DNA of 45,969 nucleotides from an uncultured Bacteroidia bacterium (GTDB lineage Bacteria > Bacteroidota > Bacteroidia > J057 > CALAJH01), in contig CALAJH010000028.1 of assembly GCA_937922655.1 (NCBI GenBank), positions 1 to 45,969 on the forward strand, in the 5' to 3' direction. Of this stretch, positions 1 to 45,969 are shown piece after piece. Each line of letters opens with the position of its first letter. The first letter of the stretch is position 1. Below the pieces are notes generated by a model. That model saw only the letters and a program-made list of their open reading frames with translations. It was not told the origin of the DNA and did no database searches. The position numbers were made by a program, and so were the translations under genes.

Positions 1-2
1 CC

Positions 3-515
3 TGCATTTTCGCGCAGGACGCGCCCGTTGTGCGCAAGGACAAGTACGACGACCCGCGGCTCAACACCCCGGTTCCCTTCACCTTGGGTGACCGCGACCG
101 ATTGCACACCGTCGAAATCAAAATCGAGGCCATCGAAAAATTGATTGAGGCCGTCAATCGCCGCATCGACGACATCAACCGTCGCATCGACGACACCAAC
201 CGCCGCATCGACGACACCAACCGCGAACTGGGAAAGACCAACGAACGCATCTTGTGGATGTTCGGAATACTCGTGACCCTCGGCGGCGGACTTTTCGCCT
301 ACGTCAACACCAAATTCGACAAAAAATTCGAACGCTTGGAAGAAAAGTTCGACAAAAAGTTCGAACGCTTGGAAGAAAAGTTCGACAAAAAGTTCGACCT
401 CATCGTCGAGCGGTTAAACTCCATCGACCTCAAACTCGAAAGGTTGGGAGCCAAAGTCGAAGATTTGGAAAAACGTCAAGACCGAATCGAAGCCGAAGTG
501 TTTACGGCGCGCTAA
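3..515 (+). CDS. Exported coiled-coil membrane protein, 5'-truncated at window edge
   Basis: The frame is open from base 3, so the gene starts upstream of the window. The GTG at 30 is probably not the start, because the codons before it read CIFAQDAPVV, which looks like the end of a signal peptide cut after FAQ. What follows is a charged region with three heptads of NRRIDD(I/T) type, a hydrophobic segment near ILWMFGILVTLGGGLFAYV that should cross the membrane, and then an 11-residue repeat FDKKFERLEEK and more coiled coil to the end. Both repeats are also exact or nearly exact at DNA level. This looks like a structural or anchoring protein with long helices on both sides of a membrane segment. 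I do not recognise a named family and see no catalytic motif. No other gene shares its transcript within the window. Confidence 0.75.
   Translation, partial: CIFAQDAPVVRKDKYDDPRLNTPVPFTLGDRDRLHTVEIKIEAIEKLIEAVNRRIDDINRRIDDTNRRIDDTNRELGKTNERILWMFGILVTLGGGLFAYVNTKFDKKFERLEEKFDKKFERLEEKFDKKFDLIVERLNSIDLKLERLGAKVEDLEKRQDRIEAEVFTAR
156..218 (+). repeat. Three tandem 21-bp coding repeats
   Basis: Three in-frame 21-bp units (156-176, 177-197, 198-218) differ at only a few bases and encode NRRIDDI, NRRIDDT and NRRIDDT. They lengthen the first coiled coil by whole heptads, so expansion or contraction would keep the coil register. Confidence 0.85.
315..396 (+). repeat. Tandem 33-bp coding repeat, 2.5 copies
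   Basis: Units at 315-347 and 348-380 plus a half unit at 381-396 encode FDKKFERLEEK. The period of 11 residues fits a hendecad coiled coil. The copies differ at one base, which suggests recent duplication. Confidence 0.85.
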
Positions 516-667
516 GCGTTTACAGACGTAATTTTTGAAACCCGAACGGTCGCTTGACTTTCAACGGCAAGGCCGTTTGTATATACACCTCAATTTGAAA
601 TCGAAAAAAGGCGCAAAAACCCGACAAGTACAAAAACCAAACTCGTCCAAACAAGCCTTGTTTTGTT

Positions 668-675
668 TATCTTTG
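668..675 (+). promoter_or_regulatory. Bacteroidota -7 box TATCTTTG
   Basis: An exact match to TAnnTTTG lies 21 nt before the ATG at 697. I see no TTG element at the usual 19-20 nt upstream spacing, so only the -7 half is clear. Confidence 0.55.
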
Positions 676-696
676 CATTTCACAAGTTCGATTGGA

Positions 697-1755
697 ATGA
701 ATAGACTCGCGATAGGAGTGTTGGCGACGGTGCTCGTTGTTGCCTGCCAAAAAAACGAAGCGCTTTTGACGCCCGATTCCACGCCACAAAAACTTTCCGA
801 ATACGGCTTTTTCGTCGGCGAACTCAAAGAGCTTAAACCGCGTTCGGACGTTCTTCCCTACGAGCTGAATTCGGCGCTGTTCACCGACTACGCCCACAAA
901 GCCCGGTTCGTATATGTACCGCAAGGAAAAAGCGCGCGTTTCGACCCCGACGAAACATTCGACTTTCCCGTCGGCTCAACGCTCGTCAAAAACTTTTTTT
1001 ATTACAAGGACGAAAGAAATCCGTCGTTGGGTCGCCAAATCATCGAAACACGGCTGTTGGTCAGACAAGATACGGGTTGGCGTTCGCTGACCTATCGGTG
1101 GAACGATGAACAAACCGAAGCCTCGCTGTTACGTGCCGGGGAACTACGCAACGTTTCTTGGGTGGACAAAAACGGTCAAACGCAAACCGTGCTTTATACC
1201 GTTCCCAACGAAAACGAATGTTACGGATGCCATTCACTCGACTACAAAACCACGCCCATCGGTCCGCGGGCTCGGCACCTGAATCGAAGTTTCGATTACG
1301 CCGACGGAAAAGCACATCAATTGGCCAAATGGACGGAGCGGGGGATATTGACGGGCGCCCCGGGGGATTCGACGCTCATGCTCCGTTTGGCGGCCTACAC
1401 CGACACGACGCAGCGTCTCGAGGAGCGTGCACGCGCTTATCTGGAAATCAACTGCGCCCACTGCCACAATCCGCGCGGCCCCGCCAACAATTCGGGACTC
1501 AATTTGAATTACGACGAGACCCACCCAACGGCCTACGGCGTATGCAAACCGCCCGTTGCGGCGGGACGAGGCTCGGGCGGCCTGAAATTTTCCATCGTTC
1601 CGGGAAAACCCGAAGAGTCGATTTTGGTTCATCGTATGAAAATCAACGACCCCGGCGCCCAAATGCCCGAACTCGGTCGAGACAAAGCCCACCTCGAAGG
1701 CGTCGCCCTCATCGAAGAATGGATAAGAAAAATGCCCGGGCGTTGCGGCGATTAG
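697..1755 (+). CDS. Diheme c-type cytochrome lipoprotein, SO2930 / HNE_0200 family
   Basis: The 352-residue product starts at ATG 697; the upstream in-frame extension to 535 crosses the promoter and precedes the signal peptide, so it is rejected. The N-terminus is a lipoprotein signal with a lipobox ending VVAC (Cys17), so the protein should be anchored to a membrane facing the periplasm or surface. Two haem c attachment motifs are present, CYGCH (Cys175-His179) and CAHCH (Cys253-His257), with methionines near 314 and 323 that could be axial ligands. The layout matches the family I know as TIGR03806 (HNE_0200 / SO2930), whose function is unknown and whose genes usually pair with a beta-helix protein. 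A matching beta-helix lipoprotein is encoded at 24435-25691. A redox or electron-transfer role is inferred from the haem motifs only. Confidence 0.88.
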   Translation: MNRLAIGVLATVLVVACQKNEALLTPDSTPQKLSEYGFFVGELKELKPRSDVLPYELNSALFTDYAHKARFVYVPQGKSARFDPDETFDFPVGSTLVKNFFYYKDERNPSLGRQIIETRLLVRQDTGWRSLTYRWNDEQTEASLLRAGELRNVSWVDKNGQTQTVLYTVPNENECYGCHSLDYKTTPIGPRARHLNRSFDYADGKAHQLAKWTERGILTGAPGDSTLMLRLAAYTDTTQRLEERARAYLEINCAHCHNPRGPANNSGLNLNYDETHPTAYGVCKPPVAAGRGSGGLKFSIVPGKPEESILVHRMKINDPGAQMPELGRDKAHLEGVALIEEWIRKMPGRCGD

Positions 1756-1767
1756 CGAATATTACGC

Positions 1768-1775
1768 TAATTTTG
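1768..1775 (+). promoter_or_regulatory. Bacteroidota -7 box TAATTTTG
   Basis: An exact TAnnTTTG box lies 13 nt before the ATG at 1789, giving a predicted leader of only a few bases. A TTG at 1743-1745 sits 22 nt upstream, slightly wider than the usual spacing. Confidence 0.55.
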
Positions 1776-1788
1776 CACCCCACAATCC

Positions 1789-2298
1789 ATGAGCAAGAAC
1801 ATCGACGCCGCGGACGTCAAAATGCTTTTTGAGTTTCCGCGCATTATTCACCAACTTCACCGGGCGTTTGGCGGACAAGTTACCGACAAATTGGCCGATT
1901 TTTTGGGCGACGAACCCGATTCGCTTTTCGACCCTTTAAGCGACGAGTTCAATTTCGGCGTGCTTTACGCAACCGAAACCGGCCTCTTTTATGAACTGGG
2001 CTATCGGCAAAACAAGGACAAGATATTGTGCGGACTGACGCTTTCGCTCGAAGCCGATTCCGACGACGTCGACGTTTTTGAGACGAGCATGAGCAAGGCC
2101 GCTCAAGAATGGACGGGCTGGATGCGCGAACTCGCCAAAGTGGACGACGAAGACTTCGTTTTTTGGCACCGAACCCTTCCAATCGACGATTTCATCGGCC
2201 AAAACAAACCCGTAGAAGCAATCGAAAAGTTCTTTTTGCTCTGCCTCGACGAACTCAAAGCCCTAAAAAAGAAGTATCCCGCCATACCGTGGTCTTGA
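1789..2298 (+). CDS. Conserved-looking protein of unknown function, 169 aa
   Basis: A soluble, acidic protein with no signal peptide or membrane segment. The start ATG follows a good promoter box with a very short leader. It alternates hydrophobic helices and acidic loops (for example a DSDDVDVFE stretch) and ends in PAIPWS. I do not recognise the family and see no catalytic signature. It has its own promoter and is followed by the separate promoter of the SiaB/SiaC operon, so it is not clearly part of that system, although it reads in the same direction immediately upstream. Confidence 0.7.
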   Translation: MSKNIDAADVKMLFEFPRIIHQLHRAFGGQVTDKLADFLGDEPDSLFDPLSDEFNFGVLYATETGLFYELGYRQNKDKILCGLTLSLEADSDDVDVFETSMSKAAQEWTGWMRELAKVDDEDFVFWHRTLPIDDFIGQNKPVEAIEKFFLLCLDELKALKKKYPAIPWS

Positions 2299-2305
2299 CA
2301 AGAAT

Positions 2306-2335
2306 TTTGTTTTGGCGAAAATTTTGGTAAATTTG
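2306..2335 (+). promoter_or_regulatory. Promoter of the siaB-like operon
   Basis: TTTG at 2306-2309, an 18-nt spacer, then an exact TAAATTTG at 2328-2335. The predicted start is near 2341, leaving a leader of about 50 nt before the ATG at 2395. The leader holds an eight-codon reading frame at 2357-2383. Confidence 0.65.
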
Positions 2336-2394
2336 AGCGATTTTTTGGGTGAACGCATGAGTTTTCCCATATCCACCACTTAGACGGCCCACCG

Positions 2395-2898
2395 ATGACC
2401 GATAAGCAGTTATTGTACGCCTACAACGGGGAAATGAGCAATCCCGTGCTGAACAAGATTCTAAGCACCATTCAGACCAAACTTAGCGCATTGGGGGAAA
2501 AACGCAACGTCGTCAAAAACGTTAATACGATATTGATAGAATGTTGTCAAAATCTCATTTATCACGCCAAAGACAAAGACACGTTAAAAGAGGATTTTTT
2601 CCCCAGCGTTTCGATTTATAAAGACGCGGGAGGATACCGAATTTCGACGCGCAACGTCGTTGCCGGAGAGGATGCGCAAAAACTCGAGGCCTACCTTGCC
2701 AAACTTAACGCATTTTCTCCCGAAGAACTCAAAAATTTTTACAAAGAACGGTTGACCGACGGAAAAATCAGCGCCAAAGGCGGCGGCGGTCTCGGCCTCT
2801 TGAACATGATTCGCGCTTCCAAAGACGGCAAGCTCGTCTACCGTTTCGACCCCGTCAACGAACAATACCTCATGTTTACCCTTTCGTTTCTCATGTAA
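2395..2898 (+). CDS. SiaB-family protein kinase
   Basis: A 167-residue single-domain protein with a histidine-kinase-like ATPase fold. The N box is seen in ILIECCQNLIYHA (Glu49 and Asn53, the ExxxN pattern that binds Mg-ATP), and a glycine-rich ATP lid in KGGGGLGLLNM near residue 130. This is the pattern of SiaB, a Ser/Thr kinase that phosphorylates the small protein SiaC in Pseudomonas aeruginosa. The next gene encodes a SiaC-like protein 14 nt downstream, which supports the assignment. The kinase is expected to be cytoplasmic and to work against a PP2C phosphatase; none is adjacent, but one is encoded at 32460-33587. Activity is inferred from motifs. Confidence 0.85.
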   Translation: MTDKQLLYAYNGEMSNPVLNKILSTIQTKLSALGEKRNVVKNVNTILIECCQNLIYHAKDKDTLKEDFFPSVSIYKDAGGYRISTRNVVAGEDAQKLEAYLAKLNAFSPEELKNFYKERLTDGKISAKGGGGLGLLNMIRASKDGKLVYRFDPVNEQYLMFTLSFLM

Positions 2899-2912
2899 AT
2901 TTCAAAGCATCC

Positions 2913-3302
2913 ATGAACCCACTCAGAATAGCGCCCACGGACGAAACCCCGACAGTCAATTTCATTCCCGACGAAGGAAAATTCGAAATCAGCGGCAACT
3001 CTTATCCCGAAAATTCCACCAAATTTTATTCCCCCGTCTTGGATTGGCTTAGGCGGTTTTGCGCAGAAGCCAAAAACCAAAAAATTACGCTGGACTTCAA
3101 CTTCGATTATTTCAACACCAGCTCGGCCAAATACATCCTCGAAATTTTGAGAATCCTCCAAGATTGCCAAAAAAACGGCAACGAATGCCTAGTACGCTGG
3201 CATTACTTGGAAGAGGACACCGACATGCAGGAAGCAGGCGAAGACTATCGCGATTCGATAGATTTGAATTTCGAGTTCGTCGTTCGTGAAGATACGTTGT
3301 AA
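2913..3302 (+). CDS. SiaC-family regulatory phosphoprotein (DUF1987)
   Basis: A 129-residue protein starting MNPLRIAPTDETPTV, with the family core DFNFDYFNTSSAKYILEIL. Thr69 in FNTSS aligns with the phosphorylated Thr68 of P. aeruginosa SiaC, and the adjacent serines are also present. In the characterised system the unphosphorylated form binds the stalk of the diguanylate cyclase SiaD, and SiaB kinase and SiaA phosphatase set its phosphorylation state. Here it lies between the siaB-like gene and a gene for a stalk-like membrane protein 3 nt downstream, so the target is probably that neighbour. The family call is firm; the target is inferred. Confidence 0.88.
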   Translation: MNPLRIAPTDETPTVNFIPDEGKFEISGNSYPENSTKFYSPVLDWLRRFCAEAKNQKITLDFNFDYFNTSSAKYILEILRILQDCQKNGNECLVRWHYLEEDTDMQEAGEDYRDSIDLNFEFVVREDTL

Positions 3303-3305
3303 AAG

Positions 3306-3908
3306 ATGGGGTTGAAATTGGGAAAAAAAGCCGGCGACGAGGTATTCGCCAAAGAAAACGACGATTTGGCGCGTTTTCGAAATTTGGTTGAAAACGTGGA
3401 CGTTTCCGCCGACGCCTTGCGCGAAGCCTTGCATCAATTGCTTAAAGGCTACGAAGCCATTCTCGAAGACAACAAAATCATGATACAACAAGGCGACCGT
3501 ATGCAACGCAAGCTCAAGTCCGCCTTTACCGAACTCAATCAACAAAAAGAAGAAATCGAGCGTCAGAACACGGAAATCCAAAAAATCAATCGTGAACTCC
3601 AACTCACGCTCAACGCCTTGACCAAAGCCAAAGCCAGCCGAAAAGCCCAAACCTTTACCCTCTTTTTGGCCCTCGGCCTCTTCATCGTTTCCGAAATCCT
3701 CGAAGAATTGTCGGAAACGGTACTCGACAACTTCTGGATTTCCTTCGGCGTCAAGGTTCTGCTTGTTCTTCTGCTCAAGCCTTTGGAATCGTTTTTGGAA
3801 GGCCACTTCCAGCGAAGAAACATCAACAAAGACGACCGCCACATCGTCGAACAGTATCTGAACAAATCCTCGATAGAAAAAACGGAAACGGTGGAAAAGT
3901 TTGTATGA
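3306..3908 (+). CDS. SiaD-stalk-like coiled-coil protein with two membrane helices
   Basis: A 200-residue protein. Residues 35-110 are helical: an ALHQLLKGYEAILEDN segment, then DRMQRKL and a long coiled coil rich in Gln, Lys and Glu. This resembles the stalk that precedes GGDEF domains in SiaD-type cyclases. Where a cyclase would follow there are instead two hydrophobic segments, about 115-130 and 144-160, and a basic tail. The gene starts 3 nt after the siaC-like stop and its end overlaps the TTG start of the glycosyltransferase by 8 nt. I infer that it is a membrane-bound partner of the SiaC-like protein, replacing the cyclase. An alternative is an unrelated membrane coiled-coil protein. 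Confidence 0.7.
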   Translation: MGLKLGKKAGDEVFAKENDDLARFRNLVENVDVSADALREALHQLLKGYEAILEDNKIMIQQGDRMQRKLKSAFTELNQQKEEIERQNTEIQKINRELQLTLNALTKAKASRKAQTFTLFLALGLFIVSEILEELSETVLDNFWISFGVKVLLVLLLKPLESFLEGHFQRRNINKDDRHIVEQYLNKSSIEKTETVEKFV

Positions 3909-4950
3909 CGTCGTTCATTTGACGGTCATGAACCCCGCGGGCCATGCCCGGGTATACGGTCGTTTGGCTTATCCCGCCACCTTGCGCGGGTATTCGACGG
4001 CCGTGGTGGGACGCAAAGGCACGCGAACGCCGGACAAGCCCGTCAAAATTTTTGAACTCGAATTCAGCGGGCGCGGACGGGCGTTCAACCACGTCGCCCT
4101 TACACGAAAAGCCCTCGAGATAAAAACCCGAATTTTTCACATCCACAGTCCCGAACTTTTGCCTTTGGCCGCCGTCTTGAAAAAATTGCGTGCCGCCAAA
4201 ATCGTTTACGACGTTCACGAAAATTACGCCCTCAACGCCCTGACCGCGGACGGCTACCGTTTTCGCCGACCGCTGGCATTGGCGGTTCAAAGCGTCGAAA
4301 ACGCCTTTGCGTCCGTATTGGACGGCGTGGTCTTGGCGGAAAAGGCGTTTTTAAATTTGCCTTTTTTGGCGCGGGTGAAAGGCCCCGTTGTCGTTTGTCC
4401 CAATTATTTCGCGCCTCCGACCCACGAACCGTCGCTAAGCCCCGAATTTATTGCCTCGCTCGGCGATTACCTGCTCTATACCGGCACCCTGTCCGAAAAA
4501 TGGGGAACGCAAAGCGCCATCGACGCCGCCAAGAAAATGAACGCGAAAATCGTCGTCGCGGGCCACAGCCACGACAAACGTTACGTCGAACGGCTCCAAC
4601 GCCGGGCCGACGGCGCAAACGTCGTTTTTTTCGGCGGTACCCAATACGTGGACTATGCGGATATCGTCGCCTTGATTCGCGGGTGCCGGGCGGGCTTCGC
4701 CTTGTACCACCCCGACCCCAACCTCGTTCAACGCAGGCCCACCAAATTTTTCGAGTACGCCGCCTTCGGCAAGCCCCTCTATTACACCGACGCATGGAAA
4801 AACGCCGGCGTTTACGGCGTGGCCGTTCCCTTTCCGTCCGACGATTTTTCTTTTCCGCCCCCTCCTCCGCCCCTGCCGCCCGCCCTCGAAAATCCTTACG
4901 CCCATTTCGACCCCGTGGACGAGCTTTACCAACGGCTGTTGAACGGCTAA
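3901..4950 (+). CDS. Glycosyltransferase, GT4-like (GT-B fold)
   Basis: The 349-residue product begins at TTG 3901, overlapping the previous stop. The next Met, at residue 10, would remove the first beta strand YDVVHLTVM, so the TTG is preferred. The N-terminal half resembles the acceptor lobe of GT-B enzymes, with IFHIHSPELL and IVYDVHENY as typical strands. The C-terminal half has a donor-site-like LLYTGTLSEKWG, and the end of the domain has RRPTKFFEYAAFGKPLYYTDA, which matches the K-x-E-Y-A-A-x-G-x-P signature near the nucleotide-sugar site. It should transfer a sugar in the cytoplasm for a polysaccharide or glycoprotein. The substrate cannot be told. Being translated from the same mRNA as the SiaB/SiaC genes suggests surface-polysaccharide output may be controlled by that module. 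Confidence 0.8.
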   Translation: MYDVVHLTVMNPAGHARVYGRLAYPATLRGYSTAVVGRKGTRTPDKPVKIFELEFSGRGRAFNHVALTRKALEIKTRIFHIHSPELLPLAAVLKKLRAAKIVYDVHENYALNALTADGYRFRRPLALAVQSVENAFASVLDGVVLAEKAFLNLPFLARVKGPVVVCPNYFAPPTHEPSLSPEFIASLGDYLLYTGTLSEKWGTQSAIDAAKKMNAKIVVAGHSHDKRYVERLQRRADGANVVFFGGTQYVDYADIVALIRGCRAGFALYHPDPNLVQRRPTKFFEYAAFGKPLYYTDAWKNAGVYGVAVPFPSDDFSFPPPPPPLPPALENPYAHFDPVDELYQRLLNG

Positions 4951-5065
4951 CGTTGGGAAAAAAACCGAACGCGGGCTTGGAAGCGAACGGCAAAATTTTG
5001 TCTCGGCTTCCATCATGAACAGTATCTTGTGGATATTTTAAGAAGGAGAACGCGGGACGGGTGAG

Positions 5066-5073
5066 TAATTTTG
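5066..5073 (+). promoter_or_regulatory. Bacteroidota -7 box TAATTTTG, leaderless arrangement
   Basis: An exact TAnnTTTG box ends only 4 nt before the GTG at 5078. The transcript should start at or next to the start codon. Confidence 0.6.
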
Positions 5074-5077
5074 AGGC

Positions 5078-6277
5078 GTGAAACTTTTTACGCTTTACGC
5101 GCTAGTGTTGGCGGCGTTGGGTTCGGGGATGACGGCGTGCAACGGCAAATCCAAGCACGTCACCGTTCCCGACTCGCTTGCCGTCGCCCAAGACACCACC
5201 CCGCCGCCCTTCGACCCCGGTCCGGTCGACCGGTTTTGGAACGATTTGGCCCGGATGCTCGCGGGATTGCCGCCCGATACGGCTTCGACGCTTGCGGCCG
5301 TCGAAGCCCTGCCCGCCGTTGTCGAACACCGGCGTTTTTTCGACGGCGCGTGGCAAAAAAAGACCGAAGCCTTCATCGCACCGCTGGACCAATGGGCGAC
5401 AACGGAAATCGCCAACGAACGCAAAGCCGCAAAAAACGTTCTTTACCCTTTCAGCGGCGCCGACGCCATGACGATTCACACGCTCTTCCCCAACGCCCCC
5501 CGTTACGTCATGTTCGGTTTGGAACCCGAAGGTACGCCCCCGTCCCCGGCGCTCATGACCCCGGCCGTTTTGCCCGCCAATCTCCGCAACCTCCAAATCG
5601 CCCTCGACGACATCCTGCTTTTGAGCTATTTCAAAACCATCGACATGCAATCGGACTTTCGGCGCGGCGAACTCAACGGCACGTTGCCCGTGCTTTTGGC
5701 GTTCTTGGCCCGACGCGGAAACCGCATCCTTTGGGTCGAACGCGGAATCGTCGGCCCCGAAGGCGTTTTCGACACCGCCGGCGTGAAAAAAGTCCCCATG
5801 AACCCCGACGACTCCCTCGTTACAGGCGTAAGAATACGTTTTCAGCCCGAAAACCAACCCCAAACGGTACAAGACCTCTACTATTATTCGGTCAATATCG
5901 ACGACGGACACATCTCGCGTTCCATGCGTCGGCTTTTGGCCAAATACGAGCCCTGTTATACGTATATTAAGAGTGCGTCGTATTTGATGTATTATCCTTC
6001 GTTTTCGATTATCAAATCGCATATTTTGGATTACAGCGTGTTTATCTTGCAGGAAGATTCGGGCATGCCGCTGAGTTCGTTCGACCGCAACGTTTGGGAT
6101 TTGCAGTTTTACGGCGCTTACAACCGCCCCATACCGCTTTTTGCCAACCGCTTCCAAACCGAATTGTACAAAATCTACCAAACCGACCCGTCGGTCAAGC
6201 CGCTCCCCTTCGGCATCGGCTACAACAACACGCCCGGCAAGTCTAATTTAATGGCCGCACGCAAAAAAAACCCTTAA
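5078..6277 (+). CDS. Lipoprotein of unknown function, 399 aa
   Basis: The start is GTG 5078, directly behind a promoter box; the frame opens with a hydrophobic signal and a likely lipobox in SGMTAC (Cys21), then a proline-rich linker. The mature part has a recognisable block around NVLYPFSGADAMT and FPNAPRYVMFGLEP, and later a tyrosine-rich region with ILDYSVFILQEDSGMPL. These read like a conserved domain, but I cannot name it and see no metal-binding or catalytic triad. The protein should sit on the outer face of the inner membrane or on the outer membrane. It is monocistronic: it ends in a hairpin and the M28 peptidase follows 44 nt later. Confidence 0.75.
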   Translation: MKLFTLYALVLAALGSGMTACNGKSKHVTVPDSLAVAQDTTPPPFDPGPVDRFWNDLARMLAGLPPDTASTLAAVEALPAVVEHRRFFDGAWQKKTEAFIAPLDQWATTEIANERKAAKNVLYPFSGADAMTIHTLFPNAPRYVMFGLEPEGTPPSPALMTPAVLPANLRNLQIALDDILLLSYFKTIDMQSDFRRGELNGTLPVLLAFLARRGNRILWVERGIVGPEGVFDTAGVKKVPMNPDDSLVTGVRIRFQPENQPQTVQDLYYYSVNIDDGHISRSMRRLLAKYEPCYTYIKSASYLMYYPSFSIIKSHILDYSVFILQEDSGMPLSSFDRNVWDLQFYGAYNRPIPLFANRFQTELYKIYQTDPSVKPLPFGIGYNNTPGKSNLMAARKKNP

Positions 6278-6295
6278 AAATTGGATTTTTAAGGG
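6271..6295. terminator. Perfect 11-bp hairpin over the stop codon, T-tract on the minus strand
   Basis: CCCTTAAAAAT at 6271-6281 pairs perfectly with ATTTTTAAGGG at 6285-6295 around a 3-nt loop, and contains the TAA stop at 6275-6277. A run of eight A precedes it, so on the minus strand the hairpin is followed by T8. On the plus strand no T-run follows. It is thus a good intrinsic terminator for minus-strand transcription although both flanking genes are on the plus strand. Confidence 0.55.
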
Positions 6296-6321
6296 GTGTG
6301 GGGGATTCAAAATAAAAATAC

Positions 6322-7494
6322 ATGGAAGCAAAGCGACTGATAGAGGAGGTCATAGCGCGTTTCGGACCGCGACGGGCCGCGTCCGACGCCGAACGCAAGA
6401 CACAAGAATATTTTTTGCGGACGTGGGGGGAATTTAGCGACTTCACCAAACTCCACGAGTTTCAAGCTCCTTTGCGGGCCAAGTTCGCCTTGCTCAAGCC
6501 CGTGTTTTTCGCTTACGGCCTTTCGCTGATTGCAGTGTGGATTTTTCCCGCAGGGGCGGTTTTTCTTTCGACCGCGGCGGCGCTCGCCTTCGTCGTCGCT
6601 TTTGTTATGAACTATCCGGCGTTGGATATGTTCTACAAACCCTACGGTTCGTGCAACGCCATCGCCGATTTGCCTTCGGAATTGCCACCCAAAATGACGC
6701 TCGTTCTTTCGGGCCACAGCGATTCGACCCCCGAATTTAAATGGTGGTATCGGTGGAAACGGTTCGGCCTACGGGCAATGGTGATTTCGGGTGTAGGTTT
6801 GACGCTTTATCCCTTGTTTTGCGTTTTGGCCCTGACGACGTCGGGAAGCCACGCCCAACACCCGCCGGCATGGTTGGGCTACGCGTGGCTGGCATTCGCG
6901 GCAACGGCGCCCTTGTCCGTCACGTATTGGGACATTCACGGCGAAATCGTTTCGCCCGGGGCGCAAGACAACCTTTCGGGCGTGGCGGTGGCCACGGAGG
7001 CGGGACGGGCTTTGGCCGCAGGGCCGCGCCTCAAACACGTCGCCGTGCGCATCATCGGCTTCGGCGCCGAAGAAACGGGTTTGCGCGGCTCGAGCGCCTA
7101 CGTCAAAGACCACCTCCACCGCCTCAAACAAGAAAACGTTCTCGTCCTCAATTTCGACGGCATTCTCGACGCCGACAACCTACACATTCTTACGGGCGAA
7201 GCGTTTTCTTTCGTCAAATACAACCCCAAACGCATCGCGGAGTTGGAAACGAGTTTTCGGGCCGTGGGCGCCAACGTCAAAAAAGGCGCTTTGCCCATCG
7301 GCGGAACGGACGCCGTCAGTTTCAAAAAAGCGGGACTCGACGCGCTGACGGTCGTCGGCCTACCCCTCGACCGCCTGCATCCCACCTACCACACCCGGCT
7401 CGACCAACCCCAATACGTCCAAGAAAAAGCGCTCCAACACTGCATCGAGGCGACGGTGCATTACGCCCGTACCCTCGACGCCCAATTCGATTAA
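6322..7494 (+). CDS. Membrane-embedded M28-family metallopeptidase
   Basis: A 390-residue zinc aminopeptidase-like protein. The M28 metal ligands are visible in order: His132 in SGHSDS, Asp216 in SPGAQDNLSG, Glu250/Glu251 in GAEETGLRGS, Asp279 in NFDG, and His357 in HPTYHTRLD. Unusually, hydrophobic segments occur before the catalytic part (about 61-98) and again between the first His and the bridging Asp (about 149-202), so the peptidase domain is interrupted by membrane helices. There is no signal peptide. The substrate is unknown; the family removes N-terminal residues or acts on modified peptides. The stop is directly followed by the ATG of scpB with no gap, so the two are co-transcribed. 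Confidence 0.82.
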   Translation: MEAKRLIEEVIARFGPRRAASDAERKTQEYFLRTWGEFSDFTKLHEFQAPLRAKFALLKPVFFAYGLSLIAVWIFPAGAVFLSTAAALAFVVAFVMNYPALDMFYKPYGSCNAIADLPSELPPKMTLVLSGHSDSTPEFKWWYRWKRFGLRAMVISGVGLTLYPLFCVLALTTSGSHAQHPPAWLGYAWLAFAATAPLSVTYWDIHGEIVSPGAQDNLSGVAVATEAGRALAAGPRLKHVAVRIIGFGAEETGLRGSSAYVKDHLHRLKQENVLVLNFDGILDADNLHILTGEAFSFVKYNPKRIAELETSFRAVGANVKKGALPIGGTDAVSFKKAGLDALTVVGLPLDRLHPTYHTRLDQPQYVQEKALQHCIEATVHYARTLDAQFD

Positions 7495-8022
7495 ATGGAA
7501 GTCGAAATTATCGAAGCGATACTGTTCATTTCCGAACAGCCCGTGCGTTTGGCCGAACTCGAAGAGATTTTCGCCCGTCCCGACATGGCGCCCTTTTGCC
7601 CGGGGCCGGGGGGCGTGGCCGCCGCCGTCGAAAAACTCAAAGAAAAATGCCGGCGCGACGACTGCATCTACGAACTCAGGGAAATCGCCGGCGGCTATCA
7701 ACTGCTGACCAAACCCAAGTTCGTCGCACCGATACAAACGGTCTTGGCCATGCGTCAAACCAAGAAGTTGTCGAAGGCGGCGCTCGAGACCTTGGCCGTC
7801 ATCGCTTACAAACAACCCGTAACCAAAGCCGAAATCGAACATATTCGCGGGGTCAATTCCGACTATGCCATTCAAAAACTGTTGGAAAAACAGCTCATAG
7901 AACCGGCGGGCAGGGCCGAACTGCCGGGCAAACCCCTGCTTTACCGCCCCACGGCCCAATTCATGGCCCACTTCGGCATCAACTCCCTTGCCGATTTGCC
8001 CAAACTCAAAGAATTTTCTTAA
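7495..8022 (+). CDS. scpB: Chromosome segregation protein ScpB
   Basis: A 175-residue protein with the two winged-helix domains of ScpB. The second carries the family core LSKAALETLAVIAYKQPVTKAEIEHIRGVNS. ScpB dimers bind the kleisin ScpA and regulate the SMC ATPase in chromosome condensation in the cytoplasm. The N-terminus MEVEIIEAILFISEQPV is also typical. It begins at the base after the M28 peptidase stop. No scpA or smc gene is in the window. Length and motif order are normal, and I see nothing degenerate. Confidence 0.93.
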   Translation: MEVEIIEAILFISEQPVRLAELEEIFARPDMAPFCPGPGGVAAAVEKLKEKCRRDDCIYELREIAGGYQLLTKPKFVAPIQTVLAMRQTKKLSKAALETLAVIAYKQPVTKAEIEHIRGVNSDYAIQKLLEKQLIEPAGRAELPGKPLLYRPTAQFMAHFGINSLADLPKLKEFS

Positions 8023-8050
8023 CCGCGCCGCGCCGAAACCCATGAGGGGA

Positions 8051-8083
8051 TTTTGCGAATTTGACGGCGACGCCGTAAATTAG
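8051..8083 (+). promoter_or_regulatory. Probable promoter of prfA
   Basis: TTTTG at 8051-8055, a 20-nt spacer, then TAAATTAG at 8076-8083, one base away from TAnnTTTG. The box ends 4 nt before the ATG at 8088, so the message would be leaderless. Confidence 0.45.
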
Positions 8084-8087
8084 CGTC

Positions 8088-9167
8088 ATGGATTTGTTGG
8101 AACGCTTGCCCGCCATCGAAAGTCGATTTGAGGAGGTTAATCGGCTGTTGGCCGACCCCGAAACCCTTTCCGATATGCAAAAATTAAAAAATTTAAGTAA
8201 AGAATATAAAAAACTAAACAAAATTATTCCCGTCGGCAAAAATTACCGCCTCGTCGTGGACAACATCGCCAACGCAAAAAAAATTTTGGAGGAGGAGGCG
8301 GACGAGGAATTTCGCGCCATGGCCAAAGACGAACTCGTTCAACTGTCGAGCGAGGTCGAAAAACTCGAACAAGAGCTGAAAAATCTGCTCATCCCCGAAG
8401 ACCCCGAAGACTCGAAAAACGTCGTCTTGGAAATTCGCGCCGGCACCGGCGGCGACGAGGCCGCCCTTTTCGCCGGCGACCTCTTTGAAATGTACAGACG
8501 TTACGCCGAAAAAAAAGGCTTTGAGTTTGAAGTCAACGACTATCACGAGGGTAGCGTCGGGGGATACAAAGAAATTACCGTTTCGATACGCGGCGAGGAC
8601 TGTTACGGCTTGATGAAGTTCGAATCGGGGGTACACCGCGTGCAACGAGTGCCGGACACCGAAACACAAGGACGGGTGCATACGTCGGCGGCGACCGTCG
8701 CCGTCATGCCCGAGGCCGAAGAATTCGACGTCGTACTCAACGACAACGACATTATCAAAGAAACGTTTTGTTCGTCGGGTGCGGGAGGGCAGTCGGTCAA
8801 TACCACGTATTCCGCCGTGCGTTTGACCCACGTGCCGACGGGGGTCGTCGTTTCGATGCAGAACGAGCGTTCGCAAATCAAAAATTATGAAATGGCGCTC
8901 AAAATTCTCAAAACCCGACTTTACGACCTTGAAATCGAAAAACGCAACGCCGAACAGGCGGCATTGAGAAAGTCGTTGGTTTCGACGGGCGACCGTTCGG
9001 CCAAAGTACGCACCTACAACTTTCCGCAAAGCCGGGTTACCGACCATCGCATCGGCCTGACGATTTACAATTTGCCGGCGATATTGGCGGGTGATTTGGA
9101 CGAATTTATCGAGGCCCTGCGTTTGGCGGAAAACATGGCCAAACTCGAAAATCTGCAAACGGTGTAA
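8088..9167 (+). CDS. prfA: Peptide chain release factor 1
   Basis: A 359-residue class I release factor. The stop-codon tripeptide region reads RVPDTETQG (Pro189-Asp190-Thr191), the P-x-T signature of RF1 rather than the SPF of RF2, so it should read UAA and UAG. The catalytic GGQ lies at 233-235 in SSGAGGQSVNTTYSA and triggers peptidyl-tRNA hydrolysis in the ribosome. The N-terminal helical domain is complete. No programmed frameshift is seen, as expected for prfA. The next gene starts 5 nt downstream and is probably co-transcribed. Confidence 0.96.
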   Translation: MDLLERLPAIESRFEEVNRLLADPETLSDMQKLKNLSKEYKKLNKIIPVGKNYRLVVDNIANAKKILEEEADEEFRAMAKDELVQLSSEVEKLEQELKNLLIPEDPEDSKNVVLEIRAGTGGDEAALFAGDLFEMYRRYAEKKGFEFEVNDYHEGSVGGYKEITVSIRGEDCYGLMKFESGVHRVQRVPDTETQGRVHTSAATVAVMPEAEEFDVVLNDNDIIKETFCSSGAGGQSVNTTYSAVRLTHVPTGVVVSMQNERSQIKNYEMALKILKTRLYDLEIEKRNAEQAALRKSLVSTGDRSAKVRTYNFPQSRVTDHRIGLTIYNLPAILAGDLDEFIEALRLAENMAKLENLQTV

Positions 9168-9172
9168 CGAGT

Positions 9173-9649
9173 ATGGAGGCGTGGATGAAATGGTGGGACT
9201 ATGCCGGCGTTGCGGCGTTGAGCGGATTTAAGTTCGTGCCGGGGGTGCTTGCGGCCCTCGCGTTGAAAATGAACTTTTGGGAAACGACGCTATGCACGGG
9301 CGTGGGCGGCGTGGCGGGCTCGACGTTTTTTACGTATTTTGGGAAACAAATAGCGTTGGGGATGGCGAAATTACGGGCGCGTTTTACACGTCGTCCAACG
9401 GCTCCCCCGCCCCCGAAAGCCGAAACGCTGGCACAAAAAGTTTGGCGCAAATACGGTCTGACGGGCGTGGCCGCGCTCACCCCGCCGATATTCAGTCCGC
9501 CTATCGGTACGGCCATCGCCTTGGGCTTTGGTACGCCGCCCCGTAAAATCGTCGCCCATATGGGGGTTAGTTTTGCGGTTTGGGCGCCGATTTCCGGCAC
9601 GCTCACCCTTTTCGACTACCACGCCGCTTGGAGGGCGTTTTTCGGCTGA
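9173..9649 (+). CDS. Small multi-helix membrane protein, unknown function
   Basis: A 158-residue hydrophobic protein with about four membrane segments split by a basic proline-rich loop (RRPTAPPPPKAE, around residue 75). Glycine- and proline-rich helices such as LTPPIFSPPIGTAIALGFG recall small transporter-like or DedA-like membrane proteins, but no signature is clear enough to assign. The start could be ATG 9173 or Met5 at 9185. It follows prfA by 5 nt and ends 3 nt from the convergent stop of the tape-measure-like gene. Confidence 0.65.
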   Translation: MEAWMKWWDYAGVAALSGFKFVPGVLAALALKMNFWETTLCTGVGGVAGSTFFTYFGKQIALGMAKLRARFTRRPTAPPPPKAETLAQKVWRKYGLTGVAALTPPIFSPPIGTAIALGFGTPPRKIVAHMGVSFAVWAPISGTLTLFDYHAAWRAFFG

Positions 9650-9652
9650 AAC

Positions 9653-10759
9653 TCAATCGTAAGTGCGGTAGCGCCGGTCCAAAAAACGGGTTTCGTCGCC
9701 CGACTGTTGGACAAACAATCGAAACCCTCGTTCATCGATGGCGACGTTGACGTTTTGAAAAAGACGACGTTGCATTTCGTCGGGCGGAATTTGACGACGA
9801 TGAATGGCGTCGAGAACGGCGCGGTAATCGCGGGCTTCGCGTGCGGGCGTAACGGCTTCACCCGGGGTGAGCAAAGCGGGAACGGAGTCTTTGCCCGGCG
9901 TTCCGCCTCGAACGGCCAGCGTACCTTTGGAAAATTGTTGGACGGCAACGGTGGCGGTTTGCGCCGCGCCGAGCGCCGCCACCACCCCGGCCAAAATCGG
10001 GCCGAGGGTCGGTCCGCCTTCGGCCAAAGCCTTCGTTACGGCCACGGCGGTGTTGGCGATGGTTTCGGCGACGGCGACGGCCTTTTTTACCTGTCCCGCT
10101 TTTTTGGCGGCCTCGTCGCGACGGCGTTCGTAAAGGGCGCGGTCGGCGTGCATTCGTTCGAGCGCTTGTCGTTGGTTTAGAATTTCGCGTTCGAGTCGGG
10201 CTTTTTCGTCGCCTTCGGCGTTGTTTCGGTAAGTTTCGAGTTGTCGGAGGCGTTCTTGGGCGGCGGCGATATCGGCTTGGACGGTTTGCAGGCCGTTACG
10301 GGTTTGGGCGTCGGCCTCGGCGGCGACGAGCGCCGACGCTTGCCGGGCAAGGTTCAACATAGGAGCGAAGGCGGCGGAAAAACGCACGGTTTCGTTTTGC
10401 AACGTTCGGGCGAAAGCGCGTTCACGGTCTTGGTCGATGCGTTCGAGGGCCCTTTTGGCCGCCTCTTCGCTTCGACGAAAAGCGCGAATTTGCGCTTCGC
10501 TCAGACGATTTTCCGCACGGGCAAGGTTTTGGCTCAAAGTTTCGAGTTGCCGGGCGCCGAAAGCGCCGGCGATTTGGCCCCCCAACGTCTTGGCAACATC
10601 CCCCAACTTTTCCAAACCTCCCCGCATACGTTCGCCCGCTTTTTGCGCCGCCGCAATCTTTTCCGCAATTTGTTCGTAAAGTTCGATTTGTTCGCGCAGT
10701 TCGTCGCTAATCTCCCGTTCGATTTCCCAACGGTCTTCGGTCGCGATGACGATTTCCAT
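9653..10759 (-). CDS. Phage tail tape-measure-like protein, isolated
   Basis: A 368-residue protein if it starts at Met 10759; a longer frame begins at 10774, but its first codons overlap a TATTTTG box placed 5 nt before 10759. It is almost wholly helical: Ala/Arg/Glu-rich coiled coil to about residue 225, a small hydrophobic stretch at 228-275 (KAVAVAETIANTAVAVTKAL), then GTPGKDSVPALLTPGEAV near 285-303. This last motif, GKDSVPALLTPGE, is a recurring C-terminal signature of tail tape-measure proteins in phages and phage-derived injection machines. No capsid, portal, baseplate or lysis gene is nearby. I infer a domesticated or orphan phage-derived gene. The tiny acidic gene upstream shares its strand and may be its partner. 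Confidence 0.65.
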   Translation of the reverse strand: MEIVIATEDRWEIEREISDELREQIELYEQIAEKIAAAQKAGERMRGGLEKLGDVAKTLGGQIAGAFGARQLETLSQNLARAENRLSEAQIRAFRRSEEAAKRALERIDQDRERAFARTLQNETVRFSAAFAPMLNLARQASALVAAEADAQTRNGLQTVQADIAAAQERLRQLETYRNNAEGDEKARLEREILNQRQALERMHADRALYERRRDEAAKKAGQVKKAVAVAETIANTAVAVTKALAEGGPTLGPILAGVVAALGAAQTATVAVQQFSKGTLAVRGGTPGKDSVPALLTPGEAVTPAREARDYRAVLDAIHRRQIPPDEMQRRLFQNVNVAIDERGFRLFVQQSGDETRFLDRRYRTYD

Positions 10760-10813
10760 TCTCGCAAAATACATCGCAAGCCCGGTTCGTTACGCCTCCC
10801 GCGTTGTCGGAAT

Positions 10814-11020
10814 TTAAAAGCCGAAATATTCTTCGTAAGCTTCACGGCGTTCTTCGGGAGACATATCGCAAAGGTCGTCGTAGGGGATGTATTCTTGTAA
10901 ATCTTGCCACATATCTTCGTCGTCGGCCTCGTCCCAAACGTCGTCGTCAAAGTCTGCGTCGTCGGCCTCGTCCCAAACGTCGTCGATTTTCTCGTAAGCC
11001 CTGAGGTTGTCGTTATGCAT
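10814..11020 (-). CDS. Small acidic repeat protein, 68 aa
   Basis: A very acidic protein (about 28 of 68 residues Asp or Glu) with an internal 13-residue repeat beginning DDVWDEADD, twice, followed by YIPYDDLCDMSPEERREAYEEYFGF. The C-terminal part looks like a folded helical tail. It has no signal peptide. It lies 54 nt upstream of the tape-measure-like gene on the same strand. In phages the gene before the tape-measure protein encodes the tail chaperone, which makes a chaperone-like role an attractive but unproven idea. DNA-mimic or low-complexity linker roles are also possible. The DNA-level repeat and acidic bias leave some doubt that it is real. Confidence 0.5.
   Translation of the reverse strand: MHNDNLRAYEKIDDVWDEADDADFDDDVWDEADDEDMWQDLQEYIPYDDLCDMSPEERREAYEEYFGF
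10918..10985 (-). repeat. 29-bp perfect direct repeat, period 39
   Basis: The 29-bp sequence at 10918-10946 is repeated exactly at 10957-10985. The 39-bp period equals the 13-residue repeat of the small acidic protein. Confidence 0.85.
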
Positions 11021-11139
11021 AATAGTCGATAATGTAATAATTTATAATGACGAAATAGATTTGATGTATAGTTTGCAATCGAATGAGTAGGCAATTTCGC
11101 AACGAAGGAAAATTTTATGGTTAAAAAACTATTAAAAAA

Positions 11140-12312
11140 TCAATCGGGGCGTTGAAGGATGAGGGCGGCGGCGCCGCCGCCGAAACCCGCGGCATTGACC
11201 ATGACGGTTCGAAAGTCTCGAACGGAGTTGTCGTGAACGGGATAGGGCATGTTCAAAGGGCCGAAACGAAGCATGAGGAGCGCGACTTCAAGGGCGAGGG
11301 CGGGAGCTGCGCCAAGGGCGTGGCCGGTGAGCCATTTGGGGGCGTAAAGGTAGGGACGGGGCCGATGTTCCCAAACGGCGGCAATGGCGGCGAGTTCGGC
11401 GGCGTCGCCGGCGAGGGTTCCGGGGGCGTGCATGACCACGGCGTCGGGCCAGAGCCCGGCCTCGGCAATGGCCGCACGCATGGCCGTTTGCAAGGCCGCG
11501 CCGTCGGCGCCCGTCGCGGCCAAATGCGGCGGTTTTTCCGTTCCCCATCCTACTCCGATGATTTTCGCCCAAACGGGGCCGTTGCGTTTATCCTCGTTTT
11601 CCAATGAAAAAACGACGGCGCCTTCGCCCATGACCATCGTATCCTCACCCTGAGACGCCAGCGGCCGACACGGAAACTCCCGATTTGCACGGGAACGGTG
11701 GGCGTAAGCGCCCGTCGAACGCATGGCGCTCAGCGTAAAAGGCGTAAGCGGCGCCTCCGCACCGCCGGCCAAGGCCCGTTCCACCACGCCCGCACGTATC
11801 AACGCCGTCGCCGTCGCCACCGCCGTCGCCGCCGATACACACGTTTGCGATACGACGAAAGCCGTTGTCGGCGGCTTCAAACGTTCGGCCAATCGCGCGG
11901 CGGGCAAAGAGGCCAAACCGCCGGCCGTCGTTGTCGGCGAAGCAAAAGGCGAAACCCGCTTGGCAGAGGAAAAATCAGAGAAATACTGCTCCCCACGACC
12001 CGCCGCCCCCCGCGCCGAACCCACGACAATCGCGTAATTGCGCCCCGGTTTCCAATTTGCGGCCGCAATTTCGCAGGCATACGCCGCCATCAACGCCGCG
12101 CGGTCAAACAACTTTTCCCTGCGTTCCAACACGGCGACGTAAGATTCCAGTACGGCTTCGGCCTCGGCATCCAAGCGGGCGGCCAAAACACTTTCCTCTC
12201 CAATTTGCGTCGGTCCAACGGCCGTACGCCCCGAACGGTAACGGGCATAAACGCGTTCGACGCCCGTTCCCGCCACGGAAATCGAACCGTATCCCGTAAC
12301 GACAACCCCCAC
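11140..12312 (-). CDS. Beta-ketoacyl-ACP synthase, FabF-like
   Basis: A 390-residue thiolase-fold condensing enzyme. The start GTG 12312 lies 2 nt after the bamA stop and opens with VGVVVTGYGS, the normal beginning of the fold; the longer frame to 12525 is antisense-like extension inside bamA. The catalytic triad is complete: Cys158 in SQTCVSAATAV, His295 in MHAPGTLAGDAAE and His331 in LTGHALGAAP, close to Cys163/His303/His340 of E. coli FabF. It should elongate an acyl chain by decarboxylative condensation in the cytoplasm. The context around Cys158 and His295 (HAPGT in place of HGT-T) departs from housekeeping FabF, so a secondary pathway such as pigment or specialised lipid synthesis is possible. 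No acyl carrier protein gene is near. Confidence 0.82.
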   Translation of the reverse strand: MGVVVTGYGSISVAGTGVERVYARYRSGRTAVGPTQIGEESVLAARLDAEAEAVLESYVAVLERREKLFDRAALMAAYACEIAAANWKPGRNYAIVVGSARGAAGRGEQYFSDFSSAKRVSPFASPTTTAGGLASLPAARLAERLKPPTTAFVVSQTCVSAATAVATATALIRAGVVERALAGGAEAPLTPFTLSAMRSTGAYAHRSRANREFPCRPLASQGEDTMVMGEGAVVFSLENEDKRNGPVWAKIIGVGWGTEKPPHLAATGADGAALQTAMRAAIAEAGLWPDAVVMHAPGTLAGDAAELAAIAAVWEHRPRPYLYAPKWLTGHALGAAPALALEVALLMLRFGPLNMPYPVHDNSVRDFRTVMVNAAGFGGGAAALILQRPD

Positions 12313-12314
12313 CG

Positions 12315-14810
12315 TTAAAACTGTTGGCCTATCATGAAATGGAAATTGAATCGGCGCGACAGCGGACTCGGCGGGTCCAATCCATACCCCAAATCTATGC
12401 CCAACAAACCAAATATGGGAAGAAATATGCGTACCCCGCCCCCCACCGAGCGGCGAAGATGGAAGGGATTGTAGTTGGCAAATTTTCCCCATGCGTTGCC
12501 CGCTTCGGCAAAACCATGCACCCAAACCGTGGCCGTCGGAGACAAAGACAAGGCCTGCCGAAGTTCAACGGTAAACTTGTTGAATATCGCATGTCCCAGA
12601 GCCGCATTGTCGCCCACGGATTGAAAATCCTGATAACCGCGTTGGGCAATAATTTCGCGTCCGTCGAGGTTGAAACCCATCAAACCGTCGCCGCCCAAAT
12701 AGAAACGTTCAAACGGCGACAAACCAATGGCGGGATTGAAATATCCCAAATAACCCGTCAATGCCCGTGCAAACAACACGAATGGAAGTTTGACGTTGGT
12801 GAGTTTGGTATAGGTTTCGGTGGAAAACTTCCATTTGTGAAACTCAAGCAAACGATACTTTTCGTTGGCGCCCAAATTGGCGTAATCCTTTTTGATAAAC
12901 AACGACCACGGCGGCGTGGCTTCCACCGAAAAGTTCAGCACCGAACCGCGAGTCGGAAATATCGGAACGTCGATGCTTGTACGGTCGAAAGTTTGTTTCA
13001 AACTAACGATATTGACCTGCCCTCTGTCCACGCCGCCAAATATCGAACCGGCGCCCCGCACGTCGTAAAAACGATAACCCAACGAAGTAAAGGAACGGAA
13101 AAAGTCGTCGGGCCATTTCATTCTTCGACCAAAATCCGCCGAAATACCGACAATGTTTATCCTGTAATTGGAAAAGAACGAACGTTGCATGGAATAGTTG
13201 GCATTGACGCCCAAAGAATTGGGTTTGAAGCCGCCGAGCCACGGTTCGATAAAAGAAACGGCGTAGTTCTGAAAGCCTGCGCCGTTGAGTTGGGCACGAA
13301 TGGAGAGCTTTTGTCCGTCGCCCGAAGGCAAAGGTTTCCACGCGCTTTTTTGCAAAACACGACGTGCCGAAAAGTTGTTGAACTGCAATCCCACCGTACC
13401 AATCAACCCCGTTCCACCGATGAAGTTGTTGTTGAAGTTTCTTTGCGGTCTGCCGCCCCATCCCGCTTGAAAAAACAACTGGTCGCTCGGTTTTTCCTCG
13501 ACGACATACTTTATATCCACCGTTCCCTTTTCGGGATTGGGAAGGGGATTGATTTGCATATTCTCTTGATTGAAAAAACCAAGATTCAAGATTTCTCGTT
13601 GAGTGCGAATGATTTCCGCACGGCTAAACTTATTGCCCGGATAGGTGCGAATTTCGCGAAGAACGACGTGGTCGGAGGTTTTGGTGTTACCTTCGATAAT
13701 GATTTTGTCGTAAGTGGCCTGCGGGCCTTCGGCCATACGTATTTCCAAATCAATCGAATCCCTGTCCACCGCGATTTCCACGGGGTCGATTCTAAAAAAC
13801 AAGTGTCCGTCGTCCAAATAGAGCGAACTGATGTCCGAACCGTTGGGGTCCATGGTCAATCTTCGTTGGAGAAGTTGGGTGTTGTACACCTGTCCCTTCT
13901 TGATTCCCAAGAGCGTATCCAAAAATCCGGACGTATATTTAAAGTTGCCAAGCCACGTAATGTTTCGGAAATAATACGTGTTTCCTTCGTAAAGTTTAAT
14001 GTGAAGATTGATGCGGTTGGGGGCGGTGGCAATAACGGAATCTTTGAGAATTCTCGCGTCGCGCAAGCCTTTGGATTGCATGAATTCTATTAATGACGAC
14101 TTATCTTCGCCGAACTTTGCGGGAATATATTTGGACGCTTTCCAAAAACGCCAAAATTTAATGGGTTTGGTGTTTTTAAGTTTGGCCAAATACTTTCGGG
14201 TTTTTATTTTTTCCGCGCCGTCGATAATTATTTTGCCGATTTTCACCCGCTTTCCTTTATTGATACTAATGACAAGTACGATGCCGTTTTGCATTACGTC
14301 GTCGGGACGGGTGGTGATATCCACTTTGGTATTGAAAAAACCTTTTTCGTAATAAAAGTTTTTGATGATGCGAATAACGTTTCTGCGTTTGGATTCGGTA
14401 AAACGTTGTCCGCGGACGAGTTTGACTTTTTCCCGTAAATCGTCGGCCTGACTTTTCGAAATGCCGACAAAGGTATATTTCGCTATTCTTGGACGCTCCT
14501 CAACCTTGATGACAACATATAGTTTTTCCCCGAGAATCTTTTCGGCTTCGATGCTAATGTCGGCAAAAATGTTTTGCTTCCAGAGTTTTTTGATGGCATC
14601 GGCGAAAGCGTCTCCGGGAACGGTGATTTTTTGTCCGATTTCCAATCCCGAAAGGGAAACAAGGGCGTTTTTGTCGCCAAACTCGATACCTTCGACGGAA
14701 ATTCCCGCCAATTCATAGTCGCCCGGCGGAACGTATTTTCCCGGAATTTGTGCAAACAAAGGATGCGACAAAGCCCAAAACAAGGCTCCGAAAAATATGG
14801 ATTTCAACAT
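12315..14810 (-). CDS. bamA: Outer-membrane protein assembly factor BamA
   Basis: An 831-residue Omp85 protein. A signal peptide (MLKSIFFGALFWALSHPLFAQ, cut after FAQ) is followed by POTRA repeats to about residue 430 (for example VVIKVEERPRIAKYTFVG) and a 16-strand barrel ending in the aromatic residue of GQQF. The conserved barrel region reads GGDGLMGFNLDGRE and then QRGY, the Bacteroidota version of the loop-6 motif. It inserts beta-barrel proteins into the outer membrane. It starts immediately after the miaB stop (14811) and the ketosynthase follows after 2 nt, so the three genes form one operon. Length is normal. Confidence 0.95.
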   Translation of the reverse strand: MLKSIFFGALFWALSHPLFAQIPGKYVPPGDYELAGISVEGIEFGDKNALVSLSGLEIGQKITVPGDAFADAIKKLWKQNIFADISIEAEKILGEKLYVVIKVEERPRIAKYTFVGISKSQADDLREKVKLVRGQRFTESKRRNVIRIIKNFYYEKGFFNTKVDITTRPDDVMQNGIVLVISINKGKRVKIGKIIIDGAEKIKTRKYLAKLKNTKPIKFWRFWKASKYIPAKFGEDKSSLIEFMQSKGLRDARILKDSVIATAPNRINLHIKLYEGNTYYFRNITWLGNFKYTSGFLDTLLGIKKGQVYNTQLLQRRLTMDPNGSDISSLYLDDGHLFFRIDPVEIAVDRDSIDLEIRMAEGPQATYDKIIIEGNTKTSDHVVLREIRTYPGNKFSRAEIIRTQREILNLGFFNQENMQINPLPNPEKGTVDIKYVVEEKPSDQLFFQAGWGGRPQRNFNNNFIGGTGLIGTVGLQFNNFSARRVLQKSAWKPLPSGDGQKLSIRAQLNGAGFQNYAVSFIEPWLGGFKPNSLGVNANYSMQRSFFSNYRINIVGISADFGRRMKWPDDFFRSFTSLGYRFYDVRGAGSIFGGVDRGQVNIVSLKQTFDRTSIDVPIFPTRGSVLNFSVEATPPWSLFIKKDYANLGANEKYRLLEFHKWKFSTETYTKLTNVKLPFVLFARALTGYLGYFNPAIGLSPFERFYLGGDGLMGFNLDGREIIAQRGYQDFQSVGDNAALGHAIFNKFTVELRQALSLSPTATVWVHGFAEAGNAWGKFANYNPFHLRRSVGGGVRIFLPIFGLLGIDLGYGLDPPSPLSRRFNFHFMIGQQF

Positions 14811-16226
14811 TTAGACCGCTTGTCCAATAAGGGTGGCGCCGGTGGACGACGTGATGTATACCGAAACGTAATCGCCGGGTTGCAAGGATAAATCGTCTTT
14901 GGGGAAAACGACCATTTTGTTTTGGTCGTTGCGTCCGCAGAAGTCGTTTTTCGAACGTTTCGAATCTCCTTCAATAAGTACTTTGAACGTTTTTCCCACG
15001 TCGTTTTGGTTGGATTCTCGGCTTAATCGATTTTGAAGTTCGATGATTTCGGCGAGCCTTCGTTTCTTGATTTCTTCGGGAACGTCGTCGGAATATTTTC
15101 TGGCGGCCAACGTTCCGGGACGTTGCGAATAAAAAAACATAAACGCCGAATCAAATTTCACCTCCTCCATCAGCGACAATGTTTGTCGGTGTTCGTCTTC
15201 GGTTTCGGAACAAAATCCGGCGATAATGTCGGTGGAAAGACCGATGTTCGGAATGAAACCACGAATCATTTTGATTTTTTCGAGGTACCATTCACGGGAA
15301 TATCCACGGTTCATCATCTCCAATATTCGACTTGAACCGCTTTGTACGGGCAGATGAATGAAGTTGCAAATGTTTTCGTAACGCGCCATCGTTTCGACGA
15401 CGTCTTCGGTGATGTCTTTGGGGTGGGAGGTGGAAAAACGGACGCGCAAATCGGACGCCACCAGAGCCACTTTTTCCAACAAACCGGCAAAAGATACGGA
15501 TTCGTACTTGTAGGAATCGACGTTTTGACCAAGAAGGGTAACCTCGCGATAACCGTTTTGGTACAAATCCGTGGCTTCTCGCACGATGCTTTCGGGGTCG
15601 CGCGAACGTTCCCGTCCCCGGGTGAAAGGGACGACGCAAAACGAGCACATGTTGTCGCAACCGCGCATTATGGTAATAAACGCGGAAACACCGTTGGTAT
15701 TCAGGCGTACGGGCGCCAAATCGGCGTACGTTTCTTCGCGAGACAGCAGGACGTTCACCGCTCTTTGTCCCGATTCCACCTCTTCAATCAAAACGGGCAA
15801 GGTACGGTAAGCGTCGGGGCCGACGACCAAATCCACCAAGCCGCTTTCGTCCAAAAGTTTCTTTTTGAGCCTTTCGGCCATGCAACCCAACACGCCGACC
15901 ATCAATCCGGGATTGCGTTTTTTAATACTTTTGAAGTATTCGAGGCGTTTCCAAATTTGGCTTTCGGCGTTTTCACGAATGCTGCACGTATTTAAAAGCA
16001 CCAAATCGGCCTCTTTTTCGTTTTTTGTGAATCCAAAACCCGAGTCCGCAAGCACGGATGCGACGATTTCGGTGTCGGAAAAATTCATTTGGCACCCGTA
16101 GGTTTCGACGTAGGCGCGTTTTTTTCCCGTACCCAAGCCTTCGTACGCGCTCCCCTGACGGCTTTCGTCCATCGTTTTGTCCAAAAGCGTTTGGGGGTTA
16201 AACACTTTTTGCGTTAATTGGCTCAT
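14811..16226 (-). CDS. miaB: tRNA-2-methylthio-N6-dimethylallyladenosine synthase
   Basis: A 471-residue methylthiotransferase. The N-terminal UPF0004 domain has three cluster cysteines (Cys45 in TYGCQMN, Cys81 in LNTCSIRE, Cys115 in LGCMAE). The radical SAM motif is CDNMCSFC (Cys190, Cys194, Cys197) and a C-terminal TRAM domain ends in GATLIGQAV. It adds a methylthio group to i6A37 of tRNAs reading UNN codons. The start ATG lies 8 nt behind an exact promoter box, so the transcript should be leaderless. It heads the miaB-bamA-ketosynthase operon and is divergent from the BioF-like gene. Confidence 0.96.
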
Positions 16227-16234
16227 ATCTTACG

Positions 16235-16242
16235 CAAAGTTA
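16235..16242 (-). promoter_or_regulatory. Bacteroidota -7 box TAACTTTG before miaB
   Basis: Read on the minus strand this is an exact TAnnTTTG, ending 8 nt before the miaB ATG. It lies inside the start region of the divergent gene, so the two transcription units share a compact control region. Confidence 0.6.
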
Positions 16243-16250
16243 AACATTCG

Positions 16251-17387
16251 GTGAATCATAAAGCGGTTTTACGAATAAAAGCCGAACTCAACGGCTTGAA
16301 ATTGAATAATTCGTATAGAAATTTATCCGAAACCGATGAAAATTTAGTGGATTTTTGTTCCAACGATTATTTGGGCTTGCTCAAAACGAACAAACTTCGC
16401 GCCAAAATTAATGAAATTTTCCCGGATTCCTACCCGACAACCGGTTCGGGAGGCTCGCGTCTCTTGACGGGAAACCAACGTTTTTACCAAAACGTAGAAA
16501 AACTTATCGCCGAACATCATCAATCCGAGGCTTGTTTGGTGTTTTCCTGCGGATATATGGCCAATTTGGCGGCGCTTTCCACCTTTGCACAACGCCACGA
16601 TACAATATTGTACGACGAATATTGTCATGCGTCGATTCGCGACGGAATCCGACTCTCGTTTGCCAAAAATCTGTCTTTTCGCCACAACGATTACGACGAC
16701 TTGTATACCAAAGCCAGAATTGCGGACGAATGTGTTTGGGTCGTAACCGAAAGCGTGTTTTCTATGGACGGCGACGCGCCCGATTTCGATATTTTATCCG
16801 ATATTTGCCGTTCCAACGACGCGACATTGATTGTCGACGAGGCGCATGCACTCGGCATTCTCGGCGAAAACGCAATGGGACTTTCCATCGGAAAAGCGGA
16901 CGTAAGAACACTCGGTTTTGGCAAAGCCGCAGGCGCTTCGGGCGGCGCCGTTTTGGCCGACAATCAAACGATTGACTTTCTTATCAACCGTGCAAGACCC
17001 TTCATATATTCGACGGCGCCGCCCCCGTTTTTTTGGCAGTGTATCTATGCTTTTTACCATATTATTCCCGAAATTCAACTCGAAAGAAACACTTTGTTGG
17101 AGAACGTTCGGCGACTCAAAGAAAAATTAAACAATGACAATATTCCTTATTTGGGGGGAGACGGAGGAATACTTTCCGTACTGTTTCCGGGCAACGAAAC
17201 CGTTAAAAAAGCGGCCAAACATATTCGACATTCCGGGTTCGACGTACGTCCCATCTTGCATCCCACCGTTCCAAAAGGAAAGGAAAGAATACGCATTTGT
17301 ATACACTCTTTCAACACCGAAGAACAAATTATAGGATTGGCAAACGCCCTGAAGCAAGCTTATGAAACTTTTACTCTTCAGCCTTAG
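16251..17387 (+). CDS. 8-amino-7-oxononanoate synthase-like PLP enzyme (alpha-oxoamine synthase)
   Basis: A 378-residue product from GTG 16251; a TTG at 16218 would overlap the start of miaB and add 11 residues. The fold-type I features are present: a glycine-rich loop TTGSGGSRLLTGN, the stacking His in DEYCHASI, the cofactor pair Asp-Ala-His in LIVDEAHALG, and the Schiff-base lysine in TLGFGKAAGASGG (Lys225). The family condenses an acyl thioester with an amino acid: BioF (biotin), serine palmitoyltransferase and the cysteate acyltransferases of sulfonolipid synthesis. Sequence and length favour BioF, but no other biotin gene is nearby, and the coupled exporter and Wzi genes make a lipid role worth considering. 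It overlaps the ABC gene by 26 nt. Confidence 0.78.
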   Translation: MNHKAVLRIKAELNGLKLNNSYRNLSETDENLVDFCSNDYLGLLKTNKLRAKINEIFPDSYPTTGSGGSRLLTGNQRFYQNVEKLIAEHHQSEACLVFSCGYMANLAALSTFAQRHDTILYDEYCHASIRDGIRLSFAKNLSFRHNDYDDLYTKARIADECVWVVTESVFSMDGDAPDFDILSDICRSNDATLIVDEAHALGILGENAMGLSIGKADVRTLGFGKAAGASGGAVLADNQTIDFLINRARPFIYSTAPPPFFWQCIYAFYHIIPEIQLERNTLLENVRRLKEKLNNDNIPYLGGDGGILSVLFPGNETVKKAAKHIRHSGFDVRPILHPTVPKGKERIRICIHSFNTEEQIIGLANALKQAYETFTLQP

Positions 17388-19164
17388 ACCGCACCTCTAT
17401 AAACACAGGAAACTCTTGTTCTGGGGAACGGTTTTCACGCTGATTTCCAACTGGTTTTCGATATATCCCGCACAAGTCGTTCGGCATGCGTTCGATTTCG
17501 TTGGCGAACTGCTTAAAACCTCCAAACAAATGGAAGGCTTTTCACAAAAAAGCGTCGTCACGGACGCGCTTTTTTACGTGCTGCCTTTTTTTGGTTTGTT
17601 TATCGTTGTTTTGGCCTTGATTCGCGGATATTTTTTGTATTTGGTGCGCCAAACGTTGATTGTCATGTCCCGAAAAATCGAGTACGAACAAAAAAATCAA
17701 CTTTTCAAAGCGATGTTGGGATACAGCCAAAATCAAATTCGCGCCATGAAAACGGGCGATTTAATGGCACGAATCGGCGAGGACGTCGCCAACGTCAGGA
17801 TGTTCGTCGGCCCCGGCATCATGTATTCCTTGAACACCCTTACCCTGTTCGGAATGATTATCGTTACCATGGTTTACGTCAATCCCGAATTGACTTTTTA
17901 TTCCGTTCTTCCTTTGCCCCTGTTAACGATTTCCATCTATTACGTACATTCGATTATCGTCCGCAAAAGCGATGAAAAGCAAAAACAAATCGGCGTGGTT
18001 TCGTCTTTTGTGCAAGAATCTTTTTCGGGAATACGCTTAATAAAAGCGTTTGCAAGGGAAAAGGAAATGGAAAAAAAATTCGGCGAACTTTCCAACGCCT
18101 ATAAAACCAAAGCTTTGGATTTGATTCGTGTGGATGCGCTTTTCATGCCGCTCATTGTTCTTTTGATTGGCATAAGTACGATATTGACGATATGGATAGG
18201 AAGCGAAAAAGTCATCGCGGGAACCATCACCATTGGCAATATTGCCGAATTCGTCATTTACATCAATCTATTGATTTGGCCCGTTGCGGCCTTGGGTTGG
18301 GTAACGAGTTTGACGAACAAGGCCGTTTCGGGGCAAAAAAGAATCAACGAGGCGCTTAACACTTTCTCCGAAATACAATACCCGGAAAACGAATCCCAAT
18401 CTCCCAAAACGGGCGATATCGCCGTCGAGTTTTACAACGTCAATTTCACTTATCCGGACACGGGCGTCCATGCAATCAAAGATTTGAGTGCAAAAATTGA
18501 GAAAGGAAAAATATATGCGATAGTGGGCAGGACGGGGTCGGGAAAAACCACGCTTTTACAACTCATGATGCGCGTTATCCAACCTCAAACCGGAATTATC
18601 GAGCTGTTTGGCCGTCCGCTGGAAAGCTATACCCGACAAGAATTAAAGCAAACCTTCGCCTACGTACCGCAAGACGTGTTTTTGTTTTCGGATACCATTG
18701 CCGCCAACATCGCTTTTGGAAAAGAAAACATCAACCACGAAATGCTTGAAAACGCCGCCCGCTTTGCACACGTTTACGACGATATCGTTCATTTTCCGGA
18801 CAAGTTCGACGTCAAAATTGGGGAGCGCGGCGTAACCCTTTCCGGCGGACAAAAACAACGCGTTTCCATCGCAAGAGCTTACGTCGTCGATGCGGATATA
18901 TTCGTCATGGACGATTCTTTGTCGGCCGTCGATACCAAAACCGAAGAAGAAATATTTTCCAATCTTCGCTCAAAACTCGACAAAAACAAAACGATTGTCA
19001 TCGTAACCCATCGCATCACCACCGCCCAAAGATGCGACGAAATCATCGTCGTTGAAGGGGGAAAAGTCGTCGAAACGGGGACCCACGACGAACTCGTTTC
19101 CCGTAAAGGCCCCTATTTTGAATTTTATACCCGACAACAACTCGAGTCCCAAGTTTATTCGTAA
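17362..19164 (+). CDS. ABC-type exporter half-transporter (MsbA/MDR-like)
   Basis: A 600-residue fusion of a six-helix membrane domain (about 1-320) and an ATPase domain. Walker A is GRTGSGKTT (389-397), the Q loop VPQD, the signature LSGGQ (493-497), Walker B IFVMD (513-517) and the switch His550. The residue after Walker B, normally the catalytic Glu, is Asp518 (MDDSLSAVD). That substitution marks the degenerate site in heterodimeric exporters, yet no partner subunit is encoded nearby. It should move a lipid, drug or peptide outward across the inner membrane. It overlaps the BioF-like gene by 26 nt and the Wzi gene by 1 nt (TAATG), so the three proteins are translationally coupled. Confidence 0.9.
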   Translation: MKLLLFSLRPHLYKHRKLLFWGTVFTLISNWFSIYPAQVVRHAFDFVGELLKTSKQMEGFSQKSVVTDALFYVLPFFGLFIVVLALIRGYFLYLVRQTLIVMSRKIEYEQKNQLFKAMLGYSQNQIRAMKTGDLMARIGEDVANVRMFVGPGIMYSLNTLTLFGMIIVTMVYVNPELTFYSVLPLPLLTISIYYVHSIIVRKSDEKQKQIGVVSSFVQESFSGIRLIKAFAREKEMEKKFGELSNAYKTKALDLIRVDALFMPLIVLLIGISTILTIWIGSEKVIAGTITIGNIAEFVIYINLLIWPVAALGWVTSLTNKAVSGQKRINEALNTFSEIQYPENESQSPKTGDIAVEFYNVNFTYPDTGVHAIKDLSAKIEKGKIYAIVGRTGSGKTTLLQLMMRVIQPQTGIIELFGRPLESYTRQELKQTFAYVPQDVFLFSDTIAANIAFGKENINHEMLENAARFAHVYDDIVHFPDKFDVKIGERGVTLSGGQKQRVSIARAYVVDADIFVMDDSLSAVDTKTEEEIFSNLRSKLDKNKTIVIVTHRITTAQRCDEIIVVEGGKVVETGTHDELVSRKGPYFEFYTRQQLESQVYS

Positions 19165-20846
19165 TGCGACGAATTCTATTGATTTTGGTTTTCGGATATT
19201 GCCCGGTTTTTGCACAGGACGGCGACGTTCCGCTCAACGACGAATCGTATCATTTCATCGACCGTATGGACGTGAAAGGGCTTATAAAAGACGGAATGCC
19301 GACCGATATAAAACCCTATCCAAGAGAAACAATAATGGGCGTTTTGAGAAATCTTTCGGCAATTTCGGGAGACACTTTGAGAAAACGCGATAAAATTCTC
19401 GTTGAACGTTTTCGTTTTGTTTACGACGATTCCTACGCCAAAACCCGGGATTCCAACAGACACGTCTTTAAATATGTTTTCAGAAACCGGCGCGACTTGT
19501 TGCACTATACCAAAAAGAATTACAAAGTTTTTTTCAACCCCGTATTGGGATTAAGCGCCGGATACGACCGTACGAACAACGCCGTTTCCACGTCGTTTTT
19601 TCAAAATACGCGGGGTGCGAACATTCGCGCCGGACTCTGGGGAAAAGTCGGGGTTTACGCCGATATCACCGACAATCAAATCGCTTTTCCAAATTTTATC
19701 GACCGATATATCCGCAATCAAAAAGTCGTTTTCGGAGAAGGTTATTTCAAAACATTTAAAGAACGTTCGTTCGATTTTTTCAACTATCGCGGATATATCA
19801 CGTATTCGCCCGTCAAGCAATTGAGAATAAAATTCGGCCGCGACCGCGCTTTTTGGGGCAACGGTTATCAATCTTTGGTCTTGTCCGACCACGCCACCGA
19901 TTATTTTCTGTTGAATCTTACCACCCGAATTTGGAAACTCGAATACGTCAATCATTTCGCTCAACTCATAGATTTTATTCCCAACAAACCCGACGCTTTG
20001 GGAAGCTATCCCCGCAAATATGCCGTCTATCATCAGCTTTCTTATCGTCCCGATAGACGCGTTTCCGTCGGCTTGTTTGAATCGATTGTTTACGCGTCCG
20101 CGTTGCCGAACGGAAGTAGAGGGTTTGAAATTCAATATCTAAATCCGATAATATTTTATCGCGCCATCGAGCAATACATCGGCAGTTCGGACAACGCAAG
20201 CATTGGTTTGACGTTGAAAATCAACGCGCTCAAACGCCTGCAGTTTTACGGGCAGTTGGCGATTGACGATTACAATTTCGGACAACGAAAGTTCGGCAAA
20301 GGTTGGTGGGGAAATAAAATCGCTTGGCAGGCGGGAATAAAGTATATTGACGTATTGGGTTTGCCGAACTTGGATTTACACTTGGAAACGAACCGTATTC
20401 GTCCGTACACGTATTCGCATTACAACGCCGCCTCGAATTACGCGCATTACGGCCAACATCTTACCCATCCTTTGGGGGCGAACTTACACGATTTTCACGC
20501 GATTGTCCGTTACAGTCCGATGGCCGACTTGTTTTTGCAAACGGTGTTTTCCTATACGATTGTCGGAATGGATTTCGACAACTTCAATTTTGGTTCGAAC
20601 ATCTTTTTGCCCGACCTTACACACAACAACGGGGAACCGAATCCCGACTTCAACAACTTTACGGGACAAGGAAAACGTTTGAATATACAAACGTTTTGGT
20701 TGAAAGTCGATTATCGAATTTGGCGTTGGAACGCTTTTTTGTTTATTGAAGGGGTGTATCGGCGCGAAAACGAAAACGGTTTTGCGAGCGCTTCGATATC
20801 GGGCGGCGTGCGTTGGAATCTTCCGCGTCGCGTGGCACGAATATGA
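19164..20846 (+). CDS. Capsule assembly Wzi-family outer-membrane protein
   Basis: A 560-residue beta-barrel protein with a signal peptide ending PVFAQ. The family core reads GRDRAFWGNGYQSLVLSDHA, followed by many amphipathic strands with aromatic ends. In Bacteroidota this family (PF14052 as I recall) is linked with surface polysaccharide; Wzi in E. coli is an outer-membrane lectin that holds capsule at the surface. The start ATG overlaps the ABC transporter stop by one base. No capsule synthesis genes surround it, so its polysaccharide partner is elsewhere. It ends 9 nt from the convergent PepSY-like gene. Confidence 0.85.
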   Translation: MRRILLILVFGYCPVFAQDGDVPLNDESYHFIDRMDVKGLIKDGMPTDIKPYPRETIMGVLRNLSAISGDTLRKRDKILVERFRFVYDDSYAKTRDSNRHVFKYVFRNRRDLLHYTKKNYKVFFNPVLGLSAGYDRTNNAVSTSFFQNTRGANIRAGLWGKVGVYADITDNQIAFPNFIDRYIRNQKVVFGEGYFKTFKERSFDFFNYRGYITYSPVKQLRIKFGRDRAFWGNGYQSLVLSDHATDYFLLNLTTRIWKLEYVNHFAQLIDFIPNKPDALGSYPRKYAVYHQLSYRPDRRVSVGLFESIVYASALPNGSRGFEIQYLNPIIFYRAIEQYIGSSDNASIGLTLKINALKRLQFYGQLAIDDYNFGQRKFGKGWWGNKIAWQAGIKYIDVLGLPNLDLHLETNRIRPYTYSHYNAASNYAHYGQHLTHPLGANLHDFHAIVRYSPMADLFLQTVFSYTIVGMDFDNFNFGSNIFLPDLTHNNGEPNPDFNNFTGQGKRLNIQTFWLKVDYRIWRWNAFLFIEGVYRRENENGFASASISGGVRWNLPRRVARI

Positions 20847-20855
20847 CTTTTGCGG

Positions 20856-21464
20856 TTAATCTTGGGGCTCCAACGCAGGGTCGTTGAGATCGTCGTCGTC
20901 TTTTTTATCGTCGTCTTTTTTGTCGGGTTCGTCGGCAATGTCGTCGTCTTTTTTGTCGTCGTCGTCTTTGTCCAGCGATTGTTCTATCAATTTCTCGGCA
21001 ATAAAGTTGCCTTTTTCGGTGAAAAGCAGTCGGGTAAGGGTTTCGCCGTCGTCGCGTTGAACAAAAAGAAGATAGGCCTTGACTTTCATTGGATCTTCGA
21101 GGACGAAGGAAAAATAGATAACGGCCGAATCGTCGAAATCGGTCAAATAATCGGTGACGGCGGGAGGTAAATCTTCGTCTTCAACTCCGACTCCTTTGTA
21201 AAGGACGGCAAATTTTTCGCTGAGAATCAATGTTTTTTCGACGTCTTCATGAACGAAAACGGCTTGATATCCGTCGTCCCAACGGTCCCATTCGTCGTCT
21301 TTGTGTCCGGGAAAAAGTTGTTGAAGTTTGTCGAGGGCGTCTTTGGGAATTTCGTCGAGTTGTCCGTGGGCGGCCTTTACCGGGGCGGGGGGTTCCGGGG
21401 CGCCTTGAGCCCAAAGTTTTGAGGCCCAGAGTACCAAAAGCGCAAGCGTCAAAAAATTTTTCAT
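20856..21464 (-). CDS. PepSY-like secreted protein with acidic tail
   Basis: A 202-residue protein starting at ATG 21464 with a signal peptide cut after LWAQ. Residues 40-110 fit a PepSY-like repeat: IPKDALDKLQQLFPG, a tryptophan-containing strand, and EDLPPAVTDYLTD. The last 40 residues are an Asp/Lys low-complexity tail (DKDDDDKKDDD type). PepSY-like proteins are periplasmic; some inhibit proteases, most are unassigned. Its ATG overlaps the gltX stop as ATGA, so translation is coupled although the functions seem unrelated. The longer frame to 21560 runs antisense to the signal logic and lies inside gltX, so it is rejected. Confidence 0.75.
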   Translation of the reverse strand: MKNFLTLALLVLWASKLWAQGAPEPPAPVKAAHGQLDEIPKDALDKLQQLFPGHKDDEWDRWDDGYQAVFVHEDVEKTLILSEKFAVLYKGVGVEDEDLPPAVTDYLTDFDDSAVIYFSFVLEDPMKVKAYLLFVQRDDGETLTRLLFTEKGNFIAEKLIEQSLDKDDDDKKDDDIADEPDKKDDDKKDDDDLNDPALEPQD

Positions 21465-22972
21465 AGCGATTGGAGGGCAAAACGAAGGCGTTGGAGGGTA
21501 ATTTCTTTTCCGAGGGTTTCCATAATATCGTAGATGCCGGGGCCGAATCCGATACCGCAAAGCCCGAGACGCAAGGCGGGCATGATTTTTCCGGGTGCAA
21601 GTCCGTTTTTTTCGCCCTCGGTTTTGACGATGGTTTCGATGGCGGGCGCCGTCCAGTCCGTCAAATTTTCAAGTATGGGTAAAAGTCCGGCGACGAAGGG
21701 GCCGTTCCATTTTTTTGCGGCCGTCTCGGCGTCGAAGTGCGTCGGCGCCCGGAAAAAATATTCTCCGTGAACGAAAAAATCCTTCGTATATTCGACCCTG
21801 TCTTTGAGCATGCCGATGATTTTCAAGAGCTTGTCGTCGGGCGGTGCGTCCAAACCCTCGGCGGAAAGGCGCGCTTTGAGTTCGGGCAAAAAGCGTTCGT
21901 TGGGCGAGGTTTTGATGTAATGTTGGTTGAACCAGACGGATTTTTTTTTGTCGAACTTGACGCCCGATTTTCCGACGCGTTCGAGCGAAAAGAGTTCGAC
22001 GAGTTCTTGGAGGGAAAAGATTTCGCGGTTGTCTCCGGGGTTCCATCCGAGCAGGGCAAGGGTATTGACGACGGCTTCGGGCAGATAGCCGGTTTCGCGG
22101 TAACCGGAGAACTTTGCGCCCGTGTTTGGGTCGTTCCATTCGAGCGGAAAGACCGGAAAACCGTATTTGTCGCCGTCGCGTTTGGAAAGCTTGCCGTCGC
22201 CGTCGGGACTCAAAAGCAGGGGGAGATGGGCCATCTTGGGCGCCTCCCAATCGAAGGCTTTGTAAAGCACGTGGTGCAGCGGCGCCGACGGCAACCATTC
22301 TTCTCCGCGAATCACGTGCGTGATGCGCATAAGCCGGTCGTCGACGACGTTGGCCAAGTGGTAGGTGGGCATGCCGTCGCTTTTGAGCAGGACTTTGTCG
22401 TCCATTTCGGCGCCCGCGACGCTGACCCAACCGCGAATTTCGTCGTAAAACCGCACCTCTTGTTTACGCGCAATCTTGATTCTGACGACGTACGGCGCGT
22501 TTTCTTCGAGGAGGCGGCGGGTTTCGGCGGCGGGAAGGGTGAGGCTGTTGCGCATGTATTCGCGCGTAACGGCGTTGTACTGCGGCGATTTGACGCCTGC
22601 GGCCTTCATTTTTTCGCGCATGGCTTCGAGTTCGTCGGCGGTGTCGAAGGCGTAATAGGCCCATCCTTTTTCGATGAGCAGCTCGGCGTACCTTTTGTAC
22701 ATCGGTTTGCGTTCGCTTTGTCGGTAGGGCGCGTCCGGACCGCCGACGTGCGGGCCGTAATCGGGACGAATTCCCAGCCATTCCAACGTTTCAATGATGT
22801 ACTCTTCGGCGCCGGGGACGAAGCGGGTTTGGTCGGTGTCCTCGATGCGCAAAAGAAACTCGCCGCCGTGTTTTTTGGCGAAAAGATAGTTGTAAAGCGC
22901 GGTTCTCGCCCCGCCGATGTGCAACGCCCCCGTGGGGCTGGGCGCAAAACGCACCCGTACCGTCGAACTCAT
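21461..22972 (-). CDS. gltX: Glutamyl-tRNA synthetase
   Basis: A 503-residue class I synthetase starting at ATG 22972, where the sequence opens MSSTVRVRFAPSPTGALHIG with the HIGH-type motif. The second ATP motif is KLSKRDGDK (the KMSKS loop) and the Glu pocket sequence LLRIEDTD is present. It charges tRNA-Glu with glutamate in the cytoplasm. The start is 8 nt behind an exact promoter box, which rules out the longer frame to 23041. The PepSY-like gene is coupled downstream. The unknown gene at 23041 is divergent from a shared region of 68 nt. Confidence 0.96.
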   Translation of the reverse strand: MSSTVRVRFAPSPTGALHIGGARTALYNYLFAKKHGGEFLLRIEDTDQTRFVPGAEEYIIETLEWLGIRPDYGPHVGGPDAPYRQSERKPMYKRYAELLIEKGWAYYAFDTADELEAMREKMKAAGVKSPQYNAVTREYMRNSLTLPAAETRRLLEENAPYVVRIKIARKQEVRFYDEIRGWVSVAGAEMDDKVLLKSDGMPTYHLANVVDDRLMRITHVIRGEEWLPSAPLHHVLYKAFDWEAPKMAHLPLLLSPDGDGKLSKRDGDKYGFPVFPLEWNDPNTGAKFSGYRETGYLPEAVVNTLALLGWNPGDNREIFSLQELVELFSLERVGKSGVKFDKKKSVWFNQHYIKTSPNERFLPELKARLSAEGLDAPPDDKLLKIIGMLKDRVEYTKDFFVHGEYFFRAPTHFDAETAAKKWNGPFVAGLLPILENLTDWTAPAIETIVKTEGEKNGLAPGKIMPALRLGLCGIGFGPGIYDIMETLGKEITLQRLRFALQSL

Positions 22973-22980
22973 TTTCGGCA

Positions 22981-23012
22981 CAAAATTACGACTTTGGCCC
23001 GCGCCGGACAAA
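22981..23012 (-). promoter_or_regulatory. Promoter of gltX
   Basis: On the minus strand: TTTG at 23012-23009, a 20-nt spacer, then an exact TAATTTTG at 22988-22981. The box ends 8 nt before the gltX ATG, so the transcript should be nearly or fully leaderless. Confidence 0.7.
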
Positions 23013-23025
23013 CGGCGTTTTTCGT

Positions 23026-23033
23026 TATCTTTG
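23026..23033 (+). promoter_or_regulatory. Bacteroidota -7 box TATCTTTG, leaderless arrangement
   Basis: An exact TAnnTTTG box ends 7 nt before the ATG at 23041. It lies back to back with the gltX promoter, the two -7 boxes being 37 nt apart. Confidence 0.6.
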
Positions 23034-23040
23034 CATTTCA

Positions 23041-24117
23041 ATGCCCATCGCCGTGAAAGAGTACCAACCTTCCGAGGACGTGCTGAAAAAAATCGTTTCG
23101 GAAATCAGTCATGCCCATTTGCCGGCGTTTTTTGAACGCAAAAGCGTAATTACGGGCGAAGAAATCGCTCGTTTTCATCGCCACGAACAAACCAACAAGT
23201 TCGTGCTTTTGCAAATATTTCGCGAATGGAACACCGTTTCGTCGAAATTCGCCCATCCGTATTTCGACTTTACGCATGAAGAGGTACAGGCGGCGCTGCA
23301 AACGTTTCAGAACGTACTTTCGCGACACATCCTCGTCGAAAAATTGGAGTTTCGCGCCTTGTTTGAAAAAGCGGTCTACAACACGCTTCGTCTCGTTCTT
23401 CAACCCGAAACCGCCCTCGTCGGTTTTTTTTTCGCGGGAAAAGAAAGCATTTCCATCGCCTCTTACGACAAATACGTCCGTTATTTTTCCGACTTTGATT
23501 TTGCCGTTTCGGGCATTGCCGCCTACCACAAACGCGAAGGTTTGACGACGATGGAACGGAGCGTGTTTATTGAAAAATTTAGACGCATCGTTCAACTTTA
23601 CGAACAAAAACATCGACGCGGCGTGTCGGCCTATCGCGAGGATTTGTTCGTGGAGCTGACGGGCAAACGCCTTGCCGAATACGGGTTTGATTCCGCCGCG
23701 GGCGTCGCGGCGCCGCGCAACGAAACGCCCCGCGTAGCCGACTCCTTTCCACCCCCCCGTGTCGAAGCGCCCCGCGTAACCGACTCCTTTTCGGCGCCGC
23801 GCAACGAAGCCGGAACCATCCCCGTTTACGAACCCGTTAAAAGGGTGGTGGACGGGTTTGCGAAAGCCGCCCCCGTTCGCGAAGAAAAAATATCCCTTGA
23901 CTCCATTCCGATTCACAAACAGTTTCAATTCGTTCAAAAGATATTTGCGGGAAGCAACGCCAAGTTCAAAGAAACCCTGGATGCGGTGGGAAAATGCGGT
24001 ACGTGGGAGGAGGCCCAAACCTTTCTCCAAACCCGGGTACTCAATATGCCCGGCATCGTACGCGAAGACAAGGTAACCGAAGAGTTCGTTCAACTCATTC
24101 GCCGCCGGTTCGAGTAG
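23041..24117 (+). CDS. Unknown Bacteroidota protein with proline-rich linker, 358 aa
   Basis: Two globular parts are joined by a repetitive linker (about 220-275). The N-terminal 210 residues are helical and carry no motif I can name. The linker contains APRNE and PRV(A/T)DSF, each twice. The C-terminal 75 residues start IPIHKQFQFVQKIFAGSNAKF and end with GTWEEAQTFLQTR; this resembles a short domain I associate with uncharacterised Bacteroidota proteins, often in the form F-x-F-x-x-x-L-F-x-G-x-x-x-x-Y/F. There is no signal peptide, so it should be cytoplasmic. It has its own leaderless promoter. Function unknown. Confidence 0.7.
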   Translation: MPIAVKEYQPSEDVLKKIVSEISHAHLPAFFERKSVITGEEIARFHRHEQTNKFVLLQIFREWNTVSSKFAHPYFDFTHEEVQAALQTFQNVLSRHILVEKLEFRALFEKAVYNTLRLVLQPETALVGFFFAGKESISIASYDKYVRYFSDFDFAVSGIAAYHKREGLTTMERSVFIEKFRRIVQLYEQKHRRGVSAYREDLFVELTGKRLAEYGFDSAAGVAAPRNETPRVADSFPPPRVEAPRVTDSFSAPRNEAGTIPVYEPVKRVVDGFAKAAPVREEKISLDSIPIHKQFQFVQKIFAGSNAKFKETLDAVGKCGTWEEAQTFLQTRVLNMPGIVREDKVTEEFVQLIRRRFE

Positions 24118-24434
24118 CGGCAAGGGCAAGGTTGGGGCGGCCAATGATGCGCCCGTGTTGCAAACAACCCCTGCGTTTGCGTTCGCGGACAAGCATTGTC
24201 AAGTTCTATGCGCGGAACCGGATTGGCTCCAAAGCCCCAAATTCGGCTGTGCCTTGCGCCGTCTTGTTGCACACGCGGAAGACGGCCCCAACCTAAGCAT
24301 GCACCGATACGATACCGGGCGGTTACATACCGTGTGACGAGACTTTCGTACAAAATTGCGAACCAAAACGAAAAGCATGGAGGGTTGATGGAAATTTCGG
24401 CGTCGTCCGTCGAACCCCGGCTTTTCGTCAAAAC
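24118..24434. other. Intergenic region between convergent genes
   Basis: No gene is supported here. Short open frames exist on both strands (for example 24155-24337 plus, 24090-24431 minus) but have no start context, family likeness or coding character I can see. No clear intrinsic terminator was found for either convergent gene. A 21-nt stretch near 24345 (acaaaattgcgaaccaaaac) resembles one at 28015. Confidence 0.5.
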
Positions 24435-25691
24435 TTACGGGCGCGGTGCGGACGTCGATACCTCCGGCAAGGCGGCGTGCGAACAGTCGTGGCCGCTTAC
24501 GTCATAGGAAATCGCCAATCCTCCGGGAACGTTCAAGTTGGCGAAACGCGCGTTGCCGTTGTTGCGGATGCAGACTTTTTTGCTTGCGTCGGCGCCGGCG
24601 GCGGGGTGAAGGTAACCGTCGAAAAGAATGTCGGGCACCGAATCGCCAAAACTGGATTTGAGCAGGCTGCTGATGAAAGGCTTGTCCAAAGGCATGAATT
24701 TTTGGCGTTGGTAGCGGTTGTCGTGGATATGGATGGCGTAGGTTTCTTTGCCGTATTCGGGGTCGTTGATGTTGAGTCCGGGGTCGAAGAGGGTGAGCGA
24801 TTGATAATTGACTACGCCCGTTCCCATAACGGCGCAATCAATGACGTCGTTGTCGAAAACTTCGACGTCGTTCATGCTCATGACCATGATGCCGGTGCCC
24901 GAAGGGACTTGACCGACGATGTTGCCTGCGGGCGCGAAGTTGGGGGTGTTGTTGTCGCGGATTTCGTTGCGGAAAATGCGGACGTTGGCGCCGTTTTTCA
25001 CGGGCAGATTGGGCAGGTCGAAAATTAAGATGCCGCCGGTGTTGTTGACGGCGAGGTTGTTGTAGACGTCGGCGTCGACGGTGTTTTCGATTTCGATACC
25101 CGCGACGTTAAGGCGGGCCTCGGAGTTGCGAACGACGACCGTCGAACATTGGCCGACGTAAATACCTGCGTCGGACGCGCCTTGGGCCTTACATCCGTCT
25201 ATCATGACGTTTTTACAGGAAACGGGATAAAGGCCGTAGGCGCCGTTGGCCGAATCGGCGCCCGTCGTCCATTCCACCATAACGTTGAAAAACGTTACGC
25301 CGTCGGAGTCCTTGATTTTTATGCCGTCGCCTTTGGGGTCGCGCACGGTCAGGTCGCGAATCATGAACTGTTTGAGTTCGGCGCCGCGAATACCTTCGGC
25401 GCCTTTGGCCGCGTCCTTGAACACCAGTATCGTCGCGTCCCTGCCTTTGCCGCGCACCGTGACGTTTTCTTTTTTGACCAGTGAAAGCGTATTGTTGAAA
25501 GTGAAGGTGCCGGCGGCGAACTCGATGATTTCCCCGGGCTTGACGTCGAGCATCGCTTCTTGGGCTTGGGTTTGGGCGTTTTCGCCGGGCTGGATGACAT
25601 AAATTTTCGGACCTTTGTCCTCGTCTTTTTTGCAGGCGACCCAAGCCAGCGCCGCCAGCCCCGTGAACGCCGCTTTTCTTAAAGCAATCAT
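24435..25691 (-). CDS. Parallel beta-helix repeat lipoprotein (TIGR03805-like)
   Basis: A 418-residue protein starting at ATG 25691 with a lipobox ending WVAC (Cys20). The rest is a right-handed parallel beta-helix: repeated short strands with Asn/Asp turns, such as GIEIENTVDADVYNN and VRIFRNEIRDNN, after an opening that reads PGEIIEFAAGTFTF, common to pectate-lyase-like folds. The family I recall as TIGR03805 has this form and usually occurs next to a TIGR03806 diheme protein; such a protein is encoded at 697-1755. The role of the pair is unknown; sugar binding or processing outside the cell is a guess from the fold. The TTG at 25709 overlaps the promoter and is rejected as start. Confidence 0.85.
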   Translation of the reverse strand: MIALRKAAFTGLAALAWVACKKDEDKGPKIYVIQPGENAQTQAQEAMLDVKPGEIIEFAAGTFTFNNTLSLVKKENVTVRGKGRDATILVFKDAAKGAEGIRGAELKQFMIRDLTVRDPKGDGIKIKDSDGVTFFNVMVEWTTGADSANGAYGLYPVSCKNVMIDGCKAQGASDAGIYVGQCSTVVVRNSEARLNVAGIEIENTVDADVYNNLAVNNTGGILIFDLPNLPVKNGANVRIFRNEIRDNNTPNFAPAGNIVGQVPSGTGIMVMSMNDVEVFDNDVIDCAVMGTGVVNYQSLTLFDPGLNINDPEYGKETYAIHIHDNRYQRQKFMPLDKPFISSLLKSSFGDSVPDILFDGYLHPAAGADASKKVCIRNNGNARFANLNVPGGLAISYDVSGHDCSHAALPEVSTSAPRP

Positions 25692-25706
25692 TGCGTTATG
25701 TTTTTC

Positions 25707-25733
25707 CAAATTTATGCGTACGCCGCAAATATA
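25707..25733 (-). promoter_or_regulatory. Two candidate -7 boxes before the beta-helix gene
   Basis: On the minus strand TAAATTTG at 25714-25707 and TATATTTG at 25733-25726 both match TAnnTTTG exactly. The nearer leaves 15 nt to the ATG. Either or both may be used. Confidence 0.5.
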
Positions 25734-26293
25734 AAGAATATACCCACGCCGGCAACTTTTTAACGCGAATTGTTCAAGTCCATAACCGAACGGCGTTCTC
25801 GTTTAATTCGTTGTGCGTCGATAACGGCAAAATCCGTATTGAGGCGAAACGGTCGCCAAAGCACGGAATAAAAACTCCTTATCTTTTTTACCATTTTTCA
25901 AAAGATTTGCCCTCGTCGCGACAGTGTACGACAAGCCAACGACAAAAAATCTTGTGCATTAAAAACAACCGTCGTTTATCCCCCATATGAAAAAACAATT
26001 TTGAAGACGCCCAAGAATAATCTCCGTCGTTATTTGTTTAACGCTACAAAAAAATTTGTTTAACACTACAAAAAACATGGTTTTGCGTTTCGTTTTTTAG
26101 GATGTTGCGACTTTCACGGGCGGGCATGTTGTGGCGTTTACTATGCAAATATCGTGCTTTTGGGGCCCGTGGATATTTTTTCTCGTCGTTACCCGTGATA
26201 CACCACCGATTTTTCTTTTGCCTGTGGATAATTTTTTTCATTTATAAAGCAACTTTTATTGCCCGCCGGCGTATTATGCGTAAACATTAAGTT
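25734..26293. other. Long intergenic region, AT-richer than its neighbours
   Basis: About 560 nt without a supported gene, clearly richer in A and T than the flanks. It contains the 22-bp tandem repeat at 26033-26076. Small frames at 25691-25990 (plus), 26102-26290 (plus) and 26044-26241 (minus) have no family likeness and are not called. A non-coding RNA or a regulatory region for apaG or the beta-helix gene is possible but not shown. Confidence 0.5.
26033..26076. repeat. Tandem 22-bp repeat in intergenic DNA
   Basis: Two adjacent copies (26033-26054 and 26055-26076) of a unit that starts TTTGTTTAAC and ends CTACAAAAAA, differing at two positions. They lie about 220 nt upstream of apaG. This could be a pair of binding sites. 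Confidence 0.7.
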
Positions 26294-26683
26294 GTGGCAA
26301 CATCTTTGGTTACTCAAGGAGTACGCATCAGCGTACAGACGACCTTCGTACCCGAACAGTCGTCTCACCGGACTTCAACCTACGTATTCGCGTATAACAT
26401 CACAATAGCCAACGAATCGGACCAAACGATTAAGCTATTGACGCGTCATTGGCGCATCGTCGATGCGAATATGGACATTCGCTTCGTAAACGGCGAAGGG
26501 GTTTGCGGCCTGCAACCCGTTCTGGCGCCGGGCGAAGAACACGTCTATACGAGCGGATGCATGTTTCGTACGCCCATCGGTAAAATGGAGGGACATTACG
26601 GCATGATTCGTGTTTCGTCGGGCGAACATTTCGAGGTGGCGATTCCGCCTTTCGTTCTCGCCACCCCCGACCAACTCAACTGA
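26294..26683 (+). CDS. apaG: ApaG-domain protein
   Basis: A 129-residue protein from GTG 26294; no Met codon lies near the start of the domain. It has the single immunoglobulin-like ApaG fold: VRISVQTTFVPEQSS, then YNITIANESDQTIKLLTRHW, GEGVCGLQPVLAPGEEHVYTSG and MEGHYGMI. The family was named for an effect on Co/Mg efflux in enterobacteria and binds pyrophosphate compounds in some members; the physiological role is unsettled. The stop overlaps the next ATG as TGATG, so the nudix hydrolase is translationally coupled, which fits a shared link with nucleotide or diphosphate compounds. Confidence 0.93.
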   Translation: MATSLVTQGVRISVQTTFVPEQSSHRTSTYVFAYNITIANESDQTIKLLTRHWRIVDANMDIRFVNGEGVCGLQPVLAPGEEHVYTSGCMFRTPIGKMEGHYGMIRVSSGEHFEVAIPPFVLATPDQLN

Positions 26684-27279
26684 TGTACGTCGTTTACGGC
26701 GCCAAGAGTCGTTTGTCGGTCGGGAAGCATAAGTCCGAGGACGCCGTGGCCTTTGAAGATGCAACGGACGTTCGAGCCTATCGCAACGCCATGTCCGCGT
26801 GGGTCAAATACGGCGTCGGGGAATTGAACGTTTCGGGCTTTAGCGATATGCGGGGTTTTGAGGCCTTGTTCGACGGTATTTTTGCCGCCGGGGGATTGGT
26901 TTTGTCTCCGGACGAAAGCCGGGCGTTGATTATCGTCAGGCACGGAAAATACGACCTTCCCAAAGGCAAAGCCGAAGACGGCGAATCCGCCGAAGAAACC
27001 GCGCTCCGCGAGGTCGAAGAAGAAACGGGCGCCCAAGCGCTGCGTATTGTCCGTCCGCTTTTGACCACCCGCCACGTTTATCAAAATCCGCACAAGAATG
27101 GGAAATGGACGCTCAAAACCACGCGATGGTTTTTGATGCAAACGGACGCCGATTTCGTTGCCCGCCCACAAACCGACGAGGGCGTTAGCGCCGTCGAGTT
27201 TGTCCCCGTCGCCGAACTCGACGGCTTGCCGACCTATCCCGCCGTTGCCGACGTTTTTCACGCCTACCTGCACTTGTAA
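26683..27279 (+). CDS. NUDIX hydrolase
   Basis: A 198-residue protein. The Nudix box G-x5-E-x7-REVxEExG is complete: it starts GKAEDGESAEE and continues ALREVEEETGA (about residues 104-126). An N-terminal segment of about 75 residues precedes the box. Nudix enzymes hydrolyse nucleoside diphosphates linked to another group (X), using Mg or Mn held by the box glutamates. The substrate cannot be read from the sequence. One-base overlap with apaG, and the RDD gene follows 6 nt later: an apaG-nudix-RDD operon. Confidence 0.93.
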   Translation: MYVVYGAKSRLSVGKHKSEDAVAFEDATDVRAYRNAMSAWVKYGVGELNVSGFSDMRGFEALFDGIFAAGGLVLSPDESRALIIVRHGKYDLPKGKAEDGESAEETALREVEEETGAQALRIVRPLLTTRHVYQNPHKNGKWTLKTTRWFLMQTDADFVARPQTDEGVSAVEFVPVAELDGLPTYPAVADVFHAYLHL

Positions 27280-27285
27280 GCGTCC

Positions 27286-28002
27286 ATGTACATCAAGGTA
27301 CAAACGGCGCAGTACGTGCCGATAGAATACGAGGCGGCATCGACGGGCGAACGCATCGCCGCGTTTTTGTTGGATTTAACGCTCCAATTCGCCTACGTTT
27401 ATTTGGCAAGCAAGTTTTTTTCGTCGGCACGCGTCTACGACGCAACGTGGTACATTCCTTTTGTCGTCGTTCCTTTTGTGTGTTATCCGCTGATAAGCGA
27501 AACAATGTTCAACGGACAAACGCCCGGCAAGGCCGTGATGAAAATTCGGGTGGTCAAACTCGACGGTTCTTCGCCCGGATTTACGAGTTACTTCATGCGA
27601 TGGATACTGGGCTGGTTTGAGAATTGGGTGCTGTTGGGCATTCCGTCCTTGATTGCCACGGCGTCCAACGCTCGCGGACAACGCTTGGGCGACATGGCCG
27701 CCGGCACCGCCGTTATTCGGCTCGGATACAAGGTCAAGTTTGAGCATACGCTTTTCCGCGAGTCGGGCGAGGATTACCGTCCCCATTACCCTTCGGCCGA
27801 CCGGCTTTCGGACAAGGACGTGGCCATCATCAACGAACTTTTACGTTCCAAAGAAGGCGCGGTCAAAGAGCGGTTGTTGGAAAAAGCGGCGCGACGCGTG
27901 GAATCGATTTTAGGCGTTACGGCCCAAGAACCACGACCCTACGATTTTCTCAACCGTCTCGTTCAAGACTACAACCACCTCGCCGGGCAGGAAAAAGACT
28001 GA
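27286..28002 (+). CDS. RDD-family membrane protein
   Basis: A 238-residue protein with an RDD domain: GERIAAFLLDLTLQ (the Arg/Asp motif at the first helix), a second helix region, and SETMFNGQTPGKAVMKIRVV, the highly typical family sequence, then RGQRLGDMAAGTAVI. The C-terminal 85 residues are cytoplasmic and charged (ALL-rich helices with KDVAIINELL). Some family members transport or protect against ions, most are unassigned. It is the third gene of the apaG operon; I see no function-specific residue beyond the family core. Confidence 0.92.
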   Translation: MYIKVQTAQYVPIEYEAASTGERIAAFLLDLTLQFAYVYLASKFFSSARVYDATWYIPFVVVPFVCYPLISETMFNGQTPGKAVMKIRVVKLDGSSPGFTSYFMRWILGWFENWVLLGIPSLIATASNARGQRLGDMAAGTAVIRLGYKVKFEHTLFRESGEDYRPHYPSADRLSDKDVAIINELLRSKEGAVKERLLEKAARRVESILGVTAQEPRPYDFLNRLVQDYNHLAGQEKD

Positions 28003-28213
28003 TAAGCCGTCGCACAAAATTGCGTAGCAAACGTCGCCGGCCGGTACATGCTCAACCGCGTATTTGCGCAAAAGAACGGCCCGTTTTTAAGTCGGGCACA
28101 ACGGTCGAATCGTCGTCGGCCAAAGAGAGTTTTTATCTTTAAGCGTTCGGACTTTCCGTCGTAAGTATTCGTCGTGTAAATATAATTGCTAAATTGCCGA
28201 AAATTTTGACAAT

Positions 28214-29629
28214 ATGTCCATTAAAGAATATGACTTGGTTGTGGTCGGCAGTGGGCCGGGCGGTTACGTGGCCGCAATACGCGCCGCACAACTGGGTATA
28301 AAAACCGCAATCGTCGAACGTTACGCCCAACTTGGCGGTACGTGCCTGAACGTCGGTTGCATCCCCTCCAAAGCCCTGCTCGATTCGTCGGAGCATTTTC
28401 ACAACGCCGTCCACCATTTCAAAACCCACGGCATCGACATCGACGGCACGATTACCCCCAATTTACCCCAAATGATTCGTCGAAAAGACGAACTCGTCGG
28501 TAAAATCGTGGACGGCGTTCGTTTTTTGATGCGTAAAAACAAAATCGACGTTTTCCACGGCTTTGGTTCGTTTGAAAATCCGAATACGGTCTCGGTGGCG
28601 TTAAACGACGGCGGCACGCAAAACTTGGCGTTCAAACGCGCCATCATCGCCACGGGCTCCAAACCCGCCTCCATTCCCAACGTTCCGATAGACAAAAAGC
28701 GCATCATTACCTCGACCGAAGCCCTCAAACTTCCCGAAGTTCCCCAAACGATGGTGGTCATCGGCGGCGGGGTCATTGGTTTGGAGATGGGTTCGGTGTA
28801 TGCGCGTCTGGGAACGAAGGTCGTGGTGGTAGAGTATGCCGACGGCGTACTGGCCTCGATGGACAGGGAACTGGGCAAAGAAATCCAAAAAATATTGGTC
28901 AAACATTTGGGCTTGACTTTTCATTTGTCGCACCGGGTGACGGGTGCGGTCGCCACGGATACGGGCGTAAAAGTAACGGCGTTGAATCCGGCGGGCGAAG
29001 AGGTTTCGTTTGAGGCCGATTATTGTTTGGTGTCCGTGGGTCGCAAACCGTTTACCGACCGGCTCAACGTGGACAAGGCGGGCGTTGCGCTCGACGAACG
29101 CGGCCGCGTCGTCGTCAACGACCGGCTTCAAACCTCTCAATCCCACATTTACGCCGTCGGCGACGTGGTACGCGGCGCGATGCTGGCCCACAAAGCCTCG
29201 GACGAAGGCGTGATGGTTGCCGAACAGATTGCGGGGCTTCATTCCCACGTCAATTATCTGTGCATACCGAACGTTGTGTATACATGGCCCGAGGTGGCAA
29301 GCGTCGGTTATACCGAGGAAGAGCTTAAAGCGCAGGGCCGGGCCTACAAAACGGGCAAATTTCCGTTTGCGGCCTTGGGCCGGGCGCGTGCCTCGGGCGA
29401 CCTCGACGGTTTCGTCAAAGTACTGGCCGACGCAACGACCGACGAAATACTGGGCGTCCACACCATCGGGCCGCGTTGTGCCGACGTTATCGCCGAAGCG
29501 GTAACGGCCATGGAGTTTCGGGCTTCGGCCGAAGATTTGGGGATTTTTTCCCACGCGCATCCCACGTTTGCCGAGGCCGTCAAAGAGGCGGCGCTCGCCG
29601 CCACCGCCAATCGCGCCCTTCATTTGTAA
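28214..29629 (+). CDS. lpdA: Dihydrolipoyl dehydrogenase
   Basis: A 471-residue flavoprotein disulfide reductase. The FAD site is VVVGSGPGGYVAA, the redox pair is GGTCLNVGCIPSK (Cys44, Cys49), the NAD site is VVIGGGVIGLEMGS, and the active-site dyad near the end is HAHPTFAE (His449, Glu454). It reoxidises lipoamide of pyruvate, 2-oxoglutarate or branched-chain dehydrogenase complexes and makes NADH. No other complex subunit is in the window, so it probably serves complexes encoded elsewhere. An AAATTTTG box, one mismatch from consensus, lies 5 nt before the ATG, again suggesting a leaderless start. Confidence 0.96.
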   Translation: MSIKEYDLVVVGSGPGGYVAAIRAAQLGIKTAIVERYAQLGGTCLNVGCIPSKALLDSSEHFHNAVHHFKTHGIDIDGTITPNLPQMIRRKDELVGKIVDGVRFLMRKNKIDVFHGFGSFENPNTVSVALNDGGTQNLAFKRAIIATGSKPASIPNVPIDKKRIITSTEALKLPEVPQTMVVIGGGVIGLEMGSVYARLGTKVVVVEYADGVLASMDRELGKEIQKILVKHLGLTFHLSHRVTGAVATDTGVKVTALNPAGEEVSFEADYCLVSVGRKPFTDRLNVDKAGVALDERGRVVVNDRLQTSQSHIYAVGDVVRGAMLAHKASDEGVMVAEQIAGLHSHVNYLCIPNVVYTWPEVASVGYTEEELKAQGRAYKTGKFPFAALGRARASGDLDGFVKVLADATTDEILGVHTIGPRCADVIAEAVTAMEFRASAEDLGIFSHAHPTFAEAVKEAALAATANRALHL

Positions 29630-29634
29630 AATCG

Positions 29635-30981
29635 ATGTACGCTTTTCAACGACTTGGGGCGGCGCTCGTCGTTGCGGGCGGACTTGCCGGTTGCGCCCCC
29701 GATTTAACCGCCCCCGCCATCCATTCGGGTACGTTGGATTTAAACCGTATCGTGGCCGTTGGGGATTCGTATTTTGCGGGCTACGCCGACAACGCCCTGC
29801 ACCGCGAGGCACAAACGTATTCGGCCGCCGCCATTTTCGCACAACAATGCCAAAAAGCGGGGGGAGGAGCGTTCAAAATTCCGCTCGTTCCCGAAGGCCC
29901 CGGGCTTGGCACCCCCGTTCTGCTCAACAACGCCCGATACGTCGTCAAGTTTGACACCACGTGCCGACTTTTCGGCGGCGAAACAATAGAACTTTTGCCT
30001 TTTCCGATAGCCAAGGCGGGCGACGCCGCCATCTTGGACGAACGCCTCGAAACCGAAGGACCGTTTCAAAATTTGGCGCTTCCACTCATGCGGGCGCACG
30101 AGGCGACCACCCCGAACCTTGGCGACCCCGCAAGGTTCCCTTTTTCCAACCCCTACTTTTGGCGTTTCGCCCCCAACGCAACGGCCTCGGTCTTGGACGC
30201 GGCCCTCGAACAAAACCCGTCCTTTGCCATGATATGGGTCGGCGCGGGCGACTACATGATTTTCGGGGCGCAGGGCGGCGTCGAACCCCTACCCGGCGTT
30301 CCCATCGCCTACCTCACCCCCCCCGACCGGTTCCGTCGCGGACTCGATTCGTTGTTAAAATCTTTTGCCGCCGCAGGAGTGCGCATGGTCGTCGGCAATT
30401 TACCCTCGCCGTCGTCGCTTCCGATTTTTCACACCGTTCCCTACGACACCGTCTCGATTTCCGCCGCCAAAGCCGCCGAACTGAGCACAAAATGGAACGC
30501 CGATTTCAAAACGGGAAAAAATCCGCTTTGGGTCAAGGACAAATCGGGAACGACGCGGTTTATGCACGCCGACGAATGGCCGCTATTGACGGCGCTCGAC
30601 GAAATCAAGTGCCGCTCCAAAGGTTTCGACGTACCGCTGGACGACGCCTTTTTTTTGGAACGCTCGGAAATCGAGGCGATGAATGCGGCGGTCGCCGAAT
30701 ACAACGGTATCGTTGCCGAATTGGCCCAAAAGTATTCGATTCCCGTCGCCGACCTCAACGCCTTGTTTAAGACCATGGAAGCGGGTACGCCCGTGGACGG
30801 CATGCCCATGAGCATGAAGTTTATCGAAGGGGGATTTTTTTCGTTGGACGGCATCCACCTCACTCCGCGCGGCAACGCCATCGTCGCCAACGAATTCGTC
30901 AAGGCGGTGAACGCCCATTACGGCGCGGCCCTTCCTTTGGCCCGACCCACCGAATATCGCGCCGTACTTTTTCCGAAATAA
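29635..30981 (+). CDS. SGNH/GDSL-type lipoprotein hydrolase
   Basis: A 448-residue protein from ATG 29635, 5 nt after lpdA. A lipoprotein signal ends LAGC (Cys20). The catalytic Ser lies in IVAVGDSYFAGY, the classic block I, and the Asp/His pair in FFSLDGIHLTPRGNAI (block V). A large insertion separates these, with an Asn-containing block (VVGNLPSPSS) that may provide the oxyanion-hole Asn. SGNH enzymes hydrolyse esters of lipids, glycans or acetylated sugars; the specific substrate is unknown. It should act on the cell surface or in the periplasm. The fit to lpdA is positional only. Confidence 0.85.
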   Translation: MYAFQRLGAALVVAGGLAGCAPDLTAPAIHSGTLDLNRIVAVGDSYFAGYADNALHREAQTYSAAAIFAQQCQKAGGGAFKIPLVPEGPGLGTPVLLNNARYVVKFDTTCRLFGGETIELLPFPIAKAGDAAILDERLETEGPFQNLALPLMRAHEATTPNLGDPARFPFSNPYFWRFAPNATASVLDAALEQNPSFAMIWVGAGDYMIFGAQGGVEPLPGVPIAYLTPPDRFRRGLDSLLKSFAAAGVRMVVGNLPSPSSLPIFHTVPYDTVSISAAKAAELSTKWNADFKTGKNPLWVKDKSGTTRFMHADEWPLLTALDEIKCRSKGFDVPLDDAFFLERSEIEAMNAAVAEYNGIVAELAQKYSIPVADLNALFKTMEAGTPVDGMPMSMKFIEGGFFSLDGIHLTPRGNAIVANEFVKAVNAHYGAALPLARPTEYRAVLFPK

Positions 30982-31129
30982 TCCCGGCGGTAATGCCAAG
31001 CAAACGACGATACGGGAATTATCGCTTGACGACTTCAAATTATGGCTTTCTACCAAAGATAAAAATTATCCTTCGGGTCGATTTTTTCATTGTTGCTTGT
31101 TTGGCGCGGCCCAAAAAAATCGCAAAAAA

Positions 31130-31160
31130 TTTGCAGGCTCGAAATAGATGCGTAATTTTG
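31130..31160 (+). promoter_or_regulatory. Promoter of tRNA-Leu, full consensus
   Basis: TTTG at 31130-31133, a 19-nt spacer, then an exact TAATTTTG at 31153-31160. This is the textbook Bacteroidota housekeeping promoter and ends 10 nt before the mature tRNA. It is the best calibration site in the window for the leaderless claims elsewhere. Confidence 0.85.
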
Positions 31161-31170
31161 CGGCTCAATT

Positions 31171-31254
31171 GCCCGGGTGGCGGAATCGGTAGACGCGCCG
31201 GTCTCAAAAACCGGTGGGATAACACCCGTACCGGTTCGAATCCGGTCCCGGGCA
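31171..31254 (+). tRNA. tRNA-Leu (anticodon CAA)
   Basis: The acceptor stem GCCCGGG (31171-31177) pairs with CCCGGGC (31247-31253), discriminator A at 31254, CCA not encoded. The anticodon stem CCGGT/ACCGG encloses the loop CTCAAAA, so the anticodon is CAA, reading UUG. A long variable arm (GGGATAACACCC) and the TTCGAAT loop fit a class II leucine tRNA. Length 84 nt. As a UUG reader with A37-A38 after the anticodon it is a plausible substrate of the MiaB encoded at 14811-16226. Confidence 0.96.
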
Positions 31255-31285
31255 CTTTCATATTGGTGATTGAGAGTTTTGATAG

Positions 31286-31318
31286 AAAAAGGGGCGGAGG
31301 AGGCCCCTTTTTTTTTAT
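31286..31318 (+). terminator. Intrinsic terminator after tRNA-Leu
   Basis: AAAAAGGGGC (31286-31295) pairs with GCCCCTTTTT (31303-31312) around a 7-nt loop, then more T. It ends the tRNA transcript and lies 10 nt before the tatC start. Confidence 0.85.
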
Positions 31319-31327
31319 TTTCGCGTT

Positions 31328-32194
31328 GTGAACGAACCGAAAAAGAAGCCCAAGGGCTTCGACGCCAAAATGTCGTTTCTCGACCACCTCGAGGCCTTGC
31401 GTTGGCACATCGTCCGTTCGATTTTGGCCGTGGCCGCCGGCGCGATTACGTGTTTGGTATTCATCCGCGAAATCGTACAATACGTCATCCTTGGGCCGTT
31501 GCGCAACGACTTTCCCACCAACCGCTTGGTTTGCCGGCTCAACGCCGATTTTTGCGCCACCCCCATTGAGACGACGCTTCAGGCCACCTCCCCCGCCGAA
31601 CAATTCACCAAAGCCATCGTCATAGCAATCACCGGCGGTTTTATCGCCGCTTTTCCTTACGTAATTTGGGAAATTTGGCGTTTCGTCAAACCCGGGCTTT
31701 ACGCCGACGAAATCAAACGAACACGGGGACTGGTAGGTTTGGTGAGCGGTTTGTTTTTTGTCGGCGCAGCCTTTGCCTACTTTGTTGTTTTGCCTTTTAC
31801 CCTCCGTTTCTTTGCGACCTTTTCGCTCACCGACGAGGTGCAAAACATTTGGCGCATCGGCGAAGTGATAAGCTTGGTGGTACAATTTGTTTTGGCGGGC
31901 GGGGTACTCTTTGAGTTGCCGGCGTTGTCGTTGTTGTTTTCGCGCTTGGGATTTCTTACGCCGGGTTTGTTGAAACGCTTTCGCAAGCATGCGGTGGTGG
32001 CGTGCCTGATATTGGCGGGCGTGCTGACGCCGAGTCCGGACGTAATCAGCCAGTTGTTGTTGGCCGTGCCGATGTTGGGCCTCTACGAAGTGAGCATAGC
32101 GGTTTCGGCGAGCGTGGAGCGCAAGCGCAAACGCGAAATCGAAGCGATGCGCCAAAAAGTGGCCGCGGAGCAGGCGAAAGCCTTTGAGGTATAA
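31328..32194 (+). CDS. tatC: Twin-arginine translocase subunit TatC
   Basis: A 288-residue six-helix membrane protein. The cytoplasmic N-terminus carries MSFLDHLEALRWHIVRS, the conserved signal-binding region, and the later sequence EIWRFVKPGLYADEIKR is the most conserved loop of the family. LTPSPDVISQLLLAVPMLGLYE is the typical last helix pair. TatC recognises twin-arginine signals and, with TatA, moves folded proteins across the inner membrane. No tatA is in the window. The start is GTG 31328. A TATTTTCG box with one mismatch (31316-31323) overlaps the tRNA terminator T-tract and would make tatC leaderless. Confidence 0.96.
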   Translation: MNEPKKKPKGFDAKMSFLDHLEALRWHIVRSILAVAAGAITCLVFIREIVQYVILGPLRNDFPTNRLVCRLNADFCATPIETTLQATSPAEQFTKAIVIAITGGFIAAFPYVIWEIWRFVKPGLYADEIKRTRGLVGLVSGLFFVGAAFAYFVVLPFTLRFFATFSLTDEVQNIWRIGEVISLVVQFVLAGGVLFELPALSLLFSRLGFLTPGLLKRFRKHAVVACLILAGVLTPSPDVISQLLLAVPMLGLYEVSIAVSASVERKRKREIEAMRQKVAAEQAKAFEV

Positions 32195-32287
32195 ACGACG
32201 TTGTTGGAGTTGGGCGAACAGGGCTTCAACGCCGTCGAAGTCGTCGGCTTTTTGGCGAACCATCGAGGCCAAGGGCATGCTAGTTCG

Positions 32288-32355
32288 AATAGTGTTAAAC
32301 CGACGTTGTAGCGATAAACGGCAAAACCGCCGGAAGCGATGAGCGCGTCGTGCAA
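32288..32355 (-). mobile_element. Remnant of an IS1-like element end
   Basis: About 65 nt are homologous to the element end at the right edge of the window. 32306-32350 matches 45780-45824 at 42 of 45 positions. The minus-strand translation reads DALIASGGFAVYRYN against DALVASGGFAVYHYK. The outer part AATAGTGTTAAACC (32288-32301) also aligns with the candidate terminus at 45754. The rest of the element is missing, and an open minus-strand frame continues only into unrelated DNA. Confidence 0.65.
32306..32350. repeat. 45-bp dispersed repeat, copy 1
   Basis: Direct repeat of 45780-45824 with three mismatches. It codes for the C-terminus of an IS1-like transposase on the minus strand. Confidence 0.9.
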
Positions 32356-32406
32356 ACAATTCAAACCGCTAAATCTTTTTAGTAAAATTTATGGACATTT
32401 TTTTCG

Positions 32407-32414
32407 TATTTTTG
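32407..32414 (+). promoter_or_regulatory. Bacteroidota -7 box TATTTTTG before the phosphatase
   Basis: Exact TAnnTTTG, 45 nt before the ATG at 32460. It lies about 50 nt beyond the IS1-like remnant. Confidence 0.5.
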
Positions 32415-32459
32415 CGTTCCGATTAAGTATCAAAAAATCGCAACCCGAATCATAAAAGT

Positions 32460-33587
32460 ATGAAAAGCACACGTTCGATTGCCGTGGAAGTGGAAGAAAA
32501 AAATCCCCGCCCCGTCGCCGATTGGGACGGCGCCATCGCCGCCCATTTGGAGTGGCTCGACAAAATGGACCGGCTCCTTCAAGGCAAACTTTCGCTCACG
32601 CTCGACGAAGCCGTCGACCACACCCAGTGCAAACTCGGCCGTTGGCTTTACGCCTTCGGCCTCAAAGACTACGCTTACATTTCGTGCATTGACGAAATCG
32701 AACAAAAACACATCGTTCTTCACGCCACCGTTCGTGAAATTATCGACGCCTACACCAACAACCGGATCGCCAAAGCCAAAAAACTTTTCGAGGAACTTCA
32801 AGAAATATCGCGCGAGCTTGTGCGCTTGATGCAAATCGCGCAAATGGAAGACCGACTCTACGACCTCGAAGACGCCCTTGTCGTCGGTTCTAAAATACAG
32901 AAATTTCTCGGCCGACATTCCGATTTGCCGAAAAATTACTTCAAAGACGTTGTGCTTTGGAACAAGCCGCGCGACGGCGTTTCAGGCGACTTCTTCCACT
33001 GCGCCACCGAACCCAATCATTGCACCCTGTTTTTGGCCGATTGTACGGGCCACGGCATTGCCGCGGCGATGGTCGGCATTTACGTTCAAACGATTATCAA
33101 AGGCGTGCAGTCCACGTTCAAAACCGATTCCTTGCCCGAACTCGTCAAATACATCGTCGGTTACTTCCACCATCTCAAAGAAACCGAAGCCGACGAGATC
33201 GCCGCTCAACTAATCGGTTTTGAATTTGCGGCCGTTCGATTTCATCCGGCGTTGCGAAAAATCGAGTATTGCGGCGAAGGCATAGAGCTTTGGCGCGAAT
33301 ACGACGGCGAGCTAACCAAAGTTTCGCCCAATGAAAAAGGCGTGGTTTGCACCGAATTTTCTCCCGCCGTCGGGGACCGGTATTTTATGTATACCGACGG
33401 CCTCGTCGACCAATTCGGCGGCCCCGATATGCGCAAGCTGGGGCGTAAGCGCGTCCACGCCGCCATTACCGAAAACGCCGGAAATTCGCTCGAAACCCAA
33501 GTGCAGGCCCTTAAAGACGTGCTCTGGGATTGGCAACGCGGCACCCGGCAAACCGACGACGTTACCCTCGTCGCCTTCGAGGTCTAA
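32460..33587 (+). CDS. PP2C/SpoIIE-type phosphatase with N-terminal CZB zinc-sensor domain
   Basis: A 375-residue soluble protein. Residues 20-95 match a CZB (chemoreceptor zinc-binding) domain with the 3His/1Cys set: His29, Cys57 in HTQCKLGRWLY, His84 and His88. A helical linker follows. The phosphatase domain (about 160-375) has the Mg/Mn ligands in GVSGDFF (Asp177), ADCTGHG (Asp194), MYTDGLVDQ and QTDDVTLV. SpoIIE-type enzymes dephosphorylate Ser/Thr of small regulators; the SiaC-like protein at 2913 is the obvious candidate here, since SiaA of P. aeruginosa is a PP2C phosphatase acting on SiaC. That link is inference: the genes are 29 kb apart. Zinc or oxidants may be the input, as for other CZB proteins. 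Confidence 0.9.
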   Translation: MKSTRSIAVEVEEKNPRPVADWDGAIAAHLEWLDKMDRLLQGKLSLTLDEAVDHTQCKLGRWLYAFGLKDYAYISCIDEIEQKHIVLHATVREIIDAYTNNRIAKAKKLFEELQEISRELVRLMQIAQMEDRLYDLEDALVVGSKIQKFLGRHSDLPKNYFKDVVLWNKPRDGVSGDFFHCATEPNHCTLFLADCTGHGIAAAMVGIYVQTIIKGVQSTFKTDSLPELVKYIVGYFHHLKETEADEIAAQLIGFEFAAVRFHPALRKIEYCGEGIELWREYDGELTKVSPNEKGVVCTEFSPAVGDRYFMYTDGLVDQFGGPDMRKLGRKRVHAAITENAGNSLETQVQALKDVLWDWQRGTRQTDDVTLVAFEV

Positions 33588-33622
33588 AACCCCAACGTCC
33601 AAACGCTTATCCGAAAACGCCG

Positions 33623-33660
33623 ACGCGGAAAACGACGAACCGTTTTCCGCGTTCGTATTT
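33623..33660 (+). terminator. Terminator after the CZB phosphatase
   Basis: ACGCGGAAAACG (33623-33634) pairs perfectly over 12 bp with CGTTTTCCGCGT (33641-33652), 6-nt loop, followed by a T-rich stretch. Confidence 0.7.
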
Positions 33661-33748
33661 TAAACCGTTTTTGTTTTTCGCAAAATCAAAGCTTGGCGGT
33701 TAAGTTTTTTTCATCTCGTCCCCTTTTTAAATAATAGGTGCGATATGC

Positions 33749-33779
33749 TTTGGGGTTGTCGAAAAATTTGGTAACTTTA
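33749..33779 (+). promoter_or_regulatory. Promoter of the 33800 gene
   Basis: TTTG at 33749-33752, 19-nt spacer, TAACTTTA at 33772-33779 (one mismatch in the last base). It leaves 20 nt before the ATG at 33800. Confidence 0.55.
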
Positions 33780-33799
33780 CGATTCAAAACATTTTTCGT

Positions 33800-34297
33800 A
33801 TGAAAAGCATCGCGTGGATAACGATATTGCTGTGGGGAACGGTGGCGGCACAAAGCTTGGGCGTAACCGAGGGGGCGTTGCTTATTGACGGCGAACGCGT
33901 CGAGGTTGATGCGGCCACCCTTCGCCAACTGCAAGACCAACAATTGCGCCAATACAACGAAGGCCGTTCGGTGGTGGGTGTGGGTCGGGCTTATCGTACG
34001 ACGCCGGCGTCGCCGATGGAAAAAGTTCGTCTTGTGTCCGACCCCGTTGTCAAGCCCGAAATCGGCGCCGAGGCGCAAGCGGGTTTGAAGTTTTCCGACC
34101 GGTACGTGCCGTTCATGGTATATCCGAACACGCCGGCGTTGGGGCATCCGTGGGCCGGAGCCACGCAGTACGTCGGCAACAACATCCACATCTATCCCCA
34201 AGACCCGACGCACGGTTTGGCGCGTTCTTTGGGTGCGACGCTTTTCGGCCCGTGGCTTCCCGGCGTCGGCCCCGCTCTTCCCCCCGTCGTGCGTTAA
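33800..34297 (+). CDS. Secreted protein of unknown function, 165 aa
   Basis: The protein has a signal peptide cut after TVAAQ and a short mature chain with a GERVEVDAATLRQLQDQQ helix, a middle part RYVPFMVYPNTPALGHPW and a glycine/proline-rich end. It has no lipobox, no membrane helix and no recognised domain, and may be periplasmic or surface-exposed. It lies just before the T9SS cargo gene (34 nt gap), so the two may be one transcript. Confidence 0.65.
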   Translation: MKSIAWITILLWGTVAAQSLGVTEGALLIDGERVEVDAATLRQLQDQQLRQYNEGRSVVGVGRAYRTTPASPMEKVRLVSDPVVKPEIGAEAQAGLKFSDRYVPFMVYPNTPALGHPWAGATQYVGNNIHIYPQDPTHGLARSLGATLFGPWLPGVGPALPPVVR

Positions 34298-34331
34298 GGA
34301 GGGTATTGGGTACGACGCTCGCATTGAAAAA

Positions 34332-36701
34332 ATGTCGGTGAAATGGCTTTATGCGCTCGTTTTGGCATGGCCGCTTTTAATCGTACGTACGGCGTGGGGC
34401 CAAACGTTGAGCGTCAAAAATTTCGAGGCCGAACTTCGGCTTTACGGTGAAACGCCTGCGGTTCACGTTCGTTTCGAGGTCGCGAACGCCTCCGAATACG
34501 CCCTGTCCGCACGGGCGCCGGAAGCGTATTTTCGAGTTTTGTCGCCGCCGCATGTTTTTTCCCAAGCCCGCGATTCGGCCACATTCTATTTTTTGCCCGT
34601 ACAAACCCCGCCCTTGGATGGCGCCGTTGTCGTCGAATTCGTCTTTTCCAACGGCAAAGACGCGGCGGTCGAAAGTTTTGTTTTCGTTCCCCGCCGGGGA
34701 GACGGCGCCGTTGCCGCCGCCGGTTTCACGCTTGAAGCCCACGCCGACGCAAGTTGGAAACGCTTAATTTGGGCGGAAAAAACTTTCGACCTTCGCGATT
34801 CCGGGTTTATGACCCACGACGGCGCCGTCGTCCATCGTTTCGACCCTGTTTCCGGTTTTGAAAATCGAATCGGTTGGGGCGACCAAGAAACGCGCTCTTT
34901 TTTTTTCGACGGCTCCCAACCCATCGAACAGACGTTCTTTGCATGGAACTGTGAAGACTATTTGGTCGTCGAATACGGTCGTGAAGGCGGAATCTACTTG
35001 GACGCGGGCATGACGACCGGCAAATTTATCGACAACACCGTCGTACTGACCGACGGACAAACTTATTTGGGATTGGCGGCGCTGTGGGGCGAGGCGTTCG
35101 GGGGCGTTTTGCCGCCAACCGCGGATGCATCCATGCGCTTTACGGCAAGGGATACGTTCGTTTCGGGCGGTGCGGCAGGAGCGCTGTGGGCGACGGCGTT
35201 CGCCTTGTCCGTTGCGGGTTCGCAAGCCGAACTTCTTGTGCGTTTGGCCAAGGCCCGCCATCGTTACGATTGTCAATATGAAGCGACGGCGGGATTCGTC
35301 GAAACGGCGTCGTCGGTGGACGAAACGCCGCAATTCGGCGGCGCTTGCGGCGAAAATTTTGTCGCCGTCGAAATTTCGGTTGTAAGCGAGGCCGCCGGAA
35401 CGGTGGAAATTCATGTGTGCGGCGGCACGGCCCGCGTTCCGGGCGACGCCTTGCTGCCCCAACCCCGGCTGACCTTCGAAGCGCCGGGCGTACAAAACCT
35501 CGTCGTTTACGTGCGCGACGACCAAGCCCTCGAAACGACCGAAACCCTCGAATTGTGTTTGGTGGCCGATTGCGGCGCCGCCGTCAAGTCGTGTTCGTTC
35601 CATCGGCACACCTTGACGATTTACGACAACGACCGCGAACCCGCTGCGCCTTTGACCGTCGCGCAAACCGTGATGGAAACGCAAGCCTACCTCGGACCCC
35701 GGGAAACCGTCGTTTTTTACGGTCCGGGAAACCGGTCGTTGTTGGCCAAAATCGAAAACCTCACCGACTTTGATTACGGATGCGTAAAATTGGGCATAGA
35801 CCGAGCGGGTAGAGGGGCGCGCCCGTTTCAGAATGCGGCCTTCGGTTCGTTTGCGGCGGAAAAAACGTTTTACGTTCACCCCGAACGTTCCCATCCTTTT
35901 GGACGTTTTCGGATTACGCTTTATTATACGGCCGAAGAAATCGACGGTTGGCGGGCGCAGACGGGCGGCGAACACGATGTATTAAATATGTTCAAATCCG
36001 ACCGGCCGATTGCCGGCGTTACCCCCGCAACGCCCAACGTCAACGGCGCCTACGGCGAAAACCAAAACGTGGCGCATTTCGGGACGGATTATGCGGTGAG
36101 CGCGGAATTTTCGACGGGATTTTCGGGTTTTGGCATCGGCAAAGACGGCTGGGACGGGCCTTTGCCCCTGAGAATATTGGACTTTTCGGCACGGGTAGAG
36201 TCGGGCGGGGTAAAGCTGGCGTGGCGCTCGGCGGCCGAAACCCACGCCGCCCGCTACATCGTTGAACGTTCGACGGGCGGCGCCTTCGAGGTTTCCGCAA
36301 CAGTTCCCGTCGTCGGCGCATCCGAATATCGCTGGTGGGATTGGACGCCGCCCGCCGCCACGCTGTACTATCGCATCCGCGTCGAAGACTACGACGGCGC
36401 CGTCGCCTACTCCGAAACGCGTGAAATTCGCTTCACAGAGGGCGACTGGGCCGTTTCCATGCACCCCAATCCTTTTTCCGAATACGGACAAATCACCGTC
36501 CATCCCCCCGATTCCGAACAGCTATTCGATTTACGCTGGCGTGTATTGCGTCCCGACGGGGCCCTCGTTTGCGAAAACGTCGTTGCGGTAAAAGGTACGA
36601 CGGTCGTCGGCTCCGATTTGTTTGCCCGCCTTGCCCCCGGTGTGTACATCCTCGATTTTCCGACGCTCCCCGTCGCCAAAATCAAACTCGTTAAACAATG
36701 A
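34332..36701 (+). CDS. T9SS-sorted surface protein with Calx-beta-like domain
   Basis: A 789-residue protein from ATG 34332; the frame to 34233 overlaps the preceding gene. A signal peptide ends TAWGQ. A Calx-beta-like segment is seen at about 325-434, closing with LETTETLELCL and LTIYDNDRE. Further beta-sandwich regions follow, including a fibronectin-like stretch with AARYIVERSTGG. The last 80 residues form a type IX secretion sorting domain: MHPNPFSEYGQITVHPP to LAPGVYILDF and KIKLVKQ. It should pass the outer membrane through T9SS and be released or attached to the surface. No enzyme motif is evident; adhesion is plausible. Confidence 0.85.
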   Translation: MSVKWLYALVLAWPLLIVRTAWGQTLSVKNFEAELRLYGETPAVHVRFEVANASEYALSARAPEAYFRVLSPPHVFSQARDSATFYFLPVQTPPLDGAVVVEFVFSNGKDAAVESFVFVPRRGDGAVAAAGFTLEAHADASWKRLIWAEKTFDLRDSGFMTHDGAVVHRFDPVSGFENRIGWGDQETRSFFFDGSQPIEQTFFAWNCEDYLVVEYGREGGIYLDAGMTTGKFIDNTVVLTDGQTYLGLAALWGEAFGGVLPPTADASMRFTARDTFVSGGAAGALWATAFALSVAGSQAELLVRLAKARHRYDCQYEATAGFVETASSVDETPQFGGACGENFVAVEISVVSEAAGTVEIHVCGGTARVPGDALLPQPRLTFEAPGVQNLVVYVRDDQALETTETLELCLVADCGAAVKSCSFHRHTLTIYDNDREPAAPLTVAQTVMETQAYLGPRETVVFYGPGNRSLLAKIENLTDFDYGCVKLGIDRAGRGARPFQNAAFGSFAAEKTFYVHPERSHPFGRFRITLYYTAEEIDGWRAQTGGEHDVLNMFKSDRPIAGVTPATPNVNGAYGENQNVAHFGTDYAVSAEFSTGFSGFGIGKDGWDGPLPLRILDFSARVESGGVKLAWRSAAETHAARYIVERSTGGAFEVSATVPVVGASEYRWWDWTPPAATLYYRIRVEDYDGAVAYSETREIRFTEGDWAVSMHPNPFSEYGQITVHPPDSEQLFDLRWRVLRPDGALVCENVVAVKGTTVVGSDLFARLAPGVYILDFPTLPVAKIKLVKQ

Positions 36702-36856
36702 CGGCAAAAACAACAACTTTGGGGCGCGTACGTAACGTTCGGCGACCTTCCGCGCCCTTGCCCAAAGGCTGGCGTCGTTCAACGAAAAGAATCAAGCACA
36801 CGGGCTAAATTTTATTGAAAACGCAACTTTTAAAAATTTTTTCGTATTATTGCATT

Positions 36857-37054
36857 ATGGCACGAAGACCGAAATCGAACACCGTCCCGCAAGTAAACGC
36901 GGAACTTAAAGGGTTCGACGTAAAAATCAACGAATTTGGAGAAATCGTTTCGACTTACGACCTCGAACAGCTCAACGACTTCTTGGACCGGAAAGTGGAC
37001 GACAAAAAGTTTCGGGGCGTCGAAGTGGTGAAAAGACGCGAGGGAAGCAAATGA
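36857..37054 (+). CDS. Small conserved-looking Bacteroidota protein, 65 aa
   Basis: The likely start is ATG 36857 (MARRPKSN), 4 nt after a TATTATTG box with one mismatch, so it would be leaderless; an ATG-free extension to 36815 crosses that box. The core reads ELKGFDVKINEFGEIVSTYDLE then FLDRKVDDKKFRG. I recall similar short Bacteroidota proteins with the same GFD-x-x-IN-x-x-GEI pattern but no known function. Charged and soluble. The stop overlaps the ATG of the ankyrin gene as ATGA. Confidence 0.65.
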   Translation: MARRPKSNTVPQVNAELKGFDVKINEFGEIVSTYDLEQLNDFLDRKVDDKKFRGVEVVKRREGSK

Positions 37055-37821
37055 AAAAACGGATGGCGGCGTTGATGTTCGTCATGTGTTGGGTGGGCGT
37101 GCTGTCGGCGCAAATACCCGACGATTTGGCACAAGCCATAGAACGGGAAGACGTCGAGGCGGTCAAGGCGTATGTCGCTTCGCAAAAGCCGGACGTTTCG
37201 GCGCGTCGGGAGGAGAGCCGGGTTACGGCTTTGCATTTGGCGGCGAAAACGGGCAACGCCGCGTTGGTGGAAACGTTGGTTTCCGCGGGCTGGGACGTGA
37301 ACGCCGACAGCCAATGGGGAACGGCCGCACACGCGCTGTTTTTGGCGCCGAAGGCCAAACGCTGCCGGCCCGAAGCTTTTGAAGCGCTTTTCAAACGGGA
37401 AGTCGATTTGGGCGCCAAAACCGAACAGCACGGCACGCTGCTGCACCGCGCCGTCTTTGAAAACTGCCCTCAAATCGTCAAAATGTTCATCGAAAAAGGG
37501 GCGGACGTGAACGCCAAAGCTACCTACCTGCAACAAACGCCCTTGCATACCGCCATCCGCGAGGCCAAAGGCGATCGCGACGTTCTCATTAAACAACTCC
37601 TTGACCACAAAGCCGACGTCAACGCCCCCAACGGACGCGGCGACACCCCCTTGCATTACGCCGTGGCCTTCGGTGAAACGGCCCACGTCCAAATGCTCGT
37701 CGACGCCGGCGCCAAACTCGAAGTCCTCAACAAAGAAAACAAAACGCCCTTGACCCTCGCCAAAGAACAAAAAGAAACCGACAAAATCAAAATCCTGCAA
37801 AAAGCGGGCGCCAAAAGGTAA
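37051..37821 (+). CDS. Secreted ankyrin-repeat protein
   Basis: A 256-residue protein with a signal peptide cut near GVLSAQ, then about six ankyrin repeats of 33 residues. The TALHLAAKTGN, GTLLHRAVFENCP, QTPLHTAIREAKG and DTPLHYAVAFGE helices and the DVNA turns are clear. Ankyrin stacks bind other proteins and have no enzymatic role. Export points to a periplasmic or outer-membrane partner. It is coupled to the small gene before it (ATGA) and to dusB after it (TAATG), so all three are on one message. Confidence 0.88.
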   Translation: MKKRMAALMFVMCWVGVLSAQIPDDLAQAIEREDVEAVKAYVASQKPDVSARREESRVTALHLAAKTGNAALVETLVSAGWDVNADSQWGTAAHALFLAPKAKRCRPEAFEALFKREVDLGAKTEQHGTLLHRAVFENCPQIVKMFIEKGADVNAKATYLQQTPLHTAIREAKGDRDVLIKQLLDHKADVNAPNGRGDTPLHYAVAFGETAHVQMLVDAGAKLEVLNKENKTPLTLAKEQKETDKIKILQKAGAKR

Positions 37822-38819
37822 TGGTATACATCGGGCCGATAGCGGCAGGGGAATTTCCGCTTCTGCTCGCGCCGATGGAGGACGTGAGCGACCCGCCTTT
37901 TCGCCGGCTTTGCAAAGAGTACGGCGCCGACCTTGTTTTCACCGAATTCGTCTCGTCGGAGGGTTTGATACGCGATGCGGCCAAAAGCCGAAAAAAACTC
38001 GACGTTTTTCCCTACGAACGGCCCGTGGCCATTCAACTTTTCGGCGACGACATCAACGCGATGATTGAGGCCGCGAAAATCGCGGAAAAAGCCGAACCCG
38101 ATTTTATCGACATCAACTACGGATGTCCGGTCAAGAAAGTGGTGTGTAAAGGCGCCGGCGCCGCCGCCCTCAAAGACCCCCAAAAAATGGAGCGCATGAC
38201 CCGGGAAATCGTGCGTGCCGTGTCCCTACCCGTAACCGTCAAAACCCGTTTGGGTTGGGACGAAAACTCGATAAACGTCATGGAAACGGCGCTGCGTCTC
38301 CAAGACGCGGGCATAAAAGCGCTCTCGATTCACGCGCGCACCCGCGCCCAACTCTATAAAGGTACGGCGGACTGGACGTACATCCGTGCCGTCAAAGAAC
38401 ATCCCGACGTCGAAATCCCGGTTTTCGGCAACGGCGACGTCGATTCACCGCAAAAAGCCCATCACAATCGCATCGCTTACGGCCCCGACGGCATCATGAT
38501 AGGCCGTGGCGCGATAGGTTCGCCGTGGATATTTCGAGCCGTCAAACATTTTTTTGCCACCGGCGAAACGCCGCCCGAACCTTCGTTGGCCGAACGCGTC
38601 GCCGTTTGCCGCCGGCATCTGGAACTTTCCATCGAATGGAAGGGCGAAAAAACGGGAATCTATGAAATGCGCCGCCACTACGCCAACTACTTCAAAGGCC
38701 TAGCCGACTTCAAGCCCTACCGCGTGCGGCTGGTGCAAGGCGAAACGCCGAACGAACTTTTCGACGTACTCGACGAAATCGCCGCATTAAAGGGTGTGGG
38801 CGCGTGCGTCGGGGCCTAA
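37821..38819 (+). CDS. dusB: tRNA-dihydrouridine synthase
   Basis: A 332-residue FMN-dependent TIM-barrel enzyme. The N-terminal block LLLAPMEDVSDPPFRRLCKE, the catalytic Cys102 in DINYGCPVKKV, the substrate-binding VKTRLGWDEN and the FMN phosphate loop VFGNGDVDSP with GIMIGRGAIGSPWIF are all present. It reduces uridine to dihydrouridine in the tRNA D-loop with NADPH. The ATG overlaps the ankyrin gene stop by one base. Its last 33 nt overlap the convergent gene at 38787, so the two messages have complementary 3' ends. Confidence 0.94.
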   Translation: MVYIGPIAAGEFPLLLAPMEDVSDPPFRRLCKEYGADLVFTEFVSSEGLIRDAAKSRKKLDVFPYERPVAIQLFGDDINAMIEAAKIAEKAEPDFIDINYGCPVKKVVCKGAGAAALKDPQKMERMTREIVRAVSLPVTVKTRLGWDENSINVMETALRLQDAGIKALSIHARTRAQLYKGTADWTYIRAVKEHPDVEIPVFGNGDVDSPQKAHHNRIAYGPDGIMIGRGAIGSPWIFRAVKHFFATGETPPEPSLAERVAVCRRHLELSIEWKGEKTGIYEMRRHYANYFKGLADFKPYRVRLVQGETPNELFDVLDEIAALKGVGACVGA

Positions 38820-39650
38820 GGTTTCCATATCGTCCATGCCCGGCCAAGCCACGCTTTGATTGAGAATCGAATCGATTTCCCGCAAACTCTGTTGTTGGAT
38901 TTCGATTTGACTCAGGGCTTGGGCGATGGTCGAATTGATTTGGCCGAGGTTCGAAAGCGACGAGGCTTCCTGCAAAATCAGCGAAAACGTGTCGTCGAGG
39001 TTGTCGAGGTGAAGGAGGGCCACTTGCAGGTCTTCTTTGAGCTCTTCGGTACGGTGAGTGCGTTTTTTGAGCAGGGCGATGCGCTGACGAATCATATCGG
39101 CGACTTTGGGACCGGCGGTTTTGAGGTCGGCTTCGAGTTTGTCGAGTTGTTGCTGAATTTCGCCTTTTTCGCTCGGTTTTTCAAGTAGTTTTTCGTATTC
39201 GGAAACGGCGTAAAGCAGTTGTACGTAGTGGGTTTCGAGCAGGTCGAGCCGCTCCAAAAGTTTTTCGTCCTCCTCGCCCGTACGTTCTTTTTTTTGAATC
39301 AAGGAAATGATTTTGTTTTTGGTTTCAAAGAGTTTGGAAAAACGTTCGAGTTCTTTTTCTCTGAGGTCTTTAAGGTATTTGACGGTTTTGAGGTTTTGTT
39401 CGACGGAACGAAGAGTGGAATCGTATTTGGCATTGACGGCGGTTCGGAAGCGTTTGCTTTTGGGCATAAGGCGAAGATAAAACATTTCGGCGGCGCCGGC
39501 AAGGAAAAGCGTTCCCCCCGTAATTTCCGCCGGCGCCCCCAGCGCAATCATCACCCCGACGGTCGCCATGGCGACGGTCGCAAAGGCGATGTTCACGGGC
39601 AGTATGGCGGCCTCCCTTACGTAATTGATTAATGGTTTTTCTTCGCTCAT
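38787..39650 (-). CDS. Coiled-coil membrane protein, unknown function
   Basis: The 287-residue product has two N-terminal hydrophobic segments (about 14-58, AAILPVNIAFATVAMATVGV and GGTLFLAGAAEMFY) and then a long alpha-helical coiled coil to the end, rich in Leu, Glu and Lys. No enzymatic motif. It looks like a structural or scaffolding protein with its coils in the cytoplasm. The promoter box at 39670 gives a 19-nt gap to the ATG. It converges with and overlaps dusB by 33 nt, which is unusual but could be a real tail-to-tail arrangement. Confidence 0.75.
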   Translation of the reverse strand: MSEEKPLINYVREAAILPVNIAFATVAMATVGVMIALGAPAEITGGTLFLAGAAEMFYLRLMPKSKRFRTAVNAKYDSTLRSVEQNLKTVKYLKDLREKELERFSKLFETKNKIISLIQKKERTGEEDEKLLERLDLLETHYVQLLYAVSEYEKLLEKPSEKGEIQQQLDKLEADLKTAGPKVADMIRQRIALLKKRTHRTEELKEDLQVALLHLDNLDDTFSLILQEASSLSNLGQINSTIAQALSQIEIQQQSLREIDSILNQSVAWPGMDDMETLGPDARAHTL

Positions 39651-39669
39651 GATTCCCCCGTAAAGTGCA

Positions 39670-39677
39670 CAAAATTA
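39670..39677 (-). promoter_or_regulatory. Bacteroidota -7 box TAATTTTG
   Basis: Exact TAnnTTTG on the minus strand, 19 nt before the ATG at 39650. Confidence 0.55.
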
Positions 39678-39727
39678 ATGAAAAAGGCGGGAAATTTTGT
39701 TTTGTGTATGGGATGAAATTTTTGGCG

Positions 39728-39761
39728 AAAAAAATCGGGCCAACGAAACGCGTCGGCCCGA
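39728..39761 (-). terminator. Terminator on the minus strand after the CxxC membrane gene
   Basis: On the minus strand TCGGGCC (39761-39755) pairs with GGCCCGA (39741-39735) around a 13-nt loop, and a run of seven T follows. It lies 22 nt after the stop at 39783. Confidence 0.75.
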
Positions 39762-39782
39762 AAAAATCGTCGGCGGCCCGCG

Positions 39783-40142
39783 TCAACGCAGAGGCGCGAT
39801 TTTGAGCCACAGCGCCGTCCAAACGAAGGCAAACCCTGCGGCGCAAAGCCCTGCGAACAGTGGCAGTTCGCGGGCGACGAACGCCGTCGTCCATACGCCG
39901 GTGCAGTAGACGCACCCTCCCAAAGGCTTGTAAAGCGCCCGCAAAAGGGGGGCAAGGACGTAAGGCCGGGCGCGCCGCCATTTTCCGTTGTGCCGCCGCA
40001 AGCGTCCCGCGTGAAAAAAAAACGCCCGTAAACCGCGTTCGTAAGCGTGCAACATCTGTCCACGCTCAAAAGCGAAATAGAGCAGGCGAACGAAGGCCGT
40101 CGCTCCCGCCGAAATCCACAGCGCTTCGATTACCGCCAACAT
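39783..40142 (-). CDS. Small membrane protein with CVYCTGVW motif
   Basis: A 119-residue protein from ATG 40142; the frame to 40196 lacks support. It has three hydrophobic segments and a basic middle. Cys77 and Cys80 in GGCVYCTGVWTT resemble the C-x-x-C-x-x-x-W pattern found in DUF1360-type and some phage-linked membrane proteins. No function known to me. It lies between the coiled-coil membrane gene and the cysteine-rich phage-like gene and ends in its own terminator. Confidence 0.55.
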   Translation of the reverse strand: MLAVIEALWISAGATAFVRLLYFAFERGQMLHAYERGLRAFFFHAGRLRRHNGKWRRARPYVLAPLLRALYKPLGGCVYCTGVWTTAFVARELPLFAGLCAAGFAFVWTALWLKIAPLR

Positions 40143-40215
40143 ACCACGTAAATGATTAATCGGGAAGCATGGCAGCCGCCTTTGCGTCCGCCGCATCGAA
40201 CGAGTATCACGGTGT

Positions 40216-41100
40216 TCATAGATAATGGGATTGTACGGCCGGGTCGTAGCAAAAACAAGGGTCGTTGGGCAGGCGGATGGAGGCGCAAACGTTTTTCAAG
40301 GCTTTTTGATATTCGTTTTCATAATCGTGAAAAAGGGTGCGAAGCCCGTCGCGGTCGAAGGTCGTGAACCGATTGAAACGGTCGGAACCGAGCCGATGCC
40401 GGAGAGATTCCGCACCCAGCAAATACCACAACGGCGTGCGCAAAAGTTCTTTCATTGAGCAGAGCCATCGGTCGAAGTCGCAACGGATTTCGTATTCGAC
40501 GCTCAGCCCGTAGCATTCGTCGCAAGCGCAACGATGTGCATCGAAGCCGAAAACGCCGTCTTGGGCAACGGGACCGCCGTCGGCATGGACGTTCGTCGCG
40601 TCGTAGGAGATTGTCAGTTCGGGTAAAAATCCTTTTTCGACCGAAAAGATGTTTTTTGCCGCCGTTCCCGCAACGTCGATTTCCACGTTGTTTAAACCGT
40701 CGTGCAATCGAAGGACGAAATCGGCGGGTTCGACCAAACGAATGCCGACCTTGCGCACATAAACGAGGGCAAAGTCGCCGCAGGGAAGGTCGAATTTTAG
40801 GCCGCGGACGTGGGTTTGCGGGTCAAGGGAACGGCCGGCGGGTTTGCCCGCCAAAAGCGGCCCCCGGGACAACGCCGGCCGAAAACATGGGCCAAAAGCG
40901 GCCAAAACATCGGTGCGAAACCGGGCAAAGGCCACCGTTTGCACCGACCGCCACACGCCGGGGTAGTGGGATTGTTCGCCGTCGGCCCCGGCCTCCATGC
41001 CTTCGAGCGACACGCCGGGCAAAGCGTTGACGTACAGGCCCGCCACCGGTTCGCAACCCTCGTCCAAACCCACCCAATCGCGAAGACAATCATCGAGCAT
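40216..41100 (-). CDS. Cysteine-rich phage-tail-region-like protein
   Basis: A 294-residue protein from ATG 41100. The N-terminus DDCLRDWVGLDEGCEPVAG followed by GLYVNALPGVSLEGM and the C-terminal ESLRHRLGSDRFNRFTTFD match a Bacteroidota family I associate from memory with phage-like structural gene clusters (GLY-x-ND-LPGIS... ER-x-x-SDR-x-NRFTT). The cysteine cluster CACDECYG is also family-like. No signal peptide. No phage gene is adjacent; the only other candidate in the window is the tape-measure-like gene at 9653. I infer an orphan phage-derived or injection-machine protein. Confidence 0.6.
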   Translation of the reverse strand: MLDDCLRDWVGLDEGCEPVAGLYVNALPGVSLEGMEAGADGEQSHYPGVWRSVQTVAFARFRTDVLAAFGPCFRPALSRGPLLAGKPAGRSLDPQTHVRGLKFDLPCGDFALVYVRKVGIRLVEPADFVLRLHDGLNNVEIDVAGTAAKNIFSVEKGFLPELTISYDATNVHADGGPVAQDGVFGFDAHRCACDECYGLSVEYEIRCDFDRWLCSMKELLRTPLWYLLGAESLRHRLGSDRFNRFTTFDRDGLRTLFHDYENEYQKALKNVCASIRLPNDPCFCYDPAVQSHYL

Positions 41101-41334
41101 TTTTTGCGTATCATGCCCCGCAAATTAAAGTCGTTTGAACGTTTGACCAATCCTCCCCGCCCTTGGAACGACGGGACTTTGAACAAAAAACAACGTATGT
41201 CGGCAATCGAAAACAATCCATCGTTTCCAAAACAATTATCGACGCCGATTGCCGAATCGCAACGATGAATTTTATTGTACCCAACCCGAAAACATCCAAA
41301 CGCCTCCAACCAATGGGCAAAGACCAAGCTAAGC

Positions 41335-41360
41335 GTCCCCCCTCTTCGCGGAGGGGGGAC
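41335..41360. repeat. Perfect 10-bp inverted repeat, intergenic
   Basis: GTCCCCCCTC (41335-41344) pairs with GAGGGGGGAC (41351-41360) around TTCGCG. It lies 40 nt beyond the stop of the T9SS cargo gene and is not followed by a T-run on either strand, so it is not a standard terminator. The G/C runs make it a strong hairpin. Confidence 0.6.
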
Positions 41361-41399
41361 GAAAAAGCCCAAAAAACAAAGTTGGAAAAGAGAAGCCGA

Positions 41400-43721
41400 C
41401 TATTTCATCGAAACGATGCGCAAGGTTTGTTGGGCGCGTCCGGCGACGATGCGTGCGGTGAAAACGCCTTCGGGCAGGCCGGCGACGTTTACCGAATGCG
41501 AACCCGGTGCAAGCAGACCGCACCGTTTTTCGTACACCGTACGGCCGAGCGCGTCAAAGACGACAACGACGGGCGCGGCGGGTTCGGCAAGCGAGAACGT
41601 CAATTCGGTTTCTCCCTTGAAGGGATTGGGACGGGCGGAAAGGCCCCACAACGTTTTGTTTTCGGTACGACTGACGACGGGAACGCCGCGAATGGTCAGC
41701 TCCGTGGCAAAAGAGCGCGTGCGAATCCCCGGTATTTGGGCCAGTTGCGGGTTGGAGAGGTCAAAATTGCCGAACGGGGTTTGGGCGGTACCTTCGGCCG
41801 TAGTGTAGACGCGGGGGGTGAAAACACTGTCGTTGACGAAACCGTCGGGCGTTCCCGAAATCGTGAAACAGATTCGGTTGGCGCCGGGGTCGAGGGCGTT
41901 GAGGTTGAAAACGCATCCGCCCGAGGCACAGTCGGAATTAAAGACCATGCCCGGAGGAAGTCCGCCCAAAGAGTCCACCCGAAAACGCGAGTAAGTTACC
42001 GCCACGTTTCCGGAAACACCCGGAGCGCTAAAGTTTTGGGAAGTCGGGAAGTCGAGGGTCATGTTTTGTTCGGTGTAGGCGGCGGCGTATTGTCCTTCGG
42101 GCATGGGGTTGGGTTTCAGTTGGCCGTCGGTGGCGGGAACGGCCTGGTTGCACAAGGGCGTAAGGCTCGAAGGTTGGATGTTAAGCGTGCAACGGTAGGT
42201 CAGCGTCGAAAACTGGGCCGGCAAATCCACCACTTGTCCCGTGGACGTAGTAACGAAACCCTCGGCGCGAACGATGACAAAAGGCGTAAACACCCCGGAT
42301 TCCGTCGGGATACCCGGATTGACGTTAAAACAAACACGATTTTTTCCGGGGTCGAGCGGGTTCACGACGTAACGGCATTCTTGCGTCAAACAGTTTTGAT
42401 TGCTGAACGTCAATCCCGCCGGCAAGCCGCCCAAACTGTCGATGGTAAAGGCGGTGAAGGTGGCCGTACCTTCGAAAAGAAAAGGAATGCTGACGGTGGA
42501 ATCGGTGGGTAAATCGAGGGTGAGTTTTTGGATGGAGTAGGGCAGGTTTTGGTTGCCGTCGGGCAAATTGACGGGGCGAAGAGTGTTGGGCGAACGCGTC
42601 AATTCGTTGTTGCAGAGAGGAGTGAGGGACGCGGGCGTAATTTTGAGTTGGGTGCGGAAGGTGAGCCGGCGCACGCCTTGCGCTTGGACGGGCAAAAGCG
42701 GCGAATCGATGTCGAAGGATTGCCCGGCGACGACGACCGTACCCGAGGCTTTAAGCCGAACGAAGGGATAAAACACGCCGTTTTCGGTTGGGGTACCGGC
42801 ATTGACGTTAAAACAGACGCGGTTGGCGCCGGGGTCGGCGCCGTCCAAATTGTAAATACAGGCTTGGGTAAGACAGTTTTGGTTGTCGAAGGTCAATCCC
42901 GCCGGCAATCCGCCCAAAGAATCGATTTGAAAGCGGGTGAAGGTGGCGTTGCCAAAAACAAAGTTTGAATCGGTGGGAAGGTCGAGGGTGAGGGCGACGG
43001 CGTTGTAAGCGACGTTTTCGACGCCGTCGGGCATGGGGTTGGGGCGAAGTTTGCCTTTGACGATGGGCGTGCCTTCGTTACACAAGGGAGTAAACTCTTC
43101 GGGCGTGATGGTCAGCGACGTGGAAAAGGTCATTTGACGGGCGGCGGTCGTCGCCCCCGAAATAACGGGGTTCGGGTCGTTGAGCAGAACGATCGTACCC
43201 GCCGGCGGCAAGCCCAGCGTGGTGTTGTCAAAGCCCGGCAGCAAAGGATTGGACAAATCGGGCATGATAAACGACCCCGTTGCCTCGGTTTCCACGCCCA
43301 AGTCGAACACGCCCGATTGTGTGGGCGTTCCGCTCAACGGAATACATCCCCGGTTCGTTGTCTCGATGGGCGAAATCGGATAAATACAGCCCGGATTGTT
43401 GCAACCCGCCGTGCTGAAGGTCATGCCCGTCGGAACGTTTACCGTTCCCGTAACGGTGAACGAGGTGTAGGTTACCAGCACGGACGGAAAAGGAATGAGC
43501 GGCGGCAAACCCTGAATGGCTAACGTGAACGTCGAATCCTTGGGAAACTTGACGGTCATGGAAAGCGGGGTTCCGTTGTTGTAGGGGGTGTTTACCGTAC
43601 CGTTCGGTGCGGGTTTGGGATAGAGTCCCGTCGCGGCGATGCTCGAATTGGCCGTGCATTGGGCGTGAATTTTGCCGCACAAGACCGCCACGCATATCGT
43701 TAAAACGATGGCTTTGTACAT
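41400..43721 (-). CDS. T9SS-sorted protein with four tandem cysteine-rich repeats
   Basis: A 773-residue protein starting at ATG 43721 with a signal peptide cut after KIHAQ; the longer frame to 43874 crosses the promoter. Four repeats of about 155-190 residues follow (about 22-210, 213-366, 369-518, 523-680). The last three open with TPLCN and share LTLDLPTDS, IDSLGGLPAGLTF, NQNCLTQ and NRVCFNV; four Cys per repeat suggest disulfides. The last 80 residues are a sorting domain (LSARPNPFKGETELTF to RAQQTLRIVSMK). It should be secreted by T9SS. No enzymatic motif; adhesion or surface-layer role is the likeliest guess. Confidence 0.85.
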   Translation of the reverse strand: MYKAIVLTICVAVLCGKIHAQCTANSSIAATGLYPKPAPNGTVNTPYNNGTPLSMTVKFPKDSTFTLAIQGLPPLIPFPSVLVTYTSFTVTGTVNVPTGMTFSTAGCNNPGCIYPISPIETTNRGCIPLSGTPTQSGVFDLGVETEATGSFIMPDLSNPLLPGFDNTTLGLPPAGTIVLLNDPNPVISGATTAARQMTFSTSLTITPEEFTPLCNEGTPIVKGKLRPNPMPDGVENVAYNAVALTLDLPTDSNFVFGNATFTRFQIDSLGGLPAGLTFDNQNCLTQACIYNLDGADPGANRVCFNVNAGTPTENGVFYPFVRLKASGTVVVAGQSFDIDSPLLPVQAQGVRRLTFRTQLKITPASLTPLCNNELTRSPNTLRPVNLPDGNQNLPYSIQKLTLDLPTDSTVSIPFLFEGTATFTAFTIDSLGGLPAGLTFSNQNCLTQECRYVVNPLDPGKNRVCFNVNPGIPTESGVFTPFVIVRAEGFVTTSTGQVVDLPAQFSTLTYRCTLNIQPSSLTPLCNQAVPATDGQLKPNPMPEGQYAAAYTEQNMTLDFPTSQNFSAPGVSGNVAVTYSRFRVDSLGGLPPGMVFNSDCASGGCVFNLNALDPGANRICFTISGTPDGFVNDSVFTPRVYTTAEGTAQTPFGNFDLSNPQLAQIPGIRTRSFATELTIRGVPVVSRTENKTLWGLSARPNPFKGETELTFSLAEPAAPVVVVFDALGRTVYEKRCGLLAPGSHSVNVAGLPEGVFTARIVAGRAQQTLRIVSMK

Positions 43722-43789
43722 TTTTTTTATTGCTTGTATTTTTTTGAAAAGAGTGACAAGGACCGGATTGGAACTTTTTCGGTTTCCCG

Positions 43790-43797
43790 CAAATTTA
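43790..43797 (-). promoter_or_regulatory. Bacteroidota -7 box TAAATTTG for the four-repeat T9SS gene
   Basis: Exact box on the minus strand, 68 nt before the ATG at 43721, leaving an A/T-rich leader. A TTTG lies 23 nt further upstream, wider than the usual spacing. Confidence 0.55.
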
Positions 43798-43880
43798 TAA
43801 AAAAATTGGATTGTATTTTGCAAATCCCAAAAATTAACGCGTGAAATTAACGCGTGGGCGGGAGCGAAAGGCATGCGATT

Positions 43881-44243
43881 TTAGACTTGGTTTTTACCGC
43901 CCGCGAGGGCGTAACCCGCGACGAGGGCGGCAATGGAAAGCGTCAACGACGCGGCGGCGTAACCGGCCGCCGTCGTTTTTTGCCCCGCCGCCCACAGGCG
44001 TGCAACGTCGAGCGAAAAGGTGCTAAAGGTGGTAAAACCGCCGCAAAACCCCGTTCCACCGAAGGCGTAGACCCGTCCCGACGGCGCCTTCGCGAAAAGA
44101 GCTCCGAGAACGAAGCCGCCAACGACGTTTACCGTCAGCGTGGCGACCCAAAACGGCAACCGCCCCGCAAGCGCAACGGCAACGGCGTAACGCAAGGCCG
44201 CCCCCGCACCGCCGCCCGCGCCCACCAACAACGCCTCCCACAT
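43881..44243 (-). CDS. crcB: Fluoride ion channel FluC (CrcB)
   Basis: A 120-residue four-helix protein that forms dual-topology dimers. TVNVVGGFVLG (the helix 2 Asn region) and GFCGGFTTFSTFSLD (the fluoride-path phenylalanines and central break) are both present. It exports fluoride down its gradient and protects cytoplasmic enzymes. I chose the ATG at 44243 over the GTG at 44246 because it overlaps the upstream stop as TGATG. Only one fluC gene is seen here, as expected for a homodimeric type. I see no fluoride riboswitch upstream. Confidence 0.93.
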   Translation of the reverse strand: MWEALLVGAGGGAGAALRYAVAVALAGRLPFWVATLTVNVVGGFVLGALFAKAPSGRVYAFGGTGFCGGFTTFSTFSLDVARLWAAGQKTTAAGYAAASLTLSIAALVAGYALAGGKNQV

Positions 44244-44800
44244 CACGCCGACGTCCGCGCCGACAAGCGCTCCTCAATTTCCTGCAACGTCAAAGAAAAC
44301 AACTCGAACTGTGGAAAATGACGGCGCAACAAATGCATTTTTTTTACAATCGTGTCCGCCGCCGACGGGTTGCGTTCCGGATATTGCTCGACCTCTTTGA
44401 AATACGCTTTCACGTCTTTGTGGGCGCCTTCGATGATTTTGGCCTTGATTTTACTGATTTCAAAGCTGTTTCCTTCCCGCTTAAAGTATGCAATAAGCAA
44501 CGGACGCATCTTTTCGCGCTCTTCGGCTTCGAAGTCGCTTTCGGCAAAAGCGCGTATCAATTGAAAAAGCGCTTCACGGTCGCCTTTGCCGTCCATGTAT
44601 TTGCCCATTTCCACCCAAAAAAGGTAGGGAACGAACATGCCCCCGCCCAAATCGGCGACCAAGCGTTCGAATTGTGCCAAATGTTCGGGATAACCGACGA
44701 CCTGCGCCAAAAGTGTTTTGAGTGCGTCCAAGGCCCACGTGCGGTTTTCGGTTTCGTTGTAGTATTCGCGTACTTTTTCTATGCTTTCTTCTAACGTCAT
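44243..44800 (-). CDS. Helical protein of unknown function, 185 aa
   Basis: A soluble, mainly helical protein with no signal peptide and no motif I recognise. The chain opens with ESIEKVREYYNETENR and ends in a leucine-rich helix. The stop overlaps the fluC ATG, so it is the first gene of a two-gene operon with the fluoride channel. A promoter box lies 46 nt upstream. It might act in the same stress response or be unrelated. Confidence 0.7.
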   Translation of the reverse strand: MTLEESIEKVREYYNETENRTWALDALKTLLAQVVGYPEHLAQFERLVADLGGGMFVPYLFWVEMGKYMDGKGDREALFQLIRAFAESDFEAEEREKMRPLLIAYFKREGNSFEISKIKAKIIEGAHKDVKAYFKEVEQYPERNPSAADTIVKKMHLLRRHFPQFELFSLTLQEIEERLSARTSA

Positions 44801-44846
44801 AATGATGGAATGTTCGGCAATGGGCCGACGACTTCCGCCGTTTACG

Positions 44847-44854
44847 CAAAATTA
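44847..44854 (-). promoter_or_regulatory. Bacteroidota -7 box TAATTTTG for the 44800-fluC operon
   Basis: Exact box on the minus strand, 46 nt before the ATG at 44800. No TTTG at the standard distance is evident. Confidence 0.55.
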
Positions 44855-45194
44855 CACAAGTTTTCCGTTCCTTGCGCGCGTGCGGATAAAAATTGGGGGC
44901 CGAATTGCGGCGTTGAGAACGCTCGTTCTCGTCCGCAACGACCTCCCGCAACGGATTTGGGTTGATTTTCGTCCAAAGTCCAAAACGCCTCCTTATGCAA
45001 CATCCGAAACGGGCGGGCCGTAGACGGGCGTCGAAACGTTCACTCCGAAATCGAACCGTGTTTTTCTTTGTTCGCGGGTCCCGATGAGGGCGTCAAGAAC
45101 ATGCCGTCGCATACGTTTGCCAAAGGCTTGAAGGCTACGCTTGGGTTGGGCTCTTGCGGGCGTAAGGGGTTAAAAAAAATTTTATTTGTATCTT
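44855..45194. other. Intergenic region between divergent transcription units
   Basis: About 340 nt with no gene, tRNA or terminator I can support. Small open frames are shadows without start context. Confidence 0.5.
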
Positions 45195-45225
45195 TTTGAC
45201 GGATAACGGGCGTCTATTATTTTTG
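45195..45225 (+). promoter_or_regulatory. Promoter of the response regulator, full consensus
   Basis: TTTG at 45195-45198, 19-nt spacer, exact TATTTTTG at 45218-45225. The predicted leader is about 90 nt, long for this window, which leaves room for post-transcriptional control. Confidence 0.75.
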
Positions 45226-45319
45226 TATTGGATTGCGTTGCGGTAGCGGTTCCCCGAATATCTTTTATCCAAAATGAAACCTTCCGCAACTTTTTGGCGT
45301 ATTTACAAAAACCGTTTCA

Positions 45320-45751
45320 ATGAGTTTGCCGATAGTCCTTTGCGTCGACGATGAAAAGATGATACTCGACAATTTGCGCGAGCAAATCGAACGTTGGTCG
45401 TCGGGGCGTTATGTTGTCGAAATCGCCCAAAGCGGCGAGGAGGGTCTGCAGTTGCTTGACGAACTCGTCGAAGACGGCGAGGAGGTGGTGATCGTTGTTT
45501 CAGACCAAATGATGGAAGGCTTGTCGGGAGACCAATTTTTGCGACTGGTGCGCGACAAACTGCCCACCACCCAACTGATGCTTTTAACGGGCGGCAACAA
45601 TCCGCACGAAAAAGAGCATTTGGCGATGGAATCCGCGGGGTTGAAGGGGCATACGTTGTTTCATTTTTTGGCCAAACCGTGGGCGGAAAAAGATTTGTTC
45701 GCGATGTTGGACGAATGCATAAATTTACGGGCGGGCTTGACCCCGGCCTAA
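45320..45751 (+). CDS. Stand-alone response regulator receiver domain
   Basis: A 143-residue protein of one receiver domain. The acidic pocket is in VLCVDDE, the phosphoacceptor Asp in VVSDQMMEGLSGD, the Thr in LMLLTGG and the Lys in LAKPWAEKD. No output domain follows, so signalling is by protein contact or phosphate transfer. The partner kinase is not in the window. The stop codon ends 3 nt before the putative end of an IS1-like element, so the element inserted right next to the gene without breaking it. Confidence 0.9.
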   Translation: MSLPIVLCVDDEKMILDNLREQIERWSSGRYVVEIAQSGEEGLQLLDELVEDGEEVVIVVSDQMMEGLSGDQFLRLVRDKLPTTQLMLLTGGNNPHEKEHLAMESAGLKGHTLFHFLAKPWAEKDLFAMLDECINLRAGLTPA

Positions 45752-45969
45752 ACGGTAGGGTTGCACCGCTAACGATAGCTTGTAGTGATAAACGGCAAAA
45801 CCGCCGGAAGCGACGAGTGCGTCGAGGAATTTGACAAAGGAACAATTTTTTCGGACCCACCGCGAAACTTTGGGGCGCAACGTGCCGTTGAAACGCTCGA
45901 CGCGGCGGGTTCGTCCCCTTTGGCATGGAGGGCGATGCAACTCTTCGGCAACAACGCTTTTGTAAACTT
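45725..45969 (-). CDS. IS1-like transposase, C-terminal part, runs off the window
   Basis: The minus-strand frame is open from the window edge to a stop at 45725. It reads VYKSVVAEELHRPPCQRG, then RRVERFNGTLRPKVSRWVRK and SFVKFLDALVASGGFAVYHY. The RRVERFNGTLR-x-x-x-x-x-x-VRK-x-x-SF block is the end of IS1-family transposases, which are DDE enzymes that cut and join DNA ends. Only the last 80 residues are visible, so activity cannot be judged. If the element ends at 45754, the last codons and the stop lie in flanking DNA and overlap the response regulator end. Confidence 0.75.
   Translation of the reverse strand, partial: VYKSVVAEELHRPPCQRGRTRRVERFNGTLRPKVSRWVRKNCSFVKFLDALVASGGFAVYHYKLSLAVQPYRLGRGQARP
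45754..45969 (-). mobile_element. IS1-like insertion element, one end inside the window
   Basis: The candidate terminus GGTAGGGTTGCACC starts at 45754, 3 nt after the response regulator stop. It aligns with AATAGTGTTAAACC at the remnant (32288). The element extends beyond the window, so the other end and target duplication cannot be checked here. The terminus call rests on the comparison of the two copies and on my memory of IS1-type ends. Confidence 0.6.
45780..45824. repeat. 45-bp dispersed repeat, copy 2
   Basis: Direct repeat of 32306-32350 (42 of 45 identical), inside the IS1-like transposase gene. Confidence 0.9.

Follow-up and report, generated by a model that had tools for sequence, protein, structure and literature searches.

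A SiaB-SiaC phosphorylation switch with a predicted membrane-protein target in an uncultured Bacteroidia bacterium

Our analysis gives good support to a SiaC switch that acts on a membrane protein, here called P3, without c-di-GMP, with binding of SiaC to P3 being predicted. The switch is encoded in a 45,969-nt stretch of DNA from an uncultured Bacteroidia bacterium (the window, contig C28 of a 3.58 Mb source genome estimated to be 100% complete). It has been documented that the SiaABCD system of Pseudomonas aeruginosa comprises the PP2C phosphatase SiaA, the kinase SiaB, the phosphoprotein SiaC and the diguanylate cyclase SiaD, and SiaC has been characterised in Pseudomonas as a diguanylate cyclase activator (PMC7647112, PMC8457831). 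DUF1987 proteins have also been suggested to modulate adjacent proteins generally, a question that was left open (PMC8457831). By all sequence evidence, members of the known SiaB and SiaC families would here act on a new kind of effector; the literature searched contained nothing on Bacteroidota SiaB-SiaC-P3 systems.

The siaB-siaC-P3 operon

The first gene (2395..2898, forward strand) encodes a 167-aa SiaB-like serine/threonine kinase (DUF6272), which matched PF19788 at E 3.7e-28, passed the NCBIfam model SiaB_fam_kinase (E 3.6e-33; 114.6 bits against a cut-off of 85) and recovered P. aeruginosa SiaB from the PDB (6kko_A, E 8.6e-10). Its ExxxN box is E49-C-C-Q-N53 (ECCQN), and its glycine-rich lid reads GGGGLGLLN. 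By profile and ExxxN box, the protein is assigned to the SiaB kinase family and is predicted to phosphorylate a threonine of SiaC.

After a gap of 14 nt, the second gene (2913..3302, forward strand) encodes a SiaC-like regulatory phosphoprotein of 129 aa (PF09345, E 2.7e-41, 140.4 bits against a cut-off of 24.5; PDB chain 6kko_C, E 4.7e-21). The phosphosite motif NTSS is formed by N68-T69-S70-S71, and Thr69 aligns with T68 of P. aeruginosa SiaC, indicating that Thr69 is the right phosphosite. The predicted fold matched the SiaC chains of 7e6g and 6kko with TM-scores, normalised to the target, of 0.91-0.94. With the SiaC equivalog model NF038265 the protein scored 93.5 bits, below the cut-off of 150, and these profiles place it as a SiaC-family protein that is not the Pseudomonas-type equivalog.

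P3 (3306..3908, forward strand; 200 aa) follows siaC after 3 nt. It comprises a coiled-coil stalk, predicted to be cytoplasmic, which contains the SiaC-docking motif and the sequence DRMQRKL at residues 64-70, and a C-terminal two-helix membrane hairpin whose hydrophobic segments span roughly residues 114-135 and 139-160. Charge is positive before TM1, absent from the 10-residue loop and of both signs after TM2, a pattern that would fit a cytoplasmic stalk and tail. No Pfam family matched P3 above its cut-off, and the Pfam and NCBIfam matches below cut-off were chance coiled-coil similarity.

The next ORF (3901..4950, forward strand) is glycosyltransferase-like, with weak glycosyltransferase matches below the Pfam cut-off; its homologue at locus L018 passed one GT1 cut-off. 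Its start was placed at the TTG at 3901 because the first strand would otherwise be lost, and the starts of its homologues suggest the same position. It overlaps P3 out of frame by 8 nt (3901-3908). The first-pass annotation had called the two genes translationally fused, which overstates an ordinary gene overlap. The same annotation had correctly recognised the ExxxN kinase, the DUF1987/SiaC protein with Thr69 as phosphosite, and a third gene with the DRMQRKL stalk and two membrane segments; its gaps of 3-14 nt and 8-nt overlap also stand, and only its start of 2328 for the first gene needed to be moved to 2395.

We looked for P3 homologues in 60 related genomes and scanned 84,980 species genomes with a degenerate pattern. 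With contigs found by both routes merged and locus L076, found via the hairpin, added, 23 distinct loci encoding a two-TM P3 were obtained, including four Marivirga species. The results showed that siaB-siaC lies immediately upstream of P3 in 20 of them, with a siaC-P3 gap of 0-147 nt, while the P3 genes of the other three (L026/L061, L057 and L062) stand alone without an adjacent siaC and keep the motif. These findings support P3 as a stable partner of siaB-siaC, and the co-occurrence of siaB-siaC-P3 with the docking motif exceeds chance. Homologues consistently lacking siaB/siaC, which had been named beforehand as evidence against the proposal, were therefore not what we observed.

The orphan P3 genes of L026/L061 and L062 follow a gene for an OmpA/PD40/TPR protein, and in Marivirga (L056) P3 is convergent with a PorP/SprF gene. 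P3 may have a connection with type IX secretion or gliding, for which the evidence is thin.

A SiaC-docking stalk in P3 and other siaC-adjacent proteins

The crystal structure of the SiaC-SiaD complex shows the SiaD stalk residues S82, D83 and Q86 in contact with T68 of SiaC and the residues around it (PMC8457831). The putative SiaC-docking stalk of P3 (3405..3557, forward strand; residues 34-84) has the core K57-IMIQQ-G63-D64-R65-M66-Q67-RKL. Within the docking motif [S/G]D-x-x-Q, the [S/G], D and Q are the most conserved positions, and they are the ones that contact SiaC in SiaD. In Azospirillum, Tistrella, Methylobacterium, Paraburkholderia, Caballeronia and Variovorax plasmids, the gene immediately downstream of siaC encodes a protein with the same motif N-terminal to a GGDEF or histidine-kinase domain.

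From these proteobacterial siaC-adjacent cyclases and kinases alone, a first docking profile of 52 residues was built by ungapped alignment. The 34 P3 sequences, some of whose contigs were counted twice, scored 9.2-33.3 bits (10.9-33.3 for those other than the window's), and the best of 723 decoy ORFs scored 3.7 bits. The window P3 was the lowest of the family at 9.2 bits and has the most diverged motif (QQGDRMQ versus SVSDRLQ in most). Since the best of 6800 shuffled P3s reached 9.4 bits, the window motif on its own does not outscore the best shuffle.

A whole-genome search with a profile free of P3 is a stronger test than the score of the window motif. For this second profile, only siaC-adjacent enzymes of Proteobacteria and Bacteroidota were used. 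In the source genome it detected P3 at E 7.1e-6 and a paralogue on contig C33 at E 9.9e-9, with the next match at E 3.0, and both of these stalks sit directly downstream of siaC. Nearly all significant matches in 11 further genomes were P3s. Taken with the first profile, these results bear out the earlier description of the stalk as SiaD-like and support P3 as the carrier of a true SiaD-type SiaC-docking stalk, to which SiaC is predicted to bind.

A PDB search with P3 or with its family profile returned coiled-coil noise only and did not recover SiaD; the link was therefore made via the stalks of siaC-adjacent enzymes. Several SiaC residues at SiaD-contact positions differ from those of P. aeruginosa (D79 to R80, R103 to D104, L107 to A108 and D114 to S115), so we do not claim an identical interface. 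When SiaC and P3 were modelled as one read-through fusion, the prediction (mean pLDDT 84.6, pTM 0.45) contained the SiaC fold and long helices and was neutral with regard to docking.

The docking stalk is not confined to P3. Beside siaC it also heads histidine kinases, GGDEF cyclases, SpoIIE PP2C phosphatases and class III adenylate/guanylate cyclases, and it occurs in stand-alone proteins of 77-99 aa. Examples of the latter lie right after siaC at L127, L128, L139 and L144 and have no output domain; they could be adaptors or decoys. Of 395 genomes from the phylum, 22 had SiaC, 18 had the docking stalk and 17 had both (hypergeometric p 1.7e-24). Because this p value ignores kinship and the profile came partly from the same genomes, the telling number is that the stalk occurred in 1 of the 373 genomes without SiaC. 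With one docking site heading many output proteins, the switch looks general-purpose.

Cyclases, phosphatases and the membrane hairpin

No GGDEF domain was found in P3 or anywhere in the source genome, indicating that the switch operates with no diguanylate cyclase that we could detect. Among the eight P3 genomes tested, only G215 contained GGDEF, and the source genome and six others had none. The earlier phrase "without c-di-GMP" is thus supported as far as synthesis by known enzymes is concerned.

No siaA-type PP2C gene adjoins siaB in the window, which leaves the locus short of a SiaABCD operon. The source genome has 27 SpoIIE domains as candidate phosphatases, and one of these 27 belongs to a CZB-SpoIIE PP2C (32460-33587) with an N-terminal chemoreceptor zinc-binding (CZB) domain, encoded 29 kb from siaC. 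Complete operons were found in relatives. At L076, in G215, a single REC-PP2C-SiaB fusion is followed by SiaC and P3, and at L023 a Reg_prop-Y_Y_Y-PP2C sensor is followed by SiaB, SiaC and P3. Both operons put P3 where SiaD stands in SiaABCD. In L076 (1075-9039), the genes for REC-SpoIIE-DUF6272, SiaC and P3 head flgB-flgC-fliE-fliF-fliG; flgB, fliE and fliF were named by eye, and FliG and a rod protein by Pfam.

A paralogous cluster of the source genome (L044, C33:38000-52000) also contains a PP2C. At its positions 4573-10484, a GAF/PAS-PP2C gene precedes tandem siaB-siaC-siaB-siaC and a gene for a one-TM P3-like stalk protein; the tandem with such a stalk gene behind it recurs at L027, L028 and L029. 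The first SiaB of L044 has a degenerate glycine lid, SGLTRLGIID, and one of the two kinases may therefore be inactive. The fourth SiaC of the genome (G000:C5:199462-199818, L045) has no docking stalk that we found nearby.

The membrane hairpin of P3 (3618..3818, forward strand; residues 105-171) has SE130 in TM1 and K150 and K158-P159-L-E161 in and after TM2. In the alignment, E130, K150 and P159 are invariant, and K-P-[IL]-E follows TM2. The last 70 residues of the membrane part match the C-termini of a receiver protein (L030), of TPR proteins and of Reg_prop/Y_Y_Y sensors. A first hairpin profile, built from ten P3s and the receiver protein, gave E 2.0e-10 and 4.5e-10 for TPR proteins, and a second-round profile detected three further proteins of the source genome that were absent from it (E 2.2e-10, 7.3e-6 and 6.0e-5). 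Five receiver, TPR or beta-propeller sensor proteins of the source genome carry the hairpin, and 45 matches were counted in the relative G046 and 18 in G056; weak matches in L115 and L116 were dropped as chance. No Pfam family covered the hairpin in the proteins scanned. In every example read, its end lies 3-23 residues ahead of the C-terminus or of a second sensor unit fused behind it.

At L177-L185 (G046, G056 and G044), dozens of TPR or Reg_prop/Y_Y_Y sensors end in the hairpin and not in a kinase, and some ORFs consist of two sensor-hairpin units in tandem. Hairpin sensors were also present where no P3 was detected (e.g. in G044), indicating that they do not need P3. These Bacteroidota sensors share with P3 an FE/SE in TM1, a K/N in TM2 and P[ILV][EH] thereafter, whereas their input is predicted to be extracytoplasmic and is not a SiaC-docking stalk. 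We infer a signalling output role for the hairpin. A bolder and tentative suggestion is that it may be a Bacteroidota output module for membrane signalling that has so far gone undescribed, driven from inside by SiaC-docking stalks or receivers and from outside by TPR or beta-propeller sensors, with a common membrane partner, and that SiaC may be a general phospho-adaptor.

Proposed mechanism, alternatives and known partner switches

In our view, P3 is most likely the target of a threonine-phosphorylation switch of SiaABC type that the operon encodes. SiaB would phosphorylate SiaC on Thr69, and an unlinked PP2C in the role of SiaA would remove the phosphate. Unphosphorylated SiaC would bind [S/G]D-x-x-Q in the parallel coiled-coil stalk of P3, as SiaC binds SiaD, and the bound SiaC might stabilise or re-register the P3 dimer, while phosphorylation would block binding. 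The change in the stalk would then pass into the two-helix membrane hairpin, the presumed output.

P3 could instead serve as a membrane anchor or as a sink, with a hairpin that does no more than tether SiaC (and SiaB) near sensor phosphatases, while the real output is another SiaC target. Such a role would suit a protein with a short hairpin and no enzymatic domain, given that many PP2C and sensor proteins are probably membrane-bound. However, no SiaC target of that type was detected in the genome beyond P3 and its paralogue, the carriers of the only two docking stalks identified there, and the hairpin is conserved beyond hydrophobicity (E130, K150, P159) and common to REC, TPR and propeller sensors, which would be unexpected for a mere anchor. 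We therefore regard this reading as unlikely.

In a second alternative, which takes up the first-pass idea of an effect on surface polysaccharide synthesis, P3 acts mainly on the overlapping glycosyltransferase and thereby on the polysaccharide. Translational coupling across the 8-nt overlap is likely, and the order P3-glycosyltransferase recurs at L017, L018 and L019. These three loci and the window are nevertheless the only ones with this glycosyltransferase downstream of P3, and the four genomes belong to one order. Most P3 loci have no adjoining glycosyltransferase; their neighbours include ParA/ParB-like (L020), rRNA methyltransferase-like (L025, L060) and flagellar genes (L076), and the glycosyltransferase showed no docking motif among the genome-wide profile matches. 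Polysaccharide synthesis as the general function of the switch was rejected because this neighbour is limited to four genomes; control of the glycosyltransferase as the main role of P3 appears quite improbable, and the gene may be a local operon addition. What survives of the first-pass proposal is a membrane stalk protein that SiaC would control, with a docking stalk, a siaB-siaC partner and no GGDEF in the genome; the polysaccharide output is not supported.

That P3 is an unrelated coiled-coil membrane protein behind siaBC, with a DR-Q match that is coiled-coil noise, is very improbable: coiled coils do match one another easily and the window motif by itself is degenerate, but the genome-wide specificity of the P3-free profile, which largely refutes chance, the adjacency kept over many families and the separation of the P3 family from shuffles all argue against it.

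The switch that we favour, acting on P3, resembles SiaABCD in its siaB-siaC-effector order, ExxxN kinase and NTSS phosphosite, and P3 resembles SiaD in its N-terminal coiled-coil stalk with the S/G-D-x-x-Q docking motif. It differs from SiaABCD in the missing adjacent siaA and the GGDEF-free genome, and P3 differs from SiaD in ending in a membrane hairpin instead of GGDEF and in having one recognisable docking motif, not two. SpoIIA and RsbRSTV are STAS/anti-sigma partner switches, in which phosphorylation of a small STAS-like protein, controlled by a kinase and a PP2C, likewise controls a binding partner. In contrast to these, SiaC is a DUF1987 protein related to STAS in structure only, and its target is a coiled-coil stalk and not an anti-sigma kinase. 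HsbA-HsbD and BgrV-BgrR are further partner switches (PMC8457831).

As a sequence feature, the docking site can now be searched for across whole genomes to predict SiaC targets. The same switch was seen with five or more kinds of output, and in one clear case no diguanylate cyclase could be detected. The analysis also exposed a recurrent, Pfam-less membrane hairpin, which in some genomes forms the end of dozens of sensor proteins. If the tentative view of this hairpin as an output module is true, the SiaC-docking stalk would be a unit pluggable onto kinases, cyclases, phosphatases and the hairpin.
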